Source: Apiotrichum sp. Y4204
Taxonomy: Eukaryota; Basidiomycota; Tremellomycetes; Trichosporonales; Trichosporonaceae
NCBI GenBank assembly: GCA_025531455.1
Contig: JAMYHL010000103.1
Location: 52,676 to 116,675, forward strand
Direction of reading: 5' to 3'
DNA length: 64,000 nt
Shown here: piece by piece, positions 1 to 64,000 of the stretch
How positions within the stretch are numbered: the stretch's first letter is position 1
Layout of the letters: each line of letters begins with the position of its first letter
Program-made: the position numbers and the translations under genes
The notes under the pieces: model-generated
Seen by the model: only the letters and a program-made list of their open reading frames with translations
What the model was told of the DNA's origin: nothing
Databases searched by the model: none

Positions 1-2625
1 CGGTCACTCGGCTCCTTGATGTACTGCTCGCATTGCTTTGCTTCGCCGCGGTCCTTGCACGGCGTACACGGCCAGAGGCGGTCACACTACTGTCAGCAAT
101 GTCAAGCAAAGAGACGAGGCGACGGGCTCATGCACAGGGGCACTGGACCCCCCGCAGCGGGGCTCGTGCGGCGGCGTGACCGCGGTGTCAGGCGGGGGAA
201 GCACAACGCACCTTGGTCTTACGTCGACGACATGCTGGGAGTGTCAGCTGCTAGATCAAGCTGTTGCATTGCTGGGCCGGCTGTGTCTTGAACAAGAGCA
301 GGGTGTGATTCCATCTCGGTTGATGGTCGGCAACCACTCCCGCTCCCTGGCGGGCCCCACAGTGACTCAGTTACTCACCACTGCAGTTCTGGACGGATTT
401 GGCCTTGCGCAGCGCGTTGCCCGTGCCGAGCGTAAAGCTGAACGGGGCGATGGGCTGCGGAATGGTCGGCGGACGAGATGTGACAGTGTTGGATGAGGAA
501 ACGCAGCAACAGCGAGTAGGTGGTAAGCGAGCAACGAGGATGGGAGATGCGAGGATCCAGAAGTGGCCGCAGTGTCAGCAATCAACGACGGGCACGGCGT
601 CGACGTACGGGGAACACCGATGGTGCAGACGACATGTGCGCGGAGGATGCGAGGTGAGTAAAGGCGAGTGGGTGGTGGTGAGACGGAATGTGATGCCGCG
701 ATGGCGAGGATGATGTCGGTGAGTCGCTTCGGTGCGCGATGCGTTACGATGACGATGGAAAGAGGACTAAGGTTTTGTTTCGGAGTGGATGGAGGTATGC
801 CGAGGAGAGGGCGGAGATGGGTGGGGAGGTGGATGAAGAGGGGAATGAGGATGAGGGGGGTGTCGGTGTCGACGGCGACGACGGGGTTGATGGTGAGAAA
901 GAGAGAGAGACAAGAGAGATGGATGGATGGAAAGAAAGAGGAGGAGATGGAGAGATGGCGATGGGAGATGAAAGACACAATCCTGTCGGTCAAATTACAA
1001 ACAACATTCATTGCAATTATCCATCCCTTCTCGATCCTTCCCATCTCCCGCAGAATGATATGCATGCGATCTTGTCATCGTCGCCATCATCATCACCATC
1101 ATCACCCTCACTCTGCGCTTCCTCCCGCTCCGAGCGTTCCCCATGCGCTAGCCCGGCAACGGAACGACAACCGGCGCGGCCCTCGCCACCACCACAAATC
1201 GCACTCCTCGGTCTCTTCAGATCTACTCTGCTCTGCTCGTTGCTTCTCATACCTTCTTCTCAGAGTTAATCCCTCACTTCTCACAAACTCTGCACAACAC
1301 GGCACGCGAAACTGTAGATAGGAAGCGAGAGCCCAGGGTCCACAACCGAGACACCTCGCCCAAGTCCGTAACCCAGGACCCGGGACCCGCGACTTCCATT
1401 CTCTCCCTCCGTGCCCACAGACCCACAAACCCACAGACCAACAGGTCCACAGCCCATCCCCGGACATGCATGGCGCCCCGCGGTCCGCCGCGCGCCGCGC
1501 GCTAGCTTGCCCCGTTAGTCACTCTCCGTCCGCCGCGATCGCAATCGGTGTGCGGGGAGGTGAGTCGTGAATCTAGAGTCTAGAGTCGTGATCGGGCCGG
1601 GATTCTCATTTCCGCGGTCCGGTGGGGGGCATCCCTGCGGGGAATGGTGTGGGTGGCGGAAATCGCTGGAAAGTCGATATCCACACTACTAACAGAAGTC
1701 ACTGCCTTGGCACGTCGTTTGTCAGCGTGCCCTGGGGCTGTGGCGGCCATGTCTGATGGCGTGCTCAAACCGCCGCACATGGCGACACACGAGGTGTCGC
1801 AGCGCGCAGTGGGTTCGTTCCATGGATCCATGGGCCGTGGGCGTCACACATTGGTGGCGTAGGCAGCGACGCAGGCACACCAATTGCGGGAGCGCCGCCA
1901 GTAACCAGTCAACCGGGGGATTGATCACGCGCCACCGGTCACCGCGCCGTCAGTCGCGAGTCACGATGCAAAACGTCCACCCGCTGGGCGCTGCCGCACC
2001 CCGAGACCATACGTAGCGCCGAGACGGGGTGCTGGTTGGTTGCTGCTGATTGCGGCCGCGTGCTCGCCACGCTGCGTGAGGTGCGGGTCATCCTGGTGCT
2101 GTGAGGCGGACTGCGACGGAGTGAGCTGAGTGAACTGCGGCGGTCGGCTCGCCACTGGCCAATCGCGCGCACACAGGCGGCACTGACTCTGTGTACTGTA
2201 TCAATCAGGCACCTGTCGAGCACGGACAGTGGGGAACAGCTGGTCTCGGTCTCAGACTGGTCGAGTCTGGTTGCTCTGGCTCTGTGCACCTAGATGTATA
2301 TAGCATTGACACATTCACTGACCTTTGCAGCCTTGAAGTCATGAGTTTGAGCCGCTGTTACGTTGCGACACTCACTGTGCCGGTCCCTGAGGGTTTGTTT
2401 CGCCTTGATGACGGCGCACATTCTTATCTCCCATCGCCTTTTGCCATCTCATCTTGAACCCATTCACTCACCGCGCTACACTCCTACTGCATCTTAATCG
2501 ATCTCCCGCATACCGCGCTAACTGACGGTGACGAGTGCACTGACCACTGCAGGAACCCCGCACTTACTCATACGGTCTCCGAGGTGGGCTAGCCGGACTC
2601 CGGGTTTACACCCCGCATAAACCGA
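1..2625. other. Gene-free 5' stretch
   Basis: I see no gene that I can support here. Open frames of up to about 230 codons exist on both strands, but they are low-complexity and unlike any family I know, as expected in GC-rich DNA. A purine-rich (GA) tract lies at about 890-965 and a TCA/TCC-rich tract at about 1074-1110. The segment probably holds intergenic DNA and the promoter of the aldehyde dehydrogenase that follows. Confidence 0.5.
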
Positions 2626-2644
2626 GATATAAATATATATATAT
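2626..2644 (+). promoter_or_regulatory. TATA-like AT tract upstream of ALDH gene
   Basis: A GATATAAATATATATATAT-like stretch stands out in otherwise GC-rich DNA about 70-90 bases before the ATG at 2714. That is where other genes in this window carry TATA-like boxes. Confidence 0.5.
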
Positions 2645-2713
2645 CGACCACGGCCCTCATCACCACCAGCCTCGAAAGTAACCCAACAGCTCACACAGTC
2701 CACATCCCACACC

Positions 2714-4385
2714 ATGGGCCGCACCCTCTCCGCGCTCGTGCGCAACCTCGTCCCGCGCCCGTCGGCGTCCCCCGCGACATTCGCCATTTCCCACCCGTCA
2801 AAAGGCGTCGTGCACAGCGTGGAACGGAGCACCCCCGCAGACGTCACATCCGCGCTGGACTCTCTTTCTTCCGGCCTGCAAAAGTGGAAAGCTACGCCGC
2901 TTGCAGAGCGCGCGGCAGTGTTCTCGCGCGCGGCGGAGATCCTCTCTGATGAATCCTCGGGGTGGGCGGCGAAGCTTGTCGAGAGCAACATGGCGGAAAC
3001 GAGCGTCACAAAGTGGTGGTCTGCTGCGCAGATCGGCATGGCGACGGGCGCACTGCGTACCCTGGCTGGAAGTGCGGAGGCAGCGCTGAAAGAGGAGGAG
3101 GTCGCGCTCGAGCATGGTGCGTGGTCCATGGAAGTTATGACTGACGCCAGGGACTGTGACGATTGGCCGCGAGCCGTACGGAGTCTGTCTTGCTATTGCC
3201 GCGTGGAATGCTGTGAGTCCAGCTATGACGTCGGATGTGTGGCGAGCTCTTTCCATCTATTCCCCACTCTCGTTCCGCCTCAGTCTGACCCCCAGGTCCA
3301 CGTCCTGACCGTGCGCGCCATCGCGACACCGCTCCTGGCGGGCAACACGGTCGTGCTCAAGACCTCGGAAACCGCCCCGGGATCGCAGGCACTCTGGGCC
3401 GAGCTCCTGTACGCCGCCGGCCTCCCGCGCGACGCGCTCTGTGTGCTGCACGTGTGTCCCGCCGACGCCGCCGAGCTCACCACCCTCCTCGTCTCGGATA
3501 CGCGCGTGCGGCACGTAAACTTTACGGGCAGCACGCGCGTCGGGTCGATTATTGCGTCTCTTGCGGGAAAACACCTCAAGCCGACACTTATGGAGCTCGG
3601 GGGAAAAGCACCAGTCATCCTCCTCCCCGACGCGGACCTCGACACGGCCGCCTCGCACCGTAAGCCTAACCCCATTTTCCCCATTAATGCTAGTCATCTT
3701 CGGGGCGTTCATGAACGCCGGCCAGATCTGCATGTCGACGGAACGCATCCTCGTCCCCGCCTCGAAGCGGGACGCGCTGCTTGCCGCCCTCGCGCGCGCA
3801 TGGGAAGCAGTCGAGGCACAGCCCCGCGCGCTCTTCACCCCCGCCTCGGGGGAGCGCGTGCGCTCTCTCATCGCCCAGGCCGTTGGCGCCGGCGCGTCCC
3901 CCGTCCTCGGGCTGCGGAAGGACGCCGACGCTTTTGTGACACCCACGATGCTTGCGGACGTTACCCCCGACATGCAGCTCTACGGCGACGAGTCGTTCGG
4001 CCCGTTGGCGGCGATTGTCTCCGTTCCCGACGCGGACGAGGCGGCGCTCATTGACGAGATGGTCCGTATCGCGAATGACACGCCGTATGGTCTCGCTGCC
4101 GCTGTATGGGGCCGGGACGTAGAGCGCGCGACGGCCGTCGCGAAGCGGATCGAGGCGGGCGCAGTGCACGTCAATGCGCCGACGCCGGCGGACCCGCCGA
4201 CCGTGCCCCATGGCGGGTGGAAGTCGTCGGGCTGGGGAAGGTTTAATGGCGTCGAGGGGCTGCGGTCGTTTACCCAGGTAAGATACAGGCAAGGGGAGGG
4301 GTAAGGCGGATTCTGATGACAGACGCGCTCGATCGAGGTCGTCAAGGACCCGCACGCGCTCCCGCTCAACATCTTTGAGCTGTGA
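2714..4385 (+). CDS. Aldehyde dehydrogenase, salicylaldehyde/vanillin dehydrogenase-like
   Basis: Predicted to oxidize an aromatic aldehyde (salicylaldehyde- or vanillin-type) to the acid with NAD(P)+. Exons I read: 2714-3116, 3151-3212, 3296-3659, 3694-4277 and 4323-4385, giving 491 residues, the usual ALDH length. Visible motifs are the WNA oxyanion-hole Asn (N154), LKTSE (K177), FTGSTRVG (about 231-238), the ELGGK general base (E255) and the GQIC catalytic cysteine (C289). There is no clear targeting peptide. Acceptor 3295 was chosen because it keeps the WNA-to-RA spacing of the family. Two introns are exactly 34 nt. A salicylate-hydroxylase-like gene lies 3.5 kb downstream on the same strand, which supports a role in aromatic catabolism. 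The exact substrate is inferred; the ALDH assignment is secure. Confidence 0.9.
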
Positions 4386-4776
4386 TTGATCAAATCGGGT
4401 GTGCCGCTGGCGGTGCGCGCAGCGGTTCTATGTAGCCTTATCCGTAGTTCCGTGTTTGCGCGTGAATGGATGTGGTGGTCACTGACCAACTCTACTATCC
4501 ACGCGAAACGTGAAGCACCAAGTGAGCACAACCCACGTCAAAGGGATAACAACCACACCCTCTGACCCAACTTGGCCACTGTGCAGCATAAACCAACACC
4601 TGTACTGCAGGAATAACATAACATCGCTTTCCTATCATTTACGTTACTCCAGATAATTTAAAACTAGTTCCACAGGCCAGTCTTCCCGTGGCTCCTTACG
4701 CCAGAGGCCCTATCTCAGCGGAGGCGGTCCAGCCTTAGTGTCTGGCTCATGCACGGCTTCGCGCCCCAGGACCAGT
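4386..4776. other. Convergent 3' intergenic region
   Basis: This lies between the 3' ends of the ALDH gene and the minus-strand peptide gene. It contains an AT-richer patch at about 4600-4670 that could hold polyadenylation signals for both genes. No other feature is visible. Confidence 0.4.
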
Positions 4777-5111
4777 TCAGGCTTCAGCCTCGCGCTTCCA
4801 GCACACGGGGTTGTGGCCGCCGCCGCAGCCGCCGCCGCCGAAGCCGGGCTCAGCCTCAGCCTCTGGCTCGGGCTCGGGAACCGGCTCAGGCTCGGCTTCA
4901 GCCTCGCGCTTCCAGCACACGGGGTTGTGGCCGCCGCCGCAGCCGCCGCCGCCGAAGCCGGGCTCAGCCTCAGCGAGGGCGTCGCGCTCCTCGTTGTCTG
5001 GTGTCAGTGGCTGGATAGGAGTGGATAGGTGCTACTGCTAAAGACAAACGTACGAGCAGGAGCGGCAATAGCCAGAGCAATGAGGGAGGTGAGGATGAGG
5101 GCGAGCTTCAT
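4777..5111 (-). CDS. Secreted Kex2-processed repeat peptide precursor
   Basis: Two exons, 5111-5054 and 4997-4777, with a 56-nt intron (GTACGT donor, CTGAC branch point, CAG acceptor), encode 92 residues. Residues 1-19 are a textbook signal peptide (MKLALILTSLIALAIAAPA). The rest holds two identical copies of GFGGGGCGGGHNPVCW (33-48 and 71-86), each followed by KR (49-50, 87-88) and EAEA. The 20 residues between the copies (51-70) consist entirely of X-Ala or X-Pro dipeptides (EA, EP, VP). This is the layout of ascomycete alpha-factor-type precursors: Kex2 cuts after KR, a Ste13-type dipeptidyl aminopeptidase trims EA/EP, and a carboxypeptidase removes KR. The two cysteines could form a disulfide. 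Known basidiomycete mating pheromones are instead farnesylated CaaX peptides, so the function is open: signalling peptide, RiPP core or Qsp1-like quorum peptide. Secretion and processing are inferred from sequence alone. Confidence 0.8.
4780..4974 (-). repeat. Two identical 81-bp direct copies inside the peptide gene
   Basis: Bases 4780-4860 and 4894-4974 are identical. They encode the two peptide modules with their flanking KREAEA and AEAEP residues. A 33-bp linker between them encodes further Glu-Pro/Val-Pro/Glu-Ala dipeptides. Perfect identity implies recent duplication or gene conversion. Confidence 0.95.
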
Positions 5112-5216
5112 TGTGAGGTTTCGAAGTAGGTATGTGAGGTATTGAGCGCGAGATGCTTGGATCGCTGCGACTGGGTAGAATGGAGCCTGGGGATAAGAGA
5201 TGGGTCGTATGCCGCC

Positions 5217-5225
5217 CCTTTTATC
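5217..5225 (-). promoter_or_regulatory. TATA-like box of the peptide gene
   Basis: On the minus strand the sequence reads GATAAAAGG, about 106-114 bases upstream of the ATG at 5111. Position and composition fit a TATA element for the secreted-peptide gene. Confidence 0.45.
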
Positions 5226-5546
5226 TCTCCTCGGTCGTTGGAGTGTAGCGCTTGTACATCAGACCTTGTTGGTCGCCCCAGCCTGGAGCATCAGACTTGG
5301 AGACAGGCAGCGCAGCTGGGTTCACCTCGCCGAAGCCTCCCAGAACACCCACCGTCGCCAGCTCATACAGATCTCGTCGGTGAGGTAACCGTCAATGTCA
5401 TCGTATCTCGATCCGCGTTCGAGGGTCACTTGGGATCTTGGGTTTACTTCCGATGCCGTACAGGTAAAGGAACGACTGGCAGCACATGTACTGTAAACCC
5501 AAAGCTGCACCGAGCGCCAGCGACGCAACGCTGTTCGAGATCCCCG

Positions 5547-5818
5547 ACTCGTAACCCAAACCATACAGTATGGCATCCGGATCTGAGGTTCTGGCACGGA
5601 CGAGTGGGAGCTGGGAGACGGGGCTGACGGCTCTCGAGATGTCCCACTCGTAATTTGCACCCTAAAGTATGACCTTCGGATCTGACGGCTTGAACAAACG
5701 AAGGCCGCATGCGAGCTGGGAGCTGGAAGCTCGGAGCTGGAAGTTGCTTCCGGCGATATCGCTCCTCAAGATGCTTTCTCGTAACCTGAACCCTCCAGTA
5801 TGTCAATCGGATCTGAGG
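5547..5818. repeat. Three degenerate ~42-bp direct repeats
   Basis: Copies begin at about 5547, 5646 and 5777. Each starts with CTCGTAA, continues through an ACC-rich segment to AGTATG, and ends near TCGGATCTGAGG. Spacing is 99 and 131 bases. They may be remnants of a duplicated element or reiterated protein-binding sites; no coding frame runs across them. Confidence 0.6.
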
Positions 5819-6825
5819 CCCTTGGATAACTGAAAGGTGAGGGCGCGGACTGCAGGGTCGATCATCACTCAAGATCATTCATGAGTCATCAAACAGTCGA
5901 TAAGGCTTCAGAGATCTGTCTCCTAGCGGAGACTTTCGGTTTCCGCTCGGAGACTTGTGCCTCGTTCCTCGTTCCACTCCCACAAGGTCACAAACGGGGG
6001 TTGAAGTGGTCAGGCATGACAGAAATCGGCAACCCCGCATGTCAGAAGACTACGCGGATCCCAGGATTGTGACGTCGATGTGGAGTCGGGTACCGTCAGC
6101 GACAGAGGCATGGCCAATGGGGAAGATAGTCGGCGGGACGGGGGTAGCTGGCAATACATGCAGCACAAACCCGTGGTACCAGGCCATCGATGACCCACTG
6201 CGCTCCCTCGACATCTCCCCAACGCATACGAGAGCCGTTCCTCACGAACGTAGCGGAGGATTGGCCGGGACTGGCTTTTCAGGTTACAGCCTCAGTGGGA
6301 TAAACTGCGAGCTTTAAAGCTACCGCCGGAGATGGGTCATCGAGTGGGCCAGAACCCCGGAGATACGGTCTTCAAGCTGTGATGAGCGACAAGTAGCTGG
6401 GCGTAGAAGGGCACGTTTGAGGCTCGCGGCACGAGGGACTGTCGGGGCCGCGTGTCCTTTGTATTTTCGATCGAACGCAGTATCGCTCTCGTCCCGTCTC
6501 CTAGCTGCTGCGATCCTTGAAGATGGGGGGAATATGCCCTTGTTTATCGACCTCGTCAGTCGTGATCAGAAGTAAAATTCCGTTTGGGGTAGAAGTGTCA
6601 GTGTCATAGGTCGGAGGGTCCCAACGGCCTTCAGAGCCTGAAATCCGGTAAAGTGTCCGGGCCGGAACGCCGACAGCGTCAGTAATCAGTACTCTCTTGC
6701 AGAGTCGGCTTGTTTGCAGTATCTGAGACTTTGTTACAAGGGTCGCTAGTGACACAAGCCGCGACTGACCGAGACGCGCTTATCCTACCACGAGGCGCGA
6801 CGCGTCTGTCTGGAGTTGTTTATCC

Positions 6826-7080
6826 TTGGACATCAGATTTCCGCGATACGCCGCACTTTTGCGCGCCCTCGAGCTGATGGCCAAACGTGCGGGCCGCAGC
6901 GGCGTCTTGTAAAGACTTATCCATGAATTATCTCGGTCATGAATAAACGCAGCAGGCCACCATCCACGTAAGAGAACGAGATGCAAATGAACCAAGTGAA
7001 CCAAAGTATCACAGAACAAGCGATATCCTGGTAGCTCGAACGACGCGTCCAGTTGGACATTAGATTTCCGCGATACGCCG
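6826..7080. repeat. 28-bp direct repeat pair
   Basis: Bases 6826-6853 and 7053-7080 match at 27 of 28 positions (TTGGACAT, then AGATTTCCGCGATACGCCG). Each copy is preceded by a CGACGCGTC-like motif. No transposase frame is present, so the origin is unknown. Confidence 0.7.
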
Positions 7081-7892
7081 TCCCGAATCACACCATTCAG
7101 GTGATAACGGCCCGGATGCCACGGCCGCACGGCATGGAGCACGTAGGGAGATTGGAGAACGGGCGGATGGAGGATGGAGGATGGAGGATGTAGCGGAGTG
7201 CGGAGTGTGATTGTTTGTGTCGGTAGGAGATTGTACCGCACGTATTGTTTGGTGGGTCGTCTTCCTGGCTGGGGCCGGAAGATCCGGGGCCGGTTGGCTT
7301 ACTGCATGGGACTGGTGAAGCCGGCGCCGGGTATGCCGCCATACACCCAGGCCCTCGGTCTCGCTTCAGCGGCAACCTTCTAGGACACCGAGCTGGGAGC
7401 CAGGGCAGTACAGTGTGTGGCCATGCGTACAAGGGCCATGCAGGGGGGTGGGCAATGCATACAGAAAGTCAGCTGAGACTGTGGTCATGCGCGGGTTCGG
7501 GTGGGCTGGTCTGGTATGGTGCATGAAATTAGCCGCACTGCGAGCCACGAGAGTTGCCGACAGCAAAGGCCAAAGGTGTCACGGGGTCGACGGACGTTAG
7601 ATGGCCGCTCACCGCGGTCGTCATGCTCTGAACACATGCATGTTCCCAGTTCGCTAGCAGCCGTGCAGCTCGAGCTGAGCCAGCAGAGAGTCTCCGCCGC
7701 CCGGAACACGCACGCGGGACATGTTGCGCGGGGCTCTGCACCGAGGCTGTGAGCCGTGAGATTACTTCATATACCCAGCAGGTGACTCTTGTCATTCCCA
7801 TCATCCACACCTCCTCCAGCTTCTTCAGCTTCCACCTCGACGAAGACTCTACCGACTCTAGACACTGCAGAACCAGACTACATCAATTCACT

Positions 7893-9369
7893 ATGGCGCC
7901 TCCTCTTTCTGATCTCGCAATCCACATTATCGGTGCCGGGTGAGTAGAGATGCGCGGGATGTGGGGAGAATGTGATCCCACCGCCCGGAGCAGCAGCCAC
8001 CATCACAAGAAACCTTGCTAACATGCAGAATGGGCGGCATGGGCTCGGCGGTCTCGTTCGCCAAGCAGGGCTTTACGAACATCCACGTGTGGGAGGCCGC
8101 CCCCGCCATCGGCGAGGTCGGCGCGGGTATCAACATCCCGCCCAACCTTGCGCGTGTGCTCGACAACTGGGGCGTGCTCGACGTGTGTGCCGGCGAGGGC
8201 GTGGACATTACCACTGCCAACGTGCTTGGTGAGTAGCCCGCGCGAGGCCAGCGAGCTTGGTATCAGAATCCAGAGCTGACTCCTCAGACTGTGCTACCGA
8301 CAAAATCCTCACGAGCGTGTCGTACAAGGGCTACATGAAGGAGAACTACGGATACCCGTTTACGACTGTGCACCGTGCGGCGCTGCAGAAGTGCCTCATT
8401 GTGGGTGCTGAGCGCTCGGGCGTCGTCAAGCTTCACCTCGGCAACTTTATCACCGAGTACGACTTTGACAAGACGCGGTTCCAGGTCAAGGACCGGACAA
8501 CGAACGAGATGCAGTGGATCCAGGCGGACGTGATCATTGCTGCCGACGGCGTCAAGTCCAAGGCCCGCGAGGCAATGTATGCCCGCACGGGAATCAAGGA
8601 CGAGGTGGAGGACACTGGCCAGGCCGCATACCGTATCATGGTGCGCCGCTCCGCGATCAACGAGGACCCCGAGCTCGTCCCCTTCTTCACCGGCACGCAG
8701 AGCTACCGCTGGGTCGGCGCGCGCCGTCACATTATCGCGTACCCGATCGAGAAGGGCGACCTGTTCAACATGAGCACGACGCAGCCCGACCGCCGCTTCG
8801 TCCAGGCCGACACGTGGACCGCCGTTGGATCCAAGGACGAGATGCTCAAGACGTTCCACGACTTTTGCCCGCGTGTCCAGAAGCTCCTCAACCTCGTCCC
8901 CGAGGGCGAGGTCCTCGAGTGGAAGCTCCGCGTGCACAAGCCCCTCCCCCAGTGGGTGGACGGCAACGCCGCGCTCGTCGGCGACGCATGCCACCCCACG
9001 CTCCCGCACATTGCCCAGGGCGCCGCGCAGGCCATTGAGGATGCCGCGTGCCTCGGCGTCGTGCTCTCCAAGATCACCTCCAAGGACGAGATTCACGCCG
9101 CCCTCGAGGTGTACCAGCGCATCCGCAAGCCGCGCACCGACTGGGCCGTCATGACCGCCGCGGAGAACAGCAAGGGTCTGCTCACCGAGGACCGCGAGTC
9201 GGTCCTCGCCGCGTTCCAGTCGGCCAACGAGGGCGCCAACCCCGACAAGATGATCTCGCGCGAAGTCCACGACAAGCTCTTCCTGTACGACGTGACCAAG
9301 GAGTCGGAGAAGGCGTTCGACGCCCTCTTCCGCGAAGAGAAGGCCAAGGCCCCCGCTGCCCGCATGTGA
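7893..9369 (+). CDS. FAD-dependent aromatic monooxygenase, salicylate hydroxylase-like
   Basis: Exons 7893-7939, 8029-8228 and 8288-9369 give 442 residues, the usual length for fungal salicylate hydroxylases. Residues 14-19 (GAGMGG) are the N-terminal FAD Rossmann motif, D169-G170 lie in the DG motif (AADGVKS) and G314-D315 in the GD motif (ALVGDACHPTLPHIAQGA), which identifies a class A flavoprotein hydroxylase. The expected reaction is NAD(P)H- and O2-dependent decarboxylative hydroxylation of salicylate to catechol in the cytosol. Related enzymes act on 3- or 4-hydroxybenzoate or hydroxynicotinate, so the substrate is inferred, helped by the aldehyde dehydrogenase upstream and the intradiol dioxygenase at 49.6 kb. 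The first intron interrupts the GxGxxG motif, a placement that makes the N-terminus reliable. Confidence 0.88.
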
Positions 9370-10014
9370 GAGAGCCGAGTGTGTGATAGAGCGCGGGAGG
9401 ACGTTGTGTATAACCTGGATCAGTATCATTCATCGTAGTTTCTGTTCGTTGGGCATTGGATTGTATGCAATACTAGCATGCGAGAGAAGGAGCACAGAGT
9501 ACTGTACAAGGAGAGCGCGAGGCGGTCTATGGCACGCACGCACTCGACTGTGTGCACATGCGAATAGGCCAGACAGGAGACGAGACAAAAATCACACACG
9601 TACAGGCAAAGTGTGCCAGTCGTGGCCTTTATGTTCAAACATGTTCCAATCTGCAACGCTCTTGCGACCTCTTCCTCCGGACTCCTCCGGCAGCCCCCAT
9701 GCCGATATCATAGATTGGATCTCTTATGATCTCTCCCAATGAGCACATGCACAGAGTGTCCCAGTCGCAGAATCACAATGCCGAAGAGGCAACTGGCAGC
9801 GGACAGCGTTATCACGGCATCATCGCCACGATACTCAATCAGCGCGGGCCATCGCCTGTCCCTCGTCCCTCGGTGTTGTCGTCGTCACATCCTCGTCTTA
9901 TCCGAGCACGCGAGCACAATATTCTCCAGAAATCCAGAACTCCATCTTTTCTTTGTATCTCTATAATGTACATGTACAAATCCGCACGATGTCGCCCGGT
10001 CCCGCCAACCCGCG
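9370..10014. other. Intergenic region, nothing recognised
   Basis: This holds the 3' end of the monooxygenase gene and the promoter of the F-box-like gene at 10015. I see no further gene or repeat. A short AT-rich patch at about 9940-9980 may be core promoter. Confidence 0.4.
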
Positions 10015-11061
10015 ATGGACGCCACAGCCTACCCGCACCTCCTGGACGCGATCATCGCGTCCTCCGCCCCATCAGCCCTCTTGGTCCTCCGGCGCGTCTC
10101 CCGCGACGCAAAGAAACGCGCCGAACAAATCCTCACAGCCAACCTCGCGCTCTCGATTCGCCGCTTCACGCGGCTCGGCGGCTTCGAGGTCGACGTCCGC
10201 TCGCTGTACCCCCGCGGCGCGCCCGTGTCCCGCATACAAGGCAATCTGACCGCATGGATCGGCGCGACGCCTACCCCGCTGCCACTGTCCATCCGCTTCA
10301 CTGCCGTCGGGGTACTCACCATCTGGGCGCCGCTCGAGCCCGCCGAACGCAATGTACCCGGACACGCGGATGTTTCTCACTTTCTCGCGCCGCTGACGCC
10401 CCGCCTTACGCGTCTCACTGACGTGCACACCGCGCAGCCAGAGTATCCCCCGTCTCCTGTCGTAGGGTTCACGCACCTTCCCGAGTGCCCGAGTCCGGCG
10501 TTCGCCCCGCTCGCGCTGCATCTCTGCGCCGCGGCGTTGCCCGTGATTGTCCACATCACACTCCACTCGGGGCACTACATCATGCCGTACAGCGCGCCGC
10601 TGCGTCCGCGTCTGCCTGATGCCGCGTCGATAGTCGTTGTATTCGACTACCGGTCCTTCTCCCATGAGCAGCGCTCGGTACTTGCCGATGCACGGGTGAT
10701 CAGCGAGGTGCCCGAGGCGGACGACGAGCTCGCGAGTTTGGTGGACGCGATGGCCGTCTCCAAAGCAGGATTTACCCTCGTTGGCGCGGAAGAGATCGGC
10801 CATGTTCTCGCCGCCCGCTCGCCCGCGTACCGAGACGGCCTGTGGAGAGCTGGTGGGGACGTCTGCGCGTACCTCGCTGCCAGAGTCAGAGAGCGGCGGC
10901 GCCACTTTGCGTTCGATGGAGTAGTGGCAGAGCCCGACTCCCTGCCATTCACGGCCGTCACTTACCCCGAGTACGCTGCGCGAGTTGGGAACACGACTTT
11001 CCAGCTCGTCACGATAGAGCACATACATTCTCGGTCGCTGTTGCGCGACCTTGAACTGTGA
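10015..11061 (+). CDS. F-box-like domain protein of unknown function
   Basis: A single uninterrupted frame of 348 residues. Residues 6-45 (AYPHLLDAIIASSAPSALL, then LRRVSRDAKKRAE) have the pattern of a degenerate F-box, in which a protein would dock to Skp1 in an SCF ubiquitin ligase. The remainder has no motif I recognise. As far as I recall, such intronless F-box-like genes form large lineage-specific families in basidiomycete yeasts. The start at 10015 is the first ATG in frame and places the F-box at the N-terminus. It lies between two hydroxylase genes, but nothing in the sequence ties it to aromatic catabolism. Confidence 0.65.
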   Translation: MDATAYPHLLDAIIASSAPSALLVLRRVSRDAKKRAEQILTANLALSIRRFTRLGGFEVDVRSLYPRGAPVSRIQGNLTAWIGATPTPLPLSIRFTAVGVLTIWAPLEPAERNVPGHADVSHFLAPLTPRLTRLTDVHTAQPEYPPSPVVGFTHLPECPSPAFAPLALHLCAAALPVIVHITLHSGHYIMPYSAPLRPRLPDAASIVVVFDYRSFSHEQRSVLADARVISEVPEADDELASLVDAMAVSKAGFTLVGAEEIGHVLAARSPAYRDGLWRAGGDVCAYLAARVRERRRHFAFDGVVAEPDSLPFTAVTYPEYAARVGNTTFQLVTIEHIHSRSLLRDLEL

Positions 11062-11165
11062 TTGATCTCTAGCATATCCTGTAGCCCCACTGATCTGTAC
11101 TCTGGCATGTTATACTCTGTACGTCTCGATGCATCCAAACACCCGAATAAAAGTTACAACTGGGA

Positions 11166-12353
11166 TTACAGGGGGAAGCCGGTGTATGCGAGGGCCATGT
11201 CTGCCTCGGCCTGGGGGTTGGACACGATGCGTGTGAGGCGGGCAATCTGGAGCTTGTCCTCGAACGGCGTGCTCTCGGGATTGGTGTGGAGGAGGTTTGT
11301 CATGTCGTACGAGAAGCGCTCGGCCTGCCACACGCGCGTGAGGCATGTGTCCGAGTACGCGTCCAGGAGCTCGTCGCTGCCCGTCTTGACCTTGTGCTTG
11401 AGCGCACGGGCAATGGTCACGACGTCGCCAAACGCCAGGTTGAGTCCCTTGGCGCCTGTGGGGGGCACAATGTGCGCCGCGTCGCCAGCGAGATACACGC
11501 GGCCGTACTGCATCGGCTCGTGGACAAACGAGCGCATCGGGGTGACGCTCTTCTGGGTGATCGGGCCGCGGGCGACCTTGAAACCGTCGGTCGTCTCGCA
11601 GCGCCGCTCGAGCTCGTCCCAGATCTCCTCGTCGCTCCAGTCCTTGGCGTCCGTCCCGGCAGGTACCTGGAGGTAGTAGCGGGAGACGGTGGGCGAGCGC
11701 ATCGAAAGCAGGGCAAAGCCGCGCTCGTGGCGGGCGTAGATGAGCTCCTCGTTAGCCGGGGGCACATCCGCAAGAATACCAAGCCACGAGAACGGATACG
11801 TGCGCTCGTACGACTTGGAGAGCTTCTCGGGAATGGTGGGGCGGCCGACACCCCAGAACCCATCACACGCAATCACATAGTCGCACTCAAGGACGGTCTC
11901 GGAGCCGCCTTTGGGGGTGTACCGGATCTTGGGGTGGTCGGTGTCGGCGCCCTCGATGCCGGCGACGGGGGATTCGAAGAGGAGCGGTCCGCCCTCCTTG
12001 ATCTGCAGCTCGATGAGGTCCTTGCACACCTCGGTCTGCGCGTAGATCATGACCGTCCGCCCACCAGTCAGCGAGGGGAAATGGATCGGGTGCCGCTTCT
12101 TGTTGAACAGCAGCTCGACGCCGTCGTGCACGAGACCCTCCTTGTCCATCCGGAAGTTGGCGCCCGCCTCGCGCAGCACGTCGACACTGCCCTGCTCGAG
12201 AATACCGGCCCGCTGGCGGTGCTCGACGTACGCCCGGTCCTTGGCCTCGAGGACGACGCTGTCAATCCCCGCGTTGTGCAGGAGCCGCGCGAGGAGGAGG
12301 CCGGCCGGCCCAGCACCGATAATGCCTACGGTCGTCTTGGTCGGGGCCGTCAT
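11166..12353 (-). CDS. pobA: 4-Hydroxybenzoate 3-monooxygenase, bacterial PobA type
   Basis: One intronless frame of 395 residues, essentially the length of Pseudomonas PobA. It should convert 4-hydroxybenzoate to protocatechuate with NAD(P)H and O2. FAD motifs are GAGPAG (13-18), CDG (163-165) and GD (290-291). The substrate-site residues known from the Pseudomonas enzyme (Arg44, Tyr201, Ser212, Arg214, Arg220, Tyr222, Pro293, Tyr385) appear as R48, Y206, S217, R219, R225, Y227, P297 and Y390, all conserved. The in-frame reading could start 56 residues further upstream, but that segment is low-complexity and MTAPTKT at 12353 fits the family. Lack of introns and close similarity to bacterial enzymes contrast with the intron-rich neighbours and suggest horizontal transfer, which is inference. 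Confidence 0.93.
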   Translation of the reverse strand: MTAPTKTTVGIIGAGPAGLLLARLLHNAGIDSVVLEAKDRAYVEHRQRAGILEQGSVDVLREAGANFRMDKEGLVHDGVELLFNKKRHPIHFPSLTGGRTVMIYAQTEVCKDLIELQIKEGGPLLFESPVAGIEGADTDHPKIRYTPKGGSETVLECDYVIACDGFWGVGRPTIPEKLSKSYERTYPFSWLGILADVPPANEELIYARHERGFALLSMRSPTVSRYYLQVPAGTDAKDWSDEEIWDELERRCETTDGFKVARGPITQKSVTPMRSFVHEPMQYGRVYLAGDAAHIVPPTGAKGLNLAFGDVVTIARALKHKVKTGSDELLDAYSDTCLTRVWQAERFSYDMTNLLHTNPESTPFEDKLQIARLTRIVSNPQAEADMALAYTGFPL

Positions 12354-14267
12354 CGTGGGAGGGGAGTGGGATGGGAGTGAGGTGAGAATGAGGAGAGGTA
12401 GTGGGGTCGCTGGGCTGTTATGTGTCGCTGTCGCTGTCGCTACTGCTGCGTGTGCTGATGTCGGGAGGCCTGGGAACGAGAGGTCGAGCGAGATGCAATG
12501 CGGGACATGAAGCGAGCCCACAATCGCATATATGCAAGGTCACCTGCCGCTGTCCGGCACGCTGTCGGCTGTTCGCATCTCCCATCTCTCGCCTGGCAAC
12601 AGCATCTGCTCTGCTGTGCTCTGCTCTGGCCTGCATGCATGCGCTCGGAATACTCACCGCCGAGATTAGAGCAAGACAATGCTCAATCAGGTGAGTATCA
12701 GTTGGTGGGCTAGCCTTGCGCTGGGCCCAGATGGGGTCCGGGGCCGGCATGTCCGGCGCCGATGCTGCCGCGGCCGGAACATTGCCCGAGCAACGGTACA
12801 GCCGTCGAACGGATATACAACAGCAGACAACGGCTCTGGATCTGAGACAATAACAATGGCGGCAGCGCGGTAGCGCATGCAGGCCATGTGCAACGAGCTC
12901 CGACTCTCGCTGGGGCGTTCTCGGCCTCGGCTACTTGTCCACCTGACCAGCAAGCAATCTTGCAGCTCACCTCGCGTGTGCCGCCAAACTCTGTAGTAAC
13001 TCTGTAGCTCTGTCTCTGTTCCTTGCTCGCCGGTCCGCGGGCGGCGGCGGCCAATGTTCGGGAACGAAATGCATACAAGTCGGTTTACCGCAAGAGTCAG
13101 GTGATGGCCGTCGCAGGGCGCGATGAGGACATGCGTGGACGCGGACAAGTGTCCTAGAAACATGGCACCCATGCATCCCACATCCGACCAAGTTACAACC
13201 CCATAAAGAACGACAGGTACACACCTACACATGGCCCATTTCGTCCCATCTCACCACATTGTAGCTGTAGGGTTACTCTGTACAGCATCCGAATTCCACA
13301 TCCTGGCATCTCACATCCTCTCTTCCCCAGGTCCTCGGTCGTGGCACAGCCACACATGCGGATGCAACACAATGTATGACACGCAATCCGCGGGTGTCGC
13401 TCGCGGCGGGCGGCGCGTGATCTCGTAGTGTGGATCTCGGAACTGATGTGTCTATCTGGATCGATGGTTGTAGGCAGGGCTTTTGCGAGCTGGGAATGGG
13501 GCAAAGTGCTGCGTGGTGTGGGGTAAAGAGCTTGCAACCATCACCGGTGTTGAGCTTGTGCTTGGCCTTCTTCACGGCGCAAGTCTTGCAGGTCTGGTGA
13601 TGGCGTGCCGACGACACACATCTGCGGTTTAGAAGAATGCTCCAGCGATTAGCGACAAAACCTACCCGTAGGCTCCCTGTCCGAGCTCTCTGACGAGCTG
13701 CCAAGGCTGAGGGAGAACGCTGTGGGGTTAGCACGAGAAGGCGATGTCATGATCAGGATCGACGGCTCGGGGTTTTTGAACGGTAACGACGTGCAAGATT
13801 ACATGTGTGCTGGTAAGTGGTGATATGGTGATAAAGATAACGAGGCATGAAGCTGTGGCGAAGGTTGTGCTTCTGAACACCAATCATTGTTTCTTTGAGT
13901 GAGAGACCGTGACTATGCAGAGTATTGAGCAACTGTGACTTGCGCTGCTGTTAGTATCGCCGGGTTGCTACCATTAGCATTGCTCAAAGTCGGAAGGTGT
14001 TATCATTGTCAAGTCATCAAGCTTGATCCCCTGTCGTTCGTGGTATTGACATCCAGTCACAGCTTGAGGGTGTTATCAATAATGCGCTTGTTGAAGCCCC
14101 CCCTGGCCACTCTTTCTCTGTGTAAGCAATGTGAATCTTCCTCAGCTCGCTCCACTGGCTCTTGGGCAAAGTTGTCTTGAGGATGCATTCTACAGGTGGC
14201 AGGCGTAATTGCCGATTATTGCTTCTATTATGAGACTCTACTCTTACACTCTCGATACGATTTTGGC
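12354..14267. other. Intergenic region; possible small minus-strand gene near 13.5-13.75 kb
   Basis: No gene can be supported firmly. On the minus strand around 13750-13450 there are short frames with good splice signals (GTAGGT donor near 13664, acceptor near 13622). A cysteine-containing segment with TCKTCAVKKAKHKLNTGDGC vaguely recalls a zinc cluster, but one ligand would be His and the exon phases do not join cleanly. The rest looks non-coding. Confidence 0.3.
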
Positions 14268-14848
14268 CTAGGCAGCGGTGACCCACTCCTGGTTCTTGTT
14301 GCCGTCCATGCACGGCCAGACAAAGACCTGGTTGCCCTCCTCGACCTTGCCGTACGAGTTGTCCATGCAGAGCTTGATGTTGGGGTTGAAGAAACGGAAG
14401 CGGAAGCGGGTGTCGACGCCGTCCGAGACCCAGCTCATGATCTGGTCGGTGGGCGGGCAGGTCGAGACGGTGAGCGGCGAGCCGACCTTGGCGTCCATGA
14501 CGTCGACACACTTGTCGGTGCCGAGGAGCTGGATGTGGCCCTCGGGCTTGACGTCGAAGCGCTCGTCCTCCTGGCCGGTACAGGTGCGGCTGGTGGGTCA
14601 GTAAGGAACCGGGGGAAGAGATAAGATAAGCGGTTTAAGACTCACATGCCGAGACGGGCCTCGCGGTTGTTCTGGAAGGAGCCCTGGACGTAGAGGCACA
14701 TGTTGCGGTGCGAGTTGAGGCGGATGCGGGTGCCGACAACACGGCCCTCTCCGGGGTCGCCGCCGGAGGGGATGGTGCGCTGGGGGGCGGGCGCGGCCAT
14801 GGCAGCCGAGGCGGCGGTGAGGATGGTGATGAGGGTAGAGGCGAGCAT
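14268..14848 (-). CDS. Secreted ricin B-type (beta-trefoil) lectin-like protein
   Basis: Exons 14848-14646 and 14589-14268 encode 174 residues. Residues 1-19 form a signal peptide (MLASTLITILTAASAAMAA), so the product should be secreted. The mature part shows beta-trefoil lectin features: CLYVQGSFQNN and CVDVMDAKVGSPL (one C-x-V repeat each), CMDNSYGKVEEGNQVFVWPC, and a terminal NQEWV that matches the QxW motif. The first two repeats lack a clean QxW, so sugar binding may be limited to the third. It contains no catalytic chain and is not a toxin by sequence; it is a small carbohydrate-binding-type protein. The function is inferred from the fold only. Confidence 0.75.
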
Positions 14849-17800
14849 TGTGGTTGTTGGTTGGGGAGTACGGAGTACAAAGTATTGAGGTGTGGTAGGG
14901 TTGGGAAGCGCTGAGGACTTGTAGAGCTGTGAAGAGGCTGTTGTGATGAGGTTTTTGGACGTCGAGGACGTCCGTTTATATATCTTTCATGGCGAGGTCG
15001 TTGGCCTCATGACAGTCTAGGAGGATCCTCATGAGGACGGTGAGGAAGCGATGGTGTTACAGTGAGGAAGTGATGGTCCGACGTCCAAGTTGGACGAGTT
15101 GCAGTGAGCTGCACAGCGAGTCCACAATGGAAGACCATGGAAAGCAGCGTCCAACTCGAGCGTTGTCTGCGTTCCGATGCCGTCGAGAGCAACGGCCGAC
15201 GACTGTTGCGAGCTACCCGACTCGTTGTCGTCACCGGCCAACGCGTTGCTACACCTCCACCATCTCATCTACATGTCCCAGATCCTCAGACAATGTTCTG
15301 TACACCTCTCAAGCGCCGCTCCGTCGACAAGTGAAGCCAGTTCCAGTTCGGCGATACCCTGATGGGTTGCGGTGCACGTCGTCCCGTTCGTCGCCGCGCA
15401 ACGGCGTGTGCTCGACGACTAGCCACTCGGCAAGGCAAGGCGGTGACGGCGGCAGCGCGACAGATAGCAGTCGCATGGAGAATAGCACCGGAGTGGCTGG
15501 TCCGCCATGTGCGCCGTCTCGCCCGTCTGTTGTTGTTGTTGCGATAGCTGTGAAGGCTGGTTGACAGGTGGGTTGATAGGCCGCTGATAAACTCCACGGC
15601 CGGTCCCGGTGCCTGGAGACATGACATGAGTTCATGAGCTCATGCAGTGAGCGTCTTATGCTTTGGGCTCAGAGCTTGTCGAGCTTGGCGGGGGAGCTTT
15701 TCCCGTTGTCGGGTCAAACCTACGCTGCTCCTGGCATCGTGTCACCTTGTTGTCATCCCAGTTGTCAGCAGGATATCAGTGGAGGCAGCGGTCCTGGGCG
15801 GTCCTGAGAGTACCTCGTCGGACCTTGCAGTTCCTGAGAACGTCGCTGCTGCTTCTGTTGCTGCTGTTGCTGCCGAGATCTCGGTCAATGTGCCTATGAG
15901 TTCATCGTTCTCCATCTCGTATCCTTCTGCTGCCGATAACAAGAACAAAAATAGGAGCCGAATCTCACCGTTCCCTGGTCTCCCTGGCTGCCCTGTCTTT
16001 CCCATCTCTCCCTATCATTCCCATCTCAGTCTTCATCCCGTCTGCCCGAGTCCTTACGTGCCTCTACCGTCCGCTCTCGTTGCCATCGCCCCCTCCGTTG
16101 CCATCTCCATGCACAGGAATCAAACCCAGCACAGCGTAGCTGGACCTTGTCTGCACAGGATATCACATTCGCGCACGGCACGGGAATCGCACAGCGCAAC
16201 CACGAGCTTACGCCAGCCTCCGTGCCTCGAGATCTCAGGTGCTTCAGCATTGAGTGTACGCTGCAATGCAGATCACTATAATCTCAAGTACATGCACTCA
16301 CCGCCCTCTGCATTATGTCCCACTGCGCTGGGTCCTGCGGTGCCTGTCTCCGCCTCATTCTTTCTTCTTCTGTTAAGAGAACATTGCGAGAGATCAAGGG
16401 CCAAGGGCGTCCCGGTGCCAGTGTGAAAATCCCCGATTCCATCACGGCCCAACGCGCCGAGAACGAGCAACAACAGCGAAAACGGTACCCCACGACCCGA
16501 CACGACACCATGCAAAAGCTCGGTTGCAATCGTGCGGGGGGACGGGAACCGGGAGCGTTGCGCCGCTGCGCGTTGCTCTCCGAGTCGGCCTCGACGACGG
16601 CGCCGGCTGCGCAGCAACCCCCGCGCACTCCTGTCTGAGACAATAGAACGCGCTTAGAGCAAGAAGAACAAGAAACAAAGAAACAAGAACAAGAGCAAAC
16701 GTCGAGGCGGTGAATCAGACGCAGCGGTGCCAGCCAGGACTAGGTGTAAGCTCGCTTAGCGCCGCCCAGTTAGCACAGGCTCCGCCCTGTAACTTTCATG
16801 TGGCTCCAATGCCGGCACTCGCCATCTCGGCAACCACCACTTGATCTTCGATAACCAGTTCCGAGTCACTCTTTGACCTCGGAGCTCCGACCCCGCGACC
16901 TGCGTCTCCCTCTACTTCTGCTCGTCTTCGGGTGTCGTCGACCTCTTGTCGCCTCGACGATGCGGGAGCTCAGGAGCGGGGATCGTGCAGCGCGACAACC
17001 CTCTTGATCTAGTGTGGGAGCAGGAACTCGCATCCAGGAGATAACAGCGCTGATACGGGACCTCACCATCTCGGCTATTGATTACAGTATCTTGGAGATA
17101 AGGCTCCACGCCCCTCGCTCCACGCTCCACGAGGCACTGCGCCCGAGTCTTGGCGGCGCCAGCCGGAGGGAGAGCGCGGCCGGGAGCTGGAGACTACTCT
17201 GTGAGGTAGGGAACTCCATAGGCGGAGGGGTTTAGCTGGTCGTGGCTGGCATCGTCATTCCCGACACCAAGTGACCCATTGTCAGTGGGGACTTCCAGTC
17301 CCAATCCTCTCATGGCAGCGATCCCCACCAATCTCCAACATATCGAGTAATGAAGATTCTTCCTAACACGACACGACACAGGAGGTCTAGCCACCCTTCA
17401 GCGAGATCACATTCGCCATGAAACTCCCCACACTTCTTTCCCCACCTCTGATTGCCGACCTCTAGATAGGCTTCCAGATCCCAGCCAGCCATCACGTCAA
17501 TGACGACGCCTACCTTTATCGCGGCTCTATCGCGGCTCTAGGGCGGCTACCCAGTCTCCGGCGGACCCCGAAGAGTATGGCAAGCATCAGAAGCTTGACG
17601 GGGAGCGCGACGTCCAGATCTCCGGGGAGCTAGACTTCAAGTCCTGACCCGGGACCTGTGGCATCGGGCCAGTCGTTGGGATGACGGCGACCGGTCTGAG
17701 CGGGGTCTGGGGGTGTTGGGGCTCGGGGCTCGGGGCTCGACCGGATCATTGGGGTCTCGCTTGACCTCCCTGGTCTCGGACTTGCCGTATCCCAACCGAT

Positions 17801-19069
17801 CTCAGTCCCCCCATATCTCCTATTATTCCCCGATATCCAGCTTGCCGTCACGATGGTGTCGTCAGAGGCTGCGCTGTCGCGGTGGCTCGAGGTGTCGTCT
17901 CGAGACCATGCGCCTCGTTACGACCCTCGAGTTAGTCCAAGAGCCCGATACCGATAGGCCATATCCTGGCCCAATGGTATCAGTGAGACCAGTCCATTGT
18001 CAGCCCTATCAATCCTATCCGATAACTCTCTCAGCCGAGTCTGGTCTCTGCCTGGCCGCAGTCATTCCAGCCCCCTTCCTCCCCTTGCCCTCTCCCCAGC
18101 CCCACCTCTTCTCTTTGCCTATCCCATTTCACCGAGTCTCAGTCTATATGCCCCACGCCCGAAGCCGGGCACACCGTCAGAGGCAATGACAGCCTTCGGA
18201 TTGCCTAATGCGACGGATCCGGGCTGCGCCTACCGCCCCTCTCTCCCTATCCAGTCCAATATCGTCTATATCCCCCTCCCTTCCTCTCTTCTCCCTCTTT
18301 GGTACTCCTTTCTCCTCCCTCCCTCCCTCCCTCCCTCCCCCTCCTCTCCCCATCCCCTCGCGTCCGGACTGCTCCAGGTCCCGACCCGATCGCCGATCTC
18401 AGGCCCTATCCCGAGTATCGGATGTTTCGTCTGATGTTCTTAGTGTTCTCAGCATCCGATTCCAGCAAAAGGTTAGCCTCGCTGTCCTGCCGGATATTCA
18501 ACACCCCAGCGTATATGACGTCGGTGTCAATGGCGTGTAGCGAGGGCGCTGCTTGGCGTGTGGCGGCTGGCGTTGGGCAGGCTGGCACGCCGGCGTGTGC
18601 CAAGTCAGCAGTTACAGTTAGACAGCCATAGACGTCGGTCCTCCGCTGGTCGTTCATGATGTGCACTGATGCACGGAACGAGTACCTCTTTCCCCGAAAG
18701 TGCTTTAACCACTGAACAAGCACCTATTGTCCATTCCATTGTGCCATGTCTCACCTCTGCGGCGGGTCACATGTGGCGCCGCCAACAATGGCACGCGCGC
18801 CACTGCGTCAACGGCAGTCCGCGCAATCCGCCGCCTCCGCTATCCTCGCGTGCTTTCTTGCTCGTCGGACAACGGCGTCGGGCACTGCGGCGTTGCGGCG
18901 TGTGAATCGCGGAGGCAGGCCAAGCCGATGTGTAAGGAATTGTATATCTTGGATGGGGAGTGGAAGCTGGGGACATACATAAGTGAGGGCTCTCCCCCGT
19001 CTGCCCCTCATCAACCCCCCTCCCTTGTTTTCCGTTCCCCGCCCTCTCCGCCCCATCCATCTATACACA
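14849..19069. other. 4.2 kb gene-poor region
   Basis: I find no gene here. The longest frame (15647-16426 on the plus strand) is serine-rich, fits no family, and has no supporting splice structure. Pyrimidine-rich tracts are common (15990-16100, 18060-18360), and a CCCT microsatellite lies at 18317-18336. A gene with many short exons could still be hidden. The final 150 bases should contain the promoter of the SDR gene. Confidence 0.5.
18317..18336. repeat. (CCCT)5 microsatellite
   Basis: Five perfect tandem CCCT units sit inside a longer pyrimidine-rich tract. Such tracts are polymorphic in length; no function is implied. Confidence 0.9.
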
Positions 19070-20042
19070 ATGCCTCCCCGCGTAGCAATCGTAACCGGCG
19101 CAGCGCAGGGCATCGGCCGCGCAATCGCGCACCGCCTCGCGCGTGACGGCTTTGCAGTCTCCCTCTCGGACCTCCCGGGAAGCATGGACAAGCTGCGCGC
19201 CGTCGAGGGCGAGGTCGCGGGTCTCGGGGGCCGCGCCGCCGTGGTGGCGTGCGACGTCGCGAGCAAAACCGAGGTCGACGCTTTGGTCCGCGATACAGTG
19301 TCGCAGCTGGGCAAACTGGATGGTAAATAAAGAAAGTCTATGTGCGCTGATGTTAGTTATGATTGCCAACGCGGGTATCGCGCCCACGGACTCGTTCCTC
19401 GACATTACGCCCGAGCTCCTCGACCGCGTCCATGCGACCAACACGCGCGGCACGCTGCTGCTGTACCAGGCTGCCGCGCGGCAGTTTATCGCGCAGGGAA
19501 GCGGCGGTAAGCTCATCGCCGCCTGCTCCGTTGCTGGCATCGAGGCGTTCCCCCAGCTCACGGTCTATTCCGCCAGGTAAGCCGCAGAATTCAGAACCGA
19601 CAAGGCTCATTGAGATTAGCAAGTTTGCGCTCCGCGCGATCAACCAGAATGCCGCGCGCGAGCTGGGAAAGCACGGGATCACGGCCAACCTCTACTGCCC
19701 CGGGCCGGTGATCACTCCCATGTGGGAGAATATCGACAAAGAGTTTGGCGACCGCGCAGGCACCGAGTCTGGCGGGCTGACTGAATCGGTGAGTGAAGGA
19801 ACTTGTCTCTGCTGACAGCAGCAATCCGCATCCAACCCCATGCACCGCAACGCGGATCCCGAGGACGTTGCCAACCTCGTCTCGTGAGTCTTTTCCTCCC
19901 CCTTGGATCGCCCGCTTGAAGCTCACATCAGGTTCCTTTCCGGCCCCGACTCGAACTTTGTCAGCGGGCAGGCGTACCAGGTCAACGTGAGTACCGGGGT
20001 GAGATGCGGCGCTGATGGCAGGGCGGATCGTGGGTCTCGTAA
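19070..20042 (+). CDS. Short-chain dehydrogenase/reductase, BudC (diacetyl/acetoin reductase)-like
   Basis: Six exons (19070-19322, 19357-19576, 19620-19788, 19822-19883, 19932-19986, 20022-20042) encode about 259 residues, the classical SDR size. Motifs: TGAAQGIG cofactor loop (about residues 9-16), ANAG, the catalytic Ser in AACSVAG, and YSASK with catalytic Tyr and Lys. The C-terminal part with NPMHR, PEDVANLVSFLSG and a final SGQ-type segment resembles diacetyl/(S)-acetoin reductases and related sorbose-type SDRs. The NAD(P)H substrate is not determined by sequence. Introns are 34, 43, 33, 48 and 35 nt. The fourth acceptor could be 19818 instead of 19821, adding one Gln; I prefer 19821 because branch-point spacing then matches the other introns. 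Confidence 0.85.
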
Positions 20043-21219
20043 GGGTAAATCCAGAACAGTCAGAGTCTTACAGGTATCAAAAGCTTCAGGTCCAACAATG
20101 CAATTGTGTCAGCAGCAGCGTCCTATTCCAGACAGTAGGATCGTCAAGTCGTCTTGAGGAAACGCCGTGGTGACCCTGCAAAGAGGCTCGTTGGCAGATT
20201 GTCCACCGAGCGATCCGAGTCTTGAAAGCAATGGTCAGGATGTGAGCTTCCTTTCCCCGCAAGTCAAGCCCCTTGCGTCCTGCCACACCAGCTTGGAGAT
20301 GAGCCAGGTTCAGCCACACCCATCGTGATTGCCGGTCTTTAAGGCATGGAGAGGATGCAGTTGCCTCACCTCCGGGCATGCAGTCTCATTCACACTGATC
20401 CCGAAGGCCTTCGAAGGTTCATTAGCTCCCGAAGATCAATTAGCCCCCGTCGACCCTCCTTGGAGACCATTATAAGGTCGATTAGGTGCCGAAGGTCGAT
20501 TCGATCCCGAAGGTGCATTAGATCCCGGGGCGAAGGTGGTCTGGAAACTCACCCGCGCTGATGACGTTCCAAGGCTGGGATATCCCGCCCAATGTCTCTC
20601 CATGAGTCCCCAGTTCTGCACACCATGCGGATTGCGAGTCCTCGCGCACGGCGCGGCAAAGCCGAGACACCCGCGCACAGACCAGGACGGCTGTTTCGGG
20701 CGAGAACATCCAGTTGGCAGCCAGACGTTCGTGGGGTTCGGGTCGGGACACGCGCGGTGGGGGAGTGACAGCTGCCGAAAGCGTATATCCGCATCCTCAA
20801 GGCCGACAGCGTGGTTCTGTTCTCCTTTGGGACGACGCACGGTGCCCCGAGGCTCGTGCGCGCCGGTGCCGGCGCCTCCGGCGGGATGCCCTTGTATATG
20901 TGTCAGCTGTGAGGAGGCTGTGTGGGTCAGAAACCGGCGCGCAAAGGGGGCTTCCTTCGCGATCGCTTGCTTGTTCCGACCTGGGGTTGCGGCGCTGATG
21001 CTCGTGCTAGGTCGGCGGTACGTAAAATGCATCAGCCGTGTCCGTCAAGGACGAATACGATAGGGGAGGGAGCGGATACCAAAGGAAGGACTTTGGGCGC
21101 CTGGCCCGGTGGGAGTGGGGAGACGAGACAAATGAACGTGGACCGGAACAGGGAGGCAACAAAAAAACAGGCGAAACGAGTGTGAGACGGGAACGAGTGT
21201 GAATGCAAGGTTGTTAGCC
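20043..21219. other. Convergent intergenic region with a minisatellite
   Basis: This lies between the 3' ends of the SDR gene and the minus-strand Zn2Cys6 regulator. Apart from the 18-bp minisatellite at 20411-20537 I recognise nothing. Several frames exist on both strands but they run through the repeat and match no family. Confidence 0.45.
20411..20537. repeat. Degenerate 18-bp minisatellite
   Basis: About six diverged tandem units with consensus close to CCGAAGGTCGATTAGATC. The best units are at roughly 20411, 20429, 20489 and 20507; the middle is partly eroded. No function is evident. Confidence 0.7.
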
Positions 21220-24200
21220 CTAAAGATGGTGGGTCAAGAGCTCTCCGCTGATTGGGCTCTGGAGTTGGAGATTGTGCGGCACGGGGCCGTACGGCGCGAA
21301 GCCGTAGGGAGGCATGAGGTGTGCCCATTGCTCGTCAGAGCGGGAGGACATGACCGGAACGGGGGCGCCGTTGGGGTCTGTTGGCGAGACTTTGGGGGCC
21401 GAGGCTGTCGCGGAGAGGGATGTGCGAGCAAAACTGTCGCCCGGGACCGTCATGGACAGGACCGACGCTGCCGCTGCGGCCGAGATGCCAGCACCAAGGG
21501 CAGCAGAGGGAACAGCGTCGGGGTAGTACATCGGCGGTTGGTGCGGATAGTAGAGGTCGGCATGTTGTTGAGGTGGGAGAACCCACGGGAAGGAGTCTGG
21601 CAGTAGTTGGTCGGGGGTGAGAAGAGGTGGCGCGGGCGGGGTGTGCAGGGCTGTGGCCGGTGCTGAGGAGATTGAGTGCATGCTCTGCTGTGAGAATGGG
21701 CTGTCGCTCGTGATCGGCGAAGTCGTGCCCTCGGTGAAGGGCGGTGTTGCGACCGTGAAGGAGGGCTGAGGGTGGACACCTGTCTGGATCGCAGGGTAGC
21801 CTTTGGCCTGGATGGCAACGTTGCGAGCCATGACGCTGAGCAGGTCCGCCATCTGCCCACTCCTGCGGGATACACTCTCCATCTGAACAAGAGTAGCAAT
21901 GCACGAGTTGACGCCAGCCATGGCCGAATCGTACTCGGCCACAGGGAGAGCGGACGTGTTGATGGCGACAAGGGTTATCGATGCCGCAAGCCAGGCGTAG
22001 TCAATAAACTCGAAGGGCATCGGACGGGCACCACCGGCAAACATCTTATGCTGGAGAAGGGTGTCACAGATAGTGAACACCGCCTTGGCGGACTGGATCG
22101 ACGTGTCGAGGCTCTGCCCAGGTGTCCACTCGCGCGCAGCGACGCCGCAATAATGCACGTAAATGACTGCCCAGTGGTAGCGCGCGTGGAGATGAGCGAG
22201 ACCGAGGAGGGTGTCATCAGGAAGAGTCGCCGTGTGCTCGCTCCACTGGAGATGGGCCGGGAGGGCACGGAACCATGTGGTGAGAGACGACACAAGGCCA
22301 ATCATCTGGGCGCTCGGTGCGGAGGCATTCGGTGTTGTCGCTGAGCGTTCCGTCGAGGCGAGGATGGTCTCGAGGGCAGTGCTCACGATGCGGTCCAGAG
22401 AGAGAACGTGGGTGAAAGCGTCAAGCTTGGAGGGCACGCCAGTTGGCTGCTCGAGGAACGCCTCCTGGGTCCAATATACATCGTCGACAGCACGGGGGAA
22501 GGCAGAGGTGATCTCCGAGTCGGGAAGCGCCACTGCGCGTCCGAGGACGGCACACATCGAGCGGTCAACATGGTAGAGGCACCAGAAGGCGCGGGCAAGC
22601 TGCTCGCGGTCCTGCAGCTCGGCAAGAGTGGAGGCGGGCGAGACGCGGACGTGAGCACCAAACACCTGTGCCGAACGGAGGGCAGAGCCAGCGATGGCCC
22701 AGACAGTGTTGGCGTCGGCGTTGCCGCGGAGGAACATGCACATCAGCGCCGAGGTCTGCAGGCCGAAGAGCGAAGGCTTCTCGCGAAGATTGGGGAGGCT
22801 GCACACCGCACTGCGGAGATACTTCCATCCAGCCGAGGCGGGGTCAGACGAGCCCTGCCACTGAGCAAAGTGCGCACCAGCGGCAAAGCGAGCTCCGTTG
22901 GCAAAGACCATAAGGCACACCCTCGCGAACCCATTGTCACCAGCATAGAGGCGCGCAAAGTACTGCCTGCGGAAGGTCTGGGCGTGCAAGAGCGGAAAGA
23001 GGGTATTGACATGGGCAAAGTAGGCGTCGACGAGAACAATGGCCTGGTCATCCTCGGGCCAAACCGCAGTGTCGAAGGCACCGCAACCATCATTGTTGGC
23101 GACGGCCTCCCATTCGGGAACAGTCCAAAAGGCCGCACGGCGTACCTGCTGGAGCTCCTTTGCGAACCCGAGGTTGCCGCCATTGTTGAGTGCATGCACG
23201 AGGTTGCAGGTTGCGGCGCGGCCGTAAAACTGGGCTGTGCAGGGGTTGTCGACCTGCCTGAAGGAGAAGGGATCAGTGCTCCCCGGGCAGGTGGACAATG
23301 ACGCATGGCGTTTGGGGGTCGCTCGACGCGGCAGGGTGGCGGTTGTGCGCAGGTTTGGGGTGCTGCCAATGCCACCATGACCAAGCTTCTTGAAGTCGGG
23401 CAGCAAAGGTATGTTCATCGCGAGCAGCGTCTCCCGATGCATGTCCTCGTCAAAGGTGTCAGCGTCAATAGGAGGGCCGACAAAGTCCTCAATGTCGAGG
23501 CCCGGCTGCAGCTGCTGCACAATGTACTCGAGGCGAAGGTTGCGTTCGGTGAGCGCGGTGATGAGCCTACAGTGTGAGTTGATGTTTGGTTCATGCTTTA
23601 CTCACCCTGGGCGGGCAGTCTTGCGCGATGGCTCGTTGACATAGGTGCAGTGGAGGCTGTTGTCACGGCAGTGGGTGCACTCTGTGACAAGGTGTCAGTC
23701 AAATCGATCCACCTCGATACAAATGTTTGCCTGTGTTGCACCCTGTCCAGTGCATCCTGTGATCCTGTGGCGCAAGGTCGCTGCGTTGTGGCTGGCATGC
23801 TGCCGAGGTCACCCTCTCGAGCTCTCGAGCCTCAAGGCTCGAGATGGGAGGACTCAATCCACCACAAGCAGCATACTGCACAGGGCCACAGCGCCAGTTA
23901 CACGCCAGTCACCCCCCATGTCCCTGCGATCCTGCGACGCGCTCGTTCCTGGTGTCCATGCCATACTCACTGCCATCGCCAGCATTGGGCCCAGGTCCAT
24001 CGCATCGGATCTTGCGTCTGGGAGGTCAGTGGTCCATCATCAAGTAATGCCCGATCGGCAGCGAAGAAGCATGTACTGCGGACACTGATGTCCGCGATGC
24101 GCAGGATGCGGAATGCACGCAACACAACACGAGCTCAGGCATGGGAGATCGGAGACGTACCGGCGGCAGACATCACATGCACGCTGGCGTCAGTACAGCC

Positions 24201-24391
24201 AACATCTCGATACGCACCAGTACACGGCGGCGCTTGGGCTCGGCGTCGGTGGGCTCGTCGCGGTCTGGGGACCGCTTGCTGTCGACGCTGCTGCTGGGGG
24301 ACGCGGCGGCGCCGGCGCTGCTCGGGCGGGGGGACTCCTCGAGCTTGCACTGGATCTTGTGTCCTCCAGGTTGGACTTGTTCCTCGGCCAT
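21220..24391 (-). CDS. Zn2Cys6 fungal transcription factor with Fungal_trans domain
   Basis: Exons 24391-24218, 24183-24161, 24017-23971, 23681-23606 and 23566-21220 give 888 residues. The zinc cluster is C61-x2-C64-x6-C71-x11-C83-x2-C86-x6-C93, preceded by a basic KRRR stretch (53-56) and followed by a likely coiled linker (LITALTERNLRLEYIVQQLQ). The middle homology region (about residues 240-600, with NTLFPLLHAQTFRRQYFA and an AFWCLYHVDRSMC-type helix) is the fungal-specific transcription factor domain; the C-terminus is rich in Pro, Ser and Gln. It should act in the nucleus on CGG-containing sites. The zinc cluster is spread over exons 2-4, including a 23-nt exon. The target pathway is unknown; its place between aromatic-catabolism genes makes it a candidate regulator, which is inference. 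An upstream in-frame start at 24460 is possible. Confidence 0.85.
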
Positions 24392-26315
24392 CGTAGATAG
24401 CTGTGACGGGTTAAGTATGCGGGCAGAAGCGGGGCGAACCAGCGGCCGGCCAGTGACCACAGCGAGGAGGAGGACGGTGAGGGAGAGGAAGGTGGGAAGT
24501 GGTCGGAGGGGAGGGGGTATCTCTTGGTGACCAAACTGCAGCTAGATGAGAGGTAGCTGGTGCTGGCGCCGGGGTTGTCGAACAGCGACGGCGGAGCCTG
24601 GGCTGAGGCGCCAGGCTTTACAGACTCGGAAAGAAGGGGAGAAAACGAATGGTGGTCGCGGCGGAGGTGAGAGTGAGCGGCGGGTCGGTCGATGATCTTC
24701 GTTTGCCGAGTATCGTCGTGAACTGATACCACTCAAGCGAAGACAAGGACTGGGAAGACAAAATGAAAGGAAAGAAAGCGAGAGCCTCGAGGCCGACTGC
24801 ACTGTCAAAGTGCACGCAGCGCGGATCTGCGAAAGTACGAACGCCGAGGGAGGGGGGAGGAGAGGGTGGAACGAGAAATGACAACGACAACAAAGAAGAG
24901 AAAGAGAGAGAAGGAGAGGAATGAGGAGGAGGAGGAAAAAAAAAGAGACGACGACGAGGGGAGCGGGGGGCCAGAGTCCGGTACATACACATTGAAATCC
25001 GAGGTCGTTGCGAGACAACTGCCCGACTGGCAGCTGAGAGGAGTGGGTGGGGGGGCATGAGAGTCGGAGGGAGTGGTGCGCCAGGTGCGCCAAAGGTGGT
25101 CAGCTGGTCAGTCCGGACAGCATGCTCCGCAGGGGGAAATGAGTGATGATCCTACACGCTTGTGCATCGTGTGTCGCGTGCGTTGGGGTGGGGAGGGAGG
25201 AGACGGAGGAGTGAGCGAGCGTCGAGGCCCATCGAGGATCGAGGTCGAGACAAGAGGGACAGAGGTACAGGAGGGGCGTTGGCGTCTGCTTCTGCTTCTG
25301 CTTCTGCAGCCAAAGGCACTCATTGAGGTCCACGATGAGGGTGTGGGTGTAGGGACGTCTGCTGCTGCAGCTGCTGAGCATGATGAGACGTCTTGTCGCG
25401 CCTGTCGACATCGAGACCTGCAGGAACCAGCCAGGAAATGCAGGAGAGAACAAGGGTATGTGGAAAATGTATGTTTTCTTAGTCTCTGTCTCGAGAGTCG
25501 AGCGTGGAAAGAGCGCAGAACACCAGCTGCTTTCCCCAGTCGGGCCGTACTCCTTGGACGCCCTTCAGCTCTTCTCCTCGCCTCTGCTCTAGCTGCTTCT
25601 TCTCAGCTGATACCCTCGTCCGTTACCACCTTACCAGGGGGTGGAGAGGGGGAGGGGACCGCCACCGTGCGCGGTGGCGTTCTGGTGCTGGCGTTTTGGA
25701 CTGGTGCGATGGCGTTTGTTCGCGATGCGCGCGCGATGTGTGGCGCGTCCGTGTCTGGCGATGCGTGATGCGCGCGCGGTTTTGGCCTCCTACATTCCTA
25801 AAGCGTGCAGCCTCTTTCGTCGGTCTTGGGTCGAGGTCCCTCGGCGTGTCGCGCCCCGATAATCGCGGAACGCCAATTGATGTCATGAGGCCATGAGGGA
25901 GAGTATAAAGAGACAAGGATAAGTATCAGACCATCAGGAAAGAATGAATGGGGAGGAGGGCGAGACAGGCCGATTCGTGTAGTGTTCCTTTTTTGCTGTG
26001 AGTGGGGCACCGAGGAATGTGTTGGAGAGAGACGAGAGAGGAGACAGTTGGAGTGAATTGAGCGCAAAGACAGTCAAACCTAGGAACATGAAACCTGCTC
26101 CATCTAGTTCAACGTCGTGACTCAGAGGGTGCCTCTTAACTCTCCGGAGCTTTCTGTGAATGAGTGCGTTTTTGAGTTGGAAACAAGAAAGAGATGGTGC
26201 TACAAGGCCTCGGTCAATTGATGTCAATTCTGCCTAGATCAGATAATCAACGGGTGATCCCGCAGACTCACGCGTGTTGGATTATCATGGCCCGCTCCAA
26301 ATTCCGAATATCTCC
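24392..26315. other. 1.9 kb intergenic region, pyrimidine-rich upstream of the regulator
   Basis: On the minus strand 24500-25060 is strongly CT-rich, which fits a promoter and long leader for the zinc-cluster regulator. I see no gene between 25060 and the tRNA at 26316; frames there are GC-driven and unrecognisable. Confidence 0.45.
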
Positions 26316-26404
26316 GGGCGTGTAGCTCAGTTGGTAGAGCGTGTCATTAGCAGGATCCAACTCCTATCTTGACAAGGTCTTTGGTTCGATTCCTAACTCG
26401 TCCA
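26316..26404 (+). tRNA. tRNA-Ala (AGC) with 16-nt intron
   Basis: The 89-base gene folds as GGGCGTG / CTCGTCC acceptor stem, GCTC / GAGC D-stem, TGTCA / TGACA anticodon stem and a TTCGATT T-loop, with discriminator A. The G3-U70 pair is the alanine identity element, and the ends match fungal alanine tRNAs. The anticodon loop reads TTAGCA, then a 16-nt intron at the canonical 37/38 position, then T. The acceptor has a T6-T67 mismatch and the T-stem a T51-T63 mismatch. Confidence 0.9.
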
Positions 26405-26410
26405 TTTTTT
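26405..26410 (+). terminator. RNA polymerase III terminator
   Basis: Six consecutive T residues immediately follow the discriminator base of tRNA-Ala(AGC), the standard pol III stop signal. Confidence 0.85.
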
Positions 26411-27760
26411 GCTTGGCTTGAGCATGATCGGAGACGCCTCAAAATTGCAAGTACATCAGCTTTGATTCAAGAAGGGATGGAAAGACGAAGATTAAGCCAC
26501 CGGAGACTATAAGGTCTTTGATCCGATCTTATCTGATGAATCTACATCGATGACGATGGTTGACTGGACCGATAATGGGCAAGAAGCACAATCAGTCCAC
26601 TCAACCGGTTGACTCAGCTCGCCGACACAGTATCAGCTCTTCCGATCTCAGCACCCTATCAGTTCATGTCAATCGCTCGATCCGCCTGGGAACGTAAGCT
26701 CCTGATCTCCTGAGTTATTGAACGTGCGTGTACTGTACATTGCGGTCAATGCGGAGCCTTGCAGCTTTTGTGTCCTGTCGTGCTGTCCGTCTGTCGACAT
26801 TGTTCGCTCTTCGTTCTTGCAACAGGTTTCAATCAGGCAACCAACTGTGCAGTAGTACACCGCCATCCAGCGCGATCGGGCACTGCTTGTCAGGAACTAT
26901 TACGGCCAAATGTAGAGGACGGAGAAAAGCCCGCTGGACTAGGAACATTTTTGAGCTGCACTGCTAAACGCAGAACAGTCCAGTCAACCCCAGTAAGTAG
27001 TCTTGTTCCGTGCCTGGTGGGCAGCGCCGCCGCCGCCACCGCCGTGTCGTGCCGTAAGGAGAGATGCGACGCGGCGCGTTGATTGGTCCTGCACCCCCGG
27101 CCGGCGCCAAGCATATGAAGCAAGCATGAACGTTTCTGCAGAGGACGAGCTGCAAGAGATGGGCGCCACGGCGGAACGGGACGCGGATGGGCTCAGGGAG
27201 GAGAAGCCGGAGCAGAGCTGGCAGAGCCGGGCTGGGCCCCAGAGCAGAGGGTCGGTCCGAAGAGAGAGTTGAATAATTCCAGGTGCGCCGCTCGTCTCAT
27301 CTCTCTCTCGTCTCTCTCTCCATTCTACTCCCTCTCCCTTCTCGCGTCTCACGTCTCAGCTCTACTTTCCGATCTGTCCCATTTTCCCCTGGCCCTTAGG
27401 CGCGGTTAGAAATGTGGGGCCGTGCGTACGACGCGATTGCAGAAGAGTCCAGTGTAGTTGATTGGATTGGATCTGCGTGGAATCGACACCGAGTGCAGAT
27501 GAGTGGATGATGATTGGGATGAGTCGACGATCTTCTGTTTCTGATGTGACGAGATTGAGCTGAGTGTAGTCCAGTCATCTTTGTGTGTCTTCTCTCCAAG
27601 AATCTTGTTCTCAATCACTGTCTTTCTTTATTCTTCTTCTTCATCTGCTCCTTCTTCGTTCTTATTTCTTCTCATCCTCCTTGTTCTTTCTCATCCCCCT
27701 TCTCTTTCTCATTTCCATCCCCATTCTCGACTTCATCTAATCTTCACCACTCCCCACCCG
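26411..27760. other. Intergenic region upstream of PARP
   Basis: No gene is recognised. From about 27570 the plus strand is a CT-rich tract leading to the PARP start codon, typical of fungal core promoters and leaders. Confidence 0.45.
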
Positions 27761-30398
27761 ATGCCACCTCGCAAATCAGCTCGCGCCGCCGCAGCCGCGG
27801 CCGCCGCTCCGCCCGCCCAGCCGCTCAAGGACTGCCTCGTCGTCGTGGCCGGCACCTTCCCGAAGGGCGTGACGCAGGCCAGCATCAGCACGCTCGTCGC
27901 CCGCCTCGGCGGCGCAACTCACAGCAGCGTCACAAAGGGAGTTACGCACGTTATTACGACGCAGACGTACTTTGATGCTGAGGGCGCCAAGCTCCAGCCC
28001 GCGCTCGGTCGGAGCGACGTCAAGATCGTGTCGTATGACTGGCTGCTGCAGTGCGAGAAGGACGGGGCTAGAGCGAATGAGGACGACTTTGTCTTTAAGC
28101 CTGTGACGAATGGCGCTCCAGCGGCAAATGGGAAGAAGCGCGCCGCGCACGAGGACGAGGAGGAAGACGAAGAGGAGGAGGAGAAGCCGTCCTCAAAGAA
28201 GCGGACGAAGCGCGCTGCCTCGACCAAGAGTGATGACGGTGAGCTCTTCGCCCTATCGTGAGCTGACCTCAGCTGCGGATACCAAGCCCGCGAGCAAGAC
28301 CAAGGGCAAGGCCGCGGCCAAAGCGGCTCCCAAAGCGGCTCCCAAAGCGGCTCCCAAAGCGGCACCGAAAGCCGCTGCGAAGGGCAAGAAGGCTGCCGCG
28401 AAGGCCGACGACGAGGAGGAGGAAGACGCCGTAGACACCAAGGCCGTCGCCAAGGACACCAAGGGCAAAAAGGTTGACAAGGAGGCACAGACAAAGGTTC
28501 TGAACATTCTCGTCGACGAGCACTTCCCCCATGACGGCTACCAAGTGTACATAGACCCTCAGGGTGTTCCCTTCGACGCATCGCTCAACCAGACCAACGC
28601 TTCCAATAACAACAACAAGTTTTATCGTGTCCAGGTGGGTGCGCTGCAGTCCGATTCACCCACTAATATCAGCTCCTTTACAATGCCAAAGGCGACCACA
28701 AGACTTGGACGCGCTGGGGTCGTGTTGGGGAGACGGGCCAGAGTGCGCTCCTCGGTAGCGGCACGCTCGATGACGCGGTCAAGAACTACAGCAAGAAGTT
28801 CAAGGACAAGTCGGGCCTCACCTGGGACAACCGTAACGACAAGGCCAAGCCGGGCAAGTACACGTTTATTGAACGCAGCTATGAGGACTCGGACGATGAA
28901 GATGACAAGGACGAAGCCGAGGTAGATGATGATGAGGAGGACGAGGACGAGGACGACTACACGCCGCCAGAGTCCAAGCTCGACCCCGAGCTCCAATCCC
29001 TCATGGGCCTTATTTTCAACCTCAAGTTCATGCAGGCGACTATGGCCGACCTCAACTATGATGCTAACAAGCTGCCCCTCGGCAAGGTGCGTTGTCGAAA
29101 CCTTTTCCCACTGACGCCCAGCTTGCGAAGAGCACCATATTGAAGGGTTTCCAGGCGCTCAAGGACCTCGCTGCGCTGTTCGACGACCAATCTCTGGCAC
29201 AGAAGGAGTACAACATGGCATATGGTGCGGCTGTCGAACATCTCTCGAACCAATTTTACTCTGTCATCCCCCACGCCTTTGGTCGCAACCGTCCACCCGT
29301 CATCTCGACCGAGCAGATGCTCAAGAAGGAGATTGACCTTCTCGACTCTCTCGGTGACATGAAGGAGGCCGCGGCGATAATGAAGAAGGAGCGCGCCGGG
29401 AAGAAGAACCAGCAAACGGAGCACGAATACGACCGTCAGTTCGCGGCCCTCAACATGCAGGAGATGACTCCGCTCGACCGCAAGTCGGCAGAGTTCACCA
29501 ACATCGAAGAGTACCTCCTTGGTACTAAGGGTGCGACCCACCACATGAAGTTTGCGCTCGAAAGCGTATTTCGCATCGAGCGGAACGGCGAGTTTGAGCG
29601 CTTCGAGAAGAGCGAGTACGCAAGCGTCCCTTCTGACCGTCGTCTCCTCTGGCAGTGAGTGCAGTGGAAAGCAGTTCAACTTGTCTGTTGCTGATATATC
29701 TCTTCTCCTTCCTCTCCGCCTTTCTCGTTTTCTCAACAGCGGCTCTCGGTAAGTGTCAGCTGCAAATCTCCTCTGGTAGCTGACCTCAGATGCACCAACT
29801 TTGGTGGTATCCTCTCGCAGGGACTTCGTATCGCTCCTCCGGAGGCACCTGTTTCCGGTTACATGTTTGGTGAGTGCTGTGGTGTGATATTGGACCGCCA
29901 TTCACCAGCTGGAACTGTAATCAGCACAGCTGGCATAACAACATTGCATCACCCTACGCACGTACTAACACTTCAGGCAAGGGCATATACCTCGCGGACA
30001 TGGCCTCAAAGAGTGCCAACTACTGCTGCAGCCACCTCTCCGAGCGCACTGGCCTTCTCCTACTGTGCGAGGCCGAGCTGGGTGACCCGATGCAGGAGCT
30101 CACGAACGCGTCGTACAACGCCGGCGATGACGCCAAGGCCAAGGGTCTGCACTCGACGTGGGGCCAGGGCCGCGTCGGCCCCTCAGAGTGGAAGGACGCC
30201 GGCTGCATCCACCCGAGTCTTGAGGGCGTGAAGATGGTGGGTCGCTGTGAAATTAAGTGCTGACAACAGCCTGATGTCGTGGCCGCTAAACCAGGCGACA
30301 CGAACATCAAGGACGCGTACCTCCAGTACAACGAGTACATCACGTACGACGTCGATCAGGTGCGCCTCCGCTACCTCCTGCGCGTGCGCATGAACTAG
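27761..30398 (+). CDS. Poly(ADP-ribose) polymerase (BRCT-WGR-PARP)
   Basis: Eight exons: 27761-28238, 28273-28634, 28673-29086, 29122-29654, 29740-29748, 29790-29869, 29977-30236 and 30270-30398, giving 754 residues. Order: BRCT (about 20-115, with VSYDWLLQC), acidic and lysine-rich linkers including a KAAP tandem repeat, WGR domain (about 240-335, [12 protein letters not shown]), PARP regulatory helical domain (about 400-530) and catalytic domain. The H-Y-E triad is present: H596 in HGSR, Y641 in SKSANYC and E734 in YNEY. The enzyme should attach ADP-ribose from NAD+ to nuclear proteins in DNA-damage signalling, like the single PARPs of filamentous fungi. A 9-nt exon (29740-29748) encodes HGSR together with the neighbouring split codons. 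An upstream in-frame ATG at 27581 lies in the CT-rich leader and is less likely. Confidence 0.92.
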
Positions 30399-30591
30399 AG
30401 CGTCAAATATGACATTCAAGACTGGTCTGTGAACATTGATCGTTATATCATGAGCGAAGTGCGACACCAGGCAAAATACAGGATCGGTACAGTATACCCC
30501 GTCTACTTGAATTGAGAATCGTTGTTATTCCATGTGCCAATATGTACCCGTCGTATGGACACTATACCCTCTAAAAACAAAGCTACAAGGC

Positions 30592-32291
30592 CTACTTGTG
30601 GAACTCGGGCATTCCCTGCCATTGACGGATTGCATAGCCTTTCCACAGAAGGGCAGCGCACAGCAGCGCACCGAGTCCCGCAGCGAGCGCGCCCTGTGTC
30701 GCGTACGCGGCAACAAAGCCCCAGCGCACACCCCATTCCAGCGCAAAGTACGGGTTCACGTAGCCCCACATCATCTTCCAGAACGTGAACACGGCGCCGA
30801 TATCCACACAGCGCGCGAGATGGCATTCGAGCGTGTACTGCATCAGCCCCATCGGTGTATCCACTCACAGTCTGGATGATCCCCGTCGCGGCGGAGAGGC
30901 AGAACCAGTACACGCCTCCCGCGATTAGCATTCCGCTCCAGTGCAGCTGTTTCTCAATACACACGCCGACGACGACAAGCGACACGAGCATAATCGGCAA
31001 AATGGGGACCAGGGTCCACACCCGGTCTTCGGGCTGCCGGTGCCCATTCCGCCTCTCTCGCCATGTAACGACTTTATCGCCCACGACGCCGCCTGCCCAG
31101 TGTCCAGCGACGCCGCCAGTCCCAAACGCGAGGAACGCACACCCGAGAGCGACCCGGGAAAACGAGTATGGCGCCGCCTCGAGCGTCTGCGGGACCACAA
31201 CCGTCAGCCCGACGCTCCAGGCAAAGAGGAGCCCGTAGTAGAATGACGGAACGGTGATTGGGAGATAGTGGACCTGTGCGTGTGTGTGAGATTTTGGAGC
31301 TGGTCTGGGGATGGTAGACTCACCATCTGGAGGGGGGAGACGACGAGGCGGAGAAATGCGCGCGGCCGCCGCCACGGCATGTATGCGGGCCCGACGTGCC
31401 CCGGGCGCGCGAGCATTCCTGGAAGTGGGACGCTGGGGGTGGTTTCCTTTTCCGCCCTGTCCTCGACCCACAGCGTCTCAGGAACGAGGAACACAAAGGC
31501 GAGGAGCTGCACGGCGCTGAGGCCGAGCACGAACCAGAAGAGCACGCGCCACGAGGTAGCGTTCACGATGAGGCTGCCGAAGAAGGGGGCAATGGCCGGG
31601 GCGATGACTACCGCGGTGCCGTATGCGCTCATCCTGGCGCCGCGGACCTGGGGGATGTAGATGTCGGCTACTGTACATGGCGGCACAGTCTGGGACCAGG
31701 CGGAGAGGACGCCGGCGACGACGCGGGCGGCCGAGAAGGACGCAAAGCTCGGTGAGAGGGCGAGCCACACGCATACTGGCAGCCCGAGGGCCGAGCCCCA
31801 CACGTACACTGCGCGCCGGCCGAGTGTCGCTGCCAGAGGGTTCCAGAGGAGCGGGCCGAGTGCAATCCCGAGGAGCGCATACCCGATCGTGCTGGGGACA
31901 CGGGAGGGAGCGACGCCAAATGTTGCGCCGATGGGACTGGCGTAAGCTGGGCTTGCTGGGACGAGGTTGGTGGACGTACGAAAAGGAAGTGAGGATAATG
32001 GATACCCTGCGATCAGTAATCTCCCAGAATGGGGACCCACGAGAAATGGGCCATTATCCCGGCAAACGCCAGCGTTGCGAGGATGGCAGTCTTGTGTGCC
32101 TTGCTGAGCGTGTTGACTGGGTGGTTGGCGGGGAACTCGGGCTGGTGGCGGCGCTCGGCAGAGACGTGAGCGGGAGGAGGGCTGTCGCTCCGCCCAGAAG
32201 CCGGTGGCATGTCTGGCGATGGAAGTGAGGTGGGGTCTGTAAGTGTTGAAGCGTCCGATGAGCCGCTGGCTCCACCGTCTGTCGTCCCCAT
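30592..32291 (-). CDS. MFS transporter, DHA1 (drug:H+ antiporter) family
   Basis: Exons 32291-32041, 32006-31980, 31936-31324, 31273-30869 and 30837-30592 encode 513 residues. An approximately 65-residue hydrophilic, Ser/Pro-rich cytoplasmic N-terminus precedes about 12 hydrophobic helices. The loop LGRRAVYVWGS after helix 2, ARVVAGVLSAW in helix 4, the G-rich APAIAPFFGSLI of helix 5 and the PETLW end of helix 6 are typical of the 12-helix DHA1 group. It would export or import a small organic molecule in exchange for protons at the plasma membrane; the substrate is unknown, although aromatic acids are conceivable in this neighbourhood. Introns are 34, 43, 50 and 31 nt; the last is among the shortest in the window. 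Confidence 0.85.
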
Positions 32292-34155
32292 GTCAAGAGG
32301 AAGGTAGGAGCTGTTGACGACTGGAGGTGTTGGGGATGTCGATGGACTCTGAGCTGTCTTTACAGCGACATTTTGTGATATGCAGATATAAAGTGCAGAT
32401 ATGGATCACGTTCATCCCTCACGTTCTTCATGTTCCAGTCTCCAAGTCATATCCAGCCGGTAACCGCTCCATCCCTTTGTGAAACTTCTCATACACAATG
32501 TGTCAGATTTATCGCTACCTGTCGTTCAGAGCAACGTGTCAAGAAACAGCGCCTCACAATCAGCTCCCTCACAACCCGCGCCTTGTCCGAATAGTCCGCA
32601 CCAGAAGCGAAACGTCCTCTCTTCTCTTCTCAATCCCTACACAGCATCCCCTCATCCCATTGTCCGCCGCCTTCTTTGGGCCAGACTAACACGTCTATTA
32701 TACTTCGTAGGTGGCGCCCCAGGCCGCCAATGGGGGCCGACAGCCCGCTGGGGCCACCAACCCTGGGGCCTGAGCTGTGGCGTCAGCGACGGGCAAGATG
32801 AACAGATCAGCGATTGCGGTGGGGACAAAAAGAGTGAGACTGAGAAGATTGTGCAAGAATGGGAACGTGTGTCCAGAGTCCAAATGCGAGAGATGGGGGT
32901 TGTCAGCGGGTCGTTATCGATATCTCGGTGAATGGCGATCGCTCGTCGGCATTTTGTTTGGTTCCATCCAGGCCTACCTCGCTCGGATCTTGGCGGCTGC
33001 GCGCCTGCCGCGGCCGGGATATAAACCCGGGCCCGGGAGAATGACTGAGGTCTCGGTTGTGCATGACGGCCAACGCCGAGCATGCCACACATGTGCGCGA
33101 GGTTGCAAGGTTTATTCCTGGCTCACCGAGCGCGGAGAGATGGCACGCTTGGCGATCGATGCCGTATGCCGTCAATACCCCAGTGAAACTCGTAGGGACT
33201 CGTGACGACATTCATAGTTTCCGCTTGCTCGGTGCTCACATGTTCGTTCTCGGTGTGCACGACCGCGAGAACAAGACTGTGTCGCAAGTCGCACCGCTGG
33301 CACAGGCCCCAACCCAATCCTCTTCCGCACTCGTGCCGTCATGTCCTCTCGTCAGCAAGGCACTACTCTGCATGCTCTTGAATTGATCTTCAAGCTTCAA
33401 GTTAACTGGTTGCCATGCCCCGAACCACCGGTTCCCCACAGGCCCACAGTCACGCAGCTCGCAGCAGCTCGCTCCCAAAAAGGGTGACCTCGCCAGATGC
33501 CCAGCTTGGTCATCGTGCTCGCACGCTGAGTCGAACAGCGGTCGGGTCGGATGTGCACGGTGTGCGCCACAACGACCAGTGATAACCACCTACACTATAC
33601 GAGCCACGGCGACGCGCTCCGCGGGCCGGGTCCCGGGAGAGGCGGAGGTCGTGACAGCGATACGAGTCTGGCGTCATCTGAAGGGGAGGGTCTGCGCCTT
33701 CTACTTCTACTTCCATGCCTTCCAGAATGTGCACTGCGTTAGAGATTGCAGGATGACGGAGCGCAAGATGGCGGGCATGCAGGGAAGATCTAGGGAACGA
33801 GCTGGAACGGGCCGCCATCTGGGAAGTCTGGTATCTCGTGTTACTCGTGCGAGTTTGTGACGAGATGAGATATCAACCGTCCCTGATGTTGTTGTGGGGT
33901 ATCAGCTCTGGGATCTGGGACCTCCAGTGGAGGTCCATGGATGTCGTCGGTTGATTGAATGGTAGCATGTGGGACCACACCCACGGCCTCGCGACGGGTT
34001 CCACCGGTCCCCCCACATCCCCGGGGACAGTACATACTCCCTGCTCACACGCACACTCCCCACACAATTGCACCTTGTGCTGCATCTGTTCACATCTTGC
34101 TTCTGCGCTTCTCGCACTAAACGCACTCACCTGCGTACCTGGCTCCGTTCCGGGT

Positions 34156-34181
34156 CATGTACATGTCATGTCATGTACATG
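34156..34181. repeat. Paired CATGTACATG palindromes
   Basis: The 10-bp palindrome CATGTACATG occurs at 34156-34165 and again at 34172-34181, 16 bases apart, about 520 bases upstream of the carboxypeptidase start. Such a pair could bind a dimeric regulator, but nothing confirms this. Confidence 0.55.
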
Positions 34182-34637
34182 TCCGCATGTGGGACTGCGG
34201 CTGTATGCTGCGGTATGAGGGCCGTATCCGAGAACGCATTATTCTTAGCTTAGCTAGCTGCTAGCGTCGCTTTTGGGACCTGTGACAGCATGCCGCGCGT
34301 TATTCCTTCATGTACGAGCTTATCTCCCGAATCTCACTCGACCAAACAGAACATTCGGGCCGCTACCCGACCTCGCTCTTTCGTCATGCATCAGGCCCAC
34401 AGAACCGAGATCCTTATCGCGGGGCACTCTCATTGCTCCTGGCCCCATGGGCCATGTCTCTGCGAAGGCCGGGGGGCAAGAGCGCAAGGACAGTGGTTGA
34501 CAATGGTTGACCGCATGGACACAGCGTCACTCAACCCTAACAATCGGGCCTTGTCTCGCCTGGTTTTGCCATGCGCCATGCGCATCACACTTGACCTTGC
34601 TCCCTAGCCATCGCATGTCCAGCGGTCGAGGAAGAGC

Positions 34638-34644
34638 ATATATA
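34638..34644 (+). promoter_or_regulatory. TATA box of the carboxypeptidase gene
   Basis: ATATATA occurs about 57-63 bases before the ATG at 34701, in otherwise GC-rich DNA. Confidence 0.5.
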
Positions 34645-34700
34645 CCCCCATCGCGGCAGTTGGCCGTTCCCCAACCCCTCAATCACTCCCTTATACTCCA

Positions 34701-36571
34701 ATGTGGGCCCCTCTCACCGCCCTCACCGTCCTCGCGCTGGCGGGTCTCGGCTCCGCGCAGCCAGGCCCGATGCGCCAGCCACCCGGCTTCCGTGCCCGCA
34801 GCGAGGAAGCCCTTCGCGAGCGTCGCGCCTTTGAGGAAAAGCACCAGCTTGCGGCCCGGTGGAACGACAAGAACGAGTCCAAGCCCGAAAAGACAAAGTA
34901 CCAGTTCCGCAACAAGAAGACTGAGAGTGAGTTGATTGCATGAAAGCTGCGGCTGACGGCAGAATTCCTCGTCAAGAAGCTCCCCGAGGTCAACTTCAAC
35001 TTTGGCGAGCTGTACTCTGGCAGCCTCGAGGTGGACCCGCAAAACAAGACGGAAGGCTCGCTCTTCTTCTACTTTGCGCCCCGCAGCGGCGGCGAGCCGG
35101 TCGAGGAGATTACAATCTGGCTGAATGGTGGACCGGGATGCAGCTCGGCCAACGCGTTCTGGCAGGAGAACGGGCCCATCAGCTGGATGCCCGGTACGTT
35201 TGCGCCAAAGTCCAACCCGTACGCGTGGTCGACGCGGACCAACATGCTCTGGTGAGTAACTGACTCTGAGGAATGCTCACCTCCCAGGGTCGACCAGCCG
35301 ATTGGCACGGGCTTCTCGGTCGGCAAGCCGTACGCCACCTCAGAGGACGACATTACAGCCCCGTTCCTCAAGTGGTTCAAGCGCTGGCAGGAGGCGTTTG
35401 GCGTCAAGAACTACAAGATCTACATCACCGGCGAGTCGTACGCCGGCCGCTATGTGCCGTACATTGGTGCAGCGATGGTAGATGCCAACAACACGGAGCA
35501 CTTTGATCTCAATGGTGAGCTGTCCGCAATGCGCATGCCCTAACCGCAGGCATCATCGTCTACGACCCTTGCATCGGCGAGTACAACAGTGTACAGGAGG
35601 AGATCCCCGCCGTGCCCTTCGTTGAGGCCAACATGAACCTCTTCGGTTTCAACGAGTCGTACATGGAGGACATCCGGGGTCGCCACAAGTCGTGCGGCTA
35701 TGCAGACTTCCTCGACAAGTACCTCGTCTTCCCGCCCTCCGGCGTCCAGCCCCCTACTAGCTTTGACGCCAGCAACCCCAAGATGGACGCCAACAACCAG
35801 TCGTGCGACCTTTTCAGCGACATCTACACCGTTGCCTTCAGCGTCAACCCCTGCTTCAACCCTTACGAGGTCGTGAGTAAACTCTGATAAGCTCGTCGCT
35901 CACCACAGAACATGATGTGCCCCCTCCCGTCCGACTCGCTCGGCTTCCCCGGTGCCTTCATCTACTCTGACCCCGGAAACCCGCCGTACTTTGACCGCAA
36001 GGACGTCAAGAAGGCGCTGCACGCGCCCGACCTCAAGTGGGCGCTGTGTTCCGTCGAGCCCGTGTTCCTCGGTAAGGGCGGTCCGCAGTTCAACGGCGAC
36101 AACTCGCCCGACCCGATCCAGCACGTCCTCCCCAAGGTCATCGAGAAGACGAACCGCGTGCTCGTGGCGAACGGCGACTTTGACTATATCATCATCACGA
36201 ACGGCACGCTGCTCGCGATCCAGAACATGACGTGGAACGGGCAGCTCGGCTTCCAGTCCGCCCCGAGCACGCCGTTTATCGTTTCCGAGCCCGACATCGA
36301 GTGGACCCCAGTCTTCAAGGCCAACGAGATGGAGGGCCTCAACGGACCGCAGGGCCACATGGGAACGTACCACCACGAGCGCGGCCTCATGTGGGTCCAG
36401 ACCTTTATGGCCGGCCACATGGTCCCCGAGTACCAGCCGCGCGCGGCCCTGCTCAACCTCGAGTGGATGCTAGGCCGCGTCGAGTCGTTCGACGGCGGGA
36501 TGGGCGGAAACGGGACGAATGCGACCACCACCATGAACCAGATGCTCAAGGCTCATCGTGCGCCGCTGTGA
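34701..36571 (+). CDS. Secreted serine carboxypeptidase (peptidase S10)
   Basis: Exons 34701-34926, 34963-35251, 35288-35514, 35550-35872 and 35909-36571 encode 575 residues. An N-terminal signal peptide (MWAPLTALTVLALAGLGSAQ) is followed by a charged pro-like segment. The S10 signatures are WLNGGPGCSS (oxyanion region), GESYAGRY with nucleophile S222, GDFDY with D447 and AGHMVP with H525. There is no C-terminal membrane anchor, so it differs from Kex1 and should be secreted or vacuolar, removing C-terminal residues from peptides. Several N-x-S/T glycosylation sites are present. All four introns are 35-36 nt. A carboxypeptidase could in principle trim basic residues from Kex2-cut peptides such as the one at 4.8 kb, but nothing here shows that it does. 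Confidence 0.92.
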
Positions 36572-37457
36572 GCTGAGAACAGGGCAAGGAATGGAATGAA
36601 TCAGAAGTGCGCAGTATAATACCTCGACTGCAAGTCTAGTCCGAAGTACAATGTTCCGGAATTGTAGTTGAATGCAGTCCGTTGACATGAGCACCTGCGT
36701 CATCGACAGCCTTCTACCGACTTTCAACGGTGCTAGAAACTCTTCTTGTGTCAAAATAGAACATTGGGGGCTCGTTAGGGCAGCTGACCATTGATAACAT
36801 GTGTCTGGCGTCGTAAGCACATGCGCAAGACACACACCTATTCTGACCATTTTATGCCGCTAAAGCTGCACTAGTGACTGGCAGCTTCAATGACCGATGC
36901 GCAGAGACATAATGGCATTCCTATACTTCCTACACTACGTCTCGACAGGTAGTCTGAAGTGGACGCTATCTCTTCGTTGCTCTGCGCTGCGCGGATCTCG
37001 ATCGAATGCTGGGGTGCTGGGATGTTGGTGCTCCACTCGGCTTTTATCTTCGCGCTTCAGAGCTCGGCGACTGCCTACCAGGCTGAAGGTCTGCCCAGCA
37101 TCGCGTCTTATCGTGAAGCCGCGGGCACCAACTCGGACGCCGCGCGCGATGTGAGGTTGTGATTGCCATTTGAATGAGTCGCTATCCCTGTGCGTATCCG
37201 TTGTCAGCGTGTGAGCGTGTTAGCATATGAGCATGTTAGCAGTGTCATGTAGCAATGCGAGGAACTGGAAACAGTAAAAGTTCTGATTACTGCACGAGCC
37301 TGCGCGAATCGTTAATCGACGTAACGTCGTGTCATCTCCCCAGCGGTCTCGTCGGGCTGGCAGGCAACACGCAGCCAGTCCCAAACCTCATAAAAGCTCG
37401 TCCCCATGACATTCAGACTCTTCTTCTTCATTTCATCTCACCCGTCCCACTGCCACG
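36572..37457. other. Intergenic region, nothing firm
   Basis: A 67-codon frame at 36959-37162 has a hydrophobic middle segment but no known relatives and no splice context, so I do not call it. The rest appears to be 3' and promoter sequence of the flanking genes. Confidence 0.4.
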
Positions 37458-38207
37458 ATGTCCGCCACGACTCGCAAGCGCAAGTATAGTGACCCAGACG
37501 AGGACGAGAACCCTCCTACTGTTGACCACGGCCGTCATTTCCCTATCGCCGAGGTGAGTGTGCACACGTCCCTGCCTTCCTCTTGCGCGCAGGCGGCCGC
37601 GGGTCTTCCTCCCTGACACACACAACAGGGCGACTGGAGCGCGTACCTCGCCACCGATGCAGAAGACGAACACCGCGCCGGCTCACCCATCGTCAAGAGC
37701 CCTCTCGCCGTAAGCTTGTATATACCGCTCCAGTCCTCTGACGCATTAGGATCAAACTCACTTCACCGAGAATGGCGGTGCGCTGCCGACTACCCGCATC
37801 CTTGGCGGCACGAGCCCAGAGGTCGATCCAAATGTCCGCGTCAACAGCGCCCCTGTCCTGCGCGTCCCCGTCGCTGTGTATCTCGAGCACATCCAGGGCC
37901 AGCAGACGGCTCGACAGCTCGTCAAACTTACTCGCACCATGGCCGAACTCACGCGCACCATGGCCAGGGCCCACGGGGGTAAGATGCCTTGACAGTCATG
38001 TTCATGCTGATACCAGTTCAACTACCCACTCCCGAAGCCGACGCTGTACTCGCCCCAGGCTACGAAGGCGAGCCTCTGCTTGTCGAATACATGTCGTTCA
38101 AACTCGCAGTCCTCGGTGCGGATGGGGAAGAAGATGAGACGATCAGCGTGAACACCGGCGAGGCCGCCGAGGGCGAGAGCGACCTGGAGGTTGAGGACCA
38201 CGAGTGA
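37458..38207 (+). CDS. Hypothetical protein, 198 residues
   Basis: Four exons (37458-37553, 37629-37709, 37750-37978, 38017-38207) join cleanly with GT-AG introns. The product starts MSATTRKRKYSDPDEDENPP, a possible nuclear localization-like basic patch followed by acidic residues. A helical middle part contains LVKLTRTMAELTRTMARAHG with a repeated LTRTMA, and the C-terminus is very acidic (EGESDLEVEDHE). I recognise no family. The composition suggests a small nuclear or chromatin-associated protein, but that is a guess. Confidence 0.65.
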
Positions 38208-38655
38208 GGTGTGGGGTTTGTAATTGACAATATGGATGAGTGGATGGATGTGGATGTGAGGATGTCTTTTGTTTGCATCCTTTTGCCAACCAGGATGGAT
38301 TAGTGGGTCTATGAACGCGTCGGAGATACGGCGAGGCACTTGCTCCTTGTTCAGAGCACAACACAAGCTCACTGGAGCTTGGCATGGTCTGACATGTGAT
38401 GTTCCACTCCGGAAACCGACCGGCCCGGTCAGGGAGAACGAGTGGGGTGTCTTGAAACATGATATCATGACGCGGATGTCACGGATATCACCCCCTACCC
38501 AGCCACAGACAGCGTAGTAGTCTTGCGACCATTTCTCAGCCACTAGGTCTGACCAGGCCCCGGTTGAACGGATATCATAAGGCACGAGGTGCCGAGCAAC
38601 AACCGGACGGAGCTGGCGGAGGAATCTCGGGGGATATTTGCCATTACGTCCAGCT

Positions 38656-38711
38656 ATTCCCGTTCGGCTTCGGTGCCATTCCCGTTCGATACAAGACATA
38701 TTCCCGTTCGG
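38656..38711 (+). promoter_or_regulatory. Three ATTCCCGTTCG(G/A) elements phased at 22 bp
   Basis: Copies begin at 38656, 38678 and 38700, exactly 22 bases (about two helical turns) apart, about 230-290 bases upstream of the sugar transporter ATG. Two copies end in CGG, the half-site type used by Zn2Cys6 regulators. A role as a regulator-binding array is inferred from the spacing. Confidence 0.6.
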
Positions 38712-38844
38712 CGCTGCATCACTTCCCCATCCTCGCCAAAACAGCCAAAACACAATCACATGCCAAGAGCCATAGGCTATCCGGCGGCATACCCGGCTTT
38801 CATTGACCCTGCGCACGGCTTATCAGACTGCGATGCCATCCTGT

Positions 38845-38852
38845 TATATAAG
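38845..38852 (+). promoter_or_regulatory. TATA box of the sugar transporter gene
   Basis: TATATAAG lies about 90-97 bases upstream of the ATG at 38942. Confidence 0.55.
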
Positions 38853-38941
38853 ACCCCGAGTAACCCCCGTGGGGCCATCCATCCCTTATCCTACACGAAT
38901 AACGATAAGAACACTCCCACCTCCACAGGGTTCCTATCATT

Positions 38942-40893
38942 ATGCGCCGCTCAATCCTCGTCTGCTTCGTCGCGGCGTTCGGCGGGTGGGTGTTTGGCTA
39001 TGACATCGGATACATTGCCGGCTGCCTTATCATGGTGAGTGGGAGTAGGGTAGCGTAGCTACGGCTCGTTCTCACAGCAGCCGGACTTTGTCAAGACGAT
39101 GGGCGAGTTCGAGAACGGTGAATGGGTCCTCAAGTCCCAACGGCAAAGCATCATCACATCGCTTCTTTCAGCAGGTACCTTCTTTGGTGCTCTCCTACAG
39201 GGTATGTCTCAAAAGGCTTTATCGGATGTAGCTCACGACCAGCATTCACATCTGACCGGCTCGGGCGCAAGTACTCGATCATGTTCTGGGGCGCCATTGT
39301 GAGTACACTTGCTGGGAGGGTGCTGATCCATGTCAGTTCACAATCGGGACCGTGATTCAGACCGCGGCGTTTGGGATGGCGCAAATCACCGTGGGGTGAG
39401 TGGGGGGGGGAGCGCTCGGCCCCGTGCCTATGTCTGGAACCTAACGACAGACGCTTTGTCGCCGGCCTCGGCGTCGGTGCGCTCTCCGCCATTGTGCCAC
39501 TGTATATCGGCGAAGCGGCGCCGAAGAAGATCCGCGGCACTCTCCTGGTGCTTTACCAGGTACAGATCATCACGTGAGTCTCTCCGGATGCACACTAAAT
39601 CTCATCTCAGCGGCCTCTTCCTCGCGTACCTCATCACCCTCGCAACCCACTCTCTCAAGTCCTCGGCGTCGTGGCGCATCCCCGTCGGCCTCCAGCTCGC
39701 GTGGGGCCTGCTTCTCATTCTTGGCGCTGCCTCTCTCCCCGAGTCGCCCCGCCTGCTACTAGGCAAGGGCCGTGCCGAGGCGGCGCAACGCTCCATCGCG
39801 ACGCTGAACGACACGACGGTCGACTCGGCACTTACGCGGGAAATCTACGACGAGCTCGAGGAGGCCATCGCGGCCGAGAACGCCGAGGGCAAGGCTGGCT
39901 GGCTCGAGTGCTTCTCCAAGCGTGGCATGAGTGAGTGGCTTTGTATGGAAAATAATTACCCGAGAATTTGCCGAGATTGAGGTTATTCGCCGAGATCGGC
40001 TTTTTACCCATTTTTTTCGGCTCTCCCACTCAATTTTCGTTTTTCTCAACTGACACTCCCAGTGTGGAAGCGCACGATGAATGGCATGGTTATCCAATGG
40101 CTGCAGCAACTTACGGGCCAGAACTACTATTACTAGTGCGTTTGCGCGAGGGAGAGACGCGGGAGACGCGTAGTTGGGCGCTGACAGCAGCTATGGCCCC
40201 GTGTTCTTCCAGGCGGCCAAGATCGAGAGCCTCAACTCGTACACCATCCAGGTACTCATGGGCGGCGTCTCCTTTGCGATGGTCCTCCCAGCCATGTGGA
40301 CTATCGAGCACCTGGGGCGGCGCAAGTCGCTGCTAATCGGCGCGGTGCTCATGGCCATATGCGCGATCGTCGCCGCGCTCGTCGGACACTTTTTCACCGA
40401 CATGCCGGGCGTGTCGGAGGCAAAGCGCAAGATGGGCGGAAACGTGCTTATCGCATTTGCGCTGCTGCATGTCTCCTTCTTCTCGCTGTTCTGGGGCCCG
40501 ACACCCTGGGTCATCCTCGGCGAGACGTTCCCGCTCCGTGTGCGCCCAAAGGCCATCGCCCTCGGATCCGCGTCAAACTGGTTCTGGAACTGGATGCTCT
40601 CGTACTGGTCCCCGCTGATCGCCGACCACATCGGCCCCCTCATCCTGCTCATCTTCTTTGGCTGTCTCATGGCCGCAGTGGTCTACGTCTACTTCTTCAT
40701 CCCCGAGACCCGCGGCATCTCCCTCGAGGAAGTGGATGAGCTGTACCGGTCCGGCGTCCCGGCGTGGCGGTCCAGCAGCTGGCGCCCGACGGTGCACGAG
40801 CACCGCGTGGTGGGCGACAAGGAGGAATTGGACTCGGAGCAGCACGAGCATATGCGTCGCGCAAGCGCCGCCGCGGTCCTTGCGAAAAAGTAG
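38942..40893 (+). CDS. MFS sugar (hexose-type) transporter
   Basis: Eight exons (38942-39034, 39081-39201, 39243-39298, 39337-39395, 39451-39573, 39611-39930, 40063-40135, 40191-40893) give 515 residues with about 12 membrane helices. Sugar-porter signatures are present: [10 protein letters not shown] in helix 1, DRLGRK after helix 2, [13 protein letters not shown] with IGE, PESPR at the end of helix 6, [13 protein letters not shown] in helix 7, GRRKS and PETRG after helix 12. It should import hexoses or related sugars by facilitated diffusion or H+ symport at the plasma membrane. The acceptors at 39080 and 40190 were chosen because they restore the family spacing; each has an alternative AG three bases upstream. 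Most exons are short and most introns 36-46 nt. Confidence 0.9.
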
Positions 40894-41295
40894 GCAGGGA
40901 GATCAGTGTGGGTCGTGTTGTCAAAATTTGTGATAGGATGAAGTTTGAAGGATCAGTGCGGAGATATGTATCGTGTTAGGGCAGACGCAGAATCAGTGCA
41001 GAATCAAACTCATACAAAGAGCAAAGTCGAGATCTAAGATTTTCATCGGGAGAGATGAGGCTCTAGACTGAAGGTGAGTCAGTCTTACGATTATATTGAA
41101 GACCATTAAATCAAGACCGTCGAGTTGATTATCCTCTCTTCTCGTCAGGCTGGAATTCTGTTTCCAGACCGAACCGTGTGGTTCCCCCAGCCGCTCCAGT
41201 TGTCTCCCGTGGCTGCTCTGGGCATCTCCTACACCGGGACTTGTTGAGCACGGAAGTGCCACTAAATATACATCTGTAATCTATCGACTGTCCGG
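40894..41295. other. Convergent 3' intergenic region
   Basis: This 400-base segment lies between the ends of the sugar transporter gene and the large minus-strand hypothetical gene. It is AT-richer than its surroundings, as expected for 3' untranslated sequence; nothing else is visible. Confidence 0.45.
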
Positions 41296-44200
41296 TCAGC
41301 CATAATGCGGAGCGTGGGCACGAGGGTCACGGGGCGGCTGCGAGTTGCGCCACGCCTTGGGACCCTCCTTGCCTGGTGATCCGGGAGGATGGGAGGGCGA
41401 GTACGCGGGAGGGGGTTGGGAGTGGGGGTGGGAGTGGGGGGAGTGGGGATGTGGCTGGGATGGCGAGTGGGAGTGGGAGGACGCCTGCGGGGCCGGGGGA
41501 CCCCACGGCGGCGTTAGTACCGGGGACACGGAGGAGCTGCGGTTGTGCGGCGTCGGGAAGCGCGGGAGCGGGCCGTGTGGCGGCGGGGACCGGGACGGAG
41601 TGTGCCCGCCGTGCGTATGTATGCGTCCTGCCCCGGAACCATTATGTGCGTTGCGAGCAATGTGGTCACTGGGTGAAAAGTGCCCACTACTCTGCCCATG
41701 GCCATTGGGAATGGCAAACGGCGCGGCGGCGGCATACGGCCGTGGCACGGGAAACATGTCGCGCGGGGGATAGGGATACGCCGCGGAATTCAAGTTTGGG
41801 CTGGCGCCCGGCGGGGACGGGAGATTGTGGGTGTGTGGCGGGTTGGGACTCGTTCGCGGTGGGGAGATGGGAGGTATCGCTGGCGGAGAGACGGGGCGCG
41901 TGGGGATCCCCCGCGGCGAAGCGCTGCCTATCCCCGAGAGGCGGCGGGGGTTGTTCGGCGTGCTGGGTGTGCTCTGTGTGCCTGGGCTCTGGGCGTGCGG
42001 CGGGCTCTGTGCGTGTGGTGGGCTCCGTGGAGGCTGTAGGCCTGGCTGTGGTTGTAGACCCGGGTTCCGAGAAGACTGGGCGAGTGACGGCGCAGGAGAC
42101 TCTTCGAAGAGTAGTTTGATCGCGACAGCGAGCCAGGATACCATTGTCGGGCTCGGCGTATTTCGATGCGCGTGGATCCCGACGCGGCCGTCGCGAATCT
42201 CAATCTGCGTGACTGGAACACCCAGCTTTTCCGGCCATTCAAGATGGTACACGCCCTGTCCGCGGGGACGTAGTTTCGGGAGGGCGGTAACGTCGCCGGC
42301 TGCAGCGGCTGGTGGGAACGGCGTCGGTGGGCGAAGCACATGCGGCGCAAATCCCAGACGAGCCCTGCCTGGCGGAAGGTCCGGGAGGTGCGGAACCAGT
42401 GCGGAGGCCGGGAGCTGTGGAGCATACCACTGCAGCATGGCTTTGACGTTTGTCCACGCCTCGATCTGCATGCCGAGGCCGTTCTCGAGGTGGACCCCTA
42501 GCTCCGCGAGGCGCGATATCTGCGTAATGTCTGCGACCTCGAAAAAGTACTCCGAGTCGCTCATAAAGTACACGCGGACTTTGGTGTTGGAGAAGAACGG
42601 GAGGGTGACGTCCAGCACGCCAATGTCGATAAAGTCGGTGGTGTTTACAGCCTGAGAGTTAGGCTGGGAATTGGAGCTGTTCACCATGGGCGAGGCATGC
42701 GCAGAGGTGGCGGATGAGGGGACGGATGACGGCTTCTCAGGTGGGGCCACAGTTTTGGTTAGTAGGGCCGGGGGCGATGTCCGGGGAGGTGCAGGAGGAG
42801 CTAGCATGTCAAGGACAGGGGGAGGGACGTGATCGGCAATTCCGATGAGCTCCTTCAACGCCCAGAGATAGACCGCGTGGCGGTTGATCTCATGCAGGGG
42901 GACGCTCTGGAGATGGTGCAAGTGCGCGGCAGCCGCGGGGGTGAGGTCAAAGGTGGGGTCGTCGCCGCGGGGGGTCGGCGACTGAAGTCTGAAGACGTTG
43001 TTCGGGGGGTCGGGGAGGATGAGGTGGGGCAGGCGCTCCGGCCGCGCTGTGACGGGCGGCGGGGCGCGGCTGTGGATCTCGATGAGCACACGGCCAGCGT
43101 GGGCCGGTGGGGGCGGTATAGTCGTTGGATCCGTCTTGTCTGGCGTCGGGAGCAGGGCGTAGAGCATGGGGTACGTTGGCATGGAGAGCGAGAAGACGGC
43201 CGAGACGTCGGCGACGGCCGCCCCGAGACGGAGGTAGAGATCGACCGCGGTGGCGGTGAGCTCGCGGCGCACGGCGGCAGGAGTGTCATGATGCATGTCG
43301 ATGACTGCCCCGCGGGCGAGGAGCTGTACGCGTGCGCGAAACGACCGCCACGCTTCCGGGATAGCGTTCGGCTCGTACCATGTCAACGCAAAGGCTCCAT
43401 GGCCGACAATCTCGCACCGCACCGACGCTTCCACCTCCTCGACCGGCTCCTCTGTGATCATGCTCTGCTTCGTCATGAGCGTGGTCATCGGCTCGGACGC
43501 CCGCCGCGGCCCTCCTGCTGGTGGTGCGCGCTCGAGATGGAGGTTATTCATCTGCATTGCGAGATTGTCCGATATGCTGCCGTTGCGCGCGACTCGCGGA
43601 CTCCACGTCGAGCGGCGCAGCGTCCCTGTTCCCCGCTTGCCGCCCACGGACGATCCCACGAGCTCCGGATCCGAAGTCACGGCCTCGAGGTGGATGTCAG
43701 CGAGGAGAATGACATACTCGCGGATCTCGTCAAAGCGCCAGCGCGGCGTATCCTGGTGGTGGTTGACTATAATCTCGTTGCGGATGTCGACGTTCACAGG
43801 GTGCGACCACCACTCGGGCGCGCCGTCGTGGCTCGGGAATGTGAGCGAGTACCGTCCCCTGCCGAGAACTTGCAGATTCGGTTCCGGACTGCAGACTGTG
43901 CGCGGGCAGGGGCCAGACACTCGCCGTGCACGCACGCGCTCGGCGACTGACGGCTCGAACGCGCAGTCGACGATGGCGTCAAAGTCGGGCGTGTCGAGCA
44001 GCGACAGCTCGTCAGCGTACCATCTCAACTCTCGCAGACGCCATCCCGGAGTCGTCGAGTCGGCCGCCCAGACCACCTCGCCCTTGCCGCGCAGCTGAAA
44101 AAGGGCGGGACCGAGTGATGCGAGCGACGGCGGATCCCCCTCAAACGTCACGGCCAGCACGCCAGGGGCAATGACGGCGAAGATGGGGAGGCCGGTCGGA

Positions 44201-44316
44201 CACTGCGCGCCATACTTGTCGAGATCGGAGAGGTGGTCGAGCTGGACGTCGAGGTAGTGCGGGTCGACGTCGGGATGGCGGAGCTGGCGAAAGTGGTGGT
44301 ACTCGAATGATGCCAT
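41296..44316 (-). CDS. Large proline-rich protein with four-fold internal repeat, function unknown
   Basis: One uninterrupted frame of 1006 residues from the ATG at 44316. Further in-frame codons upstream look like leader sequence. Within the first 740 residues I see four related modules of about 60 residues, at roughly 46-106, 148-210, 300-365 and 682-740. Each has a G-x-G-x-x-x-hydrophobic-x-(W/F) start, a middle R/D-x-x-hydrophobic strand pattern, D/N/S-T-P, and a final amphipathic helix ending in L or E. The pattern suggests a compact alpha/beta domain. The C-terminal 265 residues are low-complexity, rich in Pro, Ser and His. No family is recognised. It has no signal peptide or membrane helix, so it is presumably intracellular, perhaps a scaffold. 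Confidence 0.7.
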   Translation of the reverse strand: MASFEYHHFRQLRHPDVDPHYLDVQLDHLSDLDKYGAQCPTGLPIFAVIAPGVLAVTFEGDPPSLASLGPALFQLRGKGEVVWAADSTTPGWRLRELRWYADELSLLDTPDFDAIVDCAFEPSVAERVRARRVSGPCPRTVCSPEPNLQVLGRGRYSLTFPSHDGAPEWWSHPVNVDIRNEIIVNHHQDTPRWRFDEIREYVILLADIHLEAVTSDPELVGSSVGGKRGTGTLRRSTWSPRVARNGSISDNLAMQMNNLHLERAPPAGGPRRASEPMTTLMTKQSMITEEPVEEVEASVRCEIVGHGAFALTWYEPNAIPEAWRSFRARVQLLARGAVIDMHHDTPAAVRRELTATAVDLYLRLGAAVADVSAVFSLSMPTYPMLYALLPTPDKTDPTTIPPPPAHAGRVLIEIHSRAPPPVTARPERLPHLILPDPPNNVFRLQSPTPRGDDPTFDLTPAAAAHLHHLQSVPLHEINRHAVYLWALKELIGIADHVPPPVLDMLAPPAPPRTSPPALLTKTVAPPEKPSSVPSSATSAHASPMVNSSNSQPNSQAVNTTDFIDIGVLDVTLPFFSNTKVRVYFMSDSEYFFEVADITQISRLAELGVHLENGLGMQIEAWTNVKAMLQWYAPQLPASALVPHLPDLPPGRARLGFAPHVLRPPTPFPPAAAAGDVTALPKLRPRGQGVYHLEWPEKLGVPVTQIEIRDGRVGIHAHRNTPSPTMVSWLAVAIKLLFEESPAPSLAQSSRNPGLQPQPGLQPPRSPPHAQSPPHAQSPGTQSTPSTPNNPRRLSGIGSASPRGIPTRPVSPPAIPPISPPRTSPNPPHTHNLPSPPGASPNLNSAAYPYPPRDMFPVPRPYAAAAPFAIPNGHGQSSGHFSPSDHIARNAHNGSGAGRIHTHGGHTPSRSPPPHGPLPRFPTPHNRSSSVSPVLTPPWGPPAPQASSHSHSPSQPHPHSPHSHPHSQPPPAYSPSHPPGSPGKEGPKAWRNSQPPRDPRAHAPHYG

Positions 44317-45051
44317 GATGTGGTGCAGGAGCGAAAGGCGGTGACTGGAGAGGCGGTGCGAGTGCAAAGTCACGACATGTCCGATATCAAAACCGCTGTC
44401 CCTCGACGATCGTGGGATGCAGGAATCAACAACGGCAGGTGTGCTCGCTCGCACGCCTAAGGAATGTTTCCAGAGGTGCGGCTGGATGGAGAGATGAGAG
44501 AGCGGGACTGGAGTCGGACTGGGATGGATCGAGGTCAAACAACAAAAGCCCGACAGTTGCAGGAAATGACAGTCGAAATAACTCATCCGCTCCAGGCGGC
44601 TGTGCGCCACTCGGGGCAGTTCATCTCCTCTCTCTCGGCATGCATCACTTTCGTAAACATCCCAGTTTCTGTTTGCTGCGTATTACTCCGCAGCGCGATG
44701 CATCCGATACTTTGCCGCGCTGCCCCTCCAGGTACCCGCGCTGCTGACGATGAGAAAGCATAAGATGTGTGTAGTCGAAGGGCCGAGGCCCCCAGCGAGA
44801 CAACCCGACGACCCCCATTAAGCCCATTAGTCCATAAGCTTGAATAAGCATATGCATATGATCGGCACTTCGGTGATCCTGAATTACTTGCTTATTCTCC
44901 CGGTTTTCCTCTTGAACCGCGCCGATCAAATCGAAACGAAAACAACAACCGGACAGCACAAGTCAACGGCAAACAGCACAGCCCTCTCACTTGTTCCATC
45001 TCTCTTTCACTCTCGTTCCCGTCTACACAGCCCCAGCAGCCATCAACCACC
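44317..45051. other. Divergent promoter region
   Basis: This separates the divergent starts of the repeat protein (44316, minus) and the RING protein (45052, plus). No separate gene is visible. Confidence 0.5.
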
Positions 45052-46473
45052 ATGTCAAGTGACAAGATGCACTCGCTGCATGTCATGAACCCCGAGCCCG
45101 CGCCCGAGGTCGTGCGTCCGCCGCCGGCGCCGCCTCCACCTCCGCCGCTGAATCCCACCGAGCGCCGGCGAGACACACAGGAGCGCCGCCGCCGGCTGGC
45201 CGTCGCATACGGCGCCGCAGTGACAGGCTATCCGCGCGGGTCGAACGAGCACGTCTACGCGCTTCCCGCACGGTTCTCTACAGCCACCGCGCGCGTCGAT
45301 GATCCCGTCCTCGAGCGCACATATCGCGCCATCGCTGTCCTCCGAACGCGGCTTGCAACCGCCGCCGCCCCTGGCGCCGACAGAGACAGCGGCAACGCTC
45401 AATCTCCCGCTGCTGATATCGCCGATGCCTCAGATCCGATGGCTGCGGCTGATGCTGTCCGCGCGCTGTCCATCCTCATTACCCGCCTCCGGCCGGGGCA
45501 GCGGCGATATCTCGCTCAGCAGATGCTCGGCCGCGACGTCCCGCCACCGGGACGCGCGTGCGGGGTGTGCTGGGCAACACTTGAAGGGCAGGCATCCCGT
45601 CTCCCGTGTGGTCACCACTTTCACTACTCGTGCATCCAGGTGCGTGGGGGGCGGAGACCAGTGGAGCCAGACGGCCATGGACTCCGAGGAGCGTCTCCAC
45701 AACCTTGGTCTTTGCTGACGGCAGACCACGCTAGACAATGCCGACACCTGCCGCTGTCCAGTATGCAACCGGGATCTGACACTAGCCGCGCTGCTGCACG
45801 ACGCAATGACGCACTGCACGGGACAAGGCGACGCGGATGCGCTGTGGAAGTCTCTGCCGTCCGATCTGCTCGCGAACGACACTGTGCGCCCCTTGACTCC
45901 GCCACTGGGCGGCGCGGCGCCCTCCCTCGCGGCCGTGAAGGAGAGCTGGAGATCAAAGGTGAATGGGGCGTACGACGCGGCTGGGGTGAAAGAGCGCGCA
46001 TGGCAGCTCGACACGGACCTCCGCCGCTTCGCATATACCACTCCGCGGACGCTACGAGACCGCGCGTGTGTCGTGCACGACATTGCCCGCGCACTGGATA
46101 CCGCCGGGCCAAGGGAACGCGAGCGCCGCGCAACAGCGTACCTCGACCAACACCGCGTGCGCGCGAGCATCAAGGAACCGCTCAACCTCAACCACTGCTG
46201 TGCCGTGTGCCGCACGCCGATCGCCGCGTCCGAGACGTGCTCCCCGCCGTGTGGACATGTGGTGCACACCGAGTGTTGGCCGGTGAGCCCCCGTTTTTGG
46301 GGGTGTGCTGACTCCAGTCGTGGTTCCAGCAGACAAGAGGCACACAGTGTCCGGTCTGCCAACGTGACATTGCCGTCTTCGCGTGCATGGCGACCATGGC
46401 GGCCCCGGACGGCGCGGCGGGCCTCCAGACGGCCAAGGACTTGTGGATGACAGTGGAGGAGGTGTACTTTTAG
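45052..46473 (+). CDS. Protein with two RING-H2 zinc fingers
   Basis: Exons 45052-45639, 45725-46282 and 46318-46473 encode 433 residues. A Pro-rich N-terminus (PPPAPPPPPP) precedes a first RING-H2 with C170, C173, C186, H188, H191, C194, C207 and C210. A second lies near the C-terminus with C355, C358, C372, H374, H377, C380, C393 and C396. Both share CGH-x2-H-x2-C and CPVC. RING-H2 domains usually recruit E2 enzymes, so a ubiquitin-ligase role is likely; the partner and substrate are unknown. The acceptor at 46317 was chosen because it adds SWFQ and gives the second RING its usual tryptophan before CPVC. The order is not that of RBR ligases, because no IBR domain lies between the rings. Confidence 0.78.
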
Positions 46474-46595
46474 ATAGCAGCGGGCTGTGAGTATATAATA
46501 CGATAGGATACGATCTACAAGATGTACTGTAATGCGATGCATTGACTGGATCTTCGTGGTGATGCGGAGACGCCGCACTAGACGCGGCTCGTGGC

Positions 46596-46676
46596 GGGCG
46601 TGTAGCTCAGTTGGTAGAGCGTTCCATTCGCATCGGTGATTTGGAAAGGTCTTTGGTTCGATTCCTAACTCGTCCA
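46596..46676 (+). tRNA. tRNA-Ala (CGC) with 8-nt intron
   Basis: The 81-base gene is identical to the tRNA-Ala(AGC) at 26316 outside the anticodon arm. The anticodon stem is TTCCA / TGGAA, the loop reads TTCGCA, then an 8-nt intron, then T. G3-U70 and the two unusual T-T mismatches are conserved. A run of five T at 46707-46711 can serve as the pol III terminator. Confidence 0.88.
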
Positions 46677-46934
46677 TGCTGCCTCTTGAGGACATCTCGA
46701 GATTGCTTTTTGGAACTGGGGATAGGGGAATGGGGAGGGAGCAATTCTGGAGATGGAAGTGGGGAGTGGTGGAAAAAAAAAAAAGAACAGCGTAGATGAT
46801 GGCGCGTAGATGATGGCGTTTTTCGAGTGGTGGTGATCAGTAAGATCAATGTGGCGGACGCAAGGTGGCACCCTCCATGAGGACAAGAAAGCCACAGCGA
46901 TGCACAATGCAAGTATGTACAAAAGATACAACAC

Positions 46935-47711
46935 CTATCCCCCAAACATCTCGGGGTCAATCTCCTCCTCGTCGCTCCCATCCTCTTCCGACTCGTCTCC
47001 CAGCTCACACTCCCCAACAGCATCGGCGCGCATCATGGCCTTTATCACAACACGCGGCGGGGTACTCCTAACGCCGACGACGCGCCGTAGGGCGCGGAGG
47101 AACAGCTCGTGGCGCAGCCTCGCCTCGCGCGGCGCTGCCGGATGCTCGTACACTTTGCCATACCCGGTTCCCGTCAAGTCGATCGTGGCTCCGAAACGCA
47201 TCCATTCGGAGCCAGGGGGATACACGACGAGATAGATGTTCGCGAGCGTGCTTACGAGAACGAGCTGCGGCTGGAGTGTAATGGCCGGAAGCCGCTCGGG
47301 AACCAGAGCGGTGCGCTCACGGTCGCCTGTTGGTCTGAGGGAGAGCGGTACGCCGGGCATCGCGACGCGCAGGGCGGTCTCGACAGCACGGAGGAGCGGC
47401 GCGAGGAGGGAATGGGCCGCGCGTGCTGTGGTGGCGATCCGTGTGTGCTCGTCCGGCGGCATGGCGGGGTGGGTTTCGAGAAGGATGCGCGCTGCTTCGA
47501 GAGACGCGGTTGCTGTCCATTTCCCCGAACGGATCTGTACGACGCCGTAGTCGATGAGGTGGACGCCAGGGAGGAGCGGCGTCGGAGGTTGCCCTTCAGT
47601 CGGTATGAATAGTTTAGGGATCGCGTCCCCGGGCCCATGGTCAAGGTCGCGCGCGTCGTATTCGAACGGGTCCTCGAGGCGTACCGATGCTGGACTGGAC
47701 AATGTCGTCAT
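46935..47711 (-). CDS. Hypothetical protein, 258 residues
   Basis: A single intronless frame. It starts MTTLSSPASVRLEDPFEYDA, has a central region with alternating hydrophobic segments (about 80-190, including ITLQPQLVLVSTLANIYLVVYPP, which could be beta strands or a buried helix), a basic helix near 200-225, and a strongly acidic tail (ESEEDGSDEEEIDPEMFGG). I recognise no family. Frame length, start context and the acidic end make a real gene plausible. It lies between tRNA-Ala and tRNA-Leu. Confidence 0.55.
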   Translation of the reverse strand: MTTLSSPASVRLEDPFEYDARDLDHGPGDAIPKLFIPTEGQPPTPLLPGVHLIDYGVVQIRSGKWTATASLEAARILLETHPAMPPDEHTRIATTARAAHSLLAPLLRAVETALRVAMPGVPLSLRPTGDRERTALVPERLPAITLQPQLVLVSTLANIYLVVYPPGSEWMRFGATIDLTGTGYGKVYEHPAAPREARLRHELFLRALRRVVGVRSTPPRVVIKAMMRADAVGECELGDESEEDGSDEEEIDPEMFGG

Positions 47712-48987
47712 CTGTAGGGGGGGATAGGAGAAGACACGATAGTCTCCTCTTACTATCTATATCTACTCTATCTCGACCCACGGCAACATTGCAACGAACC
47801 CACGCCACCGCCTCGGCGGCCGGATCCTTTGCGTTTGGCATGGTTGCATATCTCAGGATCGCGCTCACACGCAAGGGTACTGTATACTGGGCTTGTTCTC
47901 TAGGGGAGGGGCGCCGTACCGTTTGCGTTGGAAGCTGAAAACAGAGTCTAAATCGTCAGGCTCAAAGCTGTATCATCGTTCGTCAAACCGGCGTGTCCTG
48001 AGAATATCGCGGGTACCTCGCCTCAGTCGTGCGTCTCCGGTGTGCGTCTCCCCCGTAGCTTGCGGAACTCAAGACGCGCAACGCACGTATCTGACGCCGT
48101 TACTGGGTACCACGGTTCCTGGCTGCTGTGCTCTGCCCTAGCTGCTCTCAGCCTCTCAGCGCTTGGTACGCGATGGACCGACTCGAGATCTCCTGTATCT
48201 CCTGTGGCGCAGACTAGATACGCCACACTGATAGGAGAAAGAGTTGGCCCTGGTGTCCATGTGGACCCCCGCACAGACCGCCAGACCGTCAGACCAAGTC
48301 CGAGCTACATAGCAGTACATGTCATCAGTCGACCAGTACCCACAGGCAACGACATTGTGGATATCGCGGCTGAGATCCTGAGACAATCACAGTGCCGGAT
48401 CAGTCGGACACGAGCCGGCTGCAGAGGACAAACTAAGCGTCCCATTCCTCGGGCTGGACTGGCGTAATGGCGAGAAGAAGGAATGCAAAGTGCCAGATCT
48501 CAGACTCGGGTGCGATGCCACGCGCCACGACGCCTGGCCCATGGCCCAGTGGCCAGCTGCTGTCTCCGAGTCGCTGCTTTTCTCCTGGCGCTGGTCTGTG
48601 CGGTCGTCGTATCGGAGCAACAGAGATAAGCCCAGAGCACGTGTCGCCTGGCCCCTCCAATATATAATACAAGAAAACCAGGAAATCCTCCGTCCCACGA
48701 CCGCTGCGTATAGACTGAATTGTCTGGGAGACTGGAGGTGACAAATGTTGATCATGGCCTTCGATCTTTTGACGAGCTCTAACCACCAGAGCTCCATGAC
48801 TGTTCAGTGCTGTTTGTGGTACACTCTCTCTCTCTCGAGTCTCTGTTTATCCACACAATGCCGGCCACCTGAGAAGCCATTTATCCCAGCTATCCTCAGG
48901 CCACGGCGTCGTGGCGTCGCGGCATCTCGCGTACCCTCGACATCGGCAGGAGGCAAAAAGTTCGGCTGAAGGAACTGAATCCTCGTT
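47712..48987. other. Intergenic region, nothing recognised
   Basis: Frames on both strands are short and unlike known proteins. A T-run on the minus strand (AAAAA at 48955-48959 on the plus strand) may terminate the tRNA-Leu transcript. Confidence 0.4.
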
Positions 48988-49075
48988 TGACGAGAGTGGG
49001 ATTCGAACCCACGTCCGAAGACTGCGGAAGGGATAAACCTTAACACAGCGCCTTAGACCGCTCGGCCATCTCGCC
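48988..49075 (-). tRNA. tRNA-Leu (AAG) with 10-nt intron
   Basis: On the minus strand the 88 bases form a GGCGAGA / TCTCGTC acceptor stem, GCC / GGC D-stem with GCGGTCTAA loop, CTGTG / CGCAG anticodon stem, a TCTTCGGAC variable arm and a GTGGG-TTCGAAT-CCCAC T-arm, with discriminator A. The anticodon loop begins TTAAGG, so the anticodon is AAG, followed by a 10-nt intron at position 37/38. The variable arm and A73 fit a leucine tRNA. Confidence 0.9.
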
Positions 49076-49607
49076 GTTAACATTTTTTTAGGTGCTTCTT
49101 TGGTATACCTGGAGAGCTCGGGGAGACCGCGGAGGAGCCGAAAGGCCGAGAGGCCGAGGGTTGAAAGATATGCCTCATTTGGTGCTTTATTCAGCGCTAG
49201 CAGCAGTGCGTTTGGTTCGCGTGGGCGGCGGGAATGCCGCGGTGTCCGGCGTGTGTCAGGTGGGGACGGAAGTGACCTTCCGAGCCAGGGTCTGAGTAAT
49301 GACCGCAGGCTGGCCAACAATTGGGGCCATCAAGTGCTCCTGTGGCCAGTGAACACTAGGTGGGCCGGGCGTGCTTATTGATCGCGAGAGGTGGGCTTTG
49401 TACGGCGAGCGAGAGCTCGACCCAGTCTCCTTCCAAGTCATGCAGCAATGGACGGAGCCAGGTATCTCTGAGCACACTGTATCGCTGCATCATGCAATAG
49501 AAACACACATAGACAACTCCCAAAACCAGCGACTACTGCTACTTCTGCCTACACTGTTCGATTTTCTTCTACCTGTCCGACTCGCCCGACGCGCTGCGCC
49601 GAGGCGC
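49076..49607. other. Intergenic region, nothing recognised
   Basis: This lies between tRNA-Leu and the 3' end of the dioxygenase gene. No gene or repeat is seen. Confidence 0.4.
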
Positions 49608-50552
49608 CTAAGCACGCTGGAGGTGGAAGTCCTGGACGAGCTCGTACTGGAGCTTGTCGCGGACCTCGGGGGCAGCCTTGGCCTTGGTCTCCTCGGTGAT
49701 GGGCTTGAAGTCGACGATGAGGTCGTCCTTGACGGCGAAGACGGCGTCGTCCTTGAGGTAGTCCGAAGTGCGGTCAAAGATCTGGGTGACGAGGGTGGTG
49801 TGGCCGGGCGACTCGACCCAGAAGTGGATGTGGGCCGGGCGGTAGGGGTGGCGGTCGAGGAGCTTGAGCAGGTTGCCGGCGGAGAAGTCGTACGGGATGG
49901 GGTAGGGGGTGGGGCGGAGGCAGACGGTGTGGTAGCGGCCCTCCGAGTCGGTCTGGAAGCGGCCACGGCAGTGGTACTCGGGCTTCTCGGGGGTCTGGGC
50001 GTCGTAAAGTCCGTCGGGGGCGTCGTGCCAGACGTCAACGAGGGCGTTGGGCAGCGGCTTGCCGTCCGCGTCGTAGATCGTTCCCGAGAGGAAGGTGTAG
50101 GGGGCTCCGGGCTCGTCCTGGCGAACGATGCACTCGCCGTTAGGGGAGACGGGGACACCGGCGCGGTAGAAGGGGCCGAGGATGGCCGAGTGGGTGGCGT
50201 CCTTGTTCTCGTCACCACCGGTGCGGGCCGGGCGGGTCTGGTCGAGGGTGTTGACGAGCGACTCGACACCAAGAACGTCGGAAACGAGGACAACCTCATT
50301 ACGCTTCTCCGAGGAGACCTGGCCGGCCTGGACAAGGAGGTTGCAGGTAGCCATCCACTCCTCGGTGGTGATGTCGGCCTCGATGAGGAACTCGTGAAGC
50401 TTGCGGATGAGGATGGGCATCACCTGCTTGACACGGGGAGAGGCCTTGTCGCCGGTGGCGTCGATGCTGGGCTATCAGCAACATGTTCTGCGATGCGTGC
50501 GGCTGCGGGGGACTTACACAGCCTTGGTGTAGGCGGACCAGTCGTAGGACAT
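49608..50552 (-). CDS. Intradiol ring-cleavage dioxygenase (hydroxyquinol/catechol 1,2-dioxygenase)
   Basis: Exons 50552-50518 and 50466-49608 encode 297 residues, the normal family length. An N-terminal helical dimerization region is followed by the catalytic beta-sandwich. The four Fe(III) ligands are Y166 (DGLYDAQ), Y190 (EGRYHTV), H224 and H226 (RPAHIHF). The enzyme inserts both atoms of O2 between adjacent hydroxyls, converting catechol to cis,cis-muconate or hydroxyquinol to maleylacetate. RPAHIHFWVESPGH and DDAVFAVKDDLIVDF look closer to the hydroxyquinol type, whereas the salicylate hydroxylase and muconate-type cyclase in the window argue for catechol; I leave both open. It is cytosolic, with no targeting signal. 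Upstream and divergent lies the NTF2-fold gene. Confidence 0.92.
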
Positions 50553-52046
50553 TGTGATTGAGGTGTGGTGAGGTGGGGGGGAGGGGAAGGGGGTAGTAGA
50601 TGAAGATGGTGTCGATATCAAAACCTTGTTGATTCTTATATGTATGTCACAAAAAAGAGAGAGAGTTGTTCGTCAACTTGGCACTACGGCTTACCAAGGC
50701 ATATCGAGCCGTCATGGTTCCGATATCGGTCCCGGGTTTCCATCTCTGATTTCTTCGATCAGTACGGTGTCTTGCCCCCCACCGGGTGGTTCCAGTTTGA
50801 TCTCGCTCAAAGAGTGTCCCATCGGCCCGGCGACCGCGGCATGTGCATGTGCAACCCACCGCACTTCATACGTTGCGACCTTCGTCGGCTGCGGCGTCCT
50901 CCCACATCGTCGTTTAATTGTTCTCCCTCACCCTTTGTGTTCCTATGCCCCTGTGCAAAGGATCAAAAGGGCTCCCAACGTCTCCCCGCTCCTCTGCCCC
51001 GCTGGGGCTCCAGCTCGCAGGAGAGTATCACGCGCCCATTGTTCCTGGCACGCCCGATTCCGATATGTGCGCGCCACACCGCCCGCCAGGCCGTCAGACA
51101 TTGTTCCTCCATGCCCAAGCACCAAGCAAAGCCCTGTTGTTGTCGGACTAATACCTACTACCCAGCAGCAGAGGCGGGGCAAAGGTAAACGTCGTCATGC
51201 CGGCCGGCCCCGGGCCCTGAAGCCCGAGAGGAGAGGACGTATGTTCCGTTGCCACTCTCGGAGCACCCGATCCGATCCTGGAACCCCCCCAGGACACTGC
51301 GTCGCGATTCCTCCTCGGCGCAGCCGTGCCGCCCCGTCCTCGTTGCGGTCGTGTTCCACCGCGTATGCTGTACGGCCGCCCTTGTCGTTTCGGGGACAGG
51401 CATGTGCATGTCCCGCCCGTTATTCCGAGGCCGGCGTCTGATGTCTGATGTGATGTTGTGTGACGGGGCAACGTAGTGGCATGTGGCGCGGTGCAGTGCG
51501 CTGTGCGCTGTGCGGCGATAGGATTGGGGTTGTGGCCGCCCCGCTGGAGCTCGAGGGAATTAGGAGGAGAGAGACAATAGCACAGCGGCGGAACAACAGC
51601 AACGGCACCCAACAAGCTGAGCTTGGCTGTTGGGGGCTGTCGTGGTCGTCCGGCGCCAACGCGGCCGGTATCCGCCCGCGGAGAGGGTCAAAGTAGTGTG
51701 ATCTGGGGCAAGTTGTGGCGAAGCCACTCGTAGAATGTAGAATGGACGACGAAAATGACAGAATGCAGTAGAGACATGTTTGCAGGACGTCTCATGTATG
51801 ATGAGCTCGCAGAGAAAGCTGATGTACTCGAGATAAGTTCTGAAGCGCACGGAATAACATCCCGACGACGCGCGCTGAGTGGTTGTCCCGCAATGTCATG
51901 ATCCCGAATCGCGGCCCAGCTCCATCACATCCATCCTGCCACCTCCACCGCACAGAGCCACTTAACCACCCCGCACGGCGTCAACTTGAGGTTACTACCT
52001 CCCATCTCACCTGAACATCCCAACTCTCAACTCCCAACTCTCCACG
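50553..52046. other. Divergent 1.5 kb region between dioxygenase and NTF2-fold genes
   Basis: No gene is supported. It is the shared upstream region of two probably co-functioning genes, so regulator sites are expected, but I cannot identify them by eye. Confidence 0.45.
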
Positions 52047-52479
52047 ATGCCCGTCTCCGCCGCCGTCTCCAACTTTGTCACCGAGCTGTACCGCGCCTCG
52101 GACGTCGGTCCCGAGGGCCACGACGCCTATGTCGACCTGTACCTCCCGAACGCGACGCTCGTGATGGGCCCCGCGACGTACGAGGGCCACGAGGGCATCA
52201 AGCAGTTCCGTGTCGGCGGGTGGGAAAAGGTCGCTTCCCGCAAGCACATTTGCAAGGGCATTTTCCAGGGCGAGAACCCCGACGAGGTCATGACCTACGG
52301 CACTGTCGACTACGGGTTCAAGGACGGGTCGAAGAAGGAGGGCATCGAGTGGGCTGCGCGTCTCCTCGTTGACCAGTCGTCCGGATCGCCTAAGATCAAG
52401 TTCTACCAGGTCTTCATCGTGAGTTGCGCGGATTTGATGGTCATGAGTGCACAGACTGACACTGCAGACCCAGAAGTGA
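52047..52479 (+). CDS. NTF2-like / SnoaL-fold protein
   Basis: Exons 52047-52418 and 52468-52479 encode 127 residues; the second exon adds only TQK. Length and pattern fit the SnoaL/NTF2-like cone fold: helical start VSNFVTELYRASDV, YVDLYLPNATLVMGPATYEGHEGIKQF (the usual D/E-x-F/Y and G-x-x-A/G-I motifs), then antiparallel strands up to KIKFYQVFI. Family members are small isomerases, cyclases, dehydratases or ligand-binding proteins. It is flanked by ring-cleavage and lactone-processing genes, so it could act on a ring-cleavage product, for example as a lactone isomerase. That role is inference; the fold call is moderately firm. Confidence 0.72.
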
Positions 52480-52863
52480 GGGCTGTTCATAGTGCATGAG
52501 CTGAAATAGAACTGGATTCAGATGTCACTTGTCGGAAGTATTGTGCGGAGCAGATTGAGCAGAACAAGTGAACAGGATACGTCGTTGCACAGCTTTGGGG
52601 CTGATGGGGAACGTCTTACTCATCATGTCTCTAATCGCCGAGAAGCTCGAGCTCAATCTCGCAGATGGTCGCAATAACTTCACCGCATTCAGTGACTTCA
52701 TTGACATCCACGGTATGAGCCCTGCTGCCTGACTCCCGGAGGGCGTTGGCGGTCACCGCTGCGGCCTGTTTGCAGCCACACTACGATACACCATAGTCTA
52801 CATGTCATGCATAGTACACTGTTCCGATTCCCGATGCTAGTGCTAATGTACTGATTCTCCAAT
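52480..52863. other. Convergent 3' intergenic region
   Basis: This 380-base segment lies between the ends of the NTF2-fold and fusion-enzyme genes. Nothing recognisable. Confidence 0.4.
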
Positions 52864-55040
52864 CTACAGCCAGACGGCGACGGAGGCAGGGTGCGAGTCG
52901 CCCTGTGCGCCGACCTTGACCTCGTCGACGACAGCGAACCCGCTCTCGGGAAGGTAGCTGAGGATCTGGATAAAGCCAATCTCCGAGTCGGTAAGCGTGA
53001 GGAAGACCTCGCCGCGGGGGCCAAAGTTGGGGCAGACCTCGATGGCGTTGGCCCAGCCACCAGATGTTGTCGTCTGGAAGCGGTGGGTGGGGTTTCCTGC
53101 CGCGGCGCCAACGGGGTCCGCGAGGCGCCCCTCGGGGGTGAGGTTCCAGGCGGTGACCCAGCCCTTTGTCTCGTTTTCGAGGCCGCGAGTCGAGCCAAAG
53201 ACGACCGACGCGTCAGGCGAAAGACGCACCTCGTCGGCCCAGTACTTGCCGCAGTCGTCACCGGGGGGAAGGATGTTGGCGCCCTCGACAAACTCGAGGC
53301 GCTGGTCGTCGTCGCTGAGGCGGAAGACATCGACGTGCGACGAGTGCTCCTGCAGCGAGTAGACGAGCTTGCCGTTGGGGTGCGGCCATGCGTGGCGCGG
53401 GCCGTCGTGCGGGCGCGTCGCGACGTTCTTGGACGCCTCGGTCAAGAGGCCAGTGGCAGTGTCGACGTGGTACATCCACACACAGTTGCGGCCAATGTCG
53501 GCAACATACAGCTTGGTGCCGTCGGGGGAGAGGTCGGCCGAGTGGCCGCCGTGGCGGAGGCCGCCAAAGTCGAGCTGCGAGTTGCCCTTGTGCATCTCCG
53601 CCTCGCTCACGAGCGCAAATGACTGAACAGCCGGCTGCTGGAGAAGCTGGCCGTCCTTGTCGAGGAGGAAGACGTCGACCTGCGGCCCGCAGGCAGAGTA
53701 CATGGCCTTGTCGTTGGCAACGACGTACCCGGACATGTACTTGCACTGAACGGTCTGGCGGAGCTCGGTGGTGGGGAACGGCTTGTCCGCCGAGGGGGGC
53801 ACGATCGCGTACGAGCTCACGTTCGGGATCTCGCCCCAGCCGGTGGTGTAGAGCGTCTTGCCGTCGGCCGAGACGTCGAGCCAGTTGTGCCCGCCAACAG
53901 CCTTGTTCGTGTGCTGCAGCTCAAGCTTGCCCTTGACGGTGTTGAAGTTGAGGGTGTAGATGTACGGCGAGCGGAACGTGCCGAGGAGGATCGAGTAGTC
54001 GGTGGGCGCGAGGGTCTGGGCGATGGCTTTGCCGACCTTGAGCGGCGCCTCGATCGCGCCCCAGTGTCCGACGTTCTGGAGTACGACGCTGGATCCGCGC
54101 CCCTCGGGCACCTCGGCGGCCCAGGCAGAGACGGCAGCAGGGCCAGCGAGGTAGTCCTCCTCGCCGCCGATGATGTGCACGGGAACCGGGAGGTTGGCGC
54201 CCTGGATGTTCGGTGTCGTTGCGAGCGCGCGGCACGCGGCGGCGTACGCGGCCGGCTTGGTGGTCGCGACGAGGTGGCGGATAAACGCGCAGGCGGAAAA
54301 GTTGGACGCGGCACACACCTTGGCGACAGCGGTGGCGGCCACGGTGGACGCAATGCCGCTGAGGCCCTCGACGGTCGACGCGGCCTCGGCACGCTTGCGC
54401 ATGTTCTCCTTGGCCCCCTCGGGGAGGTTACGCACGGGGTGGAGAAGAATGAGGCGCTCGACCATCTCGGGGTGCTTCTCGGCAAAGAGCGAGGTCACGG
54501 TCTGGGGTCAGTACACTTTCAGAAGGCAATGTCCATCGGTCATCGTTGCTCTTCCGCTCACGTCTTACTCACGCCGTTCATAGAGTGCGCCAGGAGGACG
54601 ACCTTCTTCAGCCCCAGACCGGCAAGCACGCCCTCGAGGTCCGCAACATAGTCCGCCATGGTGATGTCGCGCCCCGAAAAGTCGCTCAGTCCGTGTCCGT
54701 CCATGTCGTATGCGTACAGCTCGCGCGTGCGTGCCAGCCCCGAAGCGTGCAGCGCCGGCAGCCAGAAGGACGATGCGCTGGGGTTAGCTTTGAGCTGGTA
54801 TGGGGTGGATTCCGAACCCCGCCATGCCACTATCACTGGCCCAGAGGCCCTCGCTGCTAGTTCCCTCCGGCCGTGCTCACCCCGCCGGCCGTGCTCGCTG
54901 CTCGCTGACACTCACCCTCCGAGACCGTGAATCGCGACGACGGGAACGCCCTTGGCGGCCTGCGACGGCGCCGAGTGCACATAGTACACCTTGCGGCCGT
55001 TGAGGTCGAGAATCTTGCCGTTGAACGTGGGGTTGGACAT
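52864..55040 (-). CDS. Bifunctional enol-lactone hydrolase / (carboxy)muconate lactonizing enzyme fusion
   Basis: Exons 55040-54916, 54777-54573 and 54501-52864 encode 655 residues. Residues 1-275 are an alpha/beta-hydrolase of the 3-oxoadipate enol-lactonase type: HGLGG oxyanion loop (38-42), nucleophile S107 in AHSMNG, D226 in GGEED and H256 in NVGHWG. From about residue 281 (LLGTFRSPYIYTLNF) to the end is a seven-bladed beta-propeller resembling Neurospora 3-carboxymuconate lactonizing enzyme, with HGGHSADLSPDGTKLYVADIG, GPRHAWPHPNGKLVYSL and TSGGWANAIEVCP. Both domains are full length and in one frame, separated by only a few residues, within a single 1.6 kb exon. The protein should form a muconolactone-type product and then hydrolyse the lactone towards 3-oxoadipate. 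Whether the substrate is cis,cis-muconate or its 3-carboxy form is not decided by sequence. Confidence 0.9.
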
Positions 55041-58000
55041 GGTGGGAGTGGGGACAGTGGGGAGGTGGGAGGTGGGAATCGTAAAATGCAATGTCAAGGT
55101 CAAGATCCTTGGTCGTCACTGGTTAGTCGCCTTGGTATTGACAAGATAAAGAACGACGAGTTCGAGAGGAGGAGCAAAGAGAACGAAACCCATGTTGTCC
55201 ACCTATTCTTATCGCGCTCCGCATCGGTAACAGCGGGGCGACCGCGGCCGCACCGGCAAGTTTCCAGAGAAGCTGTCGTGCATTAGCTGTCGATATCCGC
55301 GTGCGATGATCACATGGCGTTCGGCCGGGATGCAGAGCATGTGCTGAAGCAGGTCCCCGAAGAGAGTTGGAGCAACTGGAGCACTGGGAGTACCTGGAGC
55401 AACAGAGCAACAAAATGTGTTGCGATCATAGGAAACTCACAGGGCGGCATACGGCATCGACGCAAGAGCAATCGCGTCGGGCCGATCCGAACGTCATCCG
55501 AGGGGCCGAGAGGGATTGAAGACACCCCCAGGATATACGAGCCACCGCCCGCCGCCACCAGCCGCTGTGCCAAGAGCACAGTTCTCGCAGTCTCGCATTG
55601 TGCTCAAGTGCTGTCGCTGCATGTGCACTGCATACACTTTCATGCTATTGTGCTATCACGCTACCTCGCGCCCGTCCTTAGGCGCCGCTTGTCACCTGAT
55701 CGCGTCGACGAGCACCGAGATGTGGAGCAAGGCCGGAACGCCATCGAAACCTGCCTCGATCTCCGCGAGCCGGGCCAAGCCCACTTGTACATGTCGCACG
55801 AATGCCAGTGCGTCGGGTCGTCGGCGCTGGGAGGGCCTTCGCACAGTGCTTTATACCACACTGCCTGTAGCTTATAGCTTGATGCCATGCCACACACAAA
55901 CCACACACAGCACACAGCGTCCTACACAGCGTCCTCCGCAACGAGACTGCATATCACGGCTGACCCGGCTGCGGACGGGTGACGGGCGACGGGCGACGGG
56001 CGACAGGCGACAGGCGATGCCGACGCGATGGTGATAAACCTCTGCTGGCAATGGTCCGTCGCCATGAATAAGGCAATGTGCATTTGCCTTTGGAGTCGTC
56101 CCCATCTCTGTCCTCTACTCCTCATGTTGTCCGCTGTGCCTCCCAACCAGTCTTACTGCTATTGATTCTCTCCATCGTTCATCACGCAGCGAACAACGCG
56201 ACTGTGCGCTGGACAGTTACCCGTCCCAGAAAGAAACGGCAAACCCCAATCACAAGGACGCCGCTGCCGCCTACTGTCTATCCGTCGACACCGGCAACAC
56301 TTCCTCAGCGACCAGTATGCGGCCGTTCGTGCGGAGAATCGGATAGCGACGGGGGCCGTCTTGTCGTCGGCTGCAGCGTGTGAGATCGCATAGCCCATCC
56401 CCTTGTTAGCCGGCACCGACTGCGACTGCGACTGCCATTGCGGGTGCGGCTGTGAGTGCTCTTCTCGCAGCTCTCAATACGATCGCGACTAGCGGTTACC
56501 CAAATGCACATTGCCTTATTCATGGCGACGGACCATTGCCAGCAGAGGTTTATCACCATCGCGTCGGCATCGCCTGTAGCGCCAGCTCCCACCGGCCACT
56601 GCCGCCACATCCCACGCTAGAGCGCATACGCCATCCGTCGGCCCGCGGCCTGAGTAGCCGGGCCGTCGAGATGCAAGGCCCCGAGGCTAGTCGATCGGAC
56701 AAGGAATGGGAATGGCGGCAGCCTCCAAGATTCCAGAGATCTCAAGTGCTCAAGGTGAGTTCCACGTTCGCCGGCGGCTTGCTCGCTGTTAGTCCTGTTT
56801 TGGTGTGGGGGCGTGTGGGGTCGAATTGGCCAAGACTCTACGAGGTTTCGACGACGTGGAATGTAGCTCGAGCTGGATCTCATCCCACATCGACGGCCTC
56901 GAGTGCTGCTGCCCCTACGACTGGTCGTGTAGCGGAGACGCGGATATAGCCATTGAGCGCGGCGGAAATGTCCACCGCGGTCTGGATGTTGGGCGCTGTG
57001 GTAATGGGCGGGTGGGGTCGGTGGGCAGCATGGGTACGACGAACCTCGGACGCCACTGGTAGGTATCCAGCGTGGGTCCCAACTGCTCTCCCCTTTCCCA
57101 CCCTCGCTCCCCTTAATTTTGCCCCGCAATGCCCCCGCTGCGGGGTGCTCCTCGCTATGACTACGGGTTGCCGTGATGCCCTCGGCGAGATGGGTATCCC
57201 GGCAGTGCGATCGGTGTCGGAAATGGCCGCCGAAGATACCGCCCAGGAACAGTGCGTGACTCGCCCAGAAGGGCAGAGGCTAGAGGTTCAGAGGTCGCAG
57301 TGACCGAGGTGGGCAGGTCGTACTCCCAGGATCCCAGGGAGTCCAACAGGACCTCCTCAGCTCCTCAGCTCTTCTCTGCAGCTCTCCACTCTGCGCTCTG
57401 CAGCGCGTGGTGCAGCGTGTGCGGTACCAGAAGGTGGTCAGAAGGAGCGAGGCCGCTAGGAGGGATTGCGCACGCGCTGGCCCTAAAAATTCTGGCGCAG
57501 CGCGACACCACCTGGCCGCAGGCATACTTTCATGCTACCATCTGCGGCCAGTCGCCTGCAGCGCATTTGCACTGGGGGCGCTCACATACCCGGTCTCCGG
57601 TCTGGGAAGCACACCAGATCACTTTGTGGTCCCCATCTCTTCCCGATGCGGATCTGTGCTCCGTGCTCTGTGGCCCTCTTGCTACGAGTGGAAAGCGCGC
57701 CGCGACAATGTCCTGCACTTGGTACGCCGCAGGAACGAGATTGTGAGGATAAGGTGCGCCACAGCGGGTCTGAAGCGGGAGGAGAGAGAGACAGAAAGGA
57801 GTGTGGAGGGACGAGATTAAATTGTATGGATAAACCATGTGCGGTGCTGATACGCTACGTCAGTACAGAAGTGTCAAGTAGTAGCTTTCGAGTAGAGCAG
57901 CTAAAGCAGCTAGCTCAAGCTTTGTGGTCTTTCGTGAAGCTCGCGCGTCGTCAGTAGTGGTCACTTCTCACAGCTTACTGACTACTGCTCGTGCCCTGCT

Positions 58001-59205
58001 CGCCGCACCCCAGTCCCTCTACCCCTCTTTCTCCCCCCTGGGCCTCCGCGTTGCGCACTCCCCTGCGGTCAATTACCCTCTCTCTCTCTGTGCTTTGCCG
58101 AACCGGGCCAATCTTTGACAATTCTCGATAAGTCACGAGATAAACTCGGCGACCTCTTGCCGACCTAGCCCGCTTCTATCAACCACCAACCATCAACCCC
58201 TATAGGTTGCTCCTACTTTTACTTTTTTTTTTTTCTTCTTCTTCTATCCTGTCCTCCACTTTTAATCTCAGCATCACCTCGACGCCGCCCGCATCTCGGC
58301 GTATCTTGTCCATTGTGACTCATTCCGTTCTACTTTGGATCAATTCCACCCCCAAAGGACACCAAAACGTGCAGCTGAACAAACTGCCGCGGTGCATGTG
58401 ACCTACGCCGCCGTCACTCTTGCCGCTCCGCACACAGTCGTCCCGCCGAACCCGCCGAGCTCGCCGCGCCGCCCACAGCCGTTGCCGCGGTTAGAAAGCG
58501 ACACAGCGAGAGAGACAGCGTCCTGCTGCTACTTTCGCATCGCCAGTAGCCGACAGCACCCTTGCATTTCCACGTTTGCTGGATTGGCCGTGAATAACCT
58601 TTTCTCTCATCTTCCATCTCCCCTCCCCGCCTTGCGTTAGCTGTCACTTCATTTGTCCACCCGTCGTCACCATCCGCCATTCGGTCTTGCCATCGGTTTT
58701 GCCATTGGTCTTGCCATCTTATCTCAACATCACATTGCTCCATCAGTTTTATCAGCAACGTCCGGTAGCCATCCACTACCGACACGACCATATCCGTTCG
58801 GTCCCCGCATTTTCCGCGCATCACGTCTCTGGAGGACACTTATTATCCGGCCTCTCATCGCTCCCATCGCATCGTCTCGTCAACGGACACCCCACCACTT
58901 CCACTCTTCTCTCTCCAACTTCATCCCACATCCGCTTCCCCATTCGTGCAGCGAGATCATCACAGCGCTGAGCACGCACCAACCGCATCCGCGCATCTCG
59001 CCTGACCATCCACACACACCGTGCACCGTGTCAAGTGGCGAACCATCATCGACACGCCTGCGCTCCCTCCCGTACCGGTCACCGTTCCGGTCAACCTCCT
59101 CGCGGCACGTGCAACGTCCCACCTGGTTTGCACATCAGTTGTCCCCGACCTACGCTCTCGCTCTCGCCCCCGGACGCCCGCCCGCGCCCTCGCGCTCCGC
59201 CCGCG
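55041..59205. other. 4.2 kb region without a recognisable gene
   Basis: It contains a perfect 77-bp inverted repeat (56010-56577) and a short G-rich heptamer array just before it (about 55975-56018, GGGCGAC units). From about 57990 onward the plus strand is pyrimidine-rich, with T-runs near 58223, which fits a long leader or promoter for the regulator starting at 59206. I see no coding region. Confidence 0.5.
56010..56577. mobile_element. Candidate foldback/MITE-like element with 77-bp inverted repeats
   Basis: Bases 56010-56086 and the reverse complement of 56501-56577 are identical over 77 bases (outer end ACAGGCGATGCCGACGCGAT). The 414-base interior has no transposase. Perfect arms of this size suggest a recently active non-autonomous DNA element or a recent inverted duplication. 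I see no clear target-site duplication, so the element class is undecided. Confidence 0.55.
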
Positions 59206-61424
59206 ATGTACAAGTACCTCCAAGAGGACACGGGGCAGACCCAGCTGAGTGCGTCGTGTGATCCATCTGCAGCATCCCATACCATCATCATGCCCAGGAT
59301 ATCCGGTGTGCATGGCACGAGACTGGACCTTCCAGCGGCCCAGAGGTCGGAGGCGCGGCTTCGTGCCATGCCGTCGCGCCTCGCGGGCCGCGTGGGAGAA
59401 ATGCAGCGCTGCTCGAATCATCTGCTGACACCCTCGCTTCCTTCCATCCACATGCACGTACTCGCGCCGTCGCATGCCTCCAACGCCACCGCCCGACCTT
59501 GACCGCCACTGCTCCTACCTTAATCATCTCATGTGACTCCCGTGTTGATGATAACGTCAACAGAAAAAGTCAAGTGCCAGAGGGTAAGTCGGAGAACCAG
59601 TATCCAAGAATACACTCCAAGCGAGGCACCTCCAAGCGAGAACGAAAGCTCACATGCCAGGCATGCAAGTTCTGTCGGAAATCCCACACAACATGTGAGG
59701 ATACACGGCCCTGTCAGCGATGGTGAGTACTGAGGCTGTGTGTGAGAGAACGAGAAGAGAAGAGGCGCAGGTGGTGGGAAAGAGACGCTGACGATCAGTA
59801 TCAAGCGCGACATTGCACAGCTGTGTCTGCAAGACGAGGCAGACCAGCTTCAGCAGCAGGCCGCCCAGCAGGCCCAGCAGCAGATGGCCGCAGCCGCAGC
59901 GAGCGGATCCACAAACGGCTCACGATCGACCGTGCCGGCTAAACGCCGTGGGTTCTCCATGTCGTCCAACTACGAAGAGGATGGGCGGCCACCACCCCCG
60001 CCGCCGGGAGCTGCAAGCGAAATGAACAACGGCACCAACGGCGGAGACTTTATGCAGAACAACGGCACCTCGGCAGGACCGGGTCCCAACTCGACCGCCA
60101 CGGCATTGCGAACACCGTCGCCAGCACGCCAGACTGGCATGATGGACTCTGTGCCGCTGACCAACGTCATGACCTCGCCACAGGACACATTCCGGCCACT
60201 GCCCACGCCGATGGGAGGACCAGGAAACCGTCAGTGGTTTGACGCGACGTTCCAGCAGATGGATGGACCTGCTCCGCACGGCGTACCTCCACACCAGGGC
60301 GCACCCAATTCTGGTACCACGGGCGCCACTCCAGAGGGCTTCTCGTGGAGCGCTCTTGTCGAGGGTATGCTTGAGACGAGTCCACACACCCCGGGAGACT
60401 TTGCATGGCTCAGCAATGGACCCACAGGTGCCACGCCGATGCCGATGGATGGCCCCACACCAAACTCACTAGGGATCCCACAGCCGCAGCGAGGTCAGCA
60501 GCAGGGCGCGCCGCAGCCGGGATCGCAGCAAAGCGGTAACAACCCGCCCAGCAACGAGGCGGCCGTCACCTCGCCGCCCAGCGTTCGCGACTACCGGAAC
60601 GATTCATCCGCCTCTCCAGCTAACAGTGGCATTGCCGCCGATGGCACGGTGCAGCCGTTCAACTACACGTTCAGCTACTCGCGGCTACGGACATATGCCA
60701 ACGACATTGGCGACCCCCAGTTCAAGGCGCGCATCGCAGCGGCGACCGACCGCTTCAAGCCGATCCTCCACGGCTGCCTCTCGCAGTACTCGGACGACCA
60801 GATAGTGCAGTCTGAGATCCAGTTCCTCAACTATGTCCGCCAGTGGGCCGTCTTTTGCGACACGATCCCAGCGCCCGCCTGCGTGTGGCGGCGCACGGGC
60901 GAGATTTACGCCGCGAACAACCGCTTCATGCGTCTTCTCGATGTTTCGCCGGACGTTATCCGCAAGGGGCGGTTAACGCACTATCAGGTGGGTGTTGCGG
61001 TCATACCTGAAGCTCACTCCAGATTCTCGAGCCCTCCTCGTTCCTCGACTACTGGGAGGACTACTCGTCGCAGGTACTAATGAACCTCGCCGACCGGACT
61101 TCGTTTGACACGAACGTCATGGTCGCATTCGCCAAGCGCGGCGACCAGCGGACACATCTCCTAAACTCGTCTATGCACTTTGACTCGTTTGGCCTCCCGA
61201 TGGCTGCGACTGTGGTCTTTACACCTCTGTTCTCCCAGGGTGCCAACCCCCCGCCCACAAACAACGTCGGTGGCGCATCCACGAGTCCGAATGCCTCTGG
61301 CCCCCCGAACGCCACGCCGGCATCACACGAGCCCACGATCGATGTGCAGGTAGGTGGCGACGCCAGAAACCCCATCGTGCGACCGATAGCCCTGTCCTCT
61401 CTAGCTCAGATGTGGATGTGGTGA
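59206..61424 (+). CDS. Zn2Cys6-PAS transcription factor, ERT1/AcuK-like
   Basis: Exons I propose: 59206-59248, 59564-59583, 59622-59722, 59799-60987 and 61023-61424 (584 residues if the last exon is unbroken). The zinc cluster spans exons 3-4 and reads CQACKFCRKSHTTCEDTRPC then QRCIKRDIAQLC, very like the RPCQRCIKR type of Ert1/AcuK/Rds2 gluconeogenesis regulators. A Gln/Ala-rich stretch and a long Pro/Gly/Asn-rich linker follow, then a PAS-like domain (about residues 350-510; PAPACVWRRTGEIYAANNRF, then LLNSSMHFDSFGLPMAATVVFTPLF). It should bind DNA in the nucleus and, by analogy, control gluconeogenic or alternative-carbon genes. The zinc cluster and PAS are secure. The first two exons are provisional, and a 60-nt segment (61350-61409) may be an intron whose removal keeps the frame. 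Confidence 0.78.
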
Positions 61425-64000
61425 GGGGGGCGGGCGGATGAAGACAGCAAGCATAGTAGATCGCTAGCGTGATGATAGCACTGTCTGTGCTCGACCTGCC
61501 TCCGTCCTCGAGATCCAGCTGGGAGAGGAAGCGGCTGTCTGGAGGCATTCCAGCGGTGGGCTCCTTCCTCACTTTAGGGGCTAGCACTGACGCTGCACAG
61601 ATGAACAAGACCAGCGAACAGTCATGACCCGCAGGTCGTACTTTTGCGAATGTACCCCACGAACGGGCGTAACACAACCACACGACCAGACATCAACTAG
61701 TCGATCAACGTAACGAGCTCGCAACGACAAAACCCATAGCTTACTTGGAGCGCGGACCGCCAGAACTTGTAGCCCGAGTTCAGATCCAGAACTTGTAGCT
61801 GGAGTTGAAGGACGCCCGGGGTCGAGGCCCCGCCACACACGACACCTATAGTTACCACTCAGTTCCCTCTGTATCTTTATTGCCACCGATGCACCGTTGT
61901 CACCAGGCAGATGTATGACTTTAGAGTTCTACGTCATGGGCCTGAAGCTATCACATAACTTGCGCTTTGTAGCTACATGCCAGCCGTGCACATGAAGGAT
62001 CTAGGGCGTTTATGTCGGCTGGTATGGTCGCGTTTGGGAACAATGCCGGGGTACGGGGGGTACACACAATGCCCAGTCTGACACCAATACCTGTACTGTT
62101 ATTCTGCTGCTGGTCCGAAACCCAGCTTCTACCAGTAGCTAGCAGCCACAGCGCACATCCCATGTGCAAGGTGCAAGGCGTAAGGTGCCACATACCAGCG
62201 CCGTGAGCGCCATCAACGCCAGAACAGTATCCTCCTCTGGCCCCGAATTGCCGCCACAAACCGCACCCATCACCCAAGGCACCCAGCCACGCGCACAAAA
62301 GGTGGTACAGAACGAAACATAGAATACACGGAAGATGCCAGCCCCCGCCAAGGCAGTCCCCGAGTCCCCACGGGGCGCGCCGCCCCCCCTCTCTTCGGGA
62401 TATCGGGCCCGGAGGCGCCCCTACGCCCCCTATGTCGGCCCCCGACGCGTCGGAGCGATCGAGGGCAGGGTGAGGGGACCAAGGCGGGCGGTTTGGTATT
62501 CCGTGTTTTTGGTATTCCGGCGCCCTCAGAGAAGCTGGAGAAACCAGACAAGCCCGCGACGCCAGCGGCGTGAGGCGCAAGGGCGGTTCAGAGAGCCACG
62601 GAATTGTCGTCCGGGAGAGAGGGGAGATGTGGCGAGATACGCGAGAAGGGAAACACATAAGACGCCGCGTACCTCGGAAGGAGAGAAATCGTGGGCGGGG
62701 AAAGATCCGGTGTTGTGAGGTGTTCCAGCTTTACAGGATCCAAGTGGAGGGGGGTCGCCGCGCCCGAGATTGTCACTGCCGAGTGGAGGCCCCGATGTTG
62801 CTTCGCGTAACAGTACAGTACAGAATCGGAATTGACCACCGGCGCATACGATAAACGAACGCCCTTGCCCTGGCGGCCGGCACTCGGCAACCAAGTGCAG
62901 TACCATTCTGTTCCTGTTCCCTGTTCCCTGCATGTTCCAGCGTCCACGCCTTGCGAGTCTCGGAGCGCGGTGTCCGGTGGCCGGGGGAGGGACCCGCCCG
63001 ACGTGATTCGAAAATAAAGGTTAAACGGAAGTGTACCCGATCAGATATCGGACAGAGCAGAGGGTACAGGGGAGATCGAGCGCTCGGGGGGCTCGAGGGG
63101 TGGGCTTGCAGCCTGCAGTTGCCGGATGGGGTTCGGAGCGTTATCGCCCCGCTCGAGATCTGCAGCGCTAGATGCCGACGTGCCGAGATCCCGATCGTGA
63201 CTGCGAGTACGCCAGTGACAGCCTGCAGTAGTCTGTATAGCATGTTTAGCAATGTCTAGTCTGTCCCCGTGTCATGGTGCTCTTCAGCAAAGCCAGCTAA
63301 GCGAAGGCTCCTGCCGCTACTGACCATTCCCCGGGAGCGCGACGCGATAGAGCGAGGACTAGTCGATCTCCCGGCAGAATCCTAACTCTCTAATGGCCGG
63401 ACTGATCGTAGTTCGCGCCTGACACAATTGCTATCGAGCTATGGCTCCGCGCCGACACCCCACATGCTCAGAAAACCCGGTTTCGGGGCAAGCTTGGGAG
63501 CATCGTCGCGTCCTCGGGCGCGGCAACTGCCAGACAGGGAGTATGTGACAGGTTGCAGAGCCTCGGCTCGGAGGCTCCTGGATCAGAAATCGCGGGGGGA
63601 TTGTCAGAGCAACGGCACACGACGTTCCTGGAAAACGAGAGTTGGGTGTCGCGGATATTCTCATTCTCGATATACTTGGCTTTACGCAACTGCGTTCCCC
63701 AGCTTCTTGCCTCGGCACGCGCCACCGCAGCAAAGGCATGCACGGCATGCATGTGACCTGGGGGGTGGGGAAGAGCAATAAAGCAATCAAGGAACCGCGA
63801 CATGTGGGTGGGCGTGGGCGGGACATGCTCCGCATCGGAACACCCGATGCAGACGCCGGGACCCCGCTCGGAAGCCCCGATCCCCAGCGTGCCCCGCACT
63901 CGTCCCGTCCAGCATCCCAGCATCCCCCTCGTGATTCTTGTGTTCCTTGTGATATCCTGAGTGTGATGCGTGCAATCCGCCCGACGTCGTTGGTCCCTTG
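61425..64000. other. 2.6 kb 3' stretch, no gene supported
   Basis: The longest frame (62658-61951, minus strand, 235 codons) is compositionally odd and unrecognisable. A 21-bp near-perfect direct repeat (CCAGAACTTGTAGC...GAGTT) lies at 61760-61780 and 61786-61806. Nothing else is identified; the window ends without reaching another gene I can see. Confidence 0.45.

Follow-up and report, generated by a model that had tools for sequence, protein, structure and literature searches.

A small gene in the window, the whole 64,000-nucleotide stretch of DNA analysed here, appears to encode a secreted alpha-pheromone-like KEX2-processed repeat protein (KEP), the precursor of a disulfide-capable 16-mer that probably serves as an extracellular signal outside mating. 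We put the probability of this reading at roughly 0.6. The gene is one of at least 12 loci, in at least six precursor families, that occur in the genome in two homeologous sets.

Results

The preliminary description placed a gene at 5111-4777 on the minus strand, and these coordinates proved exact. Judged by its sequence, this single gene is real and well formed, with two exons and a product of 92 residues after splicing. The precursor is laid out as MKLALILTSLIALAIAAPAHNEERDALAEAEP-GFGGGGCGGGHNPVCW-KR-EAEAEPEPVPEPEPEAEAEP-GFGGGGCGGGHNPVCW-KR-EAEA, and its features are the following:

4777..5111, minus strand: whole gene, alpha-pheromone-like KEP precursor of 92 aa, two exons (gene model)
5054..5111, minus strand: exon 1, 58 nt, ATG and hydrophobic signal-like N-terminus MKLALILTSLIALAIAAPA (signal peptide by eye)
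4998..5053, minus strand: intron, 56 nt, GTACGT...CACCAG (pair at equal spacing in the C106 homeolog)
4777..4997, minus strand: exon 2, with pro-segment HNEER-DALAEAEP, two cores, two KR, spacer, EAEA tail and TGA
4912..4959, minus strand: core 1, GFGGGGCGGGHNPVCW
4906..4911, minus strand: KR processing site 1 (predicted)
4846..4905, minus strand: spacer EAEAEPEPVPEPEPEAEAEP, ten consecutive X-A/X-P dipeptides, Ste13-type substrate
4798..4845, minus strand: core 2, identical to core 1
4792..4797, minus strand: KR processing site 2 (predicted)
4779-4777, minus strand: stop codon TGA
4780..4860, unstranded: 81-bp exact direct repeat, copy 1
4894..4974, unstranded: 81-bp exact direct repeat, copy 2

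The N-terminus is hydrophobic and ends in A-I-A, as judged by eye, and Pfam returned no family above the cut-off for this protein or for the related precursor on contig C139. Each of the two identical cores is followed by KR, the arrangement of a repeated-core KEP, and the dipeptides after KR are of the STE13-type form X-A or X-P, with ten in succession after the first KR and two after the second. Counted from KR, the ten Ala or Pro among the 20 spacer residues are all in phase, at every second position; residues in random order would show this once in 184,756 (about 5e-6), in a post hoc test that was run after the pattern had been noticed. The protein ends in KREAEA, so it carries no C-terminal CaaX motif. 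Its Gly-rich core includes two Cys and one His but no Tyr, a residue that dikaritin cores, to our knowledge, contain. The calculated [M+H]+ of the 16-mer is 1459.563 with the disulfide and 1461.579 in the reduced form.

The two-module layout, KR sites, EAEA and identical 81-bp repeats reported in the preliminary description were all borne out by the window sequence; the homeolog on contig C106 retains both cores and both KR sites, and the further paralogous families repeat the layout. Its assignment of a Kex2/Ste13-type architecture agrees with the KR sites, the X-A/X-P dipeptides and the KEX2-type and STE13-type protease genes of the genome. The clean intron held in part: the 56-nt GT-AG pair recurs in C106, where GTACGT and CACCAG are likewise 56 nt apart, but alternative GT-AG pairs, present here and in C106, would preserve the frame of the two cores as well. 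We prefer the GTACGT...CACCAG intron because its donor site, GTACGT, looks better.

Among the window ORFs scanned (at least 200 aa), the neighbours were an aldehyde dehydrogenase (2633-4304) and, beyond 8 kb, FAD-binding proteins; no peptide-modification gene cluster was found among these ORFs. Upstream of the gene, three degenerate 52-nt direct repeats lie at 5535-5816 with start-to-start distances of 99 and 131 nt, and related repeats with a spacing of 133-135 nt lie upstream of the C106 homeolog (L006 3733-4041). These repeats could be a conserved promoter element.

The genome searches covered the window's own assembly (48.9 Mb, 182 contigs). Window positions 273-9537 are collinear with C106 across 9.6 kb at 87.8% identity, identity between homeologs is about 82-94% in the main blocks that surround the other five families and in the STE3 regions, and KEX2-type, STE13-type and STE3 genes are present in two copies each. 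This duplicated, collinear gene set fits a hybrid genome. A phenol hydroxylase of the genome aligns to PDB 1PN0 over 653 residues with 1197 bits and to 1FOH with 1180 bits; we take both structures to be phenol hydroxylases from Trichosporon cutaneum, and on this basis tentatively place the genome in the Trichosporonales. The basidiomycete origin that had seemed apparent in the preliminary description is supported, short of proof. Hybrids with two subgenomes are on record in the Trichosporonales, as described in PMC6730849.

Precursors were sought with a DNA pattern and with five members as a protein query. Nine of the loci are intact, one is cut by a contig end and two are decayed; family and locus counts are lower bounds because the search scores only the best candidates. 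Family A consists of the window gene (contig C6) and the C106 homeolog, which carries QHGFGGGGCGGGHNPVCW twice and keeps the frame, both cores and both KR sites; the sequence suggests that the C106 gene has lost one repeat copy. Past its stop codon, at L006 4911-4947, a degraded third core can be read as GFRGGGCSRVCW. One of the six families, B, encodes two different peptides on a single precursor, with three copies of NSGWGQGGCGGHACW and two of DSWGRGPCSGEACW on C139. The two alternate along that precursor (L007), and the C94 homeolog, which carries DSWGRGPCSGEACW three times and DSWGRPPCSGEACW once, has only the second of the two C139 types. Family C has five copies of QWGAGTCSGKACW on C152, where the 3' end is uncertain because the frame continues for 37 residues past the last KR, and four copies of QWGAGTCGGKACW on C20 before the contig ends. 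Both family D precursors, on C153 and C57, have one LCRGTQCW-KR and finish, at the stop codon, with QWGSGGCGGNACW or QWGTGDCSRNACW (the family was modelled as intronless; C153 also permits one intron). No residue separates the CW of this last core from the stop codon, an arrangement that independently marks where the mature peptide ends. Two of the six families have a decayed homeolog: family E, with a single RWGGGCGGQPCW on C102 and a partner on C10 that was matched in two frames and has lost the Trp of CW, and family F, with three copies of QWGGFGGGQRDPQW, which has no Cys, on C102 and a partner on C1 with a stop within the core.

Of the 33 KR sites in the ten modelled members, 28 come immediately after the end of a core, which is CW in 25 cases and QW in 3. 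For 26 of 28 cores, X-A/X-P dipeptides alone make up the stretch that separates the core from the preceding KR, ER or SR (6 of these stretches are empty); both exceptions belong to family D, and the two LCRGTQCW cores of that family were not counted. The spacer phase test is stronger than this count because core starts were partly chosen by the X-A/X-P rule. Between homeologs, the family A core has no amino-acid change in 32 codons, with only 2 synonymous changes, whereas in families B, C and D the cores change at least as much in amino acids as the spacers do. In family C the same Ser/Gly change is present in 4 of 4 aligned cores. Purifying selection would fit the family A core but not those of B, C and D, in a comparison built on too few changes.

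We looked for a shared promoter element in 7 gene groups, counting an 8-mer for a two-member group only if both members had it; none occurred in more than 3 groups. Within 600 nt upstream, 8 of 10 precursors had no ACAAAG box and the other 2, both of family D, had one each; the promoters of the two CaaX ORFs had two each. Pheromone co-regulation of the precursors was considered and is unsupported by the 8-mer and ACAAAG counts.

The KEX2-type gene encodes a proprotein convertase, with subtilase and P-domain seen in the C114 copy, and the STE13-like gene encodes a DPP IV-type protease whose open frame in the C153 copy starts with a membrane-anchor-like stretch. On C153 and C57 alike, about 69 kb separate this STE13-like gene from the precursor of family D. 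KEX1 is a member of the Peptidase_S10 family, and a serine carboxypeptidase exon of this family, of KEX1 or vacuolar type, is found at window positions 35891-36571.

A PF02076 profile search of the genome found two STE3 genes, on contigs C13 and C51. By the same method STE2 (PF02116) gave no match in the genome, in a search for which no control genome held the family. We scanned about 19.5 kb around each STE3 for short CaaX-type ORFs and obtained six matches. One pair, a few kb from STE3 and ending in YGSCTIA, is identical on both STE3 contigs, and we infer that it is a mating pheromone. This CaaX-type ORF near both STE3 copies upholds the separation of CaaX mating pheromones from the window gene made in the preliminary description. 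The two STE3 regions (L028 and L030), both homeologs, encode the identical peptide, so a single pheromone allele may be shared by the two subgenomes.

A chimeric query matched the database protein P0003, named a clock-controlled pheromone, at 1.7e-7, partly through architecture, and also P0004, P0005 and P0007, which have a like layout. From these four proteins we picked seven ascomycete-type cores as the permutation reference; only P0003 is named a pheromone. Against this reference the window core scored no better than its own shuffles (p = 0.257, or 0.755 with the last two residues fixed in the shuffles). With full shuffles, 5 of 11 cores gave p < 0.05, uncorrected for the 11 cores: E (0.003), D1 (0.014), C (0.028), B2 (0.034) and the C. 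oleaginosus core. Fixing those two terminal residues left E as the 1 of 11 that passed, again uncorrected. The resemblance to ascomycete cores is weak and would be mostly due to the terminal CW, which is all that the window core has of the WCXXGXXCW consensus (quoted in PMC3068285). Core homology to ascomycete alpha-pheromones was considered and is not claimed, given a hit from a chimeric query and weak permutation results. Two further database proteins, P0002 and P0006, in entries without a signal peptide, have a core-KK-dipeptide layout (QSGGFGGCGGWGSPACW-KK twice) and a core-KR-dipeptide layout (QGFGGCGGWGGGPQCW-KR twice), respectively. KR with EA/SA-type dipeptides also occurs in seemingly unrelated database proteins (P0008-P0011, P0013), so architecture alone is no proof of descent. 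The window precursor is alpha-factor-like in build; its identity as an alpha-pheromone is not claimed.

Discussion

We propose that in the Golgi a KEX2-type convertase would cut the precursor after KR, and perhaps also at the mono-Arg site NEER in the pro-segment, with cleavage at ER and SR in precursors that have these sites. A Kex1-type carboxypeptidase would then trim KR, and the STE13-like enzyme would strip DALAEAEP and the spacer. Two copies of GFGGGGCGGGHNPVCW would be released, probably closed by a C7-C15 disulfide. More tentatively, we suggest that the peptide may work outside the cell as a self-made signal unrelated to mating, because the lineage appears to rely on STE3 with a CaaX pheromone for mating and the search for STE2 gave no match. 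Together, the six precursor families would yield several related ligands. A wider reading is more doubtful than not: that the related Trp-ending peptides of the six families, one of which has two different ligands on one precursor, form a multi-ligand peptide-hormone system based on alpha-factor machinery, self-sensed via a non-STE2 receptor and serving a non-mating process.

The peptides could instead be true alpha-type mating pheromones, retained or acquired, that work with a divergent receptor beside CaaX and STE3. Their precursor architecture is identical in type to that of ascomycete alpha-pheromones, the chimeric query led to P0003, the clock-controlled pheromone, and to P0004, P0005 and P0007, and cores E, D1, C and B2 resemble ascomycete cores beyond composition before correction. 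We consider this quite unlikely, as the window core fails the permutation and only E passes with the last two residues fixed, STE2 had no match in the genome (in a search with no control), a CaaX-type ORF lies near both STE3 copies, and none of the 12 loci found is on the STE3 contigs C13 or C51. A secreted antimicrobial, metal-binding or competitor-directed peptide, made by a producer without a receptor, is somewhat unlikely. Judged by eye, the window peptide is nearly uncharged and not amphipathic, and the family A core is unchanged in 32 codons, over only 2 synonymous changes; yet such a function would suit a Gly-rich core that has one His and two Cys, a genome with several diversified peptides, cores in families B, C and D that are conserved no better than their spacers, and the role towards the biotic environment that Vogt 2022 proposes for KEPs (PMC9769878).

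Uptake by an oligopeptide transporter, as in a Qsp1-type quorum-sensing peptide, is unlikely. Cryptococcus would stand in the same fungal class if the Trichosporonales placement is right, and Qsp1 works after Opt1 import, not on a surface receptor, but it is matured outside the cell by Pqp1 (PMC5959073, PMC7537855). The Qsp1 likeness drawn in the preliminary description holds for a Gly-rich peptide with a terminal Trp (NFGAPGGAYPW), and no sequence relation beyond Gly and Trp was seen. The RiPP core proposed there is unsupported, and a dikaritin-type core cyclised by UstYa (DUF3328) oxidases seems very improbable: ustiloxin-type precursors share the KEP architecture (PMC7329392), but the core has no Tyr, the genome gave no DUF3328/UstYa match (in a search with no control), and none was seen among the 39 window ORFs scanned, out of 62 listed with at least 200 aa.

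A secreted, probably non-mating signal peptide is the reading we retain, and six families in homeologous pairs, with cores of known mass, provide named peptides to seek and named genes to delete. The preliminary description had called the peptide new. The kind is already known, because alpha-pheromone-like or STE13-type KEPs are described by Le Marquer 2019, Umemura 2020 and Vogt 2022, and a two-Cys, CW-ending KEP with a STE13 signature had been reported in Trichosporon oleaginosus (PMC6339444). With this kind on record since 2019, what is added is a rich set of paralogues, with at least six families side by side in a single genome. According to Umemura 2020, Tremellomycetes average 1.00 KEP per strain, against which six families would be many, with the proviso that methods differ; the same report gives a KEP type common to Yarrowia and Cutaneotrichosporon that is annotated as fungal pheromone (PMC7329392). 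In the text of the open-licence literature, supplements excluded, five cores of this genome had no match, the C. oleaginosus core matched PMC6339444 alone, and no multi-family precursor set of this sort was found. Vogt 2022 reports that alpha-pheromone-like KEPs are processed in mushrooms, that Trp-ending peptides of STE13-type KEPs are detected in Pleurotus and that C. cinerea kep knockouts have no detectable phenotype (PMC9769878); in the parts of the literature covered, we found no demonstrated signalling role for such KEPs in a basidiomycete.

The window precursor shares with ascomycete CCG-4/Ppg1-type precursors a signal-like N-terminus, repeated cores, KR, X-A/X-P spacers and a CW end, and differs from them in a core without WCxxGxxCW, in a genome where no STE2 was found and a CaaX-type pheromone lies near STE3. 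With the alpha-pheromone-like KEPs of Agaricomycetes, for which processing has been shown, it has STE13-type spacers and Trp-ending peptides in common, whereas the Agaricomycete peptides reported are short and without Cys, for example SGVAADW (PMC9769878). Cryptococcus Qsp1 is likewise a Gly-rich secreted peptide with a Trp end but has no Cys, is matured by Pqp1 and imported by Opt1, and has no demonstrated sequence relation to the window peptide. A close counterpart is that of Trichosporon (Cutaneotrichosporon) oleaginosus, a KEP with QSWGGCGGRGTPCW that Le Marquer 2019 likened to Sordariomycete pheromones and proposed to act outside mating, raising the question of alpha-type secreted peptides in basidiomycetes and of what would sense them (PMC6339444). 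The two agree in two Cys, Gly-rich core, CW end and KEX2 and STE13 signatures, and also in order if the Trichosporonales placement holds; the cores differ, and where one such protein is reported there, the present genome holds at least six families.
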